Assembly: GCA_030065235.1 (NCBI GenBank)
Contig: JASJDC010000001.1
Coordinates: forward strand, 310,001-374,000
Direction of reading: 5' to 3'
DNA length: 64,000 nt
Origin: Alphaproteobacteria bacterium
Lineage (GTDB): Bacteria > Pseudomonadota > Alphaproteobacteria > UBA8366 > Aestuariispiraceae
The notes beneath the pieces are model-generated. The model was not told the origin of the DNA, did no database searches, and was given only the letters and a program-made list of their open reading frames with translations. Shown in pieces: positions 1 through 64,000 of this stretch; within the stretch, counting starts at the first letter, position 1; each line of letters begins with the position of its first letter. The translations under genes and the position numbers were made by a program.

Positions 1-927
1 CGACAGTCGATCCTGCAAGGCTGCGTCGACATCCGGCACACCGATCAGGCGATTTCAAACGACGCCAAGCCGTCCCAAGCGCTGCGATCGGGCCGCAAAT
101 CGAGCATGCGGTTGGCGATTGACGCGGTCCGCGAAGGCGAGGCCGATTGCGTCGTCTCCGCCGGCAATACCGGGGCCTTGATGGCGATGGCGATGTTTGG
201 TCTGCGCACGCTGCCCGGCATCGACCGACCGGCGATCAGTTCATTCTTCCCGACCATGCGCGGGGAGAGCTGTATGCTCGATCTGGGCGCGAATGTGGAA
301 TGCGACGCCCAAAACCTGATCCAGTTTGCGGTGATGGGCGAGGTGTTTGCGCGCACCGTGCTGGGCATCGAGAAACCGACGGTCGGGCTGCTCAATATCG
401 GCGTCGAGGATCTGAAGGGGAAGGACGAGGTGCGTCTGGCGGCCAACACGATCCGAAACAGCACGCTTCCGATCGAATTCAAAGGCTTTATTGAGGGCGA
501 TGACATCGCCCGCGGCGCCGTCGACGTCATTGTCACCGATGGGTTTACAGGCAATGTGGCGCTCAAGACGGCGGAAGGCACCTCGCGTCTGATCAGCAAT
601 TTCATCCGTGAGACCTTCCAGACCTCCTTCCTCTCCAAGATCGGCTATCTTTTCGCCCGCGGGGCGATTGGCAAACTGCGCCTGCGACTCGACCCGAATC
701 GCTATAATGGCGCGGTCTTTCTCGGTCTGAACGGGATCGTGGTGAAGAGCCATGGCGGCACCAACAAGATCGGCTTCGCCAACGCCATCGGCGTCGCCGC
801 AGACATGACCGTGCACGGCTTCATCGACAAGATGCGCACTGATTTCGCGGCGCTACAGGATTCGTCCGATTTCGACGGCGAGCCAACCACCGCGCACAAT
901 GACGGAGAGGCGGAGGCCGCCGGATGA
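1..927 (+). CDS. plsX: Phosphate acyltransferase PlsX, 5' end cut by window edge
   Basis: PlsX makes acyl-phosphate from acyl-ACP for the PlsY step of phospholipid synthesis; it is a peripheral membrane enzyme. The reading frame is open from base 1, before the first ATG at 106. The residues encoded upstream of that ATG ([18 protein letters not shown]) belong to the family core, so the gene begins outside the window and 106 is not the start. Further family segments are [45 protein letters not shown] and [14 protein letters not shown]. The last 309 codons are present. The stop overlaps the fabH start by 4 bases (ATGA), which implies translational coupling, and plsX-fabH is a widespread pair. 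The C-terminal 20 residues are acidic and probably disordered. Confidence 0.97.
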
Positions 928-1934
928 CCGGATCAGGGTCAGGAAATGGAAATGGCCGCGCCGCCGCCTGCGCGCCGCGCAGCCAGGTGGTCGGCGTCGG
1001 CAGCTACCTGCCGGAAAAGGCGGTGACCAACGACGATCTGGCCGAGATCGTCGACACCTCGCACGAATGGATCGTCAAACGCACGGGAATTGAGAAAAGG
1101 CATTTCGCAGCCGACGGCGAATTGACCTCCGATCTCGGCTTGAAGGCGGCGAAACGCGCGCTCTCCGCGGCGCATCTCGACGCCGAGGCGATCGACCTGA
1201 TCATTGTGGCGACGACGACCCCGGACAACACGTTCCCGGCGACGGCGGCTCGGATCCAGGGACGATTGGGGGCGACCAGGGGCTCTGCGTTCGACGTGCA
1301 GGCGGTCTGCAGCGGCTTTATCTTCGCCCTCGCCATGGCGGACAACATGATCCGACTGGGCCAGGCGACGACCGCCCTGGTCGTCGGGGCGGAGACCTAT
1401 TCGCGGATCCTCGATTTCGAGGATCGGTCGACCTGCGTTCTGTTCGGCGACGGCGCCGGCGCGGTGGTTCTTCAGGCCTGCCACGATGAGAAAGATCGGG
1501 GTCTCATTTCAACACATCTCTATTCGGACGGGACGCGCTACGACCAGCTCTATGTCGATGGCGGGCCGTCCTCGACCGGCGCCGCCGGCCACGTCCGCAT
1601 GAACGGGCAGGACGTCTTCCGTTTCGCCGTGACCAGCATGGTTCAATCGGTGCGCGACGCTTTGGACCATAACGGCTTGACGGTCGACGATGTCGATTGG
1701 CTGATCCCGCACCAGGCGAACAGCCGGATCATATCGAAGGTCGGTCAGAGCCTCACCGTTCCGGACGAGAAGGTGATCGTGACGGTTCAGGATCACGCCA
1801 ACACATCGGCGGCGACCATACCCCTGGCGATGACCCACGGTTTTGAACGGCAACTGTTTAAACCGGGCGATTTGATCGCGCTGACCGCCATGGGCGGCGG
1901 CTTCACCTGGGGCTCGGCGCTCTTGCGCTGGTAA
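924..1934 (+). CDS. fabH: 3-oxoacyl-ACP synthase III (KAS III)
   Basis: FabH condenses acetyl-CoA with malonyl-ACP to start fatty acid synthesis. The protein has 336 residues. The thiolase-fold catalytic triad is visible: Cys129 in VQAVCSGF, His263 in IPHQANSR and Asn293 in DHANTSAA. Other landmarks are [13 protein letters not shown], the [11 protein letters not shown] loop and GGGFTWGS at the C-terminus. The start overlaps the plsX stop (ATGA). The first 20 residues are Gly/Ser/Ala-rich and longer than in E. coli FabH, so translation could start slightly later, but no better start lies near. It is probably co-transcribed with plsX, and a promoter for the next gene lies just after it. Confidence 0.97.
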
Positions 1935-2008
1935 AGGCTGGGTTGTCGTAAGCGCCTCCGGCTGCGTATGGGCCAAGCCACGCATGCGACAAAATCGCGA
2001 ACGGCTGA

Positions 2009-2037
2009 TTGACCTTCTCCAGGTCGAAAGATAACCT
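2009..2037 (+). promoter_or_regulatory. Candidate sigma-70-type promoter for ihfA-merR
   Basis: TTGACC at 2009-2014, a 17-bp spacer and TAACCT at 2032-2037 lie in the 145-bp fabH-ihfA gap. The predicted transcript starts about 35 bases before the ihfA ATG, which is preceded by GGGGGAGG. This is a sequence match only. Confidence 0.5.
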
Positions 2038-2079
2038 CATGAAATAGCGAGATTTATCTGGTCTGGGGGAGGTCGGTTT

Positions 2080-2379
2080 ATGGCCGAGAATACGATGACA
2101 CGCGCCGAACTGGCCGAGTCGGTTTATCAGGAGGTGGGACTGTCGCGGAATGAGTCGGCCGATCTGGTTGAAGCCGTCCTTGGCGAAGTGTCCGACGCGT
2201 TGACGCGCGGCGAAACCGTCAAAATCTCGTCCTTCGGCAGCTTTTCGGTGCGGCAGAAGGGCGAGCGGATCGGGCGCAACCCGAAGACCGGCGAAGAAGT
2301 TCCCATTTTGCCGCGAAAGGTGCTTGTGTTTCGCCCCAGTCACGTCCTGAAAAAGCGGATCAACGACAGCCTGACATGA
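2080..2379 (+). CDS. ihfA: Integration host factor subunit alpha
   Basis: IHF alpha is a 99-residue HU-family protein that, paired with IHF beta, bends DNA sharply at specific sites for transcription (including sigma-54 promoters), replication and recombination. The HU/IHF fold is clear: the N-terminal helices [17 protein letters not shown], the [15 protein letters not shown] strand and the [21 protein letters not shown]-intercalating arm. The arm has the conserved NPKTGE turn. It is called IHF rather than HU from the alpha-type ending and from its place after fabH and before a MerR gene, a familiar alphaproteobacterial order. It overlaps the next gene by 4 bases. A strong ribosome-binding sequence (GGGGGAGG) lies 8 bases upstream. 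Confidence 0.93.
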
Positions 2380-2873
2380 GCGATCCGAAAGCCGGCAAAT
2401 CCGCCGGCGCATTCCGCACCATCAGCGAAGTTTCCGACGACCTGGGCGTCCAACAGCATGTTTTGCGCTTCTGGGAGACAAAATTCTCCCAGGTGAAGCC
2501 GATGAAGCGCGCGGGCGGGCGGCGCTATTATCGACCCGAAGACCTCAAACTCTTGGCGCGCATTCGCGATCTACTCTATGCCGAGGGCTACACGATCCGA
2601 GGCGTCCAGAAACTGTTGAAGGAAAAGGGCGTCCGGGCCTTTGTCGCGGAAGCCGGCGCCGAAGGGGCGGCAGACGGCGCTGAGGGGTCCGCCGTCGCGC
2701 CGCCGCAAGCCCCTTCGGAGAGCGGCCCGGGTGACGCCGCTCAGAGCGCCGCGCCGTCCGCGGCGGCTGGCCTTACGGAACAAGACAGAACGGCCCTGCA
2801 ATCCGCTCTCGACCGGTTGATCAGGCTACGCGAAACACTTGACGACGCGCCGCGGGCGGAGCGATCAACCTAG
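2376..2873 (+). CDS. MerR-family transcriptional regulator
   Basis: A 165-residue DNA-binding protein. A winged-helix MerR domain covers about residues 13-85 ([40 protein letters not shown]), followed by [13 protein letters not shown], which leads into the dimer helix. The rest is an Ala/Pro/Glu-rich low-complexity tail and a short C-terminal helix. No metal-binding cysteines are present, so it is not a classical metal sensor. It is the MerR protein commonly found after ihfA in alphaproteobacteria, whose target is not established to my knowledge. The 4-base overlap with ihfA shows coupling. Confidence 0.9.
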
Positions 2874-2907
2874 CTCTGAGACCGACTTGCCTAGGGCCCG
2901 GAATGGC

Positions 2908-2936
2908 TTGCCAAGAGACGGCGGGCCGCGTACACC
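2908..2936 (+). promoter_or_regulatory. Candidate promoter of tRNA-Pro
   Basis: TTGCCA (2908-2913), 17 bp, TACACC (2931-2936). The predicted start near 2943 lies about 30 bases before the mature tRNA end. Confidence 0.4.
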
Positions 2937-2972
2937 CCGCCACGCAGGGTCATGGTGAAACATGATCCCGCG

Positions 2973-3049
2973 CGGGGCATGGCGCAGCCTGGTAGCGCGT
3001 CCGTCTGGGGGACGGGAGGTCGCAGGTTCGAGTCCTGCTGCCCCGACCA
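2973..3049 (+). tRNA. tRNA-Pro (anticodon GGG)
   Basis: A 77-base cloverleaf. The acceptor CGGGGCA pairs with TGCCCCG, discriminator A is followed by an encoded CCA, and the T arm is CAGGTTCGAGTCCTG. The anticodon loop CTGGGGG has GGG at 3007-3009, reading proline codons CCC and CCU. It lies just after the merR gene. Confidence 0.97.
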
Positions 3050-3230
3050 AATTCCGAGCATCGAGAGCGTGGTCTTTCCACCGCCTTGGATCGCCAAGCC
3101 GGGCAATCGTTTGATTTTCCGGTTCGAATAACGCCATAGTCGAAGGGTGAGGGCGGCCTGACTTGTGTTGAACGCCGCCAGAGCGGTGTGTGCGCCGCCC
3201 AATCTCGACCTGTAGAGCGGTGGAAGCGTC

Positions 3231-4286
3231 TTGAGTGATCACGCCATAAAGTCTCCCGGTCCGGCCGCTCTGGTTAAATCGGAAGAAGACGCGGTCAAAG
3301 ACAGCCTCCATCTTCTTGGACTTAATATCCTGCCGCTGAAGACGCCGGGCTTGAAACGGGCCCGATTGGTCAAGAACAGCCGCCTGGAGACGATGGTTGA
3401 ACTGTTCAACGACGCCGGCGGCGCCGGCAGTGGTCAAGTGGCGACCGGCGAGTTGGCGGGGTTCTTTCCGAACGAAGACGAAGACCTCAAATCGGATCTG
3501 GCGTTGATCCAGCGTTTCGATCTTGTGCCGAGTTTCGACGTCTATTCAATCCGGATCGAGTTGCGGGCCATGCAGATCCCGATTGACGACGCTGCGGACC
3601 TGCAGCTTTCGGAAGCCAAGCGCGCCGAACTGACCGACCGGATGAAGAGCTTCACCCATCCGTTGATCCTGCATGTCTATGGCGCCGATCAGGGCATCCA
3701 GGATGTCGGGGACATTCTGGCGCTGTTCAAGGATCCGGATCCGGCGACGGCGCTGTCGAAGCTGAAGAAGATGGCCGAGCAATTGGACGTCTCGCTGGCC
3801 GAGATCCCAAAATTCCTGGAGGATTACGGCGATATCTTCCTTTCGCTCGCCTATTTCCGGGACATTCTCGATAACACCGTTCCGACCATCTATGAGTTTC
3901 TCGAATGGATGAAAGAGTTGCGCGGCAACTATCAGGTCAAGCATGACCGTGCGTTGGACAATATCCTGAAGACGATCGATTCGGACCTGACGGATGTGAC
4001 CGGGTCGATCACCGGTCGGTTCGAGAGTTTCGATCGCAAGACGAAGGATTTTTGGGACGATATCAGCGCCGAGCGCTTTCATGAGGTGCGCGACCTGATC
4101 GCCTCGCACCACACCACGATCGGCGGCGTTTTATGCGGACTGACCCTGAAAATGGACCATTGGCGGTCGCGCTTCAAAAACGCCAGCGTCGGCGGTCCGC
4201 AACAACGCGTCGAGTTCATCCGCAGCGAGGTCCTGCCGGGCCTTGATTGGATCAAGTCCCTGGAGATGAAAGCCGCCAAAGGCTGA
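3231..4286 (+). CDS. Conserved hypothetical protein, 351 aa, soluble
   Basis: I do not recognise a named family. The frame uses a TTG start (TTG AGT GAT) preceded by GGTGGAAG. The product is acidic, mostly helical by composition, with no signal peptide, membrane segment or cysteine cluster. The N-terminal third contains LKRARLVKNSRLETMVELF, and the middle is rich in hydrophobic-charged helices (IPKFLEDYGDIFLSLAYFRD, YEFLEWMKELRG). The C-terminal half has spaced His/Arg/Glu residues without an obvious catalytic motif. It stands alone between tRNA-Pro and the aminotransferase gene. Its codon usage matches that of its neighbours, so recent transfer is unlikely. A structural or scaffolding role is possible but unsupported. 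Confidence 0.8.
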   Translation: MSDHAIKSPGPAALVKSEEDAVKDSLHLLGLNILPLKTPGLKRARLVKNSRLETMVELFNDAGGAGSGQVATGELAGFFPNEDEDLKSDLALIQRFDLVPSFDVYSIRIELRAMQIPIDDAADLQLSEAKRAELTDRMKSFTHPLILHVYGADQGIQDVGDILALFKDPDPATALSKLKKMAEQLDVSLAEIPKFLEDYGDIFLSLAYFRDILDNTVPTIYEFLEWMKELRGNYQVKHDRALDNILKTIDSDLTDVTGSITGRFESFDRKTKDFWDDISAERFHEVRDLIASHHTTIGGVLCGLTLKMDHWRSRFKNASVGGPQQRVEFIRSEVLPGLDWIKSLEMKAAKG

Positions 4287-4434
4287 TGCGCTCAGGCGCG
4301 GCGCCGAAACGCCGTCCGAACGCTAAATTCCCGCCATAGTCGGTCCGCCCGATTGGCGAATACGTAATGAAACCTGGATGCGCCGGCGACGCCGCTCGCC
4401 GATACGCCGTCCGATGTGAAAGTAGGATGACCTG

Positions 4435-5673
4435 ATGAACGCCGATGTGACAGCCCTGCACGCCGTTTCCACCGCGCCGGCTCCGGTGCGGCGCGGCCGT
4501 GAGTTCTTGAATGTGCCGGGTCCGACCAACATTCCGGAACGTGTCCTGCGCGCAATGAACCGCGCCGCCATCGACTTTTCGGGACCGGAATTCATCGACC
4601 TGTCCAAATCGGTGTTTCACGACCTGAAGCCGCTGTTCAGGACCGACGGCGAGGTATTCCTTTACGGCGCGAATGGTCATGGCGGCTGGGAAGCGGCGTT
4701 GGCGAACACGGTCGTGGCGGGAGACGCCGTCTTGTTGCCGGAGACCGGCAATTTCTCGGCTGGTTGGACCGAGATGGCGAAGTCGATGGGGGTCGAGGTC
4801 GTCACGATTCCTAATGATCGACGGCACGCCATTGATCCGAACGCCGTCGAGGACATCCTTCGCGCCGATGCGGACCGCAAGATCAAGGCGGTCTTGGTGG
4901 TCCATACCGACACCGCGACCGGCGTCACCAGCGACCTCCGCGCTGTCCGCGCCGCGATCGACGCGGCCGACCATCCGGCTCTCTTCATGGTCGACGCGAT
5001 CGCCTCCTTTGCGACGGTTGATATCCAGATGGAAGCCTGGAATATCGATGTCGTAGTCACCGCCTCGCAAAAAGGCCTGATGTGCGCGCCTGGCGTCGCG
5101 TTGGTCGCAGCCGGCCGAAAGGCCTTGGCGCATGCCGAGACGATCGAAACGTACACCCAATATTGGGATTGGGGCTTTCGCCGTCAGAAGGAGCATTATC
5201 GACGCTATTGCGGCACCGCGCCGGAGCATATCGTCTTCGGGTTGCGCGAGGCGATGGATATGATCGCCGAAGAGACCTTGGAAGGCGTTTTCGCCCGCCA
5301 CGCCCGGTTGGCGGAGGCGGTGCGGCTCTGCGTCGGCAAATGGTGCGAGGCGGGCGCGCTGCAATTCAACGCGGTTGTCCCCGCCGAACGTTCAAACGCC
5401 GTCACAACGATCCTCCTCCCCGAAGGCTTCACGACCGACGCGGTGCGCGATGTCTGCCGCGACCAATTCTCGGTCTCTGTCGGCGGCGGGCTCGGCCATC
5501 TCAACGGCCGTGCGTTCCGGATCGGCCATCTGGGCGACAATAACGAGCCGATGATCCTGGGCTGTCTCGCGGCGGTCGAGGCGGGCTTGAAGCGGATCGG
5601 CCTGCCGATCGGCGAGGGCGGTTTGCCGGCGGCCATCGACTGGCTTTCCCGGCCGACAATTCCAGGACGCTAG
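4435..5673 (+). CDS. Serine-glyoxylate / alanine-glyoxylate aminotransferase (class V, PLP)
   Basis: A 412-residue fold-type I PLP enzyme that moves an amino group from serine (or alanine) to glyoxylate, giving hydroxypyruvate and glycine. Landmarks are FLNVPGPTNIPERVL, the cofactor-phosphate loop ANGHGGWEAALAN (about 79-91), HTDTATGVTSDL, VDAIASFATVDI with the Asp that contacts the pyridine nitrogen, and TASQKGLMCAPG with Lys213 as the probable Schiff-base lysine. The substrate could equally be another small amino donor such as phosphonate-type substrates, but PGPTNIP and the alignment of the core favour the SGAT/AGT group. No other serine-cycle genes lie beside it. It ends immediately before the type III PKS frame. 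Confidence 0.85.
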   Translation: MNADVTALHAVSTAPAPVRRGREFLNVPGPTNIPERVLRAMNRAAIDFSGPEFIDLSKSVFHDLKPLFRTDGEVFLYGANGHGGWEAALANTVVAGDAVLLPETGNFSAGWTEMAKSMGVEVVTIPNDRRHAIDPNAVEDILRADADRKIKAVLVVHTDTATGVTSDLRAVRAAIDAADHPALFMVDAIASFATVDIQMEAWNIDVVVTASQKGLMCAPGVALVAAGRKALAHAETIETYTQYWDWGFRRQKEHYRRYCGTAPEHIVFGLREAMDMIAEETLEGVFARHARLAEAVRLCVGKWCEAGALQFNAVVPAERSNAVTTILLPEGFTTDAVRDVCRDQFSVSVGGGLGHLNGRAFRIGHLGDNNEPMILGCLAAVEAGLKRIGLPIGEGGLPAAIDWLSRPTIPGR

Positions 5674-5677
5674 ACCG

Positions 5678-6808
5678 ATCGCGACGTACCCGGACGCTTA
5701 CGAGAGGCGCGCCGCGCCGCCGGTCTCACTCCTGTCGGTCTCGGATGCATTTCCATCCTACCGGCTGACCCAGGGCGACGCGCTGCAAGCGCTGCACGGG
5801 CTCTTCGGCGACCGGTTTTCGGCCGACCCGGGTCTAGCGGCGCAGATGACGCAGGCCTTTTCCCGCGCTGGGATTGATCAACGCGCCGCTTGCTTTCCGC
5901 TGGAATGGTATTTGGAGCAACGCGGCTGGCGCGATCGTATGGCGGCGTTCGAGGCCCAGGCCCAGGCGCTGCTGCTTGAGGCCGGGCGGGCGGCTCTCGC
6001 AGAAGCGCAGATCGAAGGCGCGAACATCGACGCGGTTGTGTGCGTGAGCACGACAGGCGTGTCCACGCCAAGCCTCGACTCCTATCTGATCGAGCCCTTA
6101 GGATTGCGCCCTGACGTCAGCCGAACGCCGATCTTCGGTTTGGGTTGCGCCGGCGGCGTCAACGGTCTTTCCCGGGCCTCGGACCTGGCGCGGGCCTTGG
6201 CGGCGGCGCAGGGCGCGGCGACGGTCCTGTTGCTCGTGGTCGAGCTGTGCACCCTGACTTTCCGGCCGCAGGATGACAGCAAGGCTAATCTGATCGGCGC
6301 CGCGCTTTTCGGCGATGGCGCGGCGGCCATGGTGTTGCGCTCGGGCGACGGGCCCCAAGAGGGGGCGAAGGCGCGGCAATTGGGCGGCTACGATCATATC
6401 TTCCCCGCGTCCCACGATATCATGGGCTGGACGATTGAAGAGGATGGTTTCGGCGTCCTGTTCTCGCGCGATATTCCCAAATTGGTGGAAAATAGCTTGC
6501 CCCCGGTTTTCGAGCGGTTTCTCGACCGGTTCGGCTTGGCGCCCGGCGCGCTCCGGGGGGCGATCGCGCATCCGGGCGGCGCCAAGGTGTTGGAGGCTTA
6601 CCGCCGTGCTCTGCCGTTCAACGCCGACACCTACGCGGAATCGGAAGACATGCTGCGGCGTCACGGCAACACATCGGCCGTCACTGTCTTGTCGGTCTTG
6701 AAGCAGGTTTTGGCGACTGGCGAACGCTCCGGCCTCCAGGCGATGATGGCGCTGGGTCCAGGCTTTTCGGCGGGGTTTGGACTGCTCGATTTTGGCGACG
6801 CGGCGTGA
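5678..6808 (+). CDS. Type III polyketide synthase (chalcone synthase-like), start codon unclear
   Basis: A homodimeric thiolase-fold enzyme that extends an acyl-CoA with malonyl-CoA and cyclises the product to pyrones or resorcinols. Numbered from the first ATG (5846), the catalytic triad is Cys101 in GLGCAGG, His242 in AHPGGAKVLE and Asn275 in RHGNTSAV; the C-terminal GPGFSAGFGLL is also typical. From that ATG the protein has only 320 residues. The same frame upstream still encodes a family-like N-terminus (SLLSVSDAFPSYRLTQGDAL), but between the frame's last upstream stop (5588-5590) and 5846 there is no ATG, GTG or TTG. ATC at 5678, 10 bases after AGGA, would give 376 residues, the usual length, and is used here as a provisional start. 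It overlaps the next gene by 4 bases. Confidence 0.8.
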   Translation: MATYPDAYERRAAPPVSLLSVSDAFPSYRLTQGDALQALHGLFGDRFSADPGLAAQMTQAFSRAGIDQRAACFPLEWYLEQRGWRDRMAAFEAQAQALLLEAGRAALAEAQIEGANIDAVVCVSTTGVSTPSLDSYLIEPLGLRPDVSRTPIFGLGCAGGVNGLSRASDLARALAAAQGAATVLLLVVELCTLTFRPQDDSKANLIGAALFGDGAAAMVLRSGDGPQEGAKARQLGGYDHIFPASHDIMGWTIEEDGFGVLFSRDIPKLVENSLPPVFERFLDRFGLAPGALRGAIAHPGGAKVLEAYRRALPFNADTYAESEDMLRRHGNTSAVTVLSVLKQVLATGERSGLQAMMALGPGFSAGFGLLDFGDAA

Positions 6809-7299
6809 GTTGGGCTGTCGGCCTGGTGCTGCTGGTGGCGGCGCAGCGTCTTGGCGAAGTAGCGCTGGCCAACCGCAACACCAGGCGTCTGTTGGCGGCG
6901 GGCGGCCGCGAGGTCGGCGCGCGGCATTACCCGCTGTTCATTCTGTTGCACGGCGCATGGTTGGCGGCGCTGCTATGGCACGCGCTGGGCGCGCCGACGA
7001 TCGATCTGCCGCTTCTGCTCGTGTTCCTGCTCTTACAGGTCGGCCGGGTCTGGGTGATCGCCAGCCTGGGGCGGTATTGGACGACGCGGGTGATCACCCT
7101 GGACGACCGGCCCTTGGTTCGAACCGGGCCGTTCCGGTATTTCGAGCACCCGAACTATCTGATCGTGGTGCTGGAAATCGCGGTTCTGCCGATATGTCTA
7201 GGGGCGCCCTGGATCGCTCTAGTTTTTTCCCTGCTCAACGCCGCGCTGATCGCATTCAGGCTGTCGGTTGAGAACCAGGCGCTCGCGGCGCGCCGTTAG
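6805..7299 (+). CDS. Isoprenylcysteine carboxyl methyltransferase-family membrane protein
   Basis: A 164-residue integral membrane protein of the ICMT/phospholipid methyltransferase superfamily. It has hydrophobic segments at about residues 3-15, 44-60, 66-85 and 125-155. The methyl-donor-binding region is GRYWTTRVI then LVRTGPFRYFEHPNYLIVV with the conserved RHPxY-like EHPNY. It starts at GTG overlapping the PKS stop (GTGA), so the two are coupled. In Bacillus (bpsA-bpsB) and Streptomyces (srsA-srsB), proteins of this family O-methylate alkylpyrones or alkylresorcinols made by a type III PKS; the same role is inferred here. Bacteria of this group lack prenylated CaaX proteins, so the eukaryotic function is unlikely. 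Confidence 0.85.
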   Translation: MSWAVGLVLLVAAQRLGEVALANRNTRRLLAAGGREVGARHYPLFILLHGAWLAALLWHALGAPTIDLPLLLVFLLLQVGRVWVIASLGRYWTTRVITLDDRPLVRTGPFRYFEHPNYLIVVLEIAVLPICLGAPWIALVFSLLNAALIAFRLSVENQALAARR

Positions 7300-7301
7300 G
7301 G

Positions 7302-7601
7302 TTAGTCCTCGGCGACGACCGAGCGGCCGGAATCGGTCAATTTGCAGACCAACCAGTCCGGTTTCAGCGGATTGTGGAACCAGGGTTCGGCCCAACCGTT
7401 GTCGATGCAACTTCGAATGGTGCGTTCCGGGTATTTCTGGCCCTGCAGGTCGAATAGGGGGAGTTTTCCGCCGGCTTGGTCGACGCCGCGTTTCAGATAC
7501 GCCATTTGCGCCTTGCTCGGTGACCGTGGCGTGCGCCCGCGACCGCTGCGCCCGGTCGATTTCACCTGACGCAATCGCACAATTCTGGTCGACGCCGTCA
7601 T
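7302..7601 (-). CDS. Conserved hypothetical protein, ~99 aa
   Basis: A small basic protein of unknown function. The N-terminal quarter is Arg/Ser-rich. The conserved-looking part is LKRGVDQAGGKLPLFDLQGQ, RTIRSCIDNGWAEPWFHNP and DWLVCKLTDSGRS, which suggests a small winged-helix-like or nucleic-acid-binding domain, but no catalytic motif is visible. I chose the ATG at 7601, preceded by GGTGGGGACGAG. A GTG at 7685 would add 28 residues and sit 7 bases after the upstream gene's stop. It is the last gene of a minus-strand run with the HD hydrolase and NlpC genes, and converges with the methyltransferase gene, leaving a 2-base gap. Confidence 0.7.
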   Translation of the reverse strand: MTASTRIVRLRQVKSTGRSGRGRTPRSPSKAQMAYLKRGVDQAGGKLPLFDLQGQKYPERTIRSCIDNGWAEPWFHNPLKPDWLVCKLTDSGRSVVAED

Positions 7602-7692
7602 CTCGTCCCCACCGAAGGCTGAAATCGTGATCCCCGCCCACGATCCTATGTCATTTAGCCCTCTGCGAACAAGGGAGCGCCGCACGGCCCGG

Positions 7693-8313
7693 TTAGGCGC
7701 CGCTCCGGACCAACGCGTCGAGCGTCTCGAACCGCACTAAGAATCGCTGTTTTGCGTCATCGGTTGCGATCGGCTCGGCGCTGTAGCGATCGAAATTCGC
7801 AGGCGGCGGACCAAACAGCGCACGCGCCTCATCTTTCGAGAAGCCCGCGACTTCGGTCGCTTCGATATAGGCCGAGGCGTGATCCGCCTTTTTGATCAGT
7901 TTTTTCAAGCGCGGTTTGATCCTGGGCGGCAGGCCGAAGCGAAGATGGATGGCCTGGGTCAACCGGTCTTCGACAGACTTGTAGTCGTCGCCGATTACGT
8001 TCTTGAAGGGCGAAATCATATCGCCAACCACATATTCCGGCGCGTCATGCAACAGTGCCGCGAGCAGCCAGTCCGGCGGCGCGCTCGGTTCGATCAGCCG
8101 CACTAGCGCCTCGACCAACAGCGAATGCTGGGCGACAGAATAGGGGTGCGCGCCGGTCGTCTGGCCGTTCCAGCGGGCGACCCGTGCCAGACCATGGGCG
8201 ATATCCTCGATCTCGATATCGAGCGGCGAGGGGTCCAACAGATCCAGACGGCGACCGCTCAACATGCGCTGCCAGGCGCGCGGCGCACTGCTCTTGGCGG
8301 AATGTCGGGGCAT
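7693..8313 (-). CDS. HD-domain phosphohydrolase (YfbR-like)
   Basis: A 206-residue soluble metal-dependent hydrolase. The HD signature is visible: His in HPYSVAQHSLLVEAL, then LLHDAPEYVVGDM with the His-Asp pair, and a downstream Asp in KKADHASAYIEATE. The KNVIGDDYKSVEDRLTQAI helix is typical of the YfbR/HDDC2 group, which removes phosphate from deoxynucleoside monophosphates; the exact substrate is inference. It begins 14 bases after the NlpC/P60 gene stop, so the two are probably co-transcribed. Confidence 0.88.
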   Translation of the reverse strand: MPRHSAKSSAPRAWQRMLSGRRLDLLDPSPLDIEIEDIAHGLARVARWNGQTTGAHPYSVAQHSLLVEALVRLIEPSAPPDWLLAALLHDAPEYVVGDMISPFKNVIGDDYKSVEDRLTQAIHLRFGLPPRIKPRLKKLIKKADHASAYIEATEVAGFSKDEARALFGPPPANFDRYSAEPIATDDAKQRFLVRFETLDALVRSGA

Positions 8314-8327
8314 GACCTTCGGCGCGA

Positions 8328-9257
8328 TCAGTCGGAAAGGGGCGTTGAGTGGACAGCGGAAAGAGGCGGCCGGCGGACGGCGGTGATCGGCCCGTCGCCC
8401 TGCGCCTCAATCCGGCGCGCAGTCGGCGCCAAGGGCGCGAGTGCGGTCGTCATGTCCCCGGCGTTGGCGTGCAGGAACCGATCTTCATCGATCCAGATCC
8501 CGATATGCCCGTCCCAGAACACCAGATCGCCCCGCCTCAAAACGCTCTCGTCGCCGTCGAAAGGAACCGCCTCAGAAAGCGCCGCCAACTGCATGTCGGT
8601 GTCGCGCGGCAGGCGGACGCCGCAGGCGGCCCAGGCCAGTTGCACAAAGCCGGAGCAATCGACCCCGAAGCCGCTGCGGCCGCCCCAAAGATAAGGCGTG
8701 TTCAGGAAACGCAGCGCCGCGTCGACCGGGTCGCTCAAGGGTTCATCGATCCGCCGAAGCAGGTCTGAATAGAGAAACCCGACGCCCGCGATCTCCGAAA
8801 AGCCGTCTTGCGTGCCGATGATCGCGACTCGCGCCTCGAAGCTCAGCGTCATCAGAGGCGGGGCCTTCATGGATGGGATTGGAAAGACGAAGGCGCGCAG
8901 GGCGCGGACCGCATGGCTCGCCGGCGCCACTTCCCCAGTCCGGTCCGGCGCTTGGTCCGATGTCAGGGCCTGAGTCGGCGTGTAGCCGACATAGCCATCA
9001 ATGTCCGACTGAACCCAAGCCCAGCCGTCGCGCCGCTCGAAGACGCGCACGGTCTCGCCAAAGAGCAGTTCAGTGTCCAGAGCTGAGCTTGGACGCGGCG
9101 CCTGTCGCAGCGGCGCTACAGGGGCGTGAACGGTCGCCGGCTTGGGATCGACGAAGCGCGTTGCGGAGACGCGGTCGCGCAACGCGCTGTCCGCCAAATC
9201 CGGACGCACCGCGTTCAGCCTGCGATCAAGCGCCTCAGAGGAGTCGAAAGGCGGCAT
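8328..9257 (-). CDS. NlpC/P60 cysteine peptidase with SH3 domains
   Basis: A 309-residue cell-wall-peptide hydrolase. An SH3-like domain (about 58-98, ELLFGETVRVFERRDGWAWV) binds peptidoglycan peptides, a second SH3-like stretch covers about 125-170, and the NlpC/P60 catalytic domain runs from about 175 to 285. The catalytic residues are Cys201 (GVDCSGFVQ), His251 (WDGHIGIW) and probably His263 (FLHANA). The architecture matches bacterial dipeptidyl-peptidase VI/YkfC types, which cut gamma-D-Glu-diaminopimelate bonds in released muropeptides. I see no clear signal peptide, which fits a cytoplasmic recycling role. It is the first gene of the minus-strand run with the HD hydrolase. Confidence 0.9.
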   Translation of the reverse strand: MPPFDSSEALDRRLNAVRPDLADSALRDRVSATRFVDPKPATVHAPVAPLRQAPRPSSALDTELLFGETVRVFERRDGWAWVQSDIDGYVGYTPTQALTSDQAPDRTGEVAPASHAVRALRAFVFPIPSMKAPPLMTLSFEARVAIIGTQDGFSEIAGVGFLYSDLLRRIDEPLSDPVDAALRFLNTPYLWGGRSGFGVDCSGFVQLAWAACGVRLPRDTDMQLAALSEAVPFDGDESVLRRGDLVFWDGHIGIWIDEDRFLHANAGDMTTALAPLAPTARRIEAQGDGPITAVRRPPLSAVHSTPLSD

Positions 9258-9296
9258 GGGGCTCTATCCTGTCAGTGACCGCGCCAACGCCATCGC

Positions 9297-9854
9297 CTAG
9301 TCGAACAGCGCGTCGATATCCGCCTGGCTGATCTGCTGTTCGCCCTCCAGGGCCGGACCGTTCAGCAGCGCCGCGTCGCCGGTGCGCTTTTTGGACTGAT
9401 CGGAATAATCCTCGGCCAGCGACTGTACTTCCTCCCGTCCCCAGATATCGAGCATTCGGTCCACGCGTTCCTCGACGAATTGCATCGACCGCACGATCTT
9501 GGTCACGCGTTGGCCGGTGATGTCCTGGAAGGTGCAGGCTTCCATCGTGTGCATCGCGGCGCCCTCTAGCGCATCGCAGAGTGCCGTGACCTCCTCTGGA
9601 TCGGTCGCCCCGCGGATCTTCTCGGTGATATCGCCGATTTGCTCCATGCCTTCGAGAATTTGGTGGGTCGCTTTCTCGGTCGCGCCGATAATCGCGTCCA
9701 ACTGCTCAGAGATATTTTCGAATTGGGTCTTCTCACTGTCGGCGTCGGGCTGAACCATCTGCGCGATTTCCTCTCGGAAGCGCTGAATATACTGGAATAG
9801 GCCCTGAACCTCGCCGCGCAGCCGCTCTTCGTCGATATCCCGAAACCCAGTCAT
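9297..9854 (-). CDS. cheZ: Chemotaxis phosphatase CheZ
   Basis: CheZ dephosphorylates CheY-P to end the flagellar motor signal. From the ATG at 9854 it has 185 residues, nearly all helical. The catalytic motif ACTFQDITGQRV carries Asp111 and Gln115, with the spacing of E. coli Asp143/Gln147. The C-terminus ISQADIDALFD is the CheY-binding peptide, joined by a flexible Ser/Lys/Gly linker. A TTG five codons upstream (9869) is also in frame, but the ribosome-binding-like AGGA sits too close to it. No other chemotaxis gene is in the window, so it is an orphan locus. Confidence 0.93.
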   Translation of the reverse strand: MTGFRDIDEERLRGEVQGLFQYIQRFREEIAQMVQPDADSEKTQFENISEQLDAIIGATEKATHQILEGMEQIGDITEKIRGATDPEEVTALCDALEGAAMHTMEACTFQDITGQRVTKIVRSMQFVEERVDRMLDIWGREEVQSLAEDYSDQSKKRTGDAALLNGPALEGEQQISQADIDALFD

Positions 9855-9941
9855 GTTCTGAAATCCCAATCCTAAGACCAGCGTGTCCGGCCGTGACCGC
9901 CGCCTTAGCCGCCGCCCGCCAAAAACACGCGCCCGATCCGG

Positions 9942-10181
9942 CTAACCAAAAGCCTTGAATGTGATGATCGTGAACGTATCCCGCACGCCGGGCAGGGTCT
10001 GGATGCGTTCATTCACGAAATGCCCTATATCGTCCCCATCATCCAAATAGCATTTCAGCAGAAGTTCATAATGGCCGGAGGTCGAATAGACCTCCGACAC
10101 GCCGTCGATTTCAATGGCGGCGTCTGCGACCTCGTAGGTCTTTCCGAGTTCGGATTTCACCTGGATAAAGATGGTTTGCAT
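9942..10181 (-). CDS. Stand-alone Lrp/AsnC ligand-binding (RAM) domain protein
   Basis: A 79-residue protein consisting only of the alpha/beta effector domain of Lrp/AsnC regulators, with no helix-turn-helix. Landmarks are TIFIQVKSELGKTYEVADAA, GVSEVYSTSGHYELLLKCYL and LPGVRDTFTIITFKAF. Such short proteins form oligomers and may bind amino acids or modulate full-length Lrp partners. The ATG at 10181 starts exactly at the domain; the in-frame codon at 10250 would add 23 Arg-rich residues foreign to the family. Its neighbours (cheZ, helicase) do not reveal its ligand. Confidence 0.88.
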   Translation of the reverse strand: MQTIFIQVKSELGKTYEVADAAIEIDGVSEVYSTSGHYELLLKCYLDDGDDIGHFVNERIQTLPGVRDTFTIITFKAFG

Positions 10182-10321
10182 CGGCCTGGCGGGCTCCCCG
10201 GATACGCGTCGGCGCGCGGCTCTCGACCGTCGAGAGCTGAAATTACCCATATCTTATAGGGGGATGCCGCCTAGTCCGTAAAGGGAAAGGCCGGTCCGTT
10301 GAGGTTCGACCGGTCCAGCTG

Positions 10322-11728
10322 TCAGCGCCTGAGAAAAGCCGGAACCTGATCGCTGTCGCCGAAGGCGGTGGTCAATTCAGGCTCGACGCCCGCATCATAA
10401 GCGCCGCGTCCGCGTCCGCCGCGGGACCTGCCGCCGCGCGCCGGTTCCGCGCCGTTGCCCTCGTCGCGCGCCGAACGGCCTCGCCCTCGGGAAGAGCGGC
10501 GAGGCTTTTCCGTCGCGTCGGACGGCGGCGCTTCTTCCGGAATGACGGCGGCGCTGTCTTCGGCCGCCTCGTCCTGGTCGGATTTCTCCGGTTGGCGGCC
10601 GCCGGCCAAGGGAATTTCCAACTCCAGGATCTCTTTCTTGACCATCTTCTTGATGGAAGCCCAGGCCTTGGCGTCGTCGTCGGTCAACAACGTATAGGCC
10701 GCGCCGCTGCGGCCGGCCCGACCGGTGCGTCCGATCCGATGCACATAATCCTCGGCGTTGATCGGCACGTCGAAATTATACACATGGCTGACGCTGGCGA
10801 TGTCCAAGCCGCGCGCCGCGACATCCGAACAGATCAGGATCTTGCATTCGCCGGTGCGGAATTTCTCCAACCATTCCATGCGTTTGTACTGATCCATATC
10901 GCCATGAAGCGCGCCGACCGGGTAATTCGAGCGGGCCAGACTGCGATAGAGTTCGGCGACGTCGCGCTTGCGGTTGCAGAAGATCAGCGCGTTGTCCAAG
11001 TCCTGGCTGTCGAGCAGGGCCCGAAGGGTCTTGCGCTTGGCGCGGCGTTCGCATCGGACGAAGCGCTGCTCCACGGTCTCGGCGGTCGAGGAGGGCGGGT
11101 CGACCGCCATCTCCTTCGGGTTCATCAGGAATTTTTCCGCCAATCGCCGAATTTCTTTCGGCATGGTGGCCGAGAACATCAAGGTCTGCCGGATCACCGG
11201 CATCAGCCCGACCAGACGTTCGACATCGGGGATGAACCCCATATCGAGCATGCGGTCGGCTTCATCGATCACCAGCACCTTCACGTCGGTCAGGATGACC
11301 TTTCCCCGTTCTGTGTGATCAATCAGACGGCCTGGCGTGGCGATCAGCACGTCGACGCCCCGGTCGAGCTTCTTCTCCTGCTCGCCGAAACTGACCCCGC
11401 CGATCAGCAGCGCCATGGTCAGCTTGTGATATTTGCCATAGGTCTCGAAATTCTCGGCGACCTGAGCCGCCAGTTCCCGCGTCGGCGCCAGAATGACAGA
11501 GCGCGGCATCCGCGCCCGGCCGCGCCCTTGCGCCAGAATGTCGATCATCGGCAGGGTGAAAGAGGCGGTCTTGCCAGTGCCGGTCTGGGCGCAGCCCAGA
11601 ATATCGCGGCCCATCAGAACATAGGGGATGGCCTTAGCCTGTATTGGCGTCGGCGTCTCATAACCGGCGTCGGCGACGGCTCTCAGCACGTCCTCGCCGA
11701 GGCCCAAATCCGTGAATGTTTCGGTCAT
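10322..11728 (-). CDS. DEAD-box ATP-dependent RNA helicase with RG-rich tail
   Basis: A 468-residue RhlE/DeaD-like helicase that unwinds RNA duplexes, probably in ribosome assembly or RNA decay. Motifs in order are the Q motif (ETPTPIQAKAI), AQTGTGKT, PTRELAAQ, VIDEADRMLD, SAT, and HRIGRTGRAG near residue 355. The last ~100 residues are acidic then Arg/Gly-rich (RSSRGRGRSA, RGGRSRGGRGRG), a flexible RNA-binding tail typical of RhlE. The ATG at 11728, five bases after AAGGA, begins the canonical domain. An in-frame codon at 11887 adds 53 unrelated residues and sits almost on the predicted transcription start. The leader of about 160 bases could carry cold-response control, but I see no specific element. 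Confidence 0.95.
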   Translation of the reverse strand: MTETFTDLGLGEDVLRAVADAGYETPTPIQAKAIPYVLMGRDILGCAQTGTGKTASFTLPMIDILAQGRGRARMPRSVILAPTRELAAQVAENFETYGKYHKLTMALLIGGVSFGEQEKKLDRGVDVLIATPGRLIDHTERGKVILTDVKVLVIDEADRMLDMGFIPDVERLVGLMPVIRQTLMFSATMPKEIRRLAEKFLMNPKEMAVDPPSSTAETVEQRFVRCERRAKRKTLRALLDSQDLDNALIFCNRKRDVAELYRSLARSNYPVGALHGDMDQYKRMEWLEKFRTGECKILICSDVAARGLDIASVSHVYNFDVPINAEDYVHRIGRTGRAGRSGAAYTLLTDDDAKAWASIKKMVKKEILELEIPLAGGRQPEKSDQDEAAEDSAAVIPEEAPPSDATEKPRRSSRGRGRSARDEGNGAEPARGGRSRGGRGRGAYDAGVEPELTTAFGDSDQVPAFLRR

Positions 11729-11896
11729 TAAATCCTTTTTCGGGGCGGTCCCCGGGGCGACGGCGCCCAATCCAGGGCGTCCTAACTTGCTTGGATGGTC
11801 AAAGCAGGCGGTTAATGTCGGCGTCGCGAAGCGTGCGGCTTCGCCGCCGGTGTGTCCGCGCTTCGATCCCAGCGCGCGGCCCTTCAATGCGGCGCG

Positions 11897-11924
11897 ATCA
11901 TAGAAAGAAGGGGGCCAATGTCAA
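11897..11924 (-). promoter_or_regulatory. Strong candidate sigma-70 promoter of the DEAD-box helicase
   Basis: On the minus strand TTGACA (11924-11919), a 16-bp spacer and TATGAT (11902-11897) are near consensus. Transcription would start near 11890, giving a leader of about 160 bases before the helicase ATG and ruling against the long upstream start. Confidence 0.65.
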
Positions 11925-12021
11925 TCTGAGAAACCGGCTGAAAGGGCGTAAATGGTTGCAAAACGCTTGGATTCGCCGCGATTTGACGGTGAAACGCCCT
12001 ATTTGCGCATAGGGGAGCCTC

Positions 12022-12714
12022 ATGCAGGACGTCATTCTTGTTCCAGGGCATCTTTGTGATGCGCGTCTTTGGGCCGCGCAGACCGAAGCATTGCGGGGCA
12101 CGCACCGGGTGTCGATCGGCGACACGGTGCAAGATGATTCGATGGCGGGCATGGCGCGCCGCATCCTCAACGCCGCGCCGCCCGAATTCGCGTTGGCCGG
12201 TCTGTCAATGGGCGGGCATGTCTGTATGGAGATCATGCGGCAAGCGCCGGAACGGGTAAGCCGCCTGGCGCTTCTCGACACCGGTGCTAGGGCCGATTCG
12301 CCGGAGCGCGCCGCGGAACGCCGGCGGATGATCGCACAGTTCGAAGCTGGCGCGGTCACGCGTCTGGTCGACGACTTCCTCAAAACGCTGTTCTGGTCGG
12401 AGCGCTATGACGACGCGGCCTTGGTCGAGACGGTTCGTACGATGATGACCGAGGTTGCGGGCCGAGCCTTCTCCAACCAAGTGCGCGCCCTGGCGGCGCG
12501 GCCCGACAGTCGTCCGGACATGCCGCTCTATCGGGTTTCGACTCTGGTGTTATGCGGCGCCGAGGACCGGCTGACCGTACCGGCGCTCAGCGCCGAGATC
12601 GCCGCGCTCATCCCGAATGCGAGTTTGCTTGAGATCCCGGACTGCGGGCACATGTCGACGATGGAACGTCCGAACGCGGTGAATGACGCGCTATTGGCGT
12701 GGCTTACGGCTTGA
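12022..12714 (+). CDS. Alpha/beta hydrolase
   Basis: A 230-residue alpha/beta-hydrolase-fold protein. The oxyanion region VPGHLCDARLW follows the first strand. The nucleophile elbow GLSMGGHV places Ser62, the acid is probably Asp in LCGAEDRLTVP, and the catalytic His is in PDCGHMSTMERP near the C-terminus. The substrate cannot be read from sequence; esterase and enol-lactonase-like members look similar. An AGGGGAG ribosome-binding sequence precedes the ATG. It is divergent from the helicase gene and converges with the lipoprotein gene downstream. Confidence 0.85.
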   Translation: MQDVILVPGHLCDARLWAAQTEALRGTHRVSIGDTVQDDSMAGMARRILNAAPPEFALAGLSMGGHVCMEIMRQAPERVSRLALLDTGARADSPERAAERRRMIAQFEAGAVTRLVDDFLKTLFWSERYDDAALVETVRTMMTEVAGRAFSNQVRALAARPDSRPDMPLYRVSTLVLCGAEDRLTVPALSAEIAALIPNASLLEIPDCGHMSTMERPNAVNDALLAWLTA

Positions 12715-12725
12715 GCGCGGCGCGT

Positions 12726-13343
12726 TTAGGCGCAGGAGGGCCCGTACCGGCAGCGCCGATCGCGGTTGCCCCGGGCCGGGTTGTTCGCCGGCAATAGGCG
12801 CACCGTCGCAAGCCGGATAAAATCCACCATGGCCGGCGTTTCAAAACTGTCCGCCGCCGCGCTGCCGACCACCGCGCTCATGTATCGATCGTCTTTACAA
12901 TAGACAAAATGCACATAAACCCGTCCGCCCCGGTCGGTCCTCTCCGGCGCTTCGGGCGTCGTCTCTTCCCGGCAATACTCTCGGCCGAGGCCCACCACAT
13001 TCAGATTCAACAGCGCGTATACCCGCATGTTCGGAACCGTGTCTTCGTCCGGCGTCGTCGTGAACCGGGTTCGCGCGCCGAGCGGCGTTCGTTGCATCAG
13101 CGCGGTCAGTTGTGGACCTTCCTCATCCTTGCTCCCGCCAAAGGCGCTGCCGATCGGCACGACTTCGATGCTTTTCCCGGTTGCTAGCAGCAAAACATCT
13201 GCAAAATCATACCGGTAGGAGAAGTAGCTCGACCCCGTATTGAAGGTGTACGAGCTTGAACAGGCTGCAAGCGCCAGGGCCGCCACGATCAGCCATTGCG
13301 GCTTCGTGAGCCTACGAGCCCATCCGACAGTGAGTCTGCGCAT
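12726..13343 (-). CDS. Putative lipoprotein, unknown function
   Basis: A 205-residue exported protein. The N-terminus has a basic segment, the hydrophobic run QWLIVAALALAAC and a lipobox LAAC with Cys28, so it is probably lipidated and processed by signal peptidase II. The mature part holds paired cysteines late in the chain (CREET, VYCKDD, CRYGPSC) that might form disulphides. No domain is recognised. AAAGGGG precedes the ATG. It lies between parE, on the same strand upstream, and the convergent hydrolase gene, with no operon evidence. Confidence 0.8.
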   Translation of the reverse strand: MRRLTVGWARRLTKPQWLIVAALALAACSSSYTFNTGSSYFSYRYDFADVLLLATGKSIEVVPIGSAFGGSKDEEGPQLTALMQRTPLGARTRFTTTPDEDTVPNMRVYALLNLNVVGLGREYCREETTPEAPERTDRGGRVYVHFVYCKDDRYMSAVVGSAAADSFETPAMVDFIRLATVRLLPANNPARGNRDRRCRYGPSCA

Positions 13344-13408
13344 CGATTTGCCCCTTTCCCGCCAGCGACCGGTCTATGAAAGCATGACAGCACGCGGGCG
13401 CAATAGGT

Positions 13409-15409
13409 TCAAATATCGATATCGTCGACGAAGCGGGCGTTTTCCTGAATATAGTGGAAACGCAATTCCGGTTTCTTGCCCATCAGCGCGTCGACGGTCT
13501 TTTCGGTCCGGCGCGCCTCGTCCAATTCGTCGTCGCGGGCGCGGTTCGGGACGTGGACCTGGATGAGCACACGTGTCTTCGGGTCCATCGTGGTGTCGCG
13601 CAATTGCGCCGGCGGCATTTCGCCTAACCCTTTGAAGCGGCTGATATCGACCTTGGCGTTGGGCTTGAACTCGGCCGCGATCAGCGCGTCTTTGTCGGCG
13701 TCGTCCATGGCGTAGAGCGTCTTGGCCCCTTGCGTCAGCCGGTAAAGCGGCGGCGCCGCGAGGAACAGGCGTCCCGAAAGCGCCAGTCCGGGCATCTCGC
13801 GATAGAAGAACGTCATCAGAAGGGAGGCGATGTGGGCGCCGTCGACATCGGCGTCAGTCATGATGATGACCCGTTCGTAGCGCAGTTTGTCGAGATTGAA
13901 ATCCCCGCGCGTCCCGCAGCCCAGCGCCTGAACCAGATCCTTCAATTCCTGGTTCGCCTGCAGCTTGTCGGAACTGGCGCTGGCGACATTCAGGATCTTG
14001 CCGCGCAGGGGCAGGATCGCTTGGGTTTTGCGGTTGCGCGCCTGTTTCGCCGATCCGCCAGCCGAATCGCCTTCGACCAGAAAGATTTCCGTCCCGTCCG
14101 CGCCGCTGTCGGTGCAATCGGCGAGTTTTCCCGGAAGCCGGAGCTTTCGAGTGGGCGTTTTCCGCGCCAATTCTTTCTGTTGCCGCCGCTTCTGCCGTTC
14201 GTCGACGCGCTCTAGGACGCGGTCTAGCAGTTCATTTGCGGAGGCCGGGTCCTCGGCGAGCCAGTGATCGAACCGGTCCTTGACCGCCGTCTCGACCAGG
14301 CGCGCCGCTTCGGGCGAGGCCAGTTTCTCCTTCGTCTGGCCTTGGAACTGCGGATCGCGAATGAAGACCGACAGCAAGATGCAGGCTTCGCCGACCGCGT
14401 CGTCGGCGGTTATCTGCGACGCCTTCTTGTTGCCGACCAACTCGCCATAGCTGCGCAGGGACTTGGCCAGGGCGCCGCGCAGCGCCGTTTCATGACTGCC
14501 GCCCTGCGCCGTCGGGATGGTGTTGCAGTAGGAGTTCGAGAACCCATCGCCATCGAACGGCCAGTGGATCGCCCATTCAGCGCGCCCGACGCCCGAATCG
14601 TCCTTCATCTCGCCGGCGAAGGGCCGGGGCGTCAGGGTTGGTCGCTCTTTCAGGACCTCGGCCAGATAGTCCCGAAGACCGCCGGGGAAATGCAGTTTCG
14701 CCTTTTCCGGCGTCTCTTGCGCTGTTTTGGCGGTCAAATGGACCGGATCGCAGGCCCAGCGGATCTCGACGCCGCGGAAAAGATAGGCTTTGGAACGCGC
14801 TAACCGGTAGAGCGTCTCAGGCCGGAACTTGGCGCTCGCGCCGAAAATCTCCGGGTCTGGGTGGAAGCGCACGGTCGTGCCGCGCCGGTTATTCACCTCG
14901 CCGAGTTTTTCGAGCGGCCCCAAGGGCGCGCCGCGAGAAAAACTCTGGCGATAAAGCTTGCGGTCCCGGGCGACTTCGACCGTCAGCCTGTCGCTTAAGG
15001 CGTTGACCACCGAAATACCGACCCCGTGCAGCCCTCCGGAGGTCGCATAGGCCTTGCCGGAGAACTTCCCGCCGGAATGCAGCGTTGTCAGAATGACTTC
15101 CAGCGCGGATTTCTTCTTAAATTTGGGATGCGGGTCGATGGGTACGCCGCGGCCATTGTCGCGGATCGTGATCGAGCCCTCGGCGTCCAACTCCATCTCG
15201 ATCCGGCTGGCGTGACCGGCCACCGCCTCGTCCATGGCGTTGTCCAGCACTTCGGCCACCAAGTGATGCAGAGCGCGCTCGTCCGTGCCGCCGATATACA
15301 TGCCGGGCCGGCGGCGGACCGGCTCCAATCCTTCCAGGACTTCGATGTCTCGCGCGGAATAGCCCTTGGCGTCGCCCTGCGCGTCGTCTTTTGTGAACAA
15401 ATCGTCCAT
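13409..15409 (-). CDS. parE: DNA topoisomerase IV subunit B
   Basis: ParE is the ATPase subunit of topoisomerase IV, which with ParC separates linked daughter chromosomes. It has 666 residues. The GHKL ATP-binding parts are VLDNAMDEAVAGH, DNGRGVPID and GGLHGVGISVVNAL. The transducer domain follows, then TOPRIM motifs EGDSAGGSAKQA and MTDADVDGAHI, and the PPLYRLTQG region. It is ParE rather than GyrB because the length is ~660 (GyrB is ~800) and it lacks the GyrB insert. ParC is not in this window. Confidence 0.95.
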   Translation of the reverse strand: MDDLFTKDDAQGDAKGYSARDIEVLEGLEPVRRRPGMYIGGTDERALHHLVAEVLDNAMDEAVAGHASRIEMELDAEGSITIRDNGRGVPIDPHPKFKKKSALEVILTTLHSGGKFSGKAYATSGGLHGVGISVVNALSDRLTVEVARDRKLYRQSFSRGAPLGPLEKLGEVNNRRGTTVRFHPDPEIFGASAKFRPETLYRLARSKAYLFRGVEIRWACDPVHLTAKTAQETPEKAKLHFPGGLRDYLAEVLKERPTLTPRPFAGEMKDDSGVGRAEWAIHWPFDGDGFSNSYCNTIPTAQGGSHETALRGALAKSLRSYGELVGNKKASQITADDAVGEACILLSVFIRDPQFQGQTKEKLASPEAARLVETAVKDRFDHWLAEDPASANELLDRVLERVDERQKRRQQKELARKTPTRKLRLPGKLADCTDSGADGTEIFLVEGDSAGGSAKQARNRKTQAILPLRGKILNVASASSDKLQANQELKDLVQALGCGTRGDFNLDKLRYERVIIMTDADVDGAHIASLLMTFFYREMPGLALSGRLFLAAPPLYRLTQGAKTLYAMDDADKDALIAAEFKPNAKVDISRFKGLGEMPPAQLRDTTMDPKTRVLIQVHVPNRARDDELDEARRTEKTVDALMGKKPELRFHYIQENARFVDDIDI

Positions 15410-15589
15410 GTGTCCAGTATAGAATGCGTCCCGCGCCTCAACAAGAAGCTAGGGCTTATACGGGGGGTTGGCCTCAAGAGGCTACAACATCTTGTGGACA
15501 CGCGCGGTCGGATTTGCTGCGGCAGAATCCGATTGGCGCGCGCCGTCCGCCTCGGCAGACTAGTGTTCGGAATAACAAGAGCAAACAGC

Positions 15590-15970
15590 ATGACGGAAGA
15601 ACCACGGGGCGAGTTGTCGATCCGGACCCTGGCCATGCCGGCTGACACCAATCCGGCCGGGGACATTTTCGGCGGCTGGCTGTTGGCCCAGATGGACGTC
15701 GCCGGCGGCGTCGCCGCGCGGGTGATCGCGAAAGGCGGCCGGGTCGCCACCGTCGCGGTCGACAGCATGGTTTTCCATATGCCGGTTTTCGTCGGCGATG
15801 TGGTCTGTTGCTATGCGGAGGTCACGCGTGTCGGACGCAGTTCCATCACCATCGATGTGCAGGCCTGGGCCTTGCGCGGCGGCGCCGGAGAGCGAATCAA
15901 AGTGACGGAGGGCGTGTTCACCTATGTTCATGTCGATGAAGACCGCAAACCCACGCCTGTCCCGGTTTAG
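15590..15970 (+). CDS. Acyl-CoA thioesterase, YciA-like hot-dog fold
   Basis: A 126-residue hot-dog-fold enzyme that hydrolyses acyl-CoA thioesters to free acids in the cytoplasm. The family signature is the PADTNPAGDIFGGWLLAQMD segment, containing the catalytic Asp of YciA-type thioesterases, followed by VDSMVFHMPVFVGDVVCCYA. The ATG at 15590 matches the usual YciA N-terminus. The reading frame stays open far upstream, but that part is the shadow of parE. Its end overlaps the start of the secreted-protein gene, so the two may be coupled. Confidence 0.92.
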   Translation: MTEEPRGELSIRTLAMPADTNPAGDIFGGWLLAQMDVAGGVAARVIAKGGRVATVAVDSMVFHMPVFVGDVVCCYAEVTRVGRSSITIDVQAWALRGGAGERIKVTEGVFTYVHVDEDRKPTPVPV

Positions 15971-16331
15971 AGACTGCGCGATCCTCGGCGCGCTCTTAAC
16001 GGCGCTGGCGGGTGCGGCCGTCCAGGCCGGCGAGGCGTCTGTCGTCGGGGCGACCGTCGTCAGGACAGGGGACACGTACCGTTTCGACGTGACCGTCTCG
16101 CATGCGGACGAAGGCTGGGATCATTATGCGGACAAATGGGATGTCGTGGCCCCGGACGGCGCTATCCTGGGCACGCGGGTCCTGCACCATCCCCATGTTC
16201 AGGAACAGCCTTTCACCCGCTCGCTGAGCGGCGTTTCCATCCCAGACGGGATCGACACGGTGATCATTCGGGCGCATGACAGCGTGCATGAATATGGCGG
16301 CGCTGAGTTTGTCGTCTCCGTGCCGCGGTAG
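15936..16331 (+). CDS. Small secreted protein, unknown function
   Basis: About 131 residues. The signal peptide is a basic start (MKTANPRLSRFR), a hydrophobic core AILGALLTALAGAAV and a likely cut after QA before GEASVV. The mature ~95 residues look beta-rich (GDTYRFDVTVSHADEGWDHY, SLSGVSIPDGIDTVIIRAHD), like a small immunoglobulin-type sandwich. The start may be 15924, 15930 or 15936 (ATG in each). It overlaps the thioesterase 3' end by 35-47 bases and lacks its own clear ribosome-binding site, so coupled translation is likely. It precedes the threonine aldolase by 28 bases. Confidence 0.75.
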   Translation: MKTANPRLSRFRDCAILGALLTALAGAAVQAGEASVVGATVVRTGDTYRFDVTVSHADEGWDHYADKWDVVAPDGAILGTRVLHHPHVQEQPFTRSLSGVSIPDGIDTVIIRAHDSVHEYGGAEFVVSVPR

Positions 16332-16359
16332 CGCGGCTCAAGCAGAGGAGCCTTATGTC

Positions 16360-17430
16360 ATGGCCACAGCCTATGGGGATTTCAGCATCGACCGTGACAC
16401 ACGCGGGACGATCGATCTGCGCAGCGATACGGTGACCCGCCCGACCAAGGGCATGCGCGCGGCGATGGCGGCCGCCGAGGTCGGCGACGACGTCTATGGC
16501 GACGACCCGACGGTCAACGCGCTGGAGGAAAGGCTGGCGGATATGACCGGCAAAGAGGCGGCGCTGTTCGTCGCGTCCGGCACGCAGAGCAATCTCAGCG
16601 CCCTCTTAGCCCATTGCGCGCGCGGCGAGGAGTTCATCGCCGGCGGCGACTATCACACCTTTTGCGCCGAGGCGGCGGGAGCGGCTGTTCTTGGCGGCAT
16701 CGCGCCGCACGCCATCCCGGTTCAGAAGGATGGCGGATTGGCGCCGGAGGATGTGGCCGGGGCGGTGAAGCCGGACGACCCACATTGCCCGATCAGCCGG
16801 CTGCTGTGCCTCGAAAACACGGTCTCGGGTCGCGTTCTGCCGGTCGAGAGGTTGGCCGCGCCGGCCGCCGTCGCCCGCGATCACGGTCTGTCGGTGCATC
16901 TGGACGGCGCGCGCGCCTTCAACGCCGCGGTTGCACTGGGACAGCCGCTGTCGGAGATCGCGGCCGTTGCGGACAGCGTCTCGATCTGCCTCTCCAAAGG
17001 GCTGGGCGCGCCCGCCGGGTCGGTCCTATGCGGGCCGGAAGACCTGATCCGCAGCGCCCGCCGTTGGCGCAAGATGCTCGGCGGCGGGATGCGGCAGGCG
17101 GGCCTGCTTGCGGCTTGCGGGCTCTACGCGCTCGATCACCATGTCGAGCGCCTTGCAGAGGATCACGCCAACGCCAAGCGTCTGGCTGACCGATTGGCGG
17201 AGCTTCCTCTCGGCGTCGATCTGAGCCTGGTTCAGTCCAACATGGTCTTCGTCTTTCCCGACGAAGCGCTGATGGATGCTCTGACGGCCCATATGGCCGA
17301 TCATGGCGTCACCATCGCCGGACGCGGAACCGTGCGTCTGGTGCTGCATCTCGATATCAGCGCGCGCGATGTCGAGACCGTCGCGGACCTGTTCGAGTCA
17401 TTCTACGGGAAGGCCCATGCGGCAGCTTAA
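16360..17430 (+). CDS. Low-specificity L-threonine aldolase
   Basis: A 356-residue PLP enzyme that splits threonine or allo-threonine into glycine and acetaldehyde. Family marks are IDLRSDTVTRPTKGMRAAM, DDVYGDDPTVNALEE, VASGTQSNL and LDGARAFNAAVA with the cofactor Asp. Lys213 in ICLSKGLGAPAGS is the expected Schiff-base lysine. AGAGGAG precedes the ATG at 16360; an in-frame codon at 16276 would add 28 residues unlike the family. The stop codon is interlocked with that of the convergent gene: the palindrome TTAA at 17427-17430 supplies both TAA stops. Confidence 0.93.
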   Translation: MATAYGDFSIDRDTRGTIDLRSDTVTRPTKGMRAAMAAAEVGDDVYGDDPTVNALEERLADMTGKEAALFVASGTQSNLSALLAHCARGEEFIAGGDYHTFCAEAAGAAVLGGIAPHAIPVQKDGGLAPEDVAGAVKPDDPHCPISRLLCLENTVSGRVLPVERLAAPAAVARDHGLSVHLDGARAFNAAVALGQPLSEIAAVADSVSICLSKGLGAPAGSVLCGPEDLIRSARRWRKMLGGGMRQAGLLAACGLYALDHHVERLAEDHANAKRLADRLAELPLGVDLSLVQSNMVFVFPDEALMDALTAHMADHGVTIAGRGTVRLVLHLDISARDVETVADLFESFYGKAHAAA

Positions 17431-18620
17431 CCCGGCCGGCTCACAACAAAGGCCTCGTCCAGGAACCACAGCCCGCCATTTCGGCGCAGCACCTCGCCGG
17501 TGACGCGCAGGTAATCCTCGCTGGTCATCGCGTCGGTCAGCCGCTTGTCCTCGATCTGCGCGACATACACCGCCGCGTTCCAGGCCGCCAATAGCGTCGA
17601 GGTGCCGATATTGTCGCCCAATTCGCTCGGCATTGCATGAAGCTGATATCGAAAGAGCGACCCGTCGCCGCCCATCTCGTCATAGCGGAGCGTGGGATCG
17701 CTCTCCGCCAGCGCCTCGCGCATCGTGCTGACCAGAAGCGGCGCCGGCGTGGCGAAGGGATTCTCACCGGGCCAGAGGCCATGAATGATCTCCATGCCCG
17801 GATCGCGGCCGGTCGACTGGATGACGATCATCCTGCCGCCCGGTCCCAGGGCTCGGGCGAGGGGCGCCAGCACATTCTTCACCTTGAAGGGGGCGGGCTG
17901 GCGCGCCCGATAAGGCTGCGAGGCGATCACCAAGTCATAGGCCGGCTTGGCCTCGTCGAAACTCGGCGGATCGTCCTTGCGCGGGATCACCTGATCCAGG
18001 ACGAAGCGATGGTCTTCGCGATAAATCACAAGCACCGACGGCTCTTCATAGACCGGATTACCGGATTTCTCGCTGTGTTTGGTCCGCCAGATGTCCGACA
18101 GGCCGTGCTGAACCTGCTTCAGTTGTTCGTCGAATTCGTGGCTGGTGCGGCCTTTCAGCCGAACCTCGCGCCAGTTCAGTTTTGCCAGAGTTTCAGGCTT
18201 CTTCGGGCGCAGCGCCGGCGCCTCGCTATAGAACATGTTGGTGACGACATAGACCGTCGCCGGGTGCTCGACGAACCGGTCGGCGATCTTGTCGAGCGAC
18301 AGCCGGACATCTTCGAGGCTGATTTCCTTGCCGACGATCAGGTAGGGAATTGTCGGAAACCGGCAATGCAACTCGCGCATCACCAAGGTCAGCACGCTGG
18401 CGTCGCCCATGCCGGCGTCGAAGATTTTCAGCGCCGGCGGTTTGGGAGTCAGCCGCCCCAGCTCCTTGCCGATCCGGTCCGCGATCGCCCATTTCTCGCT
18501 GCAGGTGGTGACGAAAAGCAGGTATTTCTCGCGGTTGTCGAAGAAGCGGAAGGCGCGGCCGGTCCCGGCCAATCCGTCGAGCGGCGGGCGGTCTTGCGCG
18601 GCGTCGGGGGTGTCGGGCAT
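17427..18620 (-). CDS. Probable SAM-dependent methyltransferase, family unclear
   Basis: A 397-residue soluble protein. The only recognisable catalytic element is a Rossmann-type glycine motif, KIFDAGMGDASVLTLVMREL (about residues 68-87), typical of class I SAM-dependent methyltransferases, with a later LGPGGRMIVIQST strand-turn that also fits. Other regions (FFDNREKYLLFVTTCSEKWA at the N-terminus, RTSHEFDEQLKQVQHG) are not familiar to me. The ATG at 18620 has GGAGG seven bases upstream and is preferred over 18758. The substrate is unknown. It converges with the threonine aldolase, sharing TTAA, and is divergent from the amidohydrolase gene. Confidence 0.75.
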   Translation of the reverse strand: MPDTPDAAQDRPPLDGLAGTGRAFRFFDNREKYLLFVTTCSEKWAIADRIGKELGRLTPKPPALKIFDAGMGDASVLTLVMRELHCRFPTIPYLIVGKEISLEDVRLSLDKIADRFVEHPATVYVVTNMFYSEAPALRPKKPETLAKLNWREVRLKGRTSHEFDEQLKQVQHGLSDIWRTKHSEKSGNPVYEEPSVLVIYREDHRFVLDQVIPRKDDPPSFDEAKPAYDLVIASQPYRARQPAPFKVKNVLAPLARALGPGGRMIVIQSTGRDPGMEIIHGLWPGENPFATPAPLLVSTMREALAESDPTLRYDEMGGDGSLFRYQLHAMPSELGDNIGTSTLLAAWNAAVYVAQIEDKRLTDAMTSEDYLRVTGEVLRRNGGLWFLDEAFVVSRPG

Positions 18621-18774
18621 GACCTGACCTCCATACTTTAGTGTCTCTGTTAGATAGGCGGTCCCGGACGCAATGCGAAGCGAAACTGGTTGGGCGCCGC
18701 CGCAACACGGTTGCCAAGGGGGCCGCGCCGCCCTATCGCAAGCCCCAGGGCGCGACAAGAGAGTGGAGAGGTCG

Positions 18775-20028
18775 ATGGATATGCGCGCGGCGGCGGCCGT
18801 CAGTCAGGACAGGCTCTGGGGTCGCCTCGCCGAGATGGCGCGTCTCGGCGCGACGCCGAAGGGCGGGGTCAACCGCCAGGCCTTGACCGAAATGGACGGT
18901 CTGGCCCGCCGGACGCTGGCGGATTGGGCGCTCGGCCGCGGCTTTTCGATCTTTCAGGACGAGATGGCGAACCTGTTCGTCCGCCGGGAGGGCCAAGACG
19001 AATCGCTGCCGCCTGTCACCACCGGCAGCCATCTGGACACCCAGCCGACAGGCGGTCGGTTCGACGGCGCCTATGGCGTGATGGCCGGGTTCGAGGCGTT
19101 GGAGGCGCTCGAAGACGCCGGCGTCGAGACCCTGCATCCGGTCGAGGTCGTCGCCTGGACCAATGAGGAAGGGTCCTGGTTCCCGAACAACGCCATGGGC
19201 TCCGCGATTTATGCCGGCAAACGTCCCTTGGAGACCGCCCTGGCGACGCAAAATCCCGACGGCGAGCGTTTTGCGGACGCTGTGCGCCCGATCCTCGCTT
19301 TGACCGATGACGCCGCGCCGCGCGCGCTGGGCGCGCCGATGGCGGCCTATGTCGAGGCGCATATCGAACAAGGCCCGGTCCTGGAGGCGCAAGAAGAAAC
19401 GATCGGCGTGGTGACCTCGATCCAGGCGCAGCATCGCTATACGGTCGATATCCTGGGGCGGGAGGCGCATGCCGGTACGACGCCGCGCGCCAATCGGGCC
19501 GACGCCGTGATGACCGCGGTTGAGATCATCGCCGCGCTCGAGCGCGAGGCCCGCGATCCCGACGATCTGCTGCGCTTCACAGTCGGCCGGTTGCAGGCCT
19601 ATCCGGGCTCCCCCAACACCGTGCCCGGCAAAGTGCATTTCACCATCGATCTCCGGCATCCCGATGATTCGACCATCGAGGCGATGGCCGAAAAGATCAC
19701 CACCATACCGGGGCGGATCGCCGCTCAGAACGACTGCGAGGCGACGGTCTCGCCTGTTTCAGGGGACGGCGCGACGCCCTTCGACGCCGGCGTGATCGAT
19801 CTGGTCGATAGCGTCCGAGACGCTTTGGACTTGCCGGGCCGCCGCATGGCCTCCGGCGCCGGGCATGATGCGATGTATATGGCGGCGCGCTGTCCGACCG
19901 GCATGATCTTCGTGCCCTGCGTCGGCGGGATCAGTCACAATGAGGCGGAAGATGCGAAACCGGAAGACCTGGCCGCCGGCGCGCGGGTTTTGGCCGGTTG
20001 TCTCGAAAGGCTGGCCTGTCCCGCCTGA
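18775..20028 (+). CDS. M20-family amidohydrolase (N-carbamoyl-amino-acid / allantoate type)
   Basis: A 417-residue zinc enzyme of the hydantoinase/carbamoylase group, which cleaves N-carbamoyl-L-amino acids, beta-ureidopropionate or allantoate. Metal-binding and catalytic motifs are visible: TTGSHLDTQPTGGRFDGAYG, VVAWTNEEGSWF, AHIEQGPVLE, GREAHAGTTPR in the lid domain, and SGAGHDAMYMA. The exact substrate cannot be fixed from sequence. The ATG at 18775 follows GTGGAGAGG; an in-frame codon at 18673 adds 34 unrelated residues. It stands alone and converges with the BLUF gene. Confidence 0.9.
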   Translation: MDMRAAAAVSQDRLWGRLAEMARLGATPKGGVNRQALTEMDGLARRTLADWALGRGFSIFQDEMANLFVRREGQDESLPPVTTGSHLDTQPTGGRFDGAYGVMAGFEALEALEDAGVETLHPVEVVAWTNEEGSWFPNNAMGSAIYAGKRPLETALATQNPDGERFADAVRPILALTDDAAPRALGAPMAAYVEAHIEQGPVLEAQEETIGVVTSIQAQHRYTVDILGREAHAGTTPRANRADAVMTAVEIIAALEREARDPDDLLRFTVGRLQAYPGSPNTVPGKVHFTIDLRHPDDSTIEAMAEKITTIPGRIAAQNDCEATVSPVSGDGATPFDAGVIDLVDSVRDALDLPGRRMASGAGHDAMYMAARCPTGMIFVPCVGGISHNEAEDAKPEDLAAGARVLAGCLERLACPA

Positions 20029-20049
20029 TCGGGGTCGCTAAACCGGCGA

Positions 20050-20529
20050 TCAGACCGCGATTTCGAACACATCCTCGTCGAGCGTGAAATCATGCTGCGC
20101 GTCGATGGCGTCGCGCACCGTTTCCGTTCGTAGGATATCATCCAAGAGCAGGGTCAGGCTGCGGGCGTCGAGAAGCTGCGGGTTGATCTTCGGCGCGTTG
20201 ACCAGACACAGGCAGCGTTCGGCGGTGAAGGCCTCGGCCCCAACGAACCCCATGCGCCAACGGCTGTAGGCCCGTTCCGGTATTTCCTCGACCCCATAGA
20301 GTACGAAGTCGCGATGCCGCGGATCCCGGCTTATCCGACCATATAAGTGAGACACCGCCTCACGACCGCCCTCCAGGATCTGAATGAAATGGGTCCGGGA
20401 CAAGGCCATGACGCCGGTGATGTCCAGCCGCACATTGTTTCGCGCGGACGCGCGCAGAATCGGCCCCAGATCCGTATAATGGAACTCAGCGGTCGGCCGG
20501 CTGCTATAGATCAAGCGTATTTGTCTCAT
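20050..20529 (-). CDS. BLUF-domain blue-light photoreceptor
   Basis: A 159-residue flavin (FAD) photoreceptor. The BLUF domain covers about residues 2-95. All light-cycle residues of AppA are at the same relative spacing: Tyr8 (RLIYSS), Asn32 (NNVRLDITG), Gln50 (HFIQILEGG), Trp91 and Met93 (SRWRMGF). GRISRDPRHRDF is also typical. After the domain come ~60 residues with no known output domain, so it is a short BLUF that probably signals by protein contact. It has its own AT-rich upstream region and no obvious partner gene next to it. Confidence 0.95.
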   Translation of the reverse strand: MRQIRLIYSSRPTAEFHYTDLGPILRASARNNVRLDITGVMALSRTHFIQILEGGREAVSHLYGRISRDPRHRDFVLYGVEEIPERAYSRWRMGFVGAEAFTAERCLCLVNAPKINPQLLDARSLTLLLDDILRTETVRDAIDAQHDFTLDEDVFEIAV

Positions 20530-20827
20530 GAAGACACGCTAACGCCGAAATATTTACAATTCCTTACTAATATAAAAGAATTTGAGGAAGGCTTCCTCGG
20601 CAGCGTCGCGGGTGGGCAGGGGTGAAGAACGGAGAAGCCCGCCTAGCAGCGTAACACGCGATCTACTGCATCTTGATCCTTTGAGCGGTTAGCCGCCGGT
20701 CCAAGGCGCCGGCTGGCCCGCGCCAACCACCAATCCCATCTCAACCAATCTCCGCAGAATTACGGTAATCGGGTCGCGGTCGACCATGGCGAAGACTTGA
20801 AGGTCGAGAGGTTGACGCGACGGATCG
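20530..20827. other. 298-base gap, AT-rich BLUF upstream plus a reading-frame remnant
   Basis: The part next to the BLUF start (20530-20590) is unusually AT-rich and probably holds its promoter, but I see no clear -35/-10 pair. On the minus strand, a frame ending at 20689 encodes about 50 residues (ending GLVVGAGQPAPWTGG) with one late ATG; it is open from just inside the membrane-protein gene and may be the tail of a decayed gene. Nothing else is evident. Confidence 0.4.
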
Positions 20828-21328
20828 TCAAGGCTGAGGGGGCGCGATCCCGTCCAGCCAGATTTTTAGGTCCCAAGAGCCCATCGCTATCTTAGCGACA
20901 ACCGCAATCGCCGCGACGAGCAGCAAGCCCCGAACGACCAGGAGCCAGGACAAAGTCAGATAACTGACAACGGCCGCCCACGGCTTTTTGACCGCTGCCA
21001 ACAGCTTTTTGAGTAAACTCGCTCCGATTTCTTTTCCGGGCGATGACGCGCGTTTTCTTCTGCTATCCAATACTATGATATAGTAGAAAAACGACAGTGT
21101 GATCGCTCCGACCCATGCGCATATGGCGACTTGAAACGCCGAGCCGACTTTAGAGACAAGTTCCCGCACGAGTTCGGACTTTTCCGCAGCCGGCGTCAAC
21201 GTGACAATCGCGCCGAACAGCGTCACGACGCAAATACTGAGACCGACGACGACCCATTGGGCGAGTTGCGTCGTTATGGCGTGCTCCTCGGGCGAAAGCA
21301 TGGTCGGCCGCTCGGCGTCGTGAGTCAA
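20828..21328 (-). CDS. Hypothetical membrane protein, 166 aa
   Basis: An integral membrane protein with four probable membrane segments: about 24-48 (WVVVGLSICVVTLFGAIVTL), 66-88 (FQVAICAWVGAITLSFFYYI), and a C-terminal pair around 120-150 (VVSYLTLSWLLVVRGLLLVA). A basic loop (SRRKRASSPGK) lies between the pairs, probably cytoplasmic. The start is TTG with a good AGGAG six bases before it; an ATG nine codons later is the alternative. No family is recognised. It sits beside a phage terminase remnant and no housekeeping partner, so it may belong to an accessory insertion. Confidence 0.7.
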   Translation of the reverse strand: MTHDAERPTMLSPEEHAITTQLAQWVVVGLSICVVTLFGAIVTLTPAAEKSELVRELVSKVGSAFQVAICAWVGAITLSFFYYIIVLDSRRKRASSPGKEIGASLLKKLLAAVKKPWAAVVSYLTLSWLLVVRGLLLVAAIAVVAKIAMGSWDLKIWLDGIAPPQP

Positions 21329-21425
21329 AGGGTTGCTCCTAAAAGTTTGGATCGCACGATCTTACCCATGATTCGGAAGTGTGGCGCATGGCCCGATCGG
21401 CGCGTGACGACGCCGGGAGCGTTCC

Positions 21426-21634
21426 ATGGATCTCGACATTCCGACGGCTGAGGTCTTCGAGCCGCGTCTGATGCTGGCGCGTTGCAATGCGGCGTGGAGC
21501 GGGCTCGGCTCTGGAAGTCGTATTTCTTCGCCGGCGCCATCGTCGATCTGACGGAGTGCTGGTCCGGGTCGCGCGTCGCTTGCTTCCGCGAGGTGCAGCG
21601 GTCGCTGGTGGAAAGCGTGATCGGCCGCACCCGC
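21426..21634 (+). pseudogene. Remnant of a phage terminase large subunit (N-terminal part, frameshifted)
   Basis: From the ATG at 21426 the frame reads DLDIPTAEVFEPRLMLAR then AAWSGLGSG and breaks. One base later the +1 frame continues with SYFFAGAIVDL and SRVACFREVQRSLVESV, ending near 21620. Together these resemble the start of phage terminase large subunits, where a GGRGSGKS-type ATPase motif is followed by FFA and REVQ.SL..S. One missing A near 21515 in the codon for the motif lysine destroys the frame. The rest of the ~450-residue gene is absent and the glnA terminator follows at once. The family assignment rests on these motifs only. Confidence 0.65.
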
Positions 21635-21644
21635 ACGCCCACCC

Positions 21645-21677
21645 AAAAAAAGGGGCCGACCCTGGGAGGGCCGGCCC
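21645..21677 (-). terminator. Rho-independent terminator of glnA
   Basis: Read on the minus strand, GGGCCGGCCC, loop TCCCA, GGGTCGGCCC (one G-T wobble), then C and seven T. The 10-bp GC stem plus T-run is a strong intrinsic terminator 26 bases after the glnA stop. Confidence 0.85.
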
Positions 21678-21702
21678 GTAGGTAACCGCAAAGTCGGGAG
21701 GA

Positions 21703-23118
21703 TTATGCGGAATAGTACATGTCGAATTCGACCGGATGCGTCGTGTGCTCGAAGCGGTAGACTTCTTCCCACTTCAGCTCGAGATAACCGTCGATCATCT
21801 CGTCGGTCATGACGCCGCCCGCTTTCAGGAAGTCGCGGTCCGCGTCCAGGCTTTCCAGCGCCTCACGCAGCGAGCCGCAGACGGTCGGGACGTCTTTCAG
21901 CTCTTCCGGCGGCAGGTCGTACAGATCCTTGTCCATCGGGTCGCCCGGATGGATTTTGTTCTGGATGCCGTCCAGGCCCGCCATCAGCATCGCCGTGTAG
22001 GCGAGATACGGATTGGCGGTCGCATCCGGGAAGCGAACCTCGACGCGCTTGCCGTTCGGGCTGGCCACGAACGGTATCCGGCAGGAGGCCGACCGGTTGC
22101 GCGAGGAATAGGCCAGCAACACCGGCGCTTCGAAGCCCGGGATCAACCGCTTGTAGCTGTTGGTCGAGGGGTTCGTGAACGCGTTGATCGCTTTGGCGTG
22201 TTTGATGACGCCGCCGATATAGTAGAGGCAGGTTTCGCTAAGGTCGGCGTAGCCCGACCCGGCGAACATGTTCTTGCCCTCTTTCCAGATCGACTGGTGG
22301 ACATGCATGCCCGAGCCGTTGTCGCCAACGACCGGCTTCGGCATGAAGGTCGCCGTCTTGCCATAGGCGTGCGCGACCATGTGCACGACATATTTGTAGA
22401 TCTGCATATTGTCGGCAGTGCTGACCAGCGTGCTGAATTTCATGCCCAATTCATGCTGAGACGGGGCGACCTCGTGATGGTGCTTTTCCATCTCGAGACC
22501 CATTTCCGCCATGACCGTGACCATCTCGGCGCGCATGTCCTGGCCGCTATCGACCGGCGCGACCGGGAAATAGCCGCCTTTCGGGGCCGGACGGTGCCCG
22601 ATATTGCCGTCTTCGAAATCGGCCGCGGAATTGTACGGGCCTTCCTCGGAGTCGATCTTGTAGGCGGTGTAGTCCTGGGCGGTGGACCATTTCACATCGT
22701 CGAAGACGAAGAATTCCGCTTCCGGACCGAAGAAAGCGGTGTCGCCGATGCCCAGGCTTTCCATATAAGCCAGGCCCTTCTTGGCGACCGAGCGCGGATC
22801 GCGGTCATAGGGCTGACCGGTCGAGGGCTCGTAGATGTCGCAGAACAGCACCAGGGTCGGCTGCGCGGTGAAAGGGTCCATACAGGCCGACTCAAGGTCC
22901 GGCTTCAGGATCATGTCCGACTCGTTGATCGCCTTCCAACCGGAGATCGACGAGCCGTCGAACATGATGCCGTCGGACAGCATGTCTTCATCGACCGTGG
23001 AGACATGCTGCGCCGTGTGCTGCCACTTACCGCGCGGATCGGTGAAACGGAAGTCGACATATTTGACATCGTTTTCCTCGATCATTTTCAGAACGGTGTT
23101 TGCGTCCGTCATACTCAA
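21703..23118 (-). CDS. glnA: Glutamine synthetase type I
   Basis: GlnA makes glutamine from glutamate, ammonia and ATP as a cytoplasmic dodecamer. It has 471 residues, standard for GSI-beta. Signatures are [18 protein letters not shown] near the start, [43 protein letters not shown]-like [13 protein letters not shown] and [10 protein letters not shown]. Tyr400 in [10 protein letters not shown] is the adenylylation site used by GlnE for inactivation. It lies 87 bases after glnB and is probably read from the sigma-54-type promoter upstream of glnB. A strong terminator follows. Confidence 0.98.
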
Positions 23119-23205
23119 TTTCCTCTATTGTAAAGATTACCCCAAATGCCTGGTCGTCATCGTCCGCGGCGCAAACCAATTGGAGGGCCGCCGCCGGACA
23201 ATGCG

Positions 23206-23733
<528 letters not shown>

Positions 23734-23846
23734 TCAGGATGCTGAAAGTCAAGTGATTACAGAGGATTAGCGGCGGCTCTGCGCATTGGGCACCCTCAAG
23801 ATAGCCTAAAATACAGGCATATGCCTAAAAAACAGCAGATCGCGCT

Positions 23847-25013
23847 CTAGCTCAAAATCGCCGCCATGCGCTCGATTGCGCGCGTGATATTCTCGGCCGA
23901 ATTGGCGTAAGACACGCGCAAGTATCCGGCCCCATGATCGCCGAAGCTGGTTCCGGCGATGGTCGCCACGCCGGCTTCGCTGAGAAACCGGTCCTGCGCC
24001 TCCGCCGCCGTCATACCGGTCCCCTCGATATTCGGAAAAGCGTAGAAGGCGCCCGCCGGCTCTATACAACGAAAGCCGGGCAGGCCATTCAAAGCGTCGG
24101 TTACGATCCGCCGACGTTTGTCGAAGGCGTCAGTCATGGCGTCGACGGCGTCGCGCGGCCCTTCCAGCGCCGCCAGTCCCGCCCATTGGGTCGCCGCGTT
24201 GACGCAGGAATGACAGTTAATCGCCAGACGCGTGGCGATCGGAGCCAGCGCCTCCGGCCAGACCGCATAGCCGGCGCGCCAGCCGGTCATCGCATAGGTC
24301 TTGGACCAGCCGTCCAGCATGATCGCCCGGTCGACCAGCGCCGGGTAGTTCAGGATGCTGCGATGGCGGCGGCCGTCATAGAGCATCTCGCTATAAATCT
24401 CGTCGGATAGGATCGCGACATCGGGATGGTCTTCGAGACCCTTGGCCAGCTTGTCCATTTCGTCGGCCGGCGTGACGCCGCCAGTCGGGTTGGCGGGGCT
24501 GTTGATGATGATCAGCCGCGTCGCGGGCGTGATGCGCGCCAGCACTTCCTCGGCCGAAAAGGCGAAGGCGTTTCGCTCGAGCAAGGGCAGGGGAACCGCT
24601 TTGGCCCCGCTATAGTCGATCACCGAGCGGTAAATCGGAAAGCCGGGATCGGGATAAATGATCTCTGCACCCGGCTCGCCGAACATCAGAATCGCGAAGA
24701 ACATCGTTACCTTGCCGCCCGGCACAACGACGATCCTGTCGGGATGCACCGCTATCCCATGGCGCTTGGCGAGGTCTGCGGCGACGCCCTCTCTGAGCGG
24801 AGCGATCCCGTTCGCCGGCGTATAGCCGTGATGGCCGTCGCGCAGCGCCTTCACCGCGGCTTCGACAATATGCTCCGGCGTCGGGAAATCCGGCTGGCCG
24901 ATGCCGAGATTGATGACATCGGTTCCTGAGGCCTGAAGCGCCGCTGCGCGCGCCAACACGTCGAACGCAGTCTCGGTTCCCAGGCGCGAGAGGTTTTCGG
25001 CGAGATGGAGCAT
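23847..25013 (-). CDS. Aspartate aminotransferase-like PLP enzyme (class I)
   Basis: A 388-residue fold-type I aminotransferase. Features are INLGIGQPDFPTPEHIVEA, GYTPANGIAPLRE, VVPGGKVTMFFAI, SPANPTGGVTPADEMDKLAK, SDEIYSEMLYDG, and the cofactor lysine in LDGWSKTYAMTGWRAGYAVW. The amino-donor specificity is open; aspartate-, aromatic- or alanine-type enzymes share these motifs. The ATG at 25013 begins the family N-terminus; the frame to 25190 adds 59 unrelated residues. It is encoded upstream of glnB on the same strand with a ~300-base gap that holds the sigma-54 promoter. Confidence 0.9.
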   Translation of the reverse strand: MLHLAENLSRLGTETAFDVLARAAALQASGTDVINLGIGQPDFPTPEHIVEAAVKALRDGHHGYTPANGIAPLREGVAADLAKRHGIAVHPDRIVVVPGGKVTMFFAILMFGEPGAEIIYPDPGFPIYRSVIDYSGAKAVPLPLLERNAFAFSAEEVLARITPATRLIIINSPANPTGGVTPADEMDKLAKGLEDHPDVAILSDEIYSEMLYDGRRHRSILNYPALVDRAIMLDGWSKTYAMTGWRAGYAVWPEALAPIATRLAINCHSCVNAATQWAGLAALEGPRDAVDAMTDAFDKRRRIVTDALNGLPGFRCIEPAGAFYAFPNIEGTGMTAAEAQDRFLSEAGVATIAGTSFGDHGAGYLRVSYANSAENITRAIERMAAILS

Positions 25014-25200
25014 GCGCGGATTCTCCTGATAGATGTCGATCTCGGGTGAGGGTCGATGCGGCGGGGATTTAAGGCCTGGACGATGTTTGGCCCACATGCG
25101 GGAAGAAAAGCGGGCGGGGCCGCTCAATCCTTCTCCTATCGACCCTGCATCAGCCTGCCGGCGGCGCCAAGCCTGATCGGCGAATTCCACGGCTGGCCGC

Positions 25201-25230
25201 TTGACGGGTCGGGAGCGTGCGGCGTAAGAC
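25201..25230 (+). promoter_or_regulatory. Candidate promoter of tRNA-His
   Basis: TTGACG (25201-25206), 18 bp, TAAGAC (25225-25230). The predicted start near 25237 is just before the tRNA. Confidence 0.5.
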
Positions 25231-25245
25231 CAGCGCTCGATTGCG

Positions 25246-25322
25246 GTGGCTGTAGCTCAGTTGGTTAGAGCGCTGGTTTGTGGCACCAGAGGTCGTGGGT
25301 TCAAAACCCATCAGCCACCCCA
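25246..25322 (+). tRNA. tRNA-His (anticodon GTG)
   Basis: The acceptor GTGGCTG pairs with CAGCCAC. The histidine-specific G(-1) is encoded at 25245 and faces C73 at 25319, followed by an encoded CCA. The anticodon loop TTGTGGC has GTG at 25280-25282. The T arm is GTGGGTTCAAAACCCAT. Confidence 0.97.
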
Positions 25323-25430
25323 TTTCCTCTTTTTCCTGTCCCACAAACAAACGGCCGATCATGCGTCGCGCGGCTTGCGCGTCATCGTTCGTTTGCAGCG
25401 AAGCGGGGCGCGGTCGCGCCAGACAGAAAG

Positions 25431-25477
25431 ATGGCGAGCGACGGCGTACCTTATTCTCATCCGCCATCGCTCGCCAT
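25431..25477. repeat. 16-bp inverted repeat (hairpin) after tRNA-His
   Basis: Arms 25431-25446 (ATGGCGAGCGACGGCG) and 25462-25477 pair over 16 bp with one mismatch and a 15-base loop. On the minus strand the arm is followed by CTTTCTG, so it might be a weak terminator for the lipoprotein gene that ends at 25596. A second small perfect hairpin (ACCCGAA, GG, TTCGGGT) follows at 25481-25496. No other function is visible in 25323-25595. Confidence 0.6.
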
Positions 25478-25595
25478 AGGACCCGAAGGTTCGGGTGGTC
25501 GGTCGATCCAACTAATCTAGACAGCGATTGTGACGCTTTTTCGACGACGGCGTGACGGCTTTGTGAGCGGCCTCACTTGGACTGGCATTGTTCGC

Positions 25596-26195
25596 TCAAT
25601 CATCTTCCTCGCTCAAGCCCAGCGCCCGGCGCGCGAGATCGTGAAGGAAAGCTTCGATCTGCGCCTCGCCGGCGCGCTCTATGTCGGGCATCACGCTGCG
25701 CACGGCGATCAGGCGGCGGCCGTTGGCGCAACTTGCCGCGACGATCACCAGGCTGCGGGCGCGGGGCGTTGCGCGGCCGATCCGTTTGCCTTGGCAGGCG
25801 CTGATCGCGCTGCGTCCCTCTGGCGGGTTCACCACTATCCGAAGCGTCAGCGGCAGCGCGGCGGTTTGCCGGCCCAGGGTCAATACGGTCGGTTGCACGG
25901 CGGACAAGCGCGCTTCCAGACCGTTGACGATCCGTTCTGTCATCGGAATCAGGTCATCATCCGTGCGGTCAAGATCGACCAGGATGGGACCCTCGATCGC
26001 CGCCAGCGATTTAGTCAGGGCGTCGGCGTTGCGGTATTCGGTCTTTACGAGCGGACCGCTGTCGCAGGCTGCGAGCGCCAACACCGCCGCCGCCAGGACA
26101 CCGAGCGCCAGAGGCGCGCGCGCCGGTTGCGTCGGGTCGGGCCGCTGGGCCGGCGCGCTTGGCGCAAGGCCTTGTTGGCGGTGGAAAAACAGCAT
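25596..26195 (-). CDS. Putative lipoprotein, unknown function
   Basis: A 199-residue protein with a long N-terminus, a hydrophobic stretch LALGVLAAAVLALAAC and a lipobox ending at Cys44 (LAAC-DSG), so membrane anchoring is likely. The mature region is alpha/beta-looking (GPILVDLDRTDDDLIPMTER, LTLRIVVNPPEG, SLVIVAASCANGRRLIAVRS, IEAFLHDLARRALGL), perhaps a small periplasmic domain. The DLDRTDDDLIP stretch is acidic. I do not recognise the family. It is divergent from the NAD(P)HX repair gene. Confidence 0.75.
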   Translation of the reverse strand: MLFFHRQQGLAPSAPAQRPDPTQPARAPLALGVLAAAVLALAACDSGPLVKTEYRNADALTKSLAAIEGPILVDLDRTDDDLIPMTERIVNGLEARLSAVQPTVLTLGRQTAALPLTLRIVVNPPEGRSAISACQGKRIGRATPRARSLVIVAASCANGRRLIAVRSVMPDIERAGEAQIEAFLHDLARRALGLSEEDD

Positions 26196-26302
26196 ACTCC
26201 GAACCTAGATATTATGCGGACGCCGTCCACACCCGATCTTTGCGCCTTTCAGGGCGATTGGGTCCAGGTTTGGTCGGGTTCCGGCTTGCAGCGGGAAAGG
26301 TG

Positions 26303-27901
26303 ATGTCGGACAGCTCCAGCGCGCCGCTCGACACAAGGACCGACATTTCGGGCGCTCAAGGCGGGCCCGGCGGATCGCTGTTTTCGGCGCATTCATCGAT
26401 CGGCGCGGCCTCCGCTCTGTTGACCGTGTCTGAGATGGGGCAGGCTGACCGGCTCACCATCGAGGGTGGCGTTCCCGGCTACGACCTGATGAAGAAGGCC
26501 GGCGCCGCCATCGCGCGGGCCGTGTCCGAGCGTTTCCCGGAAGGACCGGTCGTCGCGCTTTGCGGGCCCGGCAATAATGGCGGCGATGGATATGTCGCGG
26601 CGCAGCTGTTGAAAGAGCAGGGTCGCGAGACTGTTTGCGTCGCCCTGAGCGACCCGGCGCGGCTTTCCGGCGACGCCAAGACCGCCTTCGAAGACTGGAC
26701 CGGCGAGAGCGTGCGGGTCGAAGGGGACGGCGAAGAGGCGGCCTGGCGCGCCACGCTCGAGAAAGCCTCTGTCGTGATCGACGCCCTGTTCGGCGCGGGC
26801 CTTGTCCGCGCGGTGGACGGCGTCGCTCTGGACCTGCTGCGGGCGGCGGAGGGAAAACGCGTCGTGGCCGTCGATATGCCCTCAGGCGTGCATGGCGACA
26901 CCGGCGCGGTTTTGGGGCATGCGATGGCGGCGGATGAGACTGTCACCTTTTTTCGTGCGAAGCCCGGCCACTATCTTTTTCCGGGGGCGGCGGCCTGCGG
27001 CGCCATTACGGTCGCGGATATCGGCATAGAAACGGCCCGGCTACATGAAATCGGGCCTCAGCAATGGCTCAACGGGCCGGATTTTTGGCGCGACCGACTT
27101 AAACCGCCGAGAGCGACAGACCATAAATACAGCCGCGGTTGCCCGCTCGTCGTAGGCGGGGTCACAATGACAGGCGCGGCGCGGCTGGCTGCGCGGGCGG
27201 CGCAACGCAGCGGCGTCGGGGCCGTTGGCGTCGCAGCTCCGATCGACGCTCAGACCGTCTACAAAGTGACCCTGGAGAGCGCGATTATCCGACCCTATCG
27301 CGATACGGCCGCGCTTCAGGAAATGGTCGAGGATCCGAAGATGAACGCGGTTCTGATCGGCCCCGGGCTCGGGTTGGTCGGCGCGACGCGGGAGAGGACC
27401 GCGGCTGCGGTGCGTTCAGGCAACCCCTGTGTCGTAGACGCCGACGGCCTATCCGTCTTCGAGGGGGTGGCGCAGTATCTGTTCGACGCGATCGCCGGTC
27501 CCTGTGTGCTGACGCCGCATGAGGGCGAGTTCAAGCGCCTGTTTCCGGACCTGACCGGCGGTCGACTGTTGCGGGTCCGTGCGGCGGCGGCGCGCTCAGG
27601 CTGCGTGGTTCTGCTCAAGGGCGGCGATACGACCATCGCGGCGCCGGACGGCAGGCTCGTGATCAACTCTCATGCGACGCCGGAATTGGCGACGGCCGGA
27701 TCGGGCGATGTCTTGTCCGGTCTGCTTGTGGGATTGCTGGCGCGGGGCCTGCCGGCTTTCGAAGCGGCCGCCGCCGCCGCCTGGATCCATGGCGAAACCG
27801 GCCGCATGATGGCTGCGAGGCTGGGCCCAAGCTTGATCGCCGAAGACCTGATCGAGGCGCTGCCGGATGCGTTCCACACCGTGACGACTGTTGAGCCCTG
27901 A
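26303..27901 (+). CDS. nnr: Bifunctional NAD(P)H-hydrate epimerase / ADP-dependent dehydratase
   Basis: A 532-residue fusion that repairs hydrated NADH and NADPH. The N-terminal YjeF_N epimerase (about 30-235) has MGQADRLTIEGGVPGYDLMK, LCGPGNNGGDGYVAAQLL, VIDALFGAG and VDMPSGVHGDTG. The C-terminal ribokinase-fold dehydratase has KYSRGCPLVVGG, IGPGLGLVGATRE, VVDADGLSVF, LTPHEGEFKRLFP and ATAGSGDVLSGLLVGLLARG with the catalytic Asp. The ATG at 26303 follows GGGAAAGG; an in-frame codon at 26159 lies inside the divergent lipoprotein gene. Substrate channelling between the two active sites is expected from the family. Confidence 0.95.
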   Translation: MSDSSSAPLDTRTDISGAQGGPGGSLFSAHSSIGAASALLTVSEMGQADRLTIEGGVPGYDLMKKAGAAIARAVSERFPEGPVVALCGPGNNGGDGYVAAQLLKEQGRETVCVALSDPARLSGDAKTAFEDWTGESVRVEGDGEEAAWRATLEKASVVIDALFGAGLVRAVDGVALDLLRAAEGKRVVAVDMPSGVHGDTGAVLGHAMAADETVTFFRAKPGHYLFPGAAACGAITVADIGIETARLHEIGPQQWLNGPDFWRDRLKPPRATDHKYSRGCPLVVGGVTMTGAARLAARAAQRSGVGAVGVAAPIDAQTVYKVTLESAIIRPYRDTAALQEMVEDPKMNAVLIGPGLGLVGATRERTAAAVRSGNPCVVDADGLSVFEGVAQYLFDAIAGPCVLTPHEGEFKRLFPDLTGGRLLRVRAAAARSGCVVLLKGGDTTIAAPDGRLVINSHATPELATAGSGDVLSGLLVGLLARGLPAFEAAAAAAWIHGETGRMMAARLGPSLIAEDLIEALPDAFHTVTTVEP

Positions 27902-28110
27902 TCTTGAGCACAAATTCAATCCAAAAGTACATAAGTAAATGATGATTCTTTACTGAGACGGCGTCAGTTTATAGAAGAATGTTACAAAAAATGTTTTCGA
28001 ATACTGCAAGTTCGGATAGCTTCCCGAAGTATTGTTCTGTAACGCGCTTTTCCAGGCCTGTCGGTTTGCAATTCTTTTAAAGGCCGCCTGGAACGCTGGG
28101 GAGTAAAGAT

Positions 28111-28440
28111 ATGGGCCTCTTGTCAATGAATGGCCGGTTGTCCGGACGCAAGTCATCGGCGGTCGTGGGATTTCACGAGCGGGAACGCTCGAGCCTTTTC
28201 TACAAAGACGCGGGCGCCGTCCAATTCCTCAAGGCCGGCTCGACTTTTCGCCGGCGGCGCGACAACGCAACCGTCGAGACGGCGCGGGTTCTGTCCGTCG
28301 CCACCGACAGTTTCGGCATTCCCCATGTCCGGTACGAGATCGAAATCCGCAAAAATGGCGCGCACGCGCAATTCCGCGACGGGCCGCGCGTCTTGGCGCT
28401 GCGCTCTTTCATCGGCGCCTATCGCGAACGGGTGGACTAA
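28111..28440 (+). CDS. Conserved small hypothetical protein, 109 aa
   Basis: A basic protein with a serine/lysine-rich start (GRLSGRKSSAVVGF) and a compact core, GSTFRRRRDNATVETARVLS, DSFGIPHVRYEIEI and DGPRVLALRSFIGAYRERV. The core looks like a small beta-barrel, similar in feel to short conserved proteins of Rhodospirillales-type genomes. No function is known to me. GGGGAG precedes the ATG. The ~200-base upstream region is distinctly AT-rich, with a possible TTGAGC-18-TACATA promoter at 27904-27933 and a bulged hairpin near 28000-28035. Confidence 0.75.
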   Translation: MGLLSMNGRLSGRKSSAVVGFHERERSSLFYKDAGAVQFLKAGSTFRRRRDNATVETARVLSVATDSFGIPHVRYEIEIRKNGAHAQFRDGPRVLALRSFIGAYRERVD

Positions 28441-28545
28441 CGATCCCGGCGCTAAGCCGGTCGCGATTTCAGACGCTCGAATATCAGCGTCAGCGGCGCT
28501 GGAACGTCTGCGGAACCGGCCCCTGTCAAACCTGTAAGAACGGCT

Positions 28546-28574
28546 TTGACCTGCAAGGGGCGCGTTGCTATAGA
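28546..28574 (+). promoter_or_regulatory. Candidate promoter of tRNA-Leu
   Basis: TTGACC (28546-28551), 17 bp, TATAGA (28569-28574). The predicted start near 28581 gives a 5' leader of ~100 bases that RNase P would remove. Confidence 0.55.
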
Positions 28575-28683
28575 ACGCGCCGTTTTGGCGGGGCGCGCCC
28601 CTCCGAAGATCGGTCGGTTGGCCGCTCGGCCGAGACTGCAGCGCGGCGCCCGTCGCGTCGGTTTCGGCGGGTCGTCGGCTCGG

Positions 28684-28768
28684 GCGGGCGTGGCGGAACT
28701 GGTAGACGCGCTGGTTTTAGGTACCAGTGGAGCAATCCGTGGGGGTTCGAGTCCCTCCGCCCGCACCA
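28684..28768 (+). tRNA. tRNA-Leu (anticodon TAG)
   Basis: 85 bases with a long variable arm, as expected for leucine. The acceptor GCGGGCG pairs with CGCCCGC, discriminator A is followed by an encoded CCA. The anticodon stem CTGGT/ACCAG encloses the loop TTTAGGT with TAG. Confidence 0.97.
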
Positions 28769-28854
28769 TGCCGATCAGATTTTACAGGACGCCGCGTCAT
28801 AGGCGCCGGGGTTAGGACGCCGGAGTACGGCACAACACTGCAACAGGAAACTCC

Positions 28855-30297
28855 ATGCAAGTCGAAGAACTGAAGAGCGACGGCCTGAGCCGTGAATTCT
28901 CCGTCACCATTCCGGTCGCCGACATCGACAAACGGATCGATGCGCGCCTTGGAGAGTTGCAGGGCGACGTCCGTCTGCCGGGTTTTCGCCCGGGCAAGGC
29001 GCCGCTGAAAATCCTGCGCCAGCGTTTCTCGAAATCCGTGCTGGGCGAGGTGCTCGAAAAAGCGGTGGGCGAAACCAGCCAGGAGCTGTTGAGCGAACGC
29101 GAATTGCGGCCGGCGGTGCAGCCGAAGATCGAGATCACCAGCTTCGATGAAGGCCAAGACCTCGTCTACACGATGGGCGTCGATCTGATGCCAGAGATCG
29201 AGCCGATGGATTTCTCGAAGCTCAGCCTGACTCGCCTGAAGGCGAAGATCGAGGACAGCGAGGTCGACGAGGCGATCGAGCGGATGGCCAAAGACTTCCG
29301 CAAGTCCGAGCCGGTTGACGGCGACCGGGCGGCCGAGATGGGCGACCTGGCGATCATCGACTTCAAAGGCTCGGTGGACGGCGAATATTTCGAAGGCGGC
29401 GAAGGCGAAGGCCACCGCCTTGAGCTTGGCTCCGGCCGCTTCATCCCCGGCTTCGAGGACCAGGTCGTCGGCATGAAGGTCGGCGAGGAAAAAGACCTGA
29501 AGGTCACATTCCCGGAGGAATACGGCGCCGAGAATCTAGCCGGCAAGGACGCGGTGTTTGAGACCAAGCTGCAAGGACTGGAAGCCTTTCTCGATACTGT
29601 GATCGATGACGAATTCGCCAAGACCCTCGGTCTGGAGACCCTGGACCAACTCAAGGGCCAGATGCGCGAGCGGATTGAAAACGACTATGGCCAGGCGAGC
29701 CGGGCGCGGTTGAAGCGCGCGCTCTTGGATGCGCTTCACGAGGCGCATGATTTCGAGGTGCCGCCGGCGATGGTCGAGACGGAGTTCGAGCAGATTTGGA
29801 CCCAACTCGAACAGGCCCGCGAGTCGGGTCAAGTCGATCCGGACGACGAAGGCAAGTCCGACGATGAATTGAAGGACGAATATCGCGATATCGCGGCGCG
29901 CCGGGTCCGGCTGGGGATGCTGCTGTCGGAAGTGGGCCGGAAGAACGACGTCTCGGTCTCGCAGGACGAGGTCAATCGCGCGATCTTCGCCGAAGCGCAG
30001 AAATATCCCGGCCAGGAGCAGCAAGTGCTCGAATTCTACCAGAAGAATGCGGAAGCGGCGGCCAGCCTGCGGGCGCCGGTGCTGGAAGACAAGGTCGTCG
30101 ACTATATCCTGGAGCTGGCTCAGGTGACTGAGCAGGAAGTCACGGTCGAGGAATTGCTGCGCGATCCGGACGAGTCGGCGGAAGCGGAAGCCAAACCCGC
30201 CAAGAAAGCGGCGGTGAAGAAGTCGGCGAAGAAATCCGGCGCAAAAAAGGCCGCAGCGAAAAAGGCCGCCGCCAAAAAGGACGGCGACGAAGCCTGA
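28855..30297 (+). CDS. tig: Trigger factor (ribosome-bound chaperone, prolyl isomerase)
   Basis: It binds the ribosome exit tunnel through L23 and shields nascent chains. It has 480 residues. The ribosome-binding domain has the GFRPGKAPLKILRQRF signature at about residues 42-57. The FKBP-type isomerase domain is at about 155-245 (GDLAIIDFKGSVDGEYFEGG, LELGSGRFIPGFEDQVVGM). The C-terminal helical cradle follows, then a ~40-residue Lys/Ala-rich tail (AKKAAVKKSAKKSGAKKAAA), longer than in E. coli, seen in several alphaproteobacteria. It heads the tig-clpP-clpX-lon quality-control block. Confidence 0.97.
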   Translation: MQVEELKSDGLSREFSVTIPVADIDKRIDARLGELQGDVRLPGFRPGKAPLKILRQRFSKSVLGEVLEKAVGETSQELLSERELRPAVQPKIEITSFDEGQDLVYTMGVDLMPEIEPMDFSKLSLTRLKAKIEDSEVDEAIERMAKDFRKSEPVDGDRAAEMGDLAIIDFKGSVDGEYFEGGEGEGHRLELGSGRFIPGFEDQVVGMKVGEEKDLKVTFPEEYGAENLAGKDAVFETKLQGLEAFLDTVIDDEFAKTLGLETLDQLKGQMRERIENDYGQASRARLKRALLDALHEAHDFEVPPAMVETEFEQIWTQLEQARESGQVDPDDEGKSDDELKDEYRDIAARRVRLGMLLSEVGRKNDVSVSQDEVNRAIFAEAQKYPGQEQQVLEFYQKNAEAAASLRAPVLEDKVVDYILELAQVTEQEVTVEELLRDPDESAEAEAKPAKKAAVKKSAKKSGAKKAAAKKAAAKKDGDEA

Positions 30298-30538
30298 CCC
30301 TCGGGCGCGCTGAGGCCGGCTCGGCGATTCTCGGCCCTTTTGCGGCGAAATTGCAACAAAGCGGGTGATTTCGTCGCGGGTCCGCCGAAGGCTCCCCTTT
30401 CGGCGTGCAACCACCTGCGGCGCTCAGTAAAGTTCCCTAAGAGTGCGGTGTCACAGTCCGCCGCGCCGACACGTTTTTTTAGTCTCCCGCTGGCGGCGCG
30501 CCGGACGAGAGAGTGACCAGCATAGTTGAGGCCTTCCG

Positions 30539-31192
30539 ATGCGCGATAGAGATCCCTTTGACCTGTATATGAACACGTTGGTCCCGATGGTCGTCGAACA
30601 GACGAATCGCGGGGAGCGCGCTTACGATATTTATTCGCGGCTGTTGAAAGAACGCATTATCTTTCTGACAGGCGGCGTCGACGATCATGTCGCAAGCCTG
30701 CTCTGCGCCCAACTGCTGTTCCTGGAGAGCGAGAATCCCGGTAAGGACATCGCTTTCTACATCAATTCGCCGGGCGGAATCGTGACATCCGGCATGTCGG
30801 TCTACGATACGATGCAGTATATCAAACCGGAAGTCTCGACCGTATGCCTCGGTCAGGCGGCGTCGATGGGCTCGTTGCTTCTGATGGCTGGCGCAAAGGA
30901 CAAACGCTTTGCGCTGCCGAACAGCCGGATCATGATTCACCAGCCGTCTGGCGGCGCCCAGGGCCAGGCGACGGATATCGAGATCCACGCCAAAGAAATC
31001 CTGCGCACCCGTGAAAGGCTGAACCAGGTATACGCCGATCATACGGGCCAAAAGCTCAAGGTGATCGAGGAGGCGATGGAGCGGGACCGGTTCATGAGCC
31101 CGGAAGAGGCCCGTGATTTCGGCTTGATTGACGAAGTTGTGACCAGCCGCGAGCTGCCCGATCTGGGCGGCGAAAACGGTTCCGGCGCCTAG
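30539..31192 (+). CDS. clpP: ClpP protease proteolytic subunit
   Basis: A serine peptidase forming the two-ring chamber used by ClpX and ClpA. It has 217 residues. The triad is Ser109 (QAASMGSLL), His134 (MIHQPSGG) and Asp183 ([11 protein letters not shown]). A short propeptide precedes the mature start region ([17 protein letters not shown]). It is followed 215 bases later by clpX. Confidence 0.98.
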
Positions 31193-31277
31193 CGCGCGGC
31201 GCGGTCTGCATTGTAAGCGCCCGCAAGAGCGCTGGGCTGAATCGCCTGGCGAATGCGATATTGGAGACAGTTGGGGA

Positions 31278-31307
31278 TTGAGGCGCCGGGCGCAGCAGGC
31301 GTAAACT
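31278..31307 (+). promoter_or_regulatory. Possible promoter of clpX
   Basis: TTGAGG (31278-31283), 18 bp, TAAACT (31302-31307) in the 215-base clpP-clpX gap. The match is moderate. Confidence 0.35.
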
Positions 31308-31407
31308 AGAGGGTGAGGGGCGTATTTGGTGGGCTTGCGGGACATGGGGTCCCGTTAGACAACGGTCGAAGCACGGGCGCTGCGGCGTTCGGGATGAGAG
31401 GCGTTAA

Positions 31408-32676
31408 ATGAGTAAGGCCAGCGGCGGCGACGGCAAAAACACGCTCTATTGCTCCTTCTGCGGCAAGAGCCAGCACGAGGTCCGGAAACTGATCGCCGGT
31501 CCGACCGTGTTCATCTGCGATGAATGCGTCGAACTGTGCATGGATATCATCAAGGAAGACCATAAGGCCGCGGTCTCCAAGAACGCCGACGGCGTGCCCA
31601 CGCCTCAGGAGATCCGCGACGTTCTGGACGATTACGTCATCGGTCAGGACCATGCGAAGCGCGTGCTGTCGGTCGCCGTGCATAACCACTACAAACGGCT
31701 GGCGCATGCGACGAAGAACAACGATGTCGAACTCGCCAAATCGAATATTCTGCTGATCGGCCCGACCGGTTGCGGCAAGACGCTGCTGGCCCAGACACTC
31801 GCGCGAATTCTGGACGTGCCTTTCACCATGGCTGACGCGACGACCCTGACTGAAGCCGGCTATGTCGGCGAGGATGTCGAGAATATCATCCTGAAGCTGT
31901 TGCAATCGGCCGACTACAATGTCGAACGGGCGCAACGCGGGATCGTTTATATCGACGAGGTCGACAAGATCAGCCGAAAATCCGACAACCCGTCGATCAC
32001 CCGCGACGTGTCGGGCGAGGGCGTGCAACAGGCGCTGTTGAAGATCATGGAAGGCACGGTCGCCAGCGTGCCGCCGCAGGGCGGGCGCAAGCATCCGCAA
32101 CAGGAATTCCTGCAGGTCGACACGACCAATATCCTGTTCATCTGCGGCGGGGCCTTCGCGGGGCTGGAGAAGATTATCTCGCAGCGCGGGCGCGGCTCCG
32201 CCATCGGGTTCGGCGCCGACGTGCAGGACGAAGACGAGCGTCAGGTCGGCGAACTGCTGCGCGATATCGAGCCGGAAGATCTGCTCCGTTTCGGTTTGAT
32301 CCCCGAATTCGTCGGCCGGGTGCCGGTTCTGGCGACCCTGTCCGATCTCGACGAGGACGCCCTGGTCGACATCCTGACCGGCCCGCGCAACGCGTTGGTG
32401 AAACAGTATCAGCGTCTGTTCGAGATGGAGAGCGTGCAGATCGAATTCACCGACGACGCCTTGCGCGCCGTCGCCCAGAAAGCGATCCAGCGGAAGACCG
32501 GCGCGCGGGGCCTGCGCTCCATCATGGAATCGATCCTGCTCGACCCGATGTATGAATTGCCGGGTCTAGAGGGTGTTGAGGAAGTAGTGATCAACAAGGA
32601 AGTTGTCGAAGGGCGCGCTGAACCGCTCTACATCTATTCCGACCGCCGCGACGACGTTCCCTCGACCGCAAGCTGA
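31408..32676 (+). CDS. clpX: ClpX ATP-dependent unfoldase
   Basis: An AAA+ unfoldase that recognises tagged substrates and feeds ClpP. It has 422 residues. The N-terminal zinc-binding domain uses Cys15, Cys18, Cys37 and Cys40. Walker A is GPTGCGKT, the pore loop GYVGED, Walker [11 protein letters not shown], and the [12 protein letters not shown] segment holds the IGF loop that docks on ClpP. Sensor-2 [12 protein letters not shown] is near the end. All motifs are intact. Confidence 0.98.
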
Positions 32677-33027
32677 TTTTTGGGCCGAGGCAGGGCTCAA
32701 AGTCCCGTTCGTTCCCCTTTGGCGCCTCTGAATACCGCGCATACAGGCGCGAGAACCGGTTTCCGCTCGACGCCGTATACTCTTCTGTGCGGGCGCTGTT
32801 GATTCGGCCTGAATCGCGTCACCTTCCAAATCGGTGCGATGTTGGCCCCGCCGCATCGGCCTCGATTTTCGGGTTGAATGCCGGTCGTTCGTGGCCAACT
32901 TAAAAAGGGTCGGTCGAACCCCTGTGACCGGCGCACCTTTGGCGTAATTCTGGGACGCCGATACGGGTCCCGCCCTGTCACGCGCGAAGGCCGGAAGGCT
33001 TCGCCAGTTAATGAAAGAAGCAAAATC
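32677..33027 (+). other. 351-base clpX-lon gap
   Basis: No gene is evident; the open frame from 32878 merely joins the lon frame. A TTGAAT at 32874-32879 with AACTTA 17 bases later might be a heat-shock-type promoter for lon, but the -10 match is poor. No clear terminator or riboswitch was seen. Confidence 0.4.
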
Positions 33028-35451
33028 ATGCTCGAGATGCCCCGCGGCGTTCAATATCCCGTGCTGCCGCTCCGCGATATCGTTGTTTTCCCGCATATGA
33101 TCGTGCCCCTGTTCGTCGGCCGTGAGAAATCGGTGCGGGCTCTGGAAGACGTCATGAAGGATGACAAACAGATCCTTCTGGTCACGCAGCGGAACGCCGG
33201 CGATGACGATCCGGCGACGGACGACCTCTACGAAATCGGCACCATCGCGACGGTTCTGCAATTGCTGAAACTGCCCGACGGCACGGTGAAAGTGCTCGTG
33301 GAAGGGGTCAGCCGCGCGAAGCTGACGGGCTTCACCGACAATGCCGATTTCTTCGAGGCCTATGCCGAAGTGGCCGCCGCCGAGCAGCCCACGGATGATG
33401 AGGTTGGCGCTCTGGCGCGGGCGGTGGTTTCGCAATTTGAGCAATATATCAAGCTGAACAAGAAGGTTCCGGCGGAAGTTCTTGTTTCAATTAATCAAAT
33501 CGATGATTTGAGCAAGCTCGCCGACACGGTCGCCCAGCATTTGGCTGTGAAGATACAGGACAAGCAGGAAATCTTGGAGATCGAGTCCGTCGCCGAGCGG
33601 CTGGAGAAGATTTACTCGATGATGGAGAGCGAGATCAGCGTGCTCCAAGTCGAGAAACGCATCCGCACCCGCGTCAAGCGCCAGATGGAGAAGACGCAAC
33701 GCGAGTATTATCTGAACGAGCAGATGAAAGCGATCCAGAAGGAGCTGGGCGAGGGTGAAGACGGCAAGGACGAGTTGGCCGAGCTTGAAGAGAAGATCAA
33801 CGCGACCAAACTCTCCAAGGAAGCCAATGAGAAAGCGCTGGCGGAGCTGAAGAAGCTGCGGGCGATGAGCCCGATGTCGGCCGAGGCCACGGTCGTCCGC
33901 AATTATCTCGATTGGTTGCTGAGCATTCCGTGGAAAAAACGTTCGAAGGTCAAAAAGGACCTGAACGAAGCCAAATCGGTCCTCGACACCGATCATTATG
34001 GGCTTGAGAAGGTCAAGGAGCGCATCCTCGAATATCTCGCCGTCCAGGTGCGGATGCGCAAGGTGAAGGGCCCGATTCTCTGCCTGGTGGGGCCGCCCGG
34101 CGTCGGCAAGACCTCGCTCGGCAAGTCCATCGCCAAGGCGACGGGCCGGGAATTCGTGCGCATGTCGCTCGGCGGCGTGCGGGACGAATCGGAGGTGCGC
34201 GGTCATCGGCGCACCTATATCGGCTCAATGCCGGGTCGCGTCATTCAAGGCATGAAGAAGGCCAAGAAATCCAATCCGCTGTTCCTTCTGGACGAAATCG
34301 ACAAGCTGGGCGCCGATTGGCGCGGCGATCCGTCTTCGGCCCTGCTGGAAGTCCTGGACCCGGAGCAGAACAACACCTTCAACGACCACTATCTCGAGGT
34401 CGATTACGATCTGTCCGATGTGATGTTCGTGACCACCGCGAACACGCTGCGCATGCCGCAGCCGCTGATGGACCGGATGGAGATCATTCGCATCCCCGGT
34501 TACACCGAGGATGAGAAGGTTGAGATCGCCAAGCGCCATCTGCTGACCAAGCAGATGAAAGAAAACGGCTTGAAGGCGGAGGAATTCTCGATCACCGACG
34601 CCGCGCTGCGCGACCTGATCCGCTACTATACCCGCGAGGCCGGGGTGCGCAGTCTGGAGCGCGAAATCGCCAATTTGGGCCGCAAGGCGATCAAGGAAAT
34701 CGTCGGCGACGCCAAGGAAAGCGTCGAGGTCACCAGCGACAACCTCAACCAATATGCCGGCGTCCGGAAATTCCGCTTCGGCGAGATCGAAGAGGATGAT
34801 CTGGTTGGCGTGGTGACCGGTTTGGCCTGGACCGAGGTCGGTGGTGAACTGCTGAACATCGAATCGGTTCTGGTGCCGGGCAAGGGCAAGGTGACCAAAA
34901 CCGGGAAACTCGGCGATGTGATGCAGGAGTCGATCCAGGCTGCGGAGTATTTCATCAAGAGCCGCGCGCCGTCCCTGGGGCTAAAGCCGACCGCGTTCGA
35001 GAAGAGCGACATCCACGTCCATGTGCCGGAAGGCGCGACGCCGAAAGACGGACCGTCGGCTGGCGTCGCCATGGTGACCTCCATGGTCTCGGTCCTGACC
35101 GGCATTCCGGTCCGCAAAGATGTGGCGATGACCGGCGAGGTCACGCTGCGCGGCCGCGTTCTGCCGATCGGCGGCTTGAAGGAAAAGCTGCTGGCGGCGC
35201 TGCGGGGCGGGATCAATCTGGTCCTTATTCCGAAGGACAATGAGAAGGACCTCGAGGAAATCCCGGACAATGTGAAGGAAGGCCTGACGATCGTGCCCGT
35301 GGCGACGGTCGACGAGGTTCTGGAGCAGGCGCTGACCGAAACGCTGACGCCGATCGAATGGAACCCGAATGACGACGAGGGCGAAAATGTGGACCCGGCG
35401 GCCAAAGCGGCCGGCGATGACGCCGAGCATGATGCGGTGACGACACACTGA
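33028..35451 (+). CDS. lon: Lon ATP-dependent protease
   Basis: A hexameric AAA+ serine protease that degrades misfolded and regulatory proteins. It has 807 residues. The N-domain begins [20 protein letters not shown]. Walker A GPPGVGKT is near residue 355 and Walker [13 protein letters not shown] near 422. The proteolytic dyad is Ser in [11 protein letters not shown] (about 677) and Lys in [11 protein letters not shown] (about 719). The ATG at 33028 begins the canonical MLEMPRG N-terminus; the frame to 32878 adds 50 unrelated residues. A strong terminator follows. Confidence 0.98.
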
Positions 35452-35520
35452 CGCGCCATTGAAGAGAGGGATCGATATAGATCGTCGGCGGCGCCGACGC
35501 CCCGTCGATCCGATAGATGA

Positions 35521-35568
35521 AATCGGCGCGGCCTGATCTTTCGCGAATCGGGCCGCGCCGATTCCTTT
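35521..35568 (+). terminator. Terminator after lon
   Basis: A 13-bp perfect stem (AATCGGCGCGGCC / GGCCGCGCCGATT) with a 17-base loop followed by CCTTTTC, about 70 bases after the lon stop. Confidence 0.75.
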
Positions 35569-35707
35569 TCGCGCGGCGCAATTTTCCACAATTCGACGCT
35601 AACGGCGTAACATTGTTTCGCCAGTGTCCATCCGCGCTTGGAGGGATCGGTCCGCCATGGAACAAATCGGGCCGATGCTATCCGCTTTTTCCGGCATTCG
35701 AGCTAAA

Positions 35708-35725
35708 ACCGCAGAATTCTGCGGT
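35708..35725. promoter_or_regulatory. 18-bp perfect palindrome upstream of the hupB promoter
   Basis: ACCGCAGAATTCTGCGGT is an exact inverted repeat ending 17 bases before the -35 of the hupB promoter. Its size and place suit an operator for a dimeric regulator, but the factor is unknown. Confidence 0.5.
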
Positions 35726-35742
35726 ACTTCAGCGCTTTCCAA

Positions 35743-35772
35743 TTGACGCCGATTTTCGAATACCCGTACTAT
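35743..35772 (+). promoter_or_regulatory. Candidate promoter of hupB
   Basis: TTGACG (35743-35748), 18 bp, TACTAT (35767-35772). The start near 35780 gives an ~85-base leader and shows that the long frame from 35743 cannot be the real start. Confidence 0.55.
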
Positions 35773-35865
35773 CCGACCCGTTCGAGAGCAGTTCAGCCGC
35801 TCCGTTCCAGTCTTAACGCAGTCATGCGTCCCACCCATAACCCGATATTCAAAAGGGGGCCCAAC

Positions 35866-36138
35866 GTGAACAAAAACGATTTGGTGGCGGCCGTCGCCGA
35901 TTCTTCCGGTCTGTCCAAAGCCGATGCGGCGAAAGCGGTCGACTCTGTCTTTGACGGCATTACCGGCGCCCTGAAGAGCGGCGACGAAGTCCGTCTGGTC
36001 GGTTTCGGCACTTTCAGCGTCGCGCAGCGCGCGGCGAGCGAAGGTCGCAACCCGCGCACCGGCGAGACCATTCAGATCCCGGCGTCGAAACAACCAAAAT
36101 TCAAGGCCGGCAAAGGGCTTAAAGACGCCGTCAACTGA
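35866..36138 (+). CDS. hupB: DNA-binding protein HU
   Basis: A 90-residue nucleoid protein, the exact length of HU. It starts at GTG (NKNDLVAAVADSSGLSKADA) with AAAAGGGGG seven bases upstream. The HU fold continues with LVGFGTFSVAQRAAS and the DNA-gripping arm EGRNPRTGETIQIPASKQPK. HU after lon is a common order in proteobacteria. A perfect hairpin terminator follows 25 bases later. Confidence 0.96.
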   Translation: MNKNDLVAAVADSSGLSKADAAKAVDSVFDGITGALKSGDEVRLVGFGTFSVAQRAASEGRNPRTGETIQIPASKQPKFKAGKGLKDAVN

Positions 36139-36162
36139 CACTGGTTGACACATCAGTCTTTG

Positions 36163-36198
36163 AAACGGCCGCGCCAAAGCGCGGCCGTTTCCTGTTTT
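36163..36198 (+). terminator. Rho-independent terminator of hupB
   Basis: A 12-bp perfect stem (AAACGGCCGCGC / GCGCGGCCGTTT) closed by a CAAA loop, followed by CCTGTTTT. Confidence 0.9.
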
Positions 36199-36228
36199 AG
36201 AGATTGTTCCGTGACGGCGACCGCGTGA

Positions 36229-36257
36229 TTGACCCTTAAGGCTGGGTCGTCTATCGC
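36229..36257 (+). promoter_or_regulatory. Candidate promoter of tRNA-Val
   Basis: TTGACC (36229-36234), 17 bp, TATCGC (36252-36257), starting about 10 bases before the tRNA. Confidence 0.5.
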
Positions 36258-36272
36258 TCGCGCATAGATTAT

Positions 36273-36348
36273 GGGCCGTTAGCTCAGCTGGGAGAGCGCT
36301 TCGTTTACACCGAAGATGTCGGCAGTTCGATCCTGTCACGGCCCACCA
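36273..36348 (+). tRNA. tRNA-Val (anticodon TAC)
   Basis: 76 bases. The acceptor GGGCCGT pairs with ACGGCCC, then A and an encoded CCA. The anticodon stem CTTCG/CGAAG encloses the loop TTTACAC with TAC. Confidence 0.97.
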
Positions 36349-36438
36349 TGAAATCCGATCAGACGTGCGAATCGCTGGCGCTTCGGCAGGGCGTGTCGAC
36401 AAAAGGCCAGCTCGCTTGAGAAACCCAGTTTGGCTTGC

Positions 36439-36467
36439 TTGACAGTGTCTGGTTCCGGCTTTACGAC
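36439..36467 (+). promoter_or_regulatory. Candidate promoter of tRNA-Asp
   Basis: TTGACA (36439-36444), 17 bp, TACGAC (36462-36467). The predicted start is ~47 bases before the tRNA, so the Val and Asp genes seem to have separate promoters. Confidence 0.55.
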
Positions 36468-36520
36468 ACGGCCCTCGCCACGGTGTGACGCCTGTTTCAG
36501 GGCTTTGCGACGCTGGCGAC

Positions 36521-36597
<77 letters not shown>

Positions 36598-36754
36598 CTT
36601 TTCAAAGCCTCCGCCTTCCTAAGAACCAACGCTGAACGGTGAAATCACGCCTTCAGGCGAGGCGCATTGCAACGCACTCCGTGCTGTTTTCACGCTTGCC
36701 GCCGCAACCGGTGTGTTGCGATGTCACGGCGGCGGCTCAGCATCCGTTTCGCAC

Positions 36755-36782
36755 TTGCGAGCCCCCGCCAAGTTCCTATAGT
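36755..36782 (+). promoter_or_regulatory. Candidate promoter of the nuo operon
   Basis: TTGCGA (36755-36760), 16 bp, TATAGT (36777-36782). The predicted start is ~105 bases before the nuoA ATG, and it is the best promoter match in the gap after tRNA-Asp. Confidence 0.45.
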
Positions 36783-36894
36783 GACGCGAAAATCCGAACG
36801 TACCGATTGTGATCGTCCCGCCGGCGCCTGAGCCGGTCGAAATGGGATGGGGTGAAAAAAGTCGGACGCAGGCGCATGGTCTGGGGAAGGGCCG

Positions 36895-37260
36895 ATGGAA
36901 GAGCTTCTGAGAGAGTATTTCGCCATCCTCGTCTTTATCGGGTTGGCTGTCGGTTTGGCTCTGATCATGGTTTTCGCCAGCATGATCGTAGCCCGGCAAA
37001 AGCCGGATTCCGAAAAGCTCTCCGCTTATGAATGCGGCTTCGAGGCGTTCGACGACGCGCGCTCCCGATTCGATGTCCGTTTCTATCTGGTCACGCTGCT
37101 CTTCATCATTTTCGATCTGGAAGTCGCCTTTCTGTTCCCGTGGGCGGTGACGCTTGGCGATATCGGCCTGTTCGGTTTCTGGTCGATGGTGGTGTTCCTT
37201 GGCATCCTCACCATCGGGTTCATTTACGAGTGGCGGAAAGGCGCGTTGGAGTGGGAATGA
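36895..37260 (+). CDS. nuoA: NADH-quinone oxidoreductase subunit A
   Basis: A 121-residue membrane-arm subunit of complex I with three membrane helices ([60 protein letters not shown]). The loop [20 protein letters not shown] carries the conserved Cys near the quinone site. GGGGAAGGGCCG precedes the ATG. It is the first gene of an uninterrupted fourteen-gene operon. Confidence 0.97.
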
Positions 37261-37298
37261 CCTGCATCCTGCACGCCGCGCGCCTGAGGAGAGGTTAG

Positions 37299-37841
37299 AT
37301 GTCGGTCGCCAACCCGGCGGGCGCGCCATTGCCGCCCGGCGCCGCACAAGACGCCGCGCTGCAAGCCGTTACGGACGAACTGCAGGACAAAGGCTTTGTC
37401 ATCGCCAATGTCGATAAGGTGGTGAACTGGGCTCGGACCGGCTCGATGTGGCCGATGACCTTCGGCCTGGCCTGCTGCGCTGTCGAGATGATTCACGCCT
37501 ATATGCCGCGCTATGATCTGGACCGGTTCGGAGTCGTCGTGCGCGCCAGCCCGCGCCAATCGGACGTGATGATCGTCGCCGGCACCCTGACCAATAAAAT
37601 GGCCCCGGCGCTGCGCAAGGTCTACGATCAGATGGCCGAGCCCCGCTGGGTGATCTCGATGGGGTCCTGCGCCAATGGCGGCGGCTATTATCATTACTCT
37701 TACAGCGTCGTGCGGGGTTGCGACCGGATCGTCCCGGTTGACGTCTATGTGCCGGGCTGCCCGCCGACGGCCGAGGCGCTGGTTTACGGCGTCCTGCAAC
37801 TGCAAAAGAAGATCAAACGCACGGGCACGATCGCGCGCTAG
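37299..37841 (+). CDS. nuoB: NADH-quinone oxidoreductase subunit B
   Basis: A 180-residue connecting-fragment subunit that holds cluster N2, the last iron-sulphur centre before quinone. Its ligands are the tandem Cys59-Cys60 ([10 protein letters not shown]), Cys124 ([10 protein letters not shown]) and Cys154 ([10 protein letters not shown]). AGGAGAGG lies six bases upstream. The N-terminal ~25 residues are Ala/Pro-rich. Confidence 0.98.
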
Positions 37842-37901
37842 CGTGGGCCGCGCATCCCAAGATGCGGACGACGCGGGCGACCCCGGACGAGAAAGGTGAG
37901 T

Positions 37902-38531
37902 ATGGACGAGAAGATCGAAGCGCTGCAGGAGCTCGGCGAGCATCTTTCCGCTCGCCTGGCCGACGACGTCATCTCTTGGGAGATCAAGAATGGCGAGCTT
38001 ATCCTGGTCGTCGTCACGCTATCGGTGGCGAAAGCTGGCAAGCTTCTGCGCGATGACGCGAATTGCCAATTCAAGCAATGCGTCGATGTTTGCGGCGTCG
38101 ACTATCCCGACCGCGATCCGCGCTTCGAGATCGTTTATAACCTTCTGAGCCTGAAGCATAATCTGCGCATCCGCATGAAGGTGCTGACCGACGAGGACAC
38201 GCCGGTGCCGTCCGTCGCCGGCGTCTGGCCAACCGCCAATTGGTTCGAGCGCGAAGTCTGGGATCTGTATGGCGTCTATTTCACCGACCATCCGGACATG
38301 CGCCGGATTCTGACCGACTATGGGTTCGAGGGACATCCGCTGCGCAAGGACTTCCCGCTGACCGGCCATGTCGAGGTTCGCTATGATGACGAGTTGCGGC
38401 GCGTCGTCTATGAGCCGGTGAAACTGGTGCAGGATTTTCGCTCGTTCGACTTCACCTCGCCTTGGGAAGGCATGACGCCGACCCTGCCGGGCGACGAGAA
38501 GGCGACCGATGGCGCAGGAGAACCGGCATGA
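37902..38531 (+). CDS. nuoC: NADH-quinone oxidoreductase subunit C
   Basis: A 209-residue 30-kDa-type subunit of the peripheral arm. Signature elements are [38 protein letters not shown] and [12 protein letters not shown]. It is separate from NuoD, unlike the NuoCD fusion of E. coli. ATG 37902 is chosen; a GTG two codons earlier (37896) is possible. The end overlaps nuoD by 4 bases. Confidence 0.96.
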
Positions 38532-39739
38532 GTGCGGAAGCGCTGGCGAGCGGGACGAAGCCCGAAGATCCCACGATCAAGACGCTGACGATGAATTTCG
38601 GGCCGCAGCATCCGGCGGCTCATGGCGTGTTGCGCATGGTCATGGAGATGGATGGCGAGGTGGTCGAGCGGCTCGATCCGCATATCGGCCTGCTGCATCG
38701 CGGCACCGAGAAGCTCATCGAATACAAGACCTACCTGCAGGCGATCCCCTATTTCGACCGCTTGGATTATGTGGCGCCGATGTGTCAGGAGCACGCGTTC
38801 GTGCTCGGCGCCGAGAAGCTGTTGGGGGTCGAAGTTCCGCTGCGCGCCCAATATATCCGGGTGCTGTTTGCGGAGATCTCGCGGCTGCTCAATCACCTGT
38901 TGAACGTGCCGGCCTATGCGCTGGATGTCGGCGCCATGACGCCGATGCTCTGGGCGTTTGAAGAACGCGAAAAGCTGATGGAGTTCTATGAGGCGGTCTG
39001 CGGCGCCCGACTTCATGCGGCCTATTATCGGGTCGGCGGGGTGCATCAGGACATGCCGGCCGGTCTGGCGGACCGGATCGGCGAATGGGTCGATCAGGCG
39101 CCGAAATTCATGACCGACATGGAGACGCTGCTGGTCGATAATCGGATCTTCAAGCAACGCTCGGTCGATATCGGGATTATTTCGCCGGAAGACGCCTTGG
39201 CTTGGGGCTGCACCGGGCCGGTGCTGCGCGGCTCCGGCATTCCTTGGGACCTGCGCAAGGCCCAGCCTTATGACGTCTATGAGCGGATGGATTTCGACAT
39301 CCCGATCGGCAAGAACGGCGATTGCTACAGCCGCTTCCTGGTGCGCGTCGAGGAAATGAAGCAATCCTTGAAGATCGTGAAACAGTGTCTCGAGGAAATG
39401 CCGGGCGGGCCGGTGATGGCGACCGAGGGCAAGATCGGACCGCCGAAACGCGGCGAGATGAAACGCTCGATGGAATCGCTGATCCATCACTTTAAGCTCT
39501 ATACCGAGGGCTTCCACGTGCCCGAGGGCGAGACCTACACAGCGGTCGAAGCGCCGAAAGGCGAGTTCGGAGTCTATCTGGTCTCTGACGGCGGCAACCG
39601 GCCTTATCGCTGCAAGATTCGCGCGCCGGGCTTCGCGCATCTGCAGGCGATGGATCATGTCTGCAAGGGCCATATGCTGGCCGATTCGGTCGCCGTGCTC
39701 GGGGCGATGGATATTGTGTTTGGCGAGATCGATCGATGA
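38528..39739 (+). CDS. nuoD: NADH-quinone oxidoreductase subunit D
   Basis: A 403-residue 49-kDa-type subunit that forms the quinone pocket together with NuoB. Marks are [50 protein letters not shown] and [16 protein letters not shown]. The final segment [20 protein letters not shown] is typical. It starts at ATG overlapping the nuoC stop (ATGA) and overlaps nuoE likewise. Confidence 0.98.
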
Positions 39740-40386
39740 GCGAAGTGTTTGAATTCACCGGCGACTTCCTCAAGGAAGCCGAGCGCAATATCGCGAAATA
39801 CCCGGCGGACCGGAAGCAATCCGCGGTGCTCGCTCTGCTGTTCCTGGCCCAGGAGCAGAATCACGAAGACGGCCATTATGTGACGCAGGCCGCCATGCGG
39901 ACGATCTCCGAGATGCTGGAGATGCCTTATATCCGGGTCATGGAGGTCGCGACCTTCTTCACAATGGTTAATCTGAAACCGGTCGGGAAGTTCCATGTCC
40001 AGCTTTGCGGCACAACGCCTTGCATGCTGCGCGGGGCCGAGGCGCTGATGGACGCGGTGAAAGAGAAGTTCGGTATCGGTCATGGCGAAACGACCGAGGA
40101 TAAGCTGTTCACCTTGACCGAGGTTGAATGTCTCGGCGCCTGCTCGAACGCGCCGATGGTTCAGATCAACGACGATTATTTCGAGGATCTGACGCCTGAG
40201 ACGCTGATCTCGGTGATGGAGACTCTGAAGGGCGGCGGCGACCCGACCATCGGCTCGCAGATGGGCCGCGCAAGTTCCGAACCGTTTGGCGGACCGATGA
40301 CCCTGACGACGGGTCCCGGCGCTCAGACCGCGGACGCGCCGAACGCGCCCAAAGAAACGCCGGTCTATATCGGTCCGGGAGAATAG
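39736..40386 (+). CDS. nuoE: NADH-quinone oxidoreductase subunit E
   Basis: A 216-residue 24-kDa-type subunit of the NADH module, holding the [2Fe-2S] cluster N1a through Cys91, Cys96 ([10 protein letters not shown]), Cys132 and Cys136 ([10 protein letters not shown]). It has a ~45-residue Gly/Pro/Ala-rich C-terminal extension with no known role, a feature of alphaproteobacterial NuoE. The start overlaps the nuoD stop by 4 bases. Confidence 0.98.
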
Positions 40387-40389
40387 AGG

Positions 40390-41688
40390 ATGGCCCTGTT
40401 GGAAGATAAGGACCGCATCTTCACCAATCTCTACGGCTACCATCCGTGGAACCTGGAGGCGGCGAAGCAGCGCGGCGATTGGGATCACACCAAAGCGATC
40501 CTCGATCGCGGTCGCGATGCGATCATCGACGAGATGAAGGCGTCCGGCCTGCGCGGGCGCGGCGGCGCCGGGTTTCCGACCGGCGTGAAATGGTCCTTCA
40601 TGCCCAAGGAGAATACCGGCAAGCCGCACTATTTGGTCGTCAACGCCGATGAATCCGAGCCCGGGACCTGCAAAGACCGCGAAATCATGCGGAACGATCC
40701 GCACAAGTTGGTCGAGGGCTGTCTGGTCGCGTCCTACGCCATGGGCGCGGAGGCCGCCTACATCTATATCCGCGGCGAATATCGCCATGAATACAAGGTG
40801 TTGGAGGCCGCCGTTGCGGAAGCCTATGAGGCGGGCCTGATCGGCAAGAACGCCTGCGGCTCCGGCTTCGATTTCGACATCTACGTCCATCACGGCGCCG
40901 GCGCCTATATCTGCGGCGAAGAAACGGCGTTGCTCGAGAGCCTGGAAGGCAAAAAGGGCCAGCCGCGGCTGAAACCGCCTTTTCCGGCGATGGCGGGCCT
41001 CTATGGCTGTCCGACGACGGTCAACAATGTCGAATCGATCGCGGTCGCGCCCACGATCCTGCGGCGCGGCGCGGCTTGGTTCTCGAGCTTCGGGCGCGAG
41101 AACAACACCGGCACCAAGTTGTTCTGCATCTCCGGCCATGTCGAGAAGCCGTGCAATGTCGAGGAAGCGCTGTCGATCCCGATGCGCGAGCTGTTGGAGA
41201 AACATTGCGGCGGGGTGCGCGGCGGCTGGGACAATCTGCTGGCGGTGATCCCCGGCGGCTCGTCTGTGCCGTTGCTGCCGAAACATATCTGCGACGACGT
41301 CCTGATGGATTTCGACGCGTTGCGCGAGGTTCAGTCGGGCCTGGGCACAGCGGCGGTCATCGTGATGGATAAGTCGACCGACATCATCAAGGCGATCGCG
41401 CGGCTGAGCTATTTCTATAAGCATGAAAGCTGCGGCCAATGCACGCCGTGCCGCGAGGGAACGGGCTGGATGTGGCGCGTGATGGAACGTCTAGTGCGCG
41501 GCGAAGCGGAGGTCGAGGAAATCGACATGCTGCTCGATGTCAGCAAACAGATCGAAGGCCGCACCATCTGCGCACTGGGCGACGCGGCGGCCTGGCCGGT
41601 CCAGGGCCTGATCCGTCATTTCCGAGATGAAATCGTCGACCGCATCAAAAACCGCACCCGCGTTCAAGTGCCGGCGGCGGCGGAGTAG
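40390..41688 (+). CDS. nuoF: NADH-quinone oxidoreductase subunit F
   Basis: A 432-residue subunit binding NADH and FMN and carrying cluster N3. The nucleotide-binding [18 protein letters not shown] segment is at about 56-73, with [17 protein letters not shown] and [19 protein letters not shown] following. The N3 ligands are in [12 protein letters not shown], with a fourth Cys in [13 protein letters not shown]. Confidence 0.98.
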
Positions 41689-41724
41689 CCTGGTCGCGAA
41701 CGGCCAAGAGAAGAGGGAAGCTGC

Positions 41725-43803
41725 GTGCCGACACTGAAGGTCAATGGCGAAGAGGTCGAATTCGAGAAGGGCATGACCGTCCTTCAGGTCTGCGAATCCG
41801 CGGGCGTCGAGATTCCGCGCTTCTGCTATCACGAGCGCCTGTCGATCGCCGGCAATTGCCGGATGTGCCTGGTCGAGGTGAAGCCCGGACCGCCGAAACC
41901 GGCGGCGAGCTGCGCCTTGCCGGCGGGCGACGGTATGGAGGTCCTCACCAACAGCGAGATGGTGACCAAGGCGCGCAACGGCGTCATGGAGTTCCTGCTG
42001 ATCAACCATCCGCTCGATTGCCCGATCTGCGATCAAGGCGGCGAATGCGACCTGCAGGATCAGGCCATGGCCTATGGCTATGACGGCTCGCGATTCGAGG
42101 AGAACAAGCGGGCGGTCGAAGACAAATATATGGGCCCCTTGATCAACACGATCATGACCCGCTGCATCCATTGCACCCGCTGCGTCCGCTTTTCGACCGA
42201 AATCGCCGGCGTCGAGGATATGGGTCTCTTGAACCGCGGCGAGTCGGCGGAAATCTCGTCGCTCGAACAGGCGGTCGCCAGCGAGTTGAGCGCCAACGTT
42301 ATCGATCTCTGTCCGGTTGGCGCGTTGACGTCGAAACCCTACCAATTCAACGCGCGCCCATGGGAGTTGAAAAAGACCGAATCAATCGACGTGATGGACG
42401 CGGTCGGCTCAAACATCCGCGTCGATGCCCGCGGGAACGAAGTCTTGCGCGTGCTGCCGCGCCTGAACGAGGACGTGAACGAGGAATGGATCTCCGACAA
42501 GACGCGCTATGCCTGCGACGGCTTGCGCAAACGCCGGTTGGATAAGGTCTTTGTGCGCGGCGCCGACGGCAAACTGGCGCCGTCGGACTGGAATACGGCC
42601 TTCAAGACCATCGCCGACAAGATTGCTTCGCTCGAACCGTCGGAAATCGGGGCGATCGCCGGCGATCAGTGCGATGTTGAAAGCATGTTCGCCCTGAAAG
42701 ACCTGATGGGCCGGCTCGGCGTGACTAGTCTCGACTGTCGTCAGGATGGCGCGAAACTCGATCCGTCGGTCCGGTCCTCTTACCTGTTCAATACATCCAT
42801 CGCCGGCATCGAACAGGCGGATGCGATCCTGATCGTCGGCGCCAACCCGCGTTGGGAGGCGCCGCTGATCAATGCGCGCATCCGCAAGGCCTGGCTGAAC
42901 AGCCCGGTAAGGATCGGCGTGACCGGCGAGAAGCTCGATCTGACTTATAGCTATGACTATCTCGGCGCCGGGCCGGAGACGCTGAAGGCGGTCGCCGACG
43001 GGTCGCACAGTTTCGCCGAGACGCTGAAAAAGGCCGAACGGCCGATGATCATTCTCGGGCCCGGCGCTGTCTCGCGTTCCGACGGGGCGGCGGTTCTGGC
43101 GGCCGGGCGGGCCATCGCCGAAGCGACCGGCATGATCGCGGACGGTTGGAACGGCTTCAACGTGCTTAACACCGCGGCGAGCCGGGTCGGCGGGCTTGAT
43201 ATCGGATTTACGCCGGGCGAGGGCGGGTTGGACGCCGCCGGCATACTGGACGGCGCTGCGTCCGGCGCGGTGAAGCTGGTCTATCTGCTGGCGGCGGACG
43301 AGATCGATGCGGCCAAGCTGAAAGACGCGTTCGTCATCTATCAGGGCCATCACGGCGACGCCGGCGCGCATGCGGCGGATGTGATCCTGCCGGGGGCCGC
43401 CTATACCGAGAAGCCGGGGATCTATGTGAATACCGAAGGCCGGGTTCAGATGGCCCGCCGGGCCGCTTTCCCGCCGGGAGACGGGCGCGAGGATTGGACG
43501 ATCCTGCGCGCCCTGTCTGATACCGTCGGTCAGACCTTGCCCTATGACAATCTCGGCGAATTGCGGCGCGCGGTGCATACGGCCTGCCCGCATATGACAG
43601 AGATTGACGCCGCGCCGACCGCCGAGTGGGCGCCGTTTGCGGGCGACGCGTCCCTGTCTGACCTCAGCGACGCGCCCTTCGCTTCGACGATTGAGAATTT
43701 CTACCAGACCGATCCGATCAGCCGGGCGTCCGAGACCATGGCGGCCTGCACTGAGGAAATCCTAAGCCGGGCCCAAGCGGGAAGGGACGCCGCCCATGGT
43801 TAA
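41725..43803 (+). CDS. nuoG: NADH-quinone oxidoreductase subunit G
   Basis: A 692-residue 75-kDa-type subunit with three clusters. A [2Fe-2S] ferredoxin-like domain has [20 protein letters not shown]; the His-ligated N5 is in [19 protein letters not shown]4 is in [12 protein letters not shown] with a later LCPVGAL. The remainder is a molybdopterin-oxidoreductase-like domain without the metal site. The start is GTG ([15 protein letters not shown]) after AGAGGGAAG. The end overlaps nuoH by 8 bases. Confidence 0.97.
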
Positions 43804-44830
43804 TCCCGAACTGTGGTTCGAAGGCGTCTGGTGGAGCGGCTACGCGCTGCCGACCGCGACCATTGTCATGTATATCCTGGCGATCGTGATCCCGGTGCTG
43901 ATCTCGGTCGCCTATCTGACCTACGCCGAGCGCAAAGTGATCGGCTGGATGCAGCTGCGCAAAGGGCCGAACGTGGTTGGGCCCTTCGGACTGCTGCAGC
44001 CCTTCGCGGACGGCCTGAAACTGTTCTTGAAGGAGACGATCATCCCGTCCGGCGCGAACGCCGCCTTGTTCGTCTGCGCGCCGATGTTGACCTTCATCCT
44101 CAGCCTGATCGCCTGGGCGGTGATCCCGTTTGATGAGGGCTGGGTCTTGGCCGACATCAATGTCGGCATCCTGTACTTGTTCGCGATTTCCTCGCTCGGC
44201 GTCTACGGCATCATCATCGCCGGTTGGGCCTCGAACTCGAAATACGCCTTCCTCGGCGCGCTGCGGTCGGCGGCGCAGATGGTTTCCTACGAAGTGTCGA
44301 TGGGTTTCGTCATCGTCTCGGTGCTGATCATCGTCGGCTCGCTGAATCTGAGCGCCGTGGTCGAGGCGCAGCGCGGCCTCTGGTTCGTCGTCCCGATGTT
44401 CCCGATGTTCGTGATCTTCTTCGTCAGCATCCTGGCGGAGACCAACCGTGCGCCCTTCGACTTGCCGGAGGCGGAGGCGGAACTGGTCTCGGGCTACAAT
44501 GTCGAGTATTCGGCCATGACCTTTGCGCTGTTTTTCCTGGGCGAATACGCGAACATGATCCTGATGAGCGCGATGGCGACGACGCTGTTCCTGGGCGGCT
44601 GGCTGCCGCCGGTCGATATCGCGCCCTTCAACCTGATCCCCGGCGTGATCTGGTTCGGGTTGAAGACGGCGCTGATCCTGTTCGGCTTCCTCTGGGTGCG
44701 CGCCACATTCCCGCGCTACCGCTATGACCAGCTGATGCGCCTGGGCTGGAAAGTGTTTCTGCCGTTCTCGCTGTTCTGGGTGGTCGCCACGGCGGGCGTG
44801 CTCGTCGCCTTCGACTGGCTTCCGGACTGA
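43796..44830 (+). CDS. nuoH: NADH-quinone oxidoreductase subunit H
   Basis: A 344-residue polytopic subunit that links the quinone site to the proton path. Key segments are [34 protein letters not shown], the acidic loop [20 protein letters not shown] and [17 protein letters not shown]. About eight membrane helices are expected. It overlaps nuoG by 8 bases, which implies coupling. Confidence 0.98.
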
Positions 44831-44873
44831 TCGGCGGGCGCGGCGTGTGATGTTTGAAAGAAGGATTTGATCG

Positions 44874-45356
44874 GTGCTCGATAGAACTGTCCGCTCATTC
44901 TTCCTGACCGAGTTGGTGGAAGGCATGGCGTTGACCTTGAAAACCATGTTCAAGGCCAAGCACACCATCAACTATCCCTATGAGAAGGGGCCGCTGAGCC
45001 CGCGCTTCCGCGGCGAGCATGCTTTGCGGCGCTATCCGAACGGCGAGGAACGCTGCATCGCGTGCAAGCTGTGCGAGGCAGTCTGTCCGGCGCAGGCGAT
45101 TACAATCGAGGCGGAGCCGCGCGACGACGGCAGCCGGCGCACAACGCGCTACGACATCGATATGACCAAATGCATCTATTGCGGCTTCTGTCAGGAGGCG
45201 TGCCCGGTCGACGCCATCGTCGAAGGGCCGAATTTCGAGTTTGCGACGGAGACGCGCGAGGAGCTTTTCTACAACAAGGACAAGCTGTTGCTGAACGGCG
45301 AGCGGTGGGAGGCGGAGATCGCCAACAACATTGCTCAGGACGCGCCGTATCGCTAA
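44874..45356 (+). CDS. nuoI: NADH-quinone oxidoreductase subunit I
   Basis: A 160-residue 23-kDa-type subunit with two [4Fe-4S] clusters (N6a, N6b) bound by Cys61/64/67/71 ([12 protein letters not shown]) and Cys100/103/106/110 ([12 protein letters not shown]). An amphipathic N-terminal helix anchors it to the membrane. The start is GTG, preceded by GAAAGAAGG. The family segment [20 protein letters not shown] is intact. Confidence 0.98.
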
Positions 45357-45422
45357 ACACGCGGCCGGGCCCGTTCGGGCCGCGCCAAGGGGAATCAGCC
45401 GGGGACATCCCGGGGGGAAGAC

Positions 45423-46037
45423 ATGATCGTAGAGGCGCTCGCCTTTTACCTTTTCGCGGCCGTCGCGGTCGCCTGCGGTGTGATGGTCATCACGTCCAAG
45501 AACCCGGTCCATTCGGTCCTGTTCCTGATCCTGGCCTTCTTCAACGCGGCCGGCCTGTTCGTGATCCAGGGCGCCGAGTTCCTGGCGATGATCCTGGTCA
45601 TCGTCTATGTCGGCGCGGTCGCGGTGCTGTTCCTTTTCGTCGTGATGATGTTGGACGTGAATTTCGCGGAACTGCGTGAGGGGTTTGCGAAATATCTGCC
45701 GATCGGCGCGGCCATCGGAATCGTGCTGTTGGCGGAATTGGTGCTGATCGGCGCCGGCTGGGTATTCGGGCCCGATGTCGCCGGCGTCGCTGCATCGCCG
45801 ACCCCCGCGCTGAGCGAGGCGACCAACACCGAGGCGATCGGCCGGATCCTCTACACGAAATATGTCTACCTGTTCCAAGGCGCGGGCATGGTCCTTCTGG
45901 TCGCGATGGTCGGCGCCATCGTCCTGACGCTGCGCCAACGCTCGGGCGTCAAACGTCAGAATATCGCCGCCCAGGTCGCGCGGGACGCCAAGGCCGAAGT
46001 CACGGTCGTCAAAGTGCCGACCGGTAGCGGGGTCTGA
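45423..46037 (+). CDS. nuoJ: NADH-quinone oxidoreductase subunit J
   Basis: A 204-residue membrane subunit with five likely helices. [20 protein letters not shown] and [20 protein letters not shown] are the conserved parts near the pi-bulge helix. The C-terminus is a soluble basic extension. GGGGGGAAG precedes the ATG. It ends two bases before nuoK. Confidence 0.96.
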
Positions 46038-46039
46038 CC

Positions 46040-46348
46040 ATGGAAATAGGGCTCGCCCACTATCTGACGGTCGCCGCGATCCTATTCACGCTGGGGCTGA
46101 TGGGGATCTTCCTGAATCGGAAGAATGTCATCGTCATCCTGATGTCGGTCGAACTGATGCTGCTGGCGGTGAATATCAATCTGGTCAGCTTCTCGACCCA
46201 TCTGGGCGATCTGACCGGCCAGATCTTCACCATGTTCGTGCTGACTGTCGCGGCGGCGGAAGCGGCGATCGGTCTGGCGATTCTGGTCGTCTACTACCGC
46301 AACCGCGCCTCGATCGCGGTTGACGACATCAACGCCATGAAGGGCTGA
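46040..46348 (+). CDS. nuoK: NADH-quinone oxidoreductase subunit K
   Basis: A 102-residue three-helix antiporter-like subunit. Conserved Glu residues lie in the membrane helices ([18 protein letters not shown] and [14 protein letters not shown]). The length is exactly typical and it follows nuoJ directly. Confidence 0.97.
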
Positions 46349-46364
46349 GGGGGAGCGCGCGACT

Positions 46365-48308
46365 ATGGAAGCCGCCATCGTATTTCTGCCCCTGGCCGGC
46401 GCTATCCTGGCCGGTCTGTTCGGCCGGCCGCTGGGCGCCAAGGGCGCGCAATGGCTGACCAGCGGTCTCATGGTGATCGCCGCCGTCCTGTCCTGGATCG
46501 TCCTTTTCGACATTACAAGCGAAGGTAAATCCTACACCGTGACCCTGTTCACCTGGGTCGCGTCGGGCAGTTTCGCCTTCGATTGGGCGTTGCGGATGGA
46601 TTCGCTGACCGCGGTGATGCTGATCGTGGTCACCACCGTCAGCGCCGTCGTGCATATCTATTCGATCGGCTACATGTCGCACGATCCGCATCAGCCGCGC
46701 TTCTTCGCCTATCTCAGCTTCTTCACCTTCTCGATGCTGATGTTGGTGACCGCCGACAATCTGGTTCAGATGTTCTTCGGCTGGGAGGGGGTCGGCGTCG
46801 CTTCCTATTTGCTGATCGGCTTCTGGTTCCAGAAACCGTCGGCGAATGCCGCAGCAATCAAGGCCTTCCTGGTCAACAGGGTCGGCGATATCGGCTTCGC
46901 GCTAGGCATTTTCGCGATCTATGTGATGACCGACAGCGTCAATCTGACGGTGATCTTCAACACGATCCCCGATCTGGTCGGAACCAAGCTGGTCTTCATG
47001 GGCGTCGAGTTCGACGCGATCACGGTCACAGCGCTGTTGCTGTTCCTCGGCGCCATGGGCAAGTCGGCTCAGTTGGGCCTGCATACCTGGCTGCCGGACG
47101 CGATGGAGGGGCCGACGCCGGTGTCCGCCCTCATCCACGCCGCCACGATGGTGACCGCCGGCGTCTTTATGGTCTGCCGTCTTTCGCCGCTCTTTGAGTA
47201 TAGCGAGTTCGCCCTGGCGGTGGTCACCATCGTCGGCGCCTCGACCGCTTTCTTCGCCGCAACGGTCGGTCTGACGCAGAACGACATCAAGCGGGTGATC
47301 GCCTATTCGACCTGCTCGCAGCTCGGCTACATGTTCTTTGCCGCGGGCGTCTCGGCCTATCCGGCGGCGATGTTCCACCTGACGACGCACGCTTTCTTCA
47401 AGGCGCTGCTGTTCCTCGGCGCGGGCTCGGTCATTCACGCCATGTCCGACGAGCAGGACATGCGGCGCATGGGCGGGCTCGCCAAACTAATCCCGGTCAC
47501 TTACGCCTTCATGTGGATCGGCTCGCTCGCCCTGATGGGGATCGGCATACCGGGGACGCCGGTCGGCTTCGCAGGCTTCTTCTCGAAAGACATCGTGCTG
47601 GAGGCGGCCTATGCGGCGGAGACGATGGTCGGCGGCTACGCCTTTTGGCTTGGATTGATCGCCGCCTTCATGACCGCCTTCTATTCCGGTCGCCTGCTGT
47701 TCATGACCTTCCACGGGACCTCGCGGGCGGATGAGAAGACCCTGGCCCACGTCCATGAATCGCCGCGCGTCATGATCTGGCCGCTTTATATCCTGGTGCT
47801 TGGCTCGCTGTTCGCGGGCGTCGCCTTCTATGGCGGCTTCGTGGGCGACGGCATGGCGAATTTCTGGGGCTCTTCGATCCTGATCCTACCGGAAAATCAG
47901 GCGCTGGCGAACGCGACGCTCGTGCCGATCTGGGTCAAAGCCGCGCCGCTCGCCGTCGGTCTGTCCGGCCTGGCGCTGAGCTATTGGATGTATGTGAAGC
48001 GGCCGGACGCGCCCGCCGCCTTGGTCGTGCGGATTCGCGAGCTGTATCTGTTCTCGCTGAACAAGTGGTATTTCGACGAGCTGTTCAATTTCCTGTTCGT
48101 GCGGCCCAGCTTCGCGATCGGCCGGTTCTTCTGGAAACGCGGCGATCAGAAGACAATCGACGGGCTCGGTCCGGATGGGGTGGCGCAGACCACGCTGCGG
48201 GCGTCGAAAGGGGTCAGTCTGCTGCAGACCGGCTATGTCTATCACTATGCGTTCGCGATGCTGATCGGCGTCGTCGTGTTCGTCACCTGGTATGTGGCGA
48301 CGTCTTAA
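46365..48308 (+). CDS. nuoL: NADH-quinone oxidoreductase subunit L
   Basis: A 647-residue distal proton-pumping subunit, Mrp-antiporter-like. GWEGVGVASYLLIGFWF contains the key Glu; GKSAQLGLHTWLPDAMEGPTPVS holds the Lys and the broken helix; FFKALLFLGAGSVIHAM follows. The C-terminal ~110 residues contain the long lateral helix and the final membrane helix. Full length, no defects. Confidence 0.97.
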   Translation: MEAAIVFLPLAGAILAGLFGRPLGAKGAQWLTSGLMVIAAVLSWIVLFDITSEGKSYTVTLFTWVASGSFAFDWALRMDSLTAVMLIVVTTVSAVVHIYSIGYMSHDPHQPRFFAYLSFFTFSMLMLVTADNLVQMFFGWEGVGVASYLLIGFWFQKPSANAAAIKAFLVNRVGDIGFALGIFAIYVMTDSVNLTVIFNTIPDLVGTKLVFMGVEFDAITVTALLLFLGAMGKSAQLGLHTWLPDAMEGPTPVSALIHAATMVTAGVFMVCRLSPLFEYSEFALAVVTIVGASTAFFAATVGLTQNDIKRVIAYSTCSQLGYMFFAAGVSAYPAAMFHLTTHAFFKALLFLGAGSVIHAMSDEQDMRRMGGLAKLIPVTYAFMWIGSLALMGIGIPGTPVGFAGFFSKDIVLEAAYAAETMVGGYAFWLGLIAAFMTAFYSGRLLFMTFHGTSRADEKTLAHVHESPRVMIWPLYILVLGSLFAGVAFYGGFVGDGMANFWGSSILILPENQALANATLVPIWVKAAPLAVGLSGLALSYWMYVKRPDAPAALVVRIRELYLFSLNKWYFDELFNFLFVRPSFAIGRFFWKRGDQKTIDGLGPDGVAQTTLRASKGVSLLQTGYVYHYAFAMLIGVVVFVTWYVATS

Positions 48309-48378
48309 CAAGGTTTGGGGATTGCAGGCCGCGCGACAGGCACGCGCCGGGCTGTAGGTGAAGGGTTAGACGCGGAAT

Positions 48379-49941
48379 ATGTTCGAAGGCTTCGGTTGGC
48401 TGTCGATTACGATCTTCCTGCCCCTGATCGGGGCGGCGCTGATCCTGTTGCTGGTGCGCGGCGACGACGAAGACGCCCACCGCAACGCGCGCTACGCTGC
48501 GCTCGCCACCTCGCTCTTCACCCTGATCGCCTCGCTGATCGTACTGGCGAATTTCGATGGGACCGAGGCGGGATTCCAACTGGTCGAGACGGTGGCCTGG
48601 CTGCCGGACCTGTCGATCTCCTACACGGTCGGGGTCGATGGCGTCTCGATCTGGTTCATCTTGCTCAGCACGCTTCTGACGCCGCTCTGCATTCTCGCCA
48701 GTTGGGAGGCGATCAAGAAGCGGGTGCGGGAATATATGGTCGCCTTCCTGGTCCTTGAGACCATGATGGTCGGGATGTTCTGCGCGCTGGATATCGTGCT
48801 CTTCTATGTCTTCTTCGAAGGCGTGTTGATCCCGATGTTCCTGATCATCGGCGTCTGGGGCGGCGGGCGGCGGGTCTACGCGGCCTTCAAATTCTTCCTC
48901 TACACGCTGCTCGGCTCCGTTCTGATGCTGGTCGCGGTGCTGGTGATGTATTGGCAGGCCGGAACCACCGACATCGCGTTGTTGATGCAGCACGATTTCC
49001 CGTTCGAGCTGGAATTCTGGCTCTGGCTCGCCTTCTTCGCATCCTTCGCCGTGAAAGTGCCGATGTGGCCGGTCCATACATGGCTGCCGGACGCCCATGT
49101 CGAGGCCCCGACGGCGGGCTCGGTGATCCTAGCCGGCGTGCTCTTGAAAATGGGCGGCTACGGTTTCTTGCGTTTCTCGCTGCCGATGTTCCCCGAAGCG
49201 TCGGATTTCTTCGCGCCCATGGTCTTTTGGCTGTCTGTGATCGCGGTGATCTACACCTCGCTCGTCGCGCTGGTGCAAGAGGATATGAAGAAGCTGATCG
49301 CCTATTCCTCGGTCGCCCATATGGGCTTCGTGACGGCGGCGATCTTCAGCATCAACGAGCAGGCGATCGCCGGGTCGATCATTCAGATGCTGAGCCACGG
49401 GCTGGTATCGGGCGCGCTCTTCCTCTGCGTCGGCGTCGTCTATGACCGGCTGCATACCCGCGACATCGAGCGCTACGGCGGGCTGGTCGAGCGGATGCCG
49501 AAATACGCGCTGGTCTTCATGGTGATGACCCTGGCCTCCGTCGGCCTGCCGGGCACCAGCGGCTTCGTCGGCGAGTTCCTGATCCTGGTCGGCGCCTTCC
49601 AAGCCTCGACCTGGCTGGCGGTCGGGCTGGCCAGCGGCATGGTTTTGGGCGCGGCTTATATGTTGTTCCTCTATCGCCGGGTCGTCTTCGGCAAGCTGGT
49701 CAAGGAAGACCTGATGACCATGAAGGACATGAACGCGCGGGAAATCGCCGTATTCGCGCCGCTGGTCGTGCTGGTCCTGTGGATGGGAATTTATCCATCC
49801 AGCTTCATGGAGCCGATCGAGCCGAGCATTCAGAAGCTGATCGGCGACTATCAAGCCGCGCTGGCGGCGGCGGAGTCGCGGGACGCGGGGAACGCCTTGG
49901 CGCTGCTGTCGGACGCCGCGACGGCCCTGGGCCTGAAATAG
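48379..49941 (+). CDS. nuoM: NADH-quinone oxidoreductase subunit M
   Basis: A 520-residue antiporter-like proton-pumping subunit. Features are [20 protein letters not shown] with the conserved Glu, [20 protein letters not shown] with the Lys and broken helix, and [20 protein letters not shown]. Its last ~25 residues form an Ala-rich soluble tail. It is 70 bases after nuoL. Confidence 0.97.
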
Positions 49942-49969
49942 GCCGGCGCGTGATGGGAAGAAAAGCGCG

Positions 49970-51430
49970 ATGACCGAATTACCAAATTTCCAGCCGGCGA
50001 CGCCCGAGATTTTCCTGGCCGCGGCCTCGATGGTCCTGATGATGGTCGGGGTCTTCGTGAAGCCGAAGCAGGCCTATCGCACGGTGAATACGCTGGCCAT
50101 TCTCAGCCTGCTCGCGGCCGCCGTTTTGGTGATCATGGTCGGCGGCTCGACCGAGGCCGGTCCGCAATTGGCCATGTTCGACCTGTTCATCATGGATGAT
50201 TTCGCGGTTTTCGTGAAAATCCTGATCCTGATCGGCTCTGTCGCGGCGCTGATCATGAGCCAAGGCTATGTCCAGCGCGAAGGCATGGCGCGGTTCGAGT
50301 TCCCGATCCTGATCGTTTTCGCGACGCTGGGCATGTTGATGATGGCCTCGGCGAACGATCTGATGGCGCTCTATATCGGCGTCGAACTACAGAGCCTGTC
50401 GCTTTATGTCGTCGCGTCCTTCCAGCGCGACAGCCTACGATCAACGGAATCGGGGCTGAAATACTTCGTGCTGGGCGCGCTCTCGTCAGGCCTGCTTCTG
50501 TATGGCGCGTCGCTGGTCTATGGTTTCTCCGGCGCGACGCAGTTCGACTTGATCGTTCAGTCTATCGCCTCGTCGGAGGAAACGCCGCTTGGCCTGATCG
50601 TCGGCATTGTCTTCATCATCGCCGCCCTGGCCTTCAAGGTCTCCGCTGCGCCGTTCCATATGTGGACGCCGGACGTCTATGAAGGCGCGCCGACGCCGGT
50701 TACCGCTTTCTTCTCGGTCGCGCCGAAGGTGGCGGCCATGGCGCTTCTGCTGCGCGTCATGCTCGACCCGTTCGGCGAGCTGATCATCGAATGGCGCCAG
50801 GTCATTGTCCTGGTTTCGATCCTGTCGATGCTGCTGGGCGCCTTCGCGGCGATCGCGCAGACCAACATCAAGCGTCTGATGGCCTATAGTTCGATCGGCC
50901 ATATCGGCTACGCCCTGATGGGCCTGGCCGCGGGCGGCGAGATCGGGCTGAAAGGCGTGCTGGTCTATCTCGCCATCTATGTGGTGATGAATATCGGCGT
51001 CTTCGCCTGCATCCTGACGATGAAGGTCCAGGACCGCATGGTCGAGGGGATCGAGGATCTGGCCGGACTGAACAGCCACGCGCCGATCACCGCCCTGGTG
51101 CTGTTGGTCCTGATGTTCTCGATGGCGGGGATTCCGCCGACAATCGGTTTCTTCGGGAAATACTATGTCTTCGCCGCCGCCTTGGACGCAGAGCTCTACG
51201 CGCTCGCCATCATCGGCGCGGTCACCAGCGTGGTCAGCGCCTTCTACTACCTGCGCATCATCAAGGTGATGTATTTCGACGAGCCGAAAGAGGCGTTCGA
51301 CAAGAGACAACCGGCCGGACTGCGCGGCGTCATGGTCACGTCCGGCTTCCTCAGCGTCGCCCTGGCGCCGTTCCTCAGCGTCATTGTCACCCCCGCCGGG
51401 ATCGCCGCCGCCTCCATCCTGGCGCCATAA
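49970..51430 (+). CDS. nuoN: NADH-quinone oxidoreductase subunit N
   Basis: A 486-residue antiporter-like subunit closing the operon. YIGVELQSLSLYVVASFQRD has the key Glu, AFKVSAAPFHMWTPDVYEGA the Lys and broken helix, and TNIKRLMAYSSIGHIGYALM is conserved. birA follows after 11 bases, so transcription probably continues into the downstream group. Confidence 0.97.
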   Translation: MTELPNFQPATPEIFLAAASMVLMMVGVFVKPKQAYRTVNTLAILSLLAAAVLVIMVGGSTEAGPQLAMFDLFIMDDFAVFVKILILIGSVAALIMSQGYVQREGMARFEFPILIVFATLGMLMMASANDLMALYIGVELQSLSLYVVASFQRDSLRSTESGLKYFVLGALSSGLLLYGASLVYGFSGATQFDLIVQSIASSEETPLGLIVGIVFIIAALAFKVSAAPFHMWTPDVYEGAPTPVTAFFSVAPKVAAMALLLRVMLDPFGELIIEWRQVIVLVSILSMLLGAFAAIAQTNIKRLMAYSSIGHIGYALMGLAAGGEIGLKGVLVYLAIYVVMNIGVFACILTMKVQDRMVEGIEDLAGLNSHAPITALVLLVLMFSMAGIPPTIGFFGKYYVFAAALDAELYALAIIGAVTSVVSAFYYLRIIKVMYFDEPKEAFDKRQPAGLRGVMVTSGFLSVALAPFLSVIVTPAGIAAASILAP

Positions 51431-51441
51431 GCGCGCCCGGC

Positions 51442-52233
51442 GTGACCGGTTCCGTATCGCCAGAGGCTGCGGTCGAAGCGCCGCCGGGCTTCACCCTGCA
51501 TTGGCGGGAGAGCGTCGGCTCGACCATGGATGAGGCGCGGGCGCTGATCGAAAGCGACCCGCCGACCGCTCAGATCGTTTGGGCCGGCGAGCAGATGGCC
51601 GGACGGGGCCGTCTTGGACGGAGCTGGTCCTCGCCGCCCGGCAATCTCTATGCGACGACGGCCATCCGAAACCCACGCGGCGCCGCCGAAGCGCCCGAAT
51701 GTTCCTTCATCGCGGTTCTGGCGATGCGCGACGCCATGATCGCGGTCACGGGTTTGCCGTCCGAGCAGGTCCGTCTGAAATGGCCGAACGATATCCTGGT
51801 TAACGGCGCCAAAGCGGCGGGATTGCTGTTGGAGATGGGCGGGCCGCGCAACGGCTGGATCCTGATCGGCTCGGGCGTGAATATCACGAGCCACCCGCCG
51901 GACACGCCCTATCCGGCGACCGATTTGGCGGGAGAAGGCGCGCCGATCAAGCCTGGAGACTTGTTGGGGCGCTATCTATTCGCTCTGTCTACGCGGCGAG
52001 AGACATGGCGGCTTCAGGGCTTCGAGCCGATCCGGCGCGATTGGATGGCGGCGGGTCCGCCGCTTGGCGCGCCCGTGACCATACGCGCGGACGCCGCGCC
52101 GGTAACAGGCGCTTTCAAGGGTCTCGATACGCGCGGCGGCTTGCTGTTGGAATGCGAGGGCGTGACCCGTAAATTCGACGCGGGCGACGTGCTGGCCGCC
52201 CCCGCCGATAGGGCGGTTTTCGGAGAGAGCTGA
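51442..52233 (+). CDS. birA: Biotin-[acetyl-CoA carboxylase] ligase
   Basis: It makes biotinyl-AMP and attaches biotin to AccB and other carriers. It has 263 residues with no N-terminal winged helix, so it is a ligase without the repressor function of E. coli BirA. Catalytic segments are the biotinyl-AMP loop EQMAGRGRLGRSWSSPPGNL, RLKWPNDILVNGAKAAGLLL, and a C-terminal SH3-like domain with GLDTRGGLLLECEG. The start is GTG. coaX begins one base after its stop. Confidence 0.95.
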   Translation: MTGSVSPEAAVEAPPGFTLHWRESVGSTMDEARALIESDPPTAQIVWAGEQMAGRGRLGRSWSSPPGNLYATTAIRNPRGAAEAPECSFIAVLAMRDAMIAVTGLPSEQVRLKWPNDILVNGAKAAGLLLEMGGPRNGWILIGSGVNITSHPPDTPYPATDLAGEGAPIKPGDLLGRYLFALSTRRETWRLQGFEPIRRDWMAAGPPLGAPVTIRADAAPVTGAFKGLDTRGGLLLECEGVTRKFDAGDVLAAPADRAVFGES

Positions 52234-52234
52234 G

Positions 52235-53002
52235 ATGCTGCTGGCGATCGATTCAGGCAACACCAATGTGCAATTTGCGCTCTATGACGGCGCCCGACAG
52301 GTCGCGAGCTGGCGCTGCGGCAACGATCCGCACCGGACCGCGGACGAATATGTCGTCTGGCTGAGCCAGTTGATGAGCCTTCAGGACATTCGCCTCGCCG
52401 ACCTGACCGGAACCATCATCGCCAGCGTCGTGCCGGACACGCTGTTCAATCTGAAACGGCTCTGCGAAAAACATGTGCCGGGCGACGTGATGGTGGTCGG
52501 CGAGCGCTTGGTCGATCTCGGGATCGAGGTGCTGATCGATCGGCCGGAACAGGTCGGGGCCGACCGTCTGGTCGGCGTGGTCGCCGCGCATGCTAAATAT
52601 GGCGGGCCGGTGATGGTGCTGGATTTCGGCACCGCCACCTCTTTCGACGTCGCCGACGCGGCGGGGAATTTCCGGGGCGGCGTTCTTGCCCCCGGGGTGC
52701 GCCTGTCGGTCGAGGCGCTGTATATGGCGGCGGCCAAATTGCCGCGCATCGAGATCAGGCCGCCGGAGAGAGTCATCGGCCGGGCGACGATCCCGGCGAT
52801 GGAATCAGGCGTCTATTGGGGCTATGTCTCGATGATCGACGGCATGATCGGGCGGATTCAGGCCGAATATGGCGAGCCGATGAAGGTGGTGGCGACGGGC
52901 GGCCTGTCGGCTCTGTTCGCCAACGCCACCGACCGGATCGACATCACAGACCAGAATTTGATGATGGACGGCTTGATTGAAATACACCGGCGCAATACCT
53001 AG
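52235..53002 (+). CDS. coaX: Type III pantothenate kinase
   Basis: It phosphorylates pantothenate in the first step of CoA synthesis. It has 255 residues of the ASKHA fold. Motifs are LLAIDSGNTNVQFALYD (phosphate-1), RPEQVGADRLVGVVAAH and VLDFGTATSFDVADA (phosphate-2 type), and VATGGLSALF (adenosine). It needs a monovalent cation and is not inhibited by CoA in characterised family members. The birA-coaX-rnj order is usual in alphaproteobacteria. Confidence 0.96.
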   Translation: MLLAIDSGNTNVQFALYDGARQVASWRCGNDPHRTADEYVVWLSQLMSLQDIRLADLTGTIIASVVPDTLFNLKRLCEKHVPGDVMVVGERLVDLGIEVLIDRPEQVGADRLVGVVAAHAKYGGPVMVLDFGTATSFDVADAAGNFRGGVLAPGVRLSVEALYMAAAKLPRIEIRPPERVIGRATIPAMESGVYWGYVSMIDGMIGRIQAEYGEPMKVVATGGLSALFANATDRIDITDQNLMMDGLIEIHRRNT

Positions 53003-53007
53003 CGCGC

Positions 53008-54693
53008 ATGGCATCCTCTCACAGCAACGACGCCGGCGGCTACGATCGCACGGGCGTTCCCGGTCCCGACGAAATCCTGTTCCTGCCGCTGGGCGGGACC
53101 GGCGAGATCGGCATGAATCTCAACCTCTATGGGCATGCCGGCAAATGGCTGATGGTCGATCTAGGCATCACTTTCGACAATGGCGCGACGCCCGGCGTCG
53201 ATGTGATCACCCCGGACCCGGCCTTTATCGAAGAGCGGTCCGAAGATCTGGCCGGACTGATCCTGACCCACGCCCATGAAGATCATTTGGGCGCGGTGCC
53301 GTATCTCTGGGACGGCTATGATTGCCCGATCTACGCGACGCCCTTCACCGCCGCAGTCCTGCGCAAGAAGCTGGCCGAAAACGGGTTTGGTACCCAGGCG
53401 GAGATCATTGAGATCCCGACCTCCGGGACATTCACGGTCGGGCCTTTTTCGGTCGAGCTGATCACGCTGACGCACTCCATCCCTGAGCCCAACGCCCTGA
53501 TCATCCGTTGCGCGGCCGGCTCTGTCATGCATACCGGCGACTGGAAGCTCGATCCCGATCCGGTGCTGGGGCCGACGCCGGACGAAGAAGCGCTGATCCG
53601 CGCAGGGGAGGAGGGGATTCTGGCGATGGTCTGCGACAGCACCAACGCCATGGTCCCGGGCCGCTCCGGTTCCGAAGGCGATGTCCGGGACGCGCTGGCG
53701 GCTGTGATCGCCGCGCAAAAGGGACGGGTCGCGGTCGGTTGTTTCGCCTCCAACATCGCGCGGGTCGAGAGCGTGGCGCGCGCCGGCATCGCCTGCGGCC
53801 GGCATCCGGCCCTGATCGGACGCTCGCTCTGGCGGATGACCGACGCGGCGCGCGAAACCGGCTACCTGACCGACCTACCGCCTTTCCTGACCGAGGAGGA
53901 CGCGAAACGTCTTCCGCCGAATAAGGTGCTGTTGATCTGCACCGGCAGCCAGGGCGAGCCCCGCGCGGCCCTCAGCCGGATTGCGCGCGACGATCATCCG
54001 CATATCTCGCTCACGGACGGCGACGCGGTCATTTTCTCCAGCCGCGAGATCCCCGGCAATGAAGTGTCGATCGGGCGGTTGCAGAACGACCTGACGGCGC
54101 TGGGATGCACGGTCGTCACGGCGCGGGATTTCGACATCCACACCTCGGGCCATCCGAACAAGGAAGAGCTGGTCCAGATGTATCAGTGGATCCGCCCGAC
54201 CATCGCTGTGCCGGTCCATGGCGAAACGCGGCACCTGCGGGCGCATGCGCAAATCGCCAAAGACTGCCAGACCCCCCACACGATCGTTTCGCGCAACGGC
54301 GATGTCATGCGGCTGACGGAGGACGGAGTCGCGGTGGTGGACGAGGTCTATGCCGGCCGGCTTGCGCTGGACGGCGACCGGCTGGTGCCGATGGACAGTC
54401 AAGGCATCCGCGAACGCCGGCGCGTGGCCTGGAACGGCTGCGCAGTGGTCAGCCTGGCGCTGGACGGGCGGGGTCGCTCGGTCGCCGCGCCGCAGGTCAG
54501 CGTCTTCGGCCTGTTCGACGAGGACGATCAGGATCTCGACCGGGTGATCGAGGCCGCCGAGCGCGCCTGCGGCCGAGCGAACGGGAATGGCGGCCGGGAC
54601 ATGCGCGAAGCGGTCCGAATCGCCGTCCGGAAAGAGCTGCAGGCGCTGACAGGCAAGCGACCGCCGGTTACAGTCCACGCTTTGGAAATCTGA
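53008..54693 (+). CDS. rnj: Ribonuclease J
   Basis: A 561-residue metallo-beta-lactamase/beta-CASP ribonuclease with 5'-3' exonuclease activity for mRNA turnover and rRNA maturation. The metal-binding motif is THAHEDHLGAVPYLW near residue 88, with MHTGDWKLDPDP, CDSTNAMVPGRSGSE and the beta-CASP core CTGSQGEPRAALSRIA. HTSGHPNKEELVQMYQWIRP and PVHGETRHL complete it. Alphaproteobacteria often have both RNase J and RNase E. Confidence 0.96.
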   Translation: MASSHSNDAGGYDRTGVPGPDEILFLPLGGTGEIGMNLNLYGHAGKWLMVDLGITFDNGATPGVDVITPDPAFIEERSEDLAGLILTHAHEDHLGAVPYLWDGYDCPIYATPFTAAVLRKKLAENGFGTQAEIIEIPTSGTFTVGPFSVELITLTHSIPEPNALIIRCAAGSVMHTGDWKLDPDPVLGPTPDEEALIRAGEEGILAMVCDSTNAMVPGRSGSEGDVRDALAAVIAAQKGRVAVGCFASNIARVESVARAGIACGRHPALIGRSLWRMTDAARETGYLTDLPPFLTEEDAKRLPPNKVLLICTGSQGEPRAALSRIARDDHPHISLTDGDAVIFSSREIPGNEVSIGRLQNDLTALGCTVVTARDFDIHTSGHPNKEELVQMYQWIRPTIAVPVHGETRHLRAHAQIAKDCQTPHTIVSRNGDVMRLTEDGVAVVDEVYAGRLALDGDRLVPMDSQGIRERRRVAWNGCAVVSLALDGRGRSVAAPQVSVFGLFDEDDQDLDRVIEAAERACGRANGNGGRDMREAVRIAVRKELQALTGKRPPVTVHALEI

Positions 54694-54711
54694 CAGGAAA
54701 GGCCTTTGCCG

Positions 54712-55116
54712 ATGATCGGTCGACTAAACCATGTGGCGATTGTCGCGCCCGATCTGGCGCAGGCGACGGCGACCTATCGCGCCAGTCTCGGCGCCGAGGT
54801 CTCCGAGCCTTTGGACCTGCCGGATCATGGGGTGACGACGGTCTTCGTCAATTTGCCCAACACCAAGATCGAACTGCTACACCCGTTGGGCGAAGACAGC
54901 CCGATCGCCAAGTTCCTGGAGAAGAATCCGGCCGGCGGCATTCACCATGTCTGCTACGAGGTCGAGGATATCATCGCGGCGCGCGACAAGCTGGAGGCCG
55001 ACGGTATGCGGGTGCTCGGCGATGGCGAACCGAGGACCGGGGCCCATGGCAAACCCGTCCTGTTTCTGCATCCCAAGGACTTCGTCGGCACGCTTGTCGA
55101 ATTGGAGCAGGTTTAG
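54712..55116 (+). CDS. mce: Methylmalonyl-CoA epimerase
   Basis: A 134-residue glyoxalase-fold enzyme that interconverts (2R)- and (2S)-methylmalonyl-CoA in propionate metabolism. Metal and catalytic residues lie in RLNHVAIVAPDL, NTKIELLHPLGEDSPI, GGIHHVCYEVEDI and VLFLHPKDFVGTLVELEQ. ATG 54712 has AGGAAAGG nine bases upstream; a TTG at 54706 is too close to that site. No mutase gene is nearby. Confidence 0.94.
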   Translation: MIGRLNHVAIVAPDLAQATATYRASLGAEVSEPLDLPDHGVTTVFVNLPNTKIELLHPLGEDSPIAKFLEKNPAGGIHHVCYEVEDIIAARDKLEADGMRVLGDGEPRTGAHGKPVLFLHPKDFVGTLVELEQV

Positions 55117-55151
55117 GCGCGCAGCGCGCAGCCGAATAAGGTTGGCGGTTC

Positions 55152-55394
55152 ATGGGTATTGTCAGCGGCGTTGTCGTTTTCGTCATCATCTGGTGGCTGG
55201 TCTTTTTCATGGTGCTGCCGCACGGCAATGCGCCGCCCGAAGTCGTTGAGAAGGGCCACATGGATGGCGCGCCCGCCCGGCCGCGCCTGTGGCGCAAGGT
55301 GTTGATCACCACAGCGGCGACGATCGTCCTGATGATCGGCTATTACTTCCTGGCGGAAAGCGGCTTGATCAGTTTCCGCCAGCCGGTGGAGTAG
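55152..55394 (+). CDS. DUF1467-family small membrane protein
   Basis: An 80-residue protein with two membrane helices (GVVVFVIIWWLVFFMVLP and VLITTAATIVLMIGYYFLA) joined by a short Pro-rich loop (HGNAPPEVVEKGHMDGAPAR). The match is to the DUF1467 family, which has no known function and usually sits between mce and proS in alphaproteobacteria, as here. Confidence 0.88.
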   Translation: MGIVSGVVVFVIIWWLVFFMVLPHGNAPPEVVEKGHMDGAPARPRLWRKVLITTAATIVLMIGYYFLAESGLISFRQPVE

Positions 55395-55409
55395 GGCGCG
55401 CTTAGCCCC

Positions 55410-55973
55410 ATGGCGTGGTACTGCGACTATGCGATCGGCGACCCGCTGCATGGACCTTACCATGACACGGAATACGGTTTCCCCGAGCGCGACGAGTCAC
55501 GGCTCTTCGAACGCTTGGTCTTGGAGATCAATCAGGCGGGCCTGAATTGGGGCCTGATCTTGAAGAAGCGCCCGGACTTTCGGCGCGCCTATTCAGGCTT
55601 CGCCGTTGATGCTGTCGCCGCCTACGGAGAGGCGGATCAAGCGCGGCTGTTGGCCGACGCCGGGATCATCCGTAACCGGCTGAAAGTGGCCGCCGCGATC
55701 CACAACGCCCAAGTGATCCAGCGCCTGCGCGCGGAGCACGGCGGTTTCGCCGATTGGTTGGACCGTCACCATCCGCTGCGCAAGCCGGACTGGGTGAAGC
55801 TGTTCAAAAAGACCTTTCGCTTCACCGGCGGCGAAATCACCGGCGAGTTCTTGACGTCCACAGGCTACTTGCCCGGCGCGCACCGACCCGATTGCCCGGT
55901 TCAGGCGGAGATCATAAAGGCCGACCCGCCCTGGTTATCGGCGCCGACAGGCTTCTTCGACCCCTGGATCTGA
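55410..55973 (+). CDS. DNA-3-methyladenine glycosylase I-like (divergent Tag)
   Basis: A 187-residue base-excision enzyme by family. The Tag core is recognisable: GPYHDTEYGFPERDESRLFE, LEINQAGLNWGLILKKRPDF, DAGIIRNRLKVAAAIHNAQ and FRFTGGEITGEFLTSTGYLP. Probable zinc ligands remain: Cys5 (WYCDYA), His in YHDTEY, and the late His/Cys of GAHRPDCPVQ. Differences from E. coli Tag include Tyr for Trp in the HDxEWG motif and CDY for CGW near the start, so substrate range may differ. It lies between the usual neighbours DUF1467 and proS as an insertion. Confidence 0.85.
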   Translation: MAWYCDYAIGDPLHGPYHDTEYGFPERDESRLFERLVLEINQAGLNWGLILKKRPDFRRAYSGFAVDAVAAYGEADQARLLADAGIIRNRLKVAAAIHNAQVIQRLRAEHGGFADWLDRHHPLRKPDWVKLFKKTFRFTGGEITGEFLTSTGYLPGAHRPDCPVQAEIIKADPPWLSAPTGFFDPWI

Positions 55974-55977
55974 GGAC

Positions 55978-56009
55978 AAAAAAAACGCAGCATGCCGAAG
56001 CCGCTGCGT
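55978..56009 (-). terminator. Minus-strand terminator-like hairpin without an obvious gene
   Basis: On the minus strand ACGCAGC, an inner GC-UUCG-GC tetraloop, GCTGCGT and a run of eight T. It points away from the next 300 bases, where no minus-strand gene is recognised. On the plus strand no T-run follows. The rest of 56010-56276 is AT-rich in its second half and otherwise featureless. Confidence 0.6.
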
Positions 56010-56276
56010 GTCTCATTCGATACCGATCGTCCGCGTCTGTGGCCGGAGCGCATTCTCGTTGGCGCGCTTATTGCGGAGCGACAGTCCTCCCCAAACTTTG
56101 GGCCGAAACGTCTATCGCGTTCATGGGCGGGAGTGTACGTGGCGGAGGCGGAATGTCACGGTGTTTTTGTGAATAGTTGCGTATATTTCGGCTGAAGTGA
56201 GACATTATTTCCGTATTTTGTATGACGTATCACAAACCCACTCTGTCGCAGGTCCATTATCCCTTATGGTGACACA

Positions 56277-56837
56277 ATGATCCGTGCAACGCTGATTACC
56301 GCGGTTCTCTGCGTCGCGCCGATCGCGGCTGCGCAGGAGAATCCCTTCACGAACCAAGGTGAGTCGGTGCGGCCGGCGCCGGTCCCGCCGGTGCGCATCA
56401 CCATCCCGCCGCCGGGGGAGGAAGGGGCGGGGCAAGCCACGGCCCCGGATCCTCAAGCGCAGCCGGCCCCGCGCGCGCCGGCGCCCACGATCCGAATCAG
56501 CAAACGGGATTGCCGGCGCCTGGTCGTGACGCACAAACCCCGCGCCGATGTCGCGCATCGTCCCGGCTTCGACGCCGACGGCGCCCCCGTCGCCAAGGTC
56601 GATAATGCTCAGGAATATGCGCGGCTCACGCCCGATGTCATCGAATTTGCGCTGCGCTTCGACGTTCTGCGCAACACCGGCCTCGACCCTGATGATTTTG
56701 GCGAGACAGCGGCGACAGTCGGGATTGTGAAATATGACATTTTGAAAGGCCGGCTGACCGTGAACGGCGAACCCCTGACCGATCCTTTGGCCGACGCGAT
56801 CGAAGAGAAATGCCGCGCGGCCGGTTATTTGGATTGA
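56277..56837 (+). CDS. Secreted hypothetical protein with Pro/Ala-rich linker
   Basis: 186 residues. The signal peptide MIRATLITAVLCVAPIAAAQ has a likely cut after AAA before QENPF. A low-complexity Pro/Ala/Gln linker covers about 30-70, then a small acidic domain follows (LTPDVIEFALRFDVLRNTGL, FGETAATVGIVKYDILKGRL, EKCRAAGYLD) with two cysteines in the mature part (DCRRL and EKC), perhaps a disulphide. No family is recognised. It stands alone before proS. Confidence 0.75.
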   Translation: MIRATLITAVLCVAPIAAAQENPFTNQGESVRPAPVPPVRITIPPPGEEGAGQATAPDPQAQPAPRAPAPTIRISKRDCRRLVVTHKPRADVAHRPGFDADGAPVAKVDNAQEYARLTPDVIEFALRFDVLRNTGLDPDDFGETAATVGIVKYDILKGRLTVNGEPLTDPLADAIEEKCRAAGYLD

Positions 56838-56970
56838 ATGCCTAAGACCGAATAGCTTTGATTGAGAAGATTGGATCGATTGCGCGCCGGTTGCGGCGCC
56901 ACTAAAGTCCGGCCCGCCTGGGATATGGGTCTAAACCGATATCCTGTTTCGTCTTCAAGGATCACACTCT

Positions 56971-58314
56971 ATGCGTCTTTCCCCCGCCGTGCGCGTCTCC
57001 GAGTATTTCCTGCCGACGCTGCGCAATGACCCTGCGGAGGCCGAGATCGTCTCACACCGGTTGATGTTGCGCGCGGGCATGATCCGGCAGGAAAGCGCCG
57101 GAATCTATTCCTGGCTGCCGCTGGGCTTCCGCGTCTTGAAGAAGATCGAACAGATCGTGCGCGAGGAGCAGGACCGGATCGGCGCGCACGAGATCCTGAT
57201 GCCGACCATTCAGTCGGCCGATCTCTGGCGCAAGTCGGGCCGCTATGACGATTACGGCAAGGAAATGCTGCGCATCCAGGATCGGCATGAGCGGGACATG
57301 CTGTTCGGCCCCACCAATGAAGAGATGATCACCGACATCTTCGCCGAACACGCCAAATCCTACAAAGACGCGCCTTTGGCGATGTATCACATCCAATGGA
57401 AATTCCGCGATGAGGTGCGGCCGCGCTATGGCGTGATGCGTGGGCGCGAGTTCCTGATGAAGGACGCGTACACGTTTGATCTTGATGCGGAGTCGGGCCG
57501 GCACGCTTACAATAAACAGTTCATCGCCTATTTGCGGACCTACGCGCGCATGGGGCTGACGGCGATTCCGATGGCCGCCGACACCGGCCCGATCGGCGGC
57601 GATCTCAGCCATGAATTCATCATCCTGGCGGCGACCGGCGAGAGTAAAGTCTGGTGCGATCAGGCGCTGTTGGATTTCGATCTGACAAACGCGGATGTCG
57701 ATCTCGGCGACCGAGCGGCGGTTCAGGGCCTGATCGATCAACTGACCGCGCCCTACGCCGCAACCGACGAACAGCATGACCAGGACGCGTTCGAATCCGC
57801 CGTACCCGAAGAACGACGGGTCGCCGAAAAAGGCATCGAGGTCGGCCATATCTTCTTCTTCGGAGACAAATATTCGAAGCCGCTTGACGCCTATCTCGAC
57901 ACCAAGGATGGCGCGCGCGTCCCGGTTCAGATGGGGTCCTACGGCGTCGGCGTCTCGCGGCTGGCCGGTGCGATCATCGAGGCGAGCCATGACGAGGCCG
58001 GCATCATTTGGCCTGAGGCCGTGGCGCCCTTTAAGGCGGCGCTGATCAACTTGCGCCAGGGCGACGACGGCTGCGATGCAGTCTGCGAAGACCTCTACAC
58101 CAAACTCCAAGCGGCGGGGGTCGAGGCGATCTATGACGATCGCGACGAGCGGGCCGGCGTTAAATTCTCCGACATGGACCTGATCGGCGCGCCCTGGCAG
58201 ATCATCGTCGGGCCAAAAGGCGTGAAAGCCGGCATCGTCGAACTGAAGCGCCGCGCCGACGGCGAACGCGACGAGCTGAGCGCCGAAGCGGCGCTCGCAA
58301 AGCTCAGCGCGTAG
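56971..58314 (+). CDS. proS: Prolyl-tRNA synthetase, short form
   Basis: A class II synthetase that charges tRNA-Pro. It has 447 residues: the bacterial catalytic core ([51 protein letters not shown]-type [34 protein letters not shown]) joined directly to the C-terminal anticodon domain ([20 protein letters not shown]). The ~180-residue INS editing domain of E. coli ProRS is missing, as usual in alphaproteobacteria, so Ala-tRNA-Pro must be cleared in trans if at all. It is probably co-transcribed with lolC (9-base gap). Confidence 0.97.
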
Positions 58315-58323
58315 GGCCGCCTT

Positions 58324-59574
58324 ATGTTCGGACCGGTCGAACGGCTGATCGCCTTCCGCTATCTGCGCGCCCGGCGCCAAGAAGGATTCATCTCGGTGAT
58401 CGCCTGGTTCTCGATCGCCGGCATCACGCTGGGCGTCGCGACCTTGATCATCGTCATGTCGGTGATGAACGGCTTCCGCGAGGATATTCTCAGCCGCATT
58501 CTCGGCCTGAACGGCCATATCCGGGTGCAGGCCAATTTCGCCGAGGACGGGCTGCGAGACTTCGCACCGATCCTCGACGATGTGCGCGCCGTCGAGCGCG
58601 TGGTGGCGGCGGCGCCGTATATCCAAGGCACGGTGCTGGTGAATGGCAAAACCGCGTCGAGGGGCGGGGTCGTGCGCGGTCTGCGCATGGAAGACCTGCG
58701 GCAGCGCGAGGCGCTGAACCGCGCGCTTGAGAGCGATCTGCGCGGCGATGTCGAAGCCGGCGATGGCGTCATTCTAGGGTATCGGTTGGCTTATGGGCTC
58801 GGCCTGCGCGTGGGCGACTCGGTAACGCTGATCTCACCCAGAGGATCGCCGACACCGGTCGGCGTGGTGCCGCGGACCAAGACCTATCGGGTCGCCGCCG
58901 TCTTCAACGCCGGGCATTTCGAGTTCGACAACGCCTTCATCTACATGTCCCTGGATCAGGCCCAGATCTATATGCGGATGCAGGATCAAGTTTCGGGGCT
59001 GGATGTGATCGTCGATGACGCCGAGAGCGCCCGGATTATCGCCCGAGACGTCGCGCAAGCCGTGGCGGGACGGGCGGTGACTGCAAGTTGGCAGCAGCTT
59101 CACCGCAATATCGTCACGGCGCTTCAGGTCGAGCGCGTGGTGATGTTCGTAATCCTGACCCTGATGATTTGCATCGCCGCCTTCAACATCATCTCCAGCC
59201 AGATCATGCTGGTGAATGACAAGGCGCGGGGCGTCGCCATCCTGCGCACCATGGGGGCGACCCGACCGATGATGCTGCGCATCTTCTTCATGACCGGCTC
59301 GTCGGTCGGACTTGTCGGCACTGCAGTCGGGGCTGCGCTTGGAATCGCCTTCGCGCTGAATATCGAGACGATCCGGCAGTGGTTCCAATCGCTCTCGGGA
59401 ATCGAGCTTTTCCGAGCGGAGATCTATTTCCTGTCGCAACTGCCGGCGAAGATCGATTCTTTCGAGACTGTGTTGGTGATCGTGATCGCCATCCTGTTGA
59501 CCCTGCTAGCGTCGATCTATCCGGCTTGGCGGGCGGCGCGGCTCGATCCGGTGGAAGTGCTGCGCTATGAGTGA
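58324..59574 (+). CDS. lolC: Lipoprotein-releasing ABC transporter permease LolC/E type
   Basis: A 416-residue inner-membrane permease that extracts lipoproteins for LolA. The first membrane helix is [20 protein letters not shown], followed by a ~200-residue periplasmic domain starting with [20 protein letters not shown]. Then come three FtsX-type C-terminal helices ([60 protein letters not shown]). A single lolC/E-like gene with lolD suggests a LolF-type permease working as a homodimer. It overlaps lolD by 8 bases. Confidence 0.95.
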
Positions 59575-60250
59575 GCCGGTCATGCGGCTTGAAGCCATCG
59601 ACCGCACCTATACCGGCCTTGGCGAGCCGCTGCGCGTGTTGCGCGGCGCCTCGATGGCAATCGGGCGCGGCGAGCTGGTCGGGCTGGTGGCGCCGAGCGG
59701 GACAGGCAAATCGACCCTGCTTCATGTCGCCGGTCTCTTGGAACGGCCCGACGGCGGCGATGTGTTGTTCGAGGGGCGATCCTGCGGCGCGATGGGCGAT
59801 CGGGCGCGCACCGCCGAACGCCGCGCCAGTCTCGGATTTATCTATCAATTCCATCACTTGCTGCCGGAATTTAATGCTCTGGAGAATGTCGCCCTGCCGC
59901 GCATGTTAGCCGGCGAGGGCCGCAAGTCGGCGCAATCCTACGCACAAGACTTATTGTCGGCTGTTGGCCTGAGCAATCGGCTGAAGCATCGCCCCGCAAG
60001 GCTGTCCGGCGGCGAACAACAGCGCGTCGCCATCGCCCGCGCCATCGCGAACGAACCGAAACTGCTGCTGGCGGACGAGCCGACGGGCAATCTCGATCCC
60101 GGCACGGCGGACACGGTTTTCGATCTGCTGCTGTCACTGGTCCGGGACCGGGGCATGTCGGCCCTGATCGCCACCCACAACACCGACTTGGCGGAACGCA
60201 TGGATCGTGTGGTCACGCTGGAGGATGGCGGTATCGTTCCGCGCCAATAA
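59567..60250 (+). CDS. lolD: Lipoprotein-releasing ABC transporter ATPase
   Basis: The 227-residue ATPase partner of LolC. Walker A is APSGTGKST, the Q-loop [15 protein letters not shown], the signature [14 protein letters not shown], Walker [13 protein letters not shown] and the switch His in [22 protein letters not shown] is typical of LolD. Its start lies inside the lolC end. Confidence 0.97.
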
Positions 60251-60338
60251 CGGCTTATCCACAAGTTTCGGCGTTCGTCCCCGCTATCCTCAAGCGCCGA
60301 CGCTCGACAGGCGGTTAGAGTCGCGGCACATCTGATTG

Positions 60339-63300
60339 ATGCCTGACGCCTCCGTGAAACCCGAAGGGGAAGCGACCGCCAACGCGGGGTTCGTGCATCT
60401 GCGCGTGCGCTCCGCCTATTCGCTATCGGAGGGCGCAATCCGGATCAAGGATCTGGTCACGCTGTGCGCGGAACAGCGCATGCCCGCGGCGGCGATCTCG
60501 GACCGCAACAACCTTTTCGGCGCACTCGAATTCAGCCTGGCGGCGCGTGCGGCGGGCGTTCAGCCGATCCCGGCGGTCTTGCTTGGCGTACGGGCCGAGG
60601 ATAAGCGCGGCGCCAACAGCCTGGCCCAGGCCCCGCCGCCGGACGAATTGCTGGTGCTGGCCAAAGATGAGGCGGGGCTGGCCAATCTTCTGAAACTCTC
60701 GAGCAAGGCCTTCCTTTCGGTTGATGGCGGGTCGGAGCCTCAGGTCGATTACGACGATCTCGAAGCCTGCTCGGAAGGATTGATCTGCCTGACCGGCGGC
60801 TTGAACGGCCCGGTCGGCCGGCTCCTGGCGCAAGGGCAGGAGGAGGAGGGGGAACAGGTCCTCACGCGGTTGGCGGCGGCCTTCCCGGGCCGGCTCTACG
60901 TCGAGATCATGCGCCACGGTCTGGCGGACGAGGACCGGATCGAGCCGCGGCTGATCGATATGGCCTATCGGCTCGACCTGCCGCTGGTCGCGACCAACGA
61001 CTGCTACTTCGCCGATCGCGGCATGTATGAGGCGCATGATGCGCTGCTCTGCATCGCCGGCGGGACCTATGTCGGGCAGAGCGACCGCCGGCGGCTGACG
61101 CCGGAACATTGTTTCAAGACGGCCGGCGAGATGCGCGTCCTGTTCGCCGACATCCCGGAGGCGGTCGACAACACGCTTGTCATCGCCCGGCGCTGCGCGG
61201 CGATGGTCGAATGCGTGAAGCCGTTGCTGCCGACCTACACCAAGCTGGACGGCAGAACGGAAGAAGAGGCGCTGCGCGAGCTTTCCGTCTCCGGCCTGCG
61301 CGCGCGTTTGGAGACGCAGGTCTATACGCCGGATATGGATGAGGCGGCGCGTGAGGAGGCCGCAAAGCCCTATCTTGAACGGCTGGAATACGAGCTCGGC
61401 ACCATCATCCAGATGGGCTATGTCGGTTACTTCCTGATCGTCGCCGACTTCGTGCAATGGGCGAAAGAACAGAAGATACCGGTCGGGCCGGGCCGCGGGT
61501 CGGGCGCCGGTTCGGTCGTCGCCTGGTCTCTGACGATCACAGGACTGGACCCGCTTCGTTTCGGCTTGCTGTTCGAGCGGTTTCTGAACCCCGAACGTGT
61601 CTCGATGCCGGACTTCGACATCGACTTCTGCCAGGACCGCCGGGATGAGGTGATCCGATATGTGCAGCAGGAATATGGCGACGATCGCGTCGCCCAGATC
61701 ATCACGTTCGGAAAGCTGCAGGCGCGCGCGGTCCTGCGCGATGTCGGCCGGGTTCTGGAAATGCCCTACGGTCAGGTCGATCGGATCTGCAAGCTGGTGC
61801 CGAACAATCCAGCGAAACCGGTCACCCTGCAACAGGCGATCGACGGCGAGCCGCTGTTGCAGGAGATGAAGGCGGAAGACCCGGCGGTCCGGAAATTGAT
61901 CGATACGGCGCTGCCCCTGGAAGGGCTTTATCGCCACGCCTCGACACATGCCGCGGGGGTGGTGATCGGCGACCGACCGCTGACGGAACTGGCGCCGCTC
62001 TACCGCGACCCCCGCTCGGACATGCCGGTCACCCAGTACAATATGAAATTCGTCGAACAAGCGGGCCTGGTGAAGTTCGACTTTCTCGGGCTCAAGACCC
62101 TGACAGTCATCGCCCGCGCCAAAACGCTGATCGACGCGCGGCCTGATCGCGCCGAACCATTGGATATCGACGCGCTGCCGCTGGATGACGACAAGACGTT
62201 CGACATGCTGTGCCGGGCCGACACGGTTGGGGTTTTCCAGTTGGAAAGCTCGGGCATGCGGGATGTGCTCAAGAAGCTGCATCCAAACAGGTTTGAAGAC
62301 ATTGTCGCCCTGCTGGCGCTGTATCGGCCTGGACCGATGGACAATATCCCGACCTACATCAAACGACGTCACGGCGAGGAAACGCCGGTCTATCCGCACG
62401 AGAAACTCAAACCGGTCCTGGAAGAGACCTACGGCATCCCGGTCTATCAGGAGCAAGTGATGGGCATGGCGCAGGTTCTGGCGGGTTACACGCTCGGCGG
62501 GGCCGACCTGCTGCGCCGGGCGATGGGCAAGAAGATCCAGTCCGAGATGGACGCTCAGCGCTCGACTTTCGTGCAAGGGGCGCTCGAGACCAGCGGCGTC
62601 GAGGCCAAACAGGCCAACGAGATCTTCGATATGATCAACGCCTTCGCCGGATATGGTTTCGTGAAAGGTCATTCCGCCGCCTACGGTCTGATCGCCTATC
62701 AGACCGCCTGGTTGAAAGCGAACTATCCGGTCGAGTTTCTCGCCGCCTCGATGACGTTGGATTTGCACAACACCGACAAGCTGGGCGTGTTCAGAAGCGA
62801 GATCGATCGCCAAGGCATCGCGCTCCTGCCGCCGGACGTGAACGCCAGTGAGGTCGAGTTCAGCGTCGAGCGGCCGGCGGAGCATCCGGACGGTCAGGTG
62901 CGCTACGCCTTAGCGGCCCTCAAAAATGTCGGGGCTGGCGCGATGGCCGCCGTCGTTAGAGAGCGCGAGGAGAATGGGCCGTACGAGGATCTGTTCGATT
63001 TCGCCAACCGGCTGGACCCGCGCGCCGTCAATAAGAAAGCGCTGGAGAATCTGGCCAAGTCCGGCGCTTTTGACCGCCTCAATCCCAACCGCAAACAGGT
63101 CTTCGACTCGGTTGATACACTCGCCGGCCACGCCGCCGCCGCCGTCGCAGAGCGCGAGAGCAATCAGGTCAGCCTGTTCGGCGAGATCGACGACGCGGCC
63201 CCGAGGCCGAAACTGGCCGACACACAAGACTGGCCGCAGCAGGAACGGCTGACCGCCGAGTTCGAAGCGATCGGCTTCTATCTCTCGGCGCATCCGCTGG

Positions 63301-63866
63301 AGGCGTATGAGAAGACCTGTCGCAAGCTCGGCGTCATTTCCTATCGCGATGTCGCCAGCGGCCGGGCGCGGGGGAACCGGGTGAAACTAGCGGGCATTGT
63401 CGGCGGCCGCCGGCTCATGACCACCTCACGCGGCTCGAAAATGGCGTTCGTGCAGATGTCCGACGCCAGCGGCGCGTATGAAATAACGCTGTTCCAGGAA
63501 GTCCTAAGCGCGTCGCGGGACCTGCTCGACGCCGGCGAGCCCCTGGTCGTGACCCTGGACGTGCAGTCGCGCGGCGAGGATGAGGAGCCGCGCCTGACCG
63601 CACTGGCCCTGACCAGCCTGGAGCAAGAGGCGGCGAACGCGGCGGACGGGATGGAAATCACGCTCGCCTCGCCGGACAGTGTGAAGAACCTGTCGGGCAT
63701 TCTACACAAGCACGGGACCCGCGGCCGGGGTCTGGTGAAGCTGCATCTGCCGGACAGGCCCGAAGGGGATATCGAGCTGGACCTCGGCGAGACCTTCACC
63801 ATCACAGCCGATCTGCGCAAGGCGGTGAAATCCATTCCTGGCGTTATTGCGGTTCAGGACCTCTAG
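60339..63866 (+). CDS. dnaE: DNA polymerase III subunit alpha
   Basis: The replicative polymerase of 1175 residues. An N-terminal PHP domain (FVHLRVRSAYSLSEGAI) has lost some His residues, as in most proteobacterial DnaE. The C-family palm carries catalytic Asp residues in MPDFDIDFCQDRRDEV (about residue 425), with GPGRGSGAGSVVAWSLTITG before it and FVKGHSAAYGLIAYQTAWLK after it. The helix-hairpin-helix and OB-fold regions follow (NVGAGAMAAVVREREENGP, VKLAGIVGGRRLMTTSRGSK). The ATG at 60339 follows an in-frame TTG at 60336; either may be used. Confidence 0.97.
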   Translation: MPDASVKPEGEATANAGFVHLRVRSAYSLSEGAIRIKDLVTLCAEQRMPAAAISDRNNLFGALEFSLAARAAGVQPIPAVLLGVRAEDKRGANSLAQAPPPDELLVLAKDEAGLANLLKLSSKAFLSVDGGSEPQVDYDDLEACSEGLICLTGGLNGPVGRLLAQGQEEEGEQVLTRLAAAFPGRLYVEIMRHGLADEDRIEPRLIDMAYRLDLPLVATNDCYFADRGMYEAHDALLCIAGGTYVGQSDRRRLTPEHCFKTAGEMRVLFADIPEAVDNTLVIARRCAAMVECVKPLLPTYTKLDGRTEEEALRELSVSGLRARLETQVYTPDMDEAAREEAAKPYLERLEYELGTIIQMGYVGYFLIVADFVQWAKEQKIPVGPGRGSGAGSVVAWSLTITGLDPLRFGLLFERFLNPERVSMPDFDIDFCQDRRDEVIRYVQQEYGDDRVAQIITFGKLQARAVLRDVGRVLEMPYGQVDRICKLVPNNPAKPVTLQQAIDGEPLLQEMKAEDPAVRKLIDTALPLEGLYRHASTHAAGVVIGDRPLTELAPLYRDPRSDMPVTQYNMKFVEQAGLVKFDFLGLKTLTVIARAKTLIDARPDRAEPLDIDALPLDDDKTFDMLCRADTVGVFQLESSGMRDVLKKLHPNRFEDIVALLALYRPGPMDNIPTYIKRRHGEETPVYPHEKLKPVLEETYGIPVYQEQVMGMAQVLAGYTLGGADLLRRAMGKKIQSEMDAQRSTFVQGALETSGVEAKQANEIFDMINAFAGYGFVKGHSAAYGLIAYQTAWLKANYPVEFLAASMTLDLHNTDKLGVFRSEIDRQGIALLPPDVNASEVEFSVERPAEHPDGQVRYALAALKNVGAGAMAAVVREREENGPYEDLFDFANRLDPRAVNKKALENLAKSGAFDRLNPNRKQVFDSVDTLAGHAAAAVAERESNQVSLFGEIDDAAPRPKLADTQDWPQQERLTAEFEAIGFYLSAHPLEAYEKTCRKLGVISYRDVASGRARGNRVKLAGIVGGRRLMTTSRGSKMAFVQMSDASGAYEITLFQEVLSASRDLLDAGEPLVVTLDVQSRGEDEEPRLTALALTSLEQEAANAADGMEITLASPDSVKNLSGILHKHGTRGRGLVKLHLPDRPEGDIELDLGETFTITADLRKAVKSIPGVIAVQDL

Positions 63867-64000
63867 AGACCGTCGTATCTTCGGGCGGGTCAGCGTCGGT
63901 CCGGGCTTGCAAAGCCGCGCGTCGCACTATACATGCCGCGCCATCACACACATGAAGCCGGCGTCCGTGCGGACGCCATCCGGTGTCGGGAAACCGACCG
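63867..64000 (+). other. Leader-like end of window after dnaE
   Basis: No gene fits before the window ends. A weak TTGCAA (63907) / TATACA (63928) pair and a perfect hairpin (GGCGTCC, GTGC, GGACGCC at 63960-63977) look like the start of a new transcription unit. In related genomes dnaE is often followed by rpsB, so a ribosomal-protein leader is possible but unproven. Confidence 0.3.

Follow-up and report, generated by a model that had tools for sequence, protein, structure and literature searches.

A type III polyketide synthase (PKS) gene in the window, the whole 64,000-nt stretch of DNA analysed here, is without the normal start codon of its closest relatives, while the remainder of the gene looks healthy. 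We propose that a 6-nt in-frame deletion took the ancestral start from behind a Shine-Dalgarno (SD) site that was itself retained, and that full-length PKS is most likely still made, at a reduced level, from an ATC at 5678. We hold this reading tentatively, at a probability of roughly 0.45, and within it we infer how events followed one another, that ATC is used and that the yield is low. The case is a modest one of start-codon loss or near-cognate initiation, of a known but uncommon kind. The features concerned are the following.

4435-5673, + strand: class V aminotransferase, the upstream operon gene, ending in TAG; its closest NCBIfam model is BhcA, with a score under the model's cut-off; the same gene lies upstream of the PKS in relatives L002 and L003
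5664-5667, + strand: AGGA, weak SD-like site 10 nt before ATC 5678 (duplex -4.0 kcal/mol)
5678-5680, + strand: ATC, putative near-cognate start in the PKS frame, 4 nt past the aminotransferase stop
5702-5707, + strand: GAGAGG, retained SD site (duplex -5.8 kcal/mol), the counterpart of the one ahead of the relatives' start (AAGAGG in L003)
5708-5716, + strand: CGC GCC GCG, aligned with the relatives' start-codon place; the junction is shorter than that of L003 by 6 nt
5714-5845, + strand: conserved PKS N-terminal part (strand 1 and first helices) with no usual start ahead of it, from homologs, codon-position GC and predicted structure
5846-6808, + strand: type III PKS body from the first ATG, Cys/His/Asn triad kept, from profile matches and alignment
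6805-7299, + strand: isoprenylcysteine-carboxyl-methyltransferase (ICMT)-like gene, whose GTG start overlaps the PKS stop and whose SD is weak (duplex -1.9 kcal/mol)

An open PKS frame without a usual start

The PKS frame is open on the + strand from 5591, directly after a stop at 5588-5590, to its own stop at 6806-6808. The initial annotation had claimed that ATG, GTG and TTG are all absent from this frame between the stop at 5588-5590 and the ATG at 5846, and both the sequence and its translation bear this out. Across the junction the codons of the frame read GAC GCT AGA CCG ATC GCG ACG TAC CCG GAC GCT TAC GAG AGG CGC GCC GCG CCG CCG GTC TCA CTC CTG, and RNA structure is ordinary there (z -0.37). 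At the PKS gene's own start-codon frequency, the chance of 85 start-free codons is ~0.0004 and that of 15 start-free codons directly before the conserved N-terminus is ~0.25, so that the absence is not striking by itself. The real evidence for a missing start is homology, since a usual start stands upstream of the conserved N-terminus in ~128 of the 131 or so testable homologs.

The gene appears from its sequence to be an ordinary alphaproteobacterial type III PKS, lying after an aminotransferase and overlapping a small methyltransferase, with an enzymatic role assigned by homology. Its product matches the N- and C-terminal domains of chalcone/stilbene synthase (PF00195, E 3e-23; PF02797, E 9.7e-10), and the Cys-His-Asn triad (C157, H298 and N331 of P0002), invariant across an alignment of 36 homologs, is present. 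No stop or frameshift was found in the 405 PKS codons, and deviations at conserved columns (3 of 62) fall within the spread seen among homologs that have a usual start.

Conservation also reaches upstream of ATG 5846. The invariant Pro26 and the near-invariant A24, Q32 and F43, numbered from 5678 and judged against the same 36 homologs, are all kept, and the homologs agree with the earlier claim of a family-like N-terminus from ~5720, the conserved part beginning at ~5714-5723. Codon-position GC is alike in 5714-5845 (0.77/0.52/0.80) and in the gene body (0.68/0.50/0.78), and by codon score this short segment is neutral. With translation from 5678 presupposed, an AlphaFold model reaches a pLDDT of 94.7, with residues 16-24 forming strand 1; along its entire length the model matches type III PKSs, the best PDB match being PKS11 (4jap; TM 0.85-0.91). 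The N-terminal segment is less conserved than the core would lead one to expect (mean residual -0.067, sixth lowest of 117) and carries a 4-residue insertion. Relaxed selection could account for this divergence, although L004, a homolog whose start codons are usual, scores even lower.

The junction in relatives

Among 13 other genomes of the same family, none of them congeneric, the PKS gene was found in 3. Two of these genes, in L002 and L003, are 52-53% identical to that of the window and belong to another genus; their gene order is aminotransferase, PKS, ICMT, as in the window. The initial annotation had pointed to close relatives for an ATG at this junction, and both carry a usual start at the homologous place just past the SD site: L003 reads AAGAGGCGGCGC ATG GCG ACC GAG CCT GTA, with an ATG start, and L002 reads GAAAGGACGGGCGG TTG ACC GAA CCT GTC, with a TTG start. 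An unusual start is thus not common to the close relatives. The window reads GAGAGGCGC GCC GCG CCG CCG GTC; when aligned, its SD site is kept, its start codon is gone and its junction falls 6 nt short of that in L003. The simplest reading, from two relatives at ~53% identity, would be an in-frame loss of the start codon and one further codon, and the retained SD at 5702-5707 points to a real 6-nt loss.

Several other features of the neighborhood were seen. The BhcA-like aminotransferase lies directly 5' of the PKS in the window (4435-5673) as in L002 and L003 of the other genus. A small minus-strand gene without a Pfam match (window 7302-7685) is kept at the corresponding position in both L002 and L003, flanked by the ICMT gene and an HD-domain gene. 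Further upstream, 3231-4286 holds a 351-residue open reading frame without a Pfam or NCBIfam match that is strongly coding by codon score.

The missing start codon could also be an artifact of sequencing or assembly, the true genome having a usual start at ~5708-5714. The site does lie within a G/C-only run (5706-5724), and the inferred ancestor had a usual start here. However, a 6-nt deletion or a changed codon would be required: a single slipped base could not restore a start, since no ATG, GTG or TTG occurs in any frame from 5671 to ~5745. In addition, the genes of the window tile without obvious broken pairs, with GlnA, trigger factor, Lon and others matching their families over the full length, and the assembly, in 19 contigs, has a completeness of 98.3%. 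Given the size of the change needed and the intact genes around it, we judge a read error, which the initial annotation had listed as an option, improbable and less likely than either biological option; what does not survive of that option is repair by a single-base slip.

Proposed initiation at ATC 5678

An ATC start at 5678 had been proposed in the initial annotation, and the codon is indeed in frame with AGGA (5664-5667) ten bases upstream. It remains the lead and the best single candidate, although its use is a prediction and its SD duplex is weak (-4.0 kcal/mol); the SD of the relatives' start, still present at 5702-5707, had been missed. In the mechanism that we propose, a lineage-specific 6-nt in-frame loss would have removed the ancestral start codon and left the SD site in place. 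Ribosomes terminating the aminotransferase at TAG 5671-5673 would then re-initiate at ATC 5678 with assistance from AGGA, and the low yield expected of near-cognate codons would make the PKS a weakly expressed gene. The stronger retained SD (-5.8 kcal/mol) would face GCG 5714, which is expected not to initiate.

Near-cognate starts have precedents. The gene infC is known for them, that of E. coli starting at AUU. In the genome studied here, infC (L215, G000:C2) likewise shows none of ATG, GTG and TTG ahead of the conserved N-terminus of IF3, its best-placed codon being ATA with AGGAGG 5 nt upstream; near-cognate starts therefore probably occur in this genome, with infC as the one positive control. 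The infC of S. aureus starts at AUA (PMC13009471). In Listeria, rnhC has a natural ATC start that was confirmed by experiment, and non-canonical starts are fixed in 6 of 2265 conserved genes (PMC13068326). Because of the near-cognate starts of infC and the ATC of rnhC, the proposed event is of a known kind. A literature search found nothing on which start codons the type III PKS genes of bacteria use.

Three observations count against ATC 5678. Its SD is weak, and the non-canonical starts of S. aureus carry extended SDs (PMC13009471); the stronger retained SD points at GCG 5714, a codon outside the near-cognate set; and the PKS N-terminus is somewhat more diverged than expected, as relaxed selection would give. 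The main rival is a recent loss of the start codon in a dying or silent gene, in which the 6-nt deletion left the gene poorly translated, as an incipient pseudogene, or with a weak truncated product from ATG 5846. An ancestral SD retained without its start codon, a relatively diverged N-terminus and the weak SD at 5678 all fit such a loss, and an in-frame TAA in the homolog L061 indicates that PKS loss may occur in this class. We nevertheless consider it rather unlikely: the 405 codons are free of stops and frameshifts, and the conserved residues and the triad are kept. Moreover, the ICMT gene overlaps the PKS stop and its own SD is weak (-1.9 kcal/mol), an arrangement suggesting that ribosomes read the PKS frame through to its stop. 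The 320-residue form from ATG 5846, another option of the initial annotation, would be without strand 1 and the invariant Pro26, and this ATG has only a weak SD-like match (-3.2) and lies past strand 1; a weak truncated product is considered as part of the start-loss explanation. The ~55 residues said to be missing from it hold if counted from ATC 5678 (~56) but become ~44 if one counts from where the relatives start.

Another unusual codon near the junction, GCG 5714, ACG 5684 or AGG 5705, might serve instead of ATC 5678, which we regard as quite improbable. GCG 5714 has the right spacing from GAGAGG (6 nt), as for the ATG in L003, but differs from ATG at two positions. An ACG may be able to serve in this PKS family, as the homolog L092 suggests, but 16 nt separate ACG 5684 from its SD; AGG 5705 has no good SD.

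A rejected +1 frameshift fusion

The initial annotation had also raised a programmed +1 frameshift at CGC TAG A that would fuse the aminotransferase to the PKS. The aminotransferase frame, ending at TAG 5671-5673, is indeed offset by one base from the PKS frame, which is open across the junction, and AGGA stands just ahead of CGC TAG. However, an in-frame TGA lies between the two genes in L002 and rules out their fusion by this shift in that relative, and the genes upstream of the PKS differ in other homologs. By established pairing rules, tRNA-Arg on CGC cannot re-pair on GCT. Neither a slippery codon nor a conserved open junction, the marks of a programmed +1 frameshift, was found. The fusion was rejected on the TGA of L002 and the pairing rules, and we give it hardly any weight.

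Missing starts among PKS homologs

We collected 134 distinct PKS homologs, of which ~131 were testable after L061 (interrupted) and L104 and L219 (contig edges) were set aside. No plausible usual start was found in 3 of ~131: the window and its distant homologs L009 and L092. In L009 (reverse strand, ~1492-1550 on the reverse complement) the sole usual codon is a GTG inside strand 1, and upstream of it is an ATT with AAAAGGA 10 nt before. In L092 (983-1040) the sequence TAG GGA GGA GCA CCC ACG places an ACG 6 nt after GGAGGA, directly behind an isochorismatase-like gene. Among the controls no gene was without a usual start: 0 of 103 for ICMT at these loci and 0 of 90 for fabH in the class (0 of 193 in total). 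The difference is not significant (Fisher p 0.05-0.07), and the comparison began from a case picked for its oddness, without which the count is 2 of ~130. An excess of missing starts among PKS genes is therefore suggestive only. A conserved unusual start was sought in the family neighbors of L092 (G273) and L009 (G037) and was not found; since these neighbors use ATG, GTG or TTG, L009 and L092 are each isolated cases. That alphaproteobacterial type III PKS genes might repeatedly swap their start for a near-cognate codon (ATC in the window, ATT in L009, ACG in L092), keeping enzyme level low and possibly tied to IF3 as in infC, seems to us doubtful.

Other homologs drew attention for different reasons. 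The in-frame TAA of L061 (1867-1869) falls at a conserved PKS place (DAHLL*RLDF) and marks either a pseudogene or a read error. In the set L037, L038 and L078, a contig filed under Candidatus Kuenenia has nearly the same PKS region as one filed under Rhizobium sp. Q54, probably through a mislabelled bin.

Implications

A gene finder restricted to ATG, GTG and TTG would predict a protein of 320 residues at this locus and lose part of the PKS enzyme. If ATC 5678 is used, a metabolic enzyme would join the few bacterial genes listed as having near-cognate starts and, together with L009 and L092, would offer a simple test of weak start codons throttling polyketide synthases. If it is unused, the gene would be a snapshot of start-codon loss.

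Comparison with known systems

Bacterial operons of a type III PKS and an ICMT-like gene, of the alkylresorcinol/alkylpyrone type, share with the window the triad, the fold and the overlapping downstream ICMT-like gene; the window differs from them in its upstream BhcA-like aminotransferase and in the missing start codon. The prfB-type +1 frameshift resembles the junction in having an SD-like sequence just before a sense codon and then a stop, but CGC TAG is not slippery by the pairing rules and fusion is impossible in L002. The proposed ATC start resembles those of infC in E. coli (AUU) and S. aureus (AUA), of ccpN (AUA) and cvfC1 (AUU) in S. aureus, and of rnhC in Listeria (ATC). In these genes, as in the window, no usual start precedes the conserved N-terminus, an SD lies ahead of an AUN codon (in the window a candidate behind a weak SD-like site), and the yield is expected to be low. 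Those starts were confirmed by experiment or are shared by relatives, and many have strong SDs, whereas the putative start in the window has a weak SD and differs from those of its nearest relatives.
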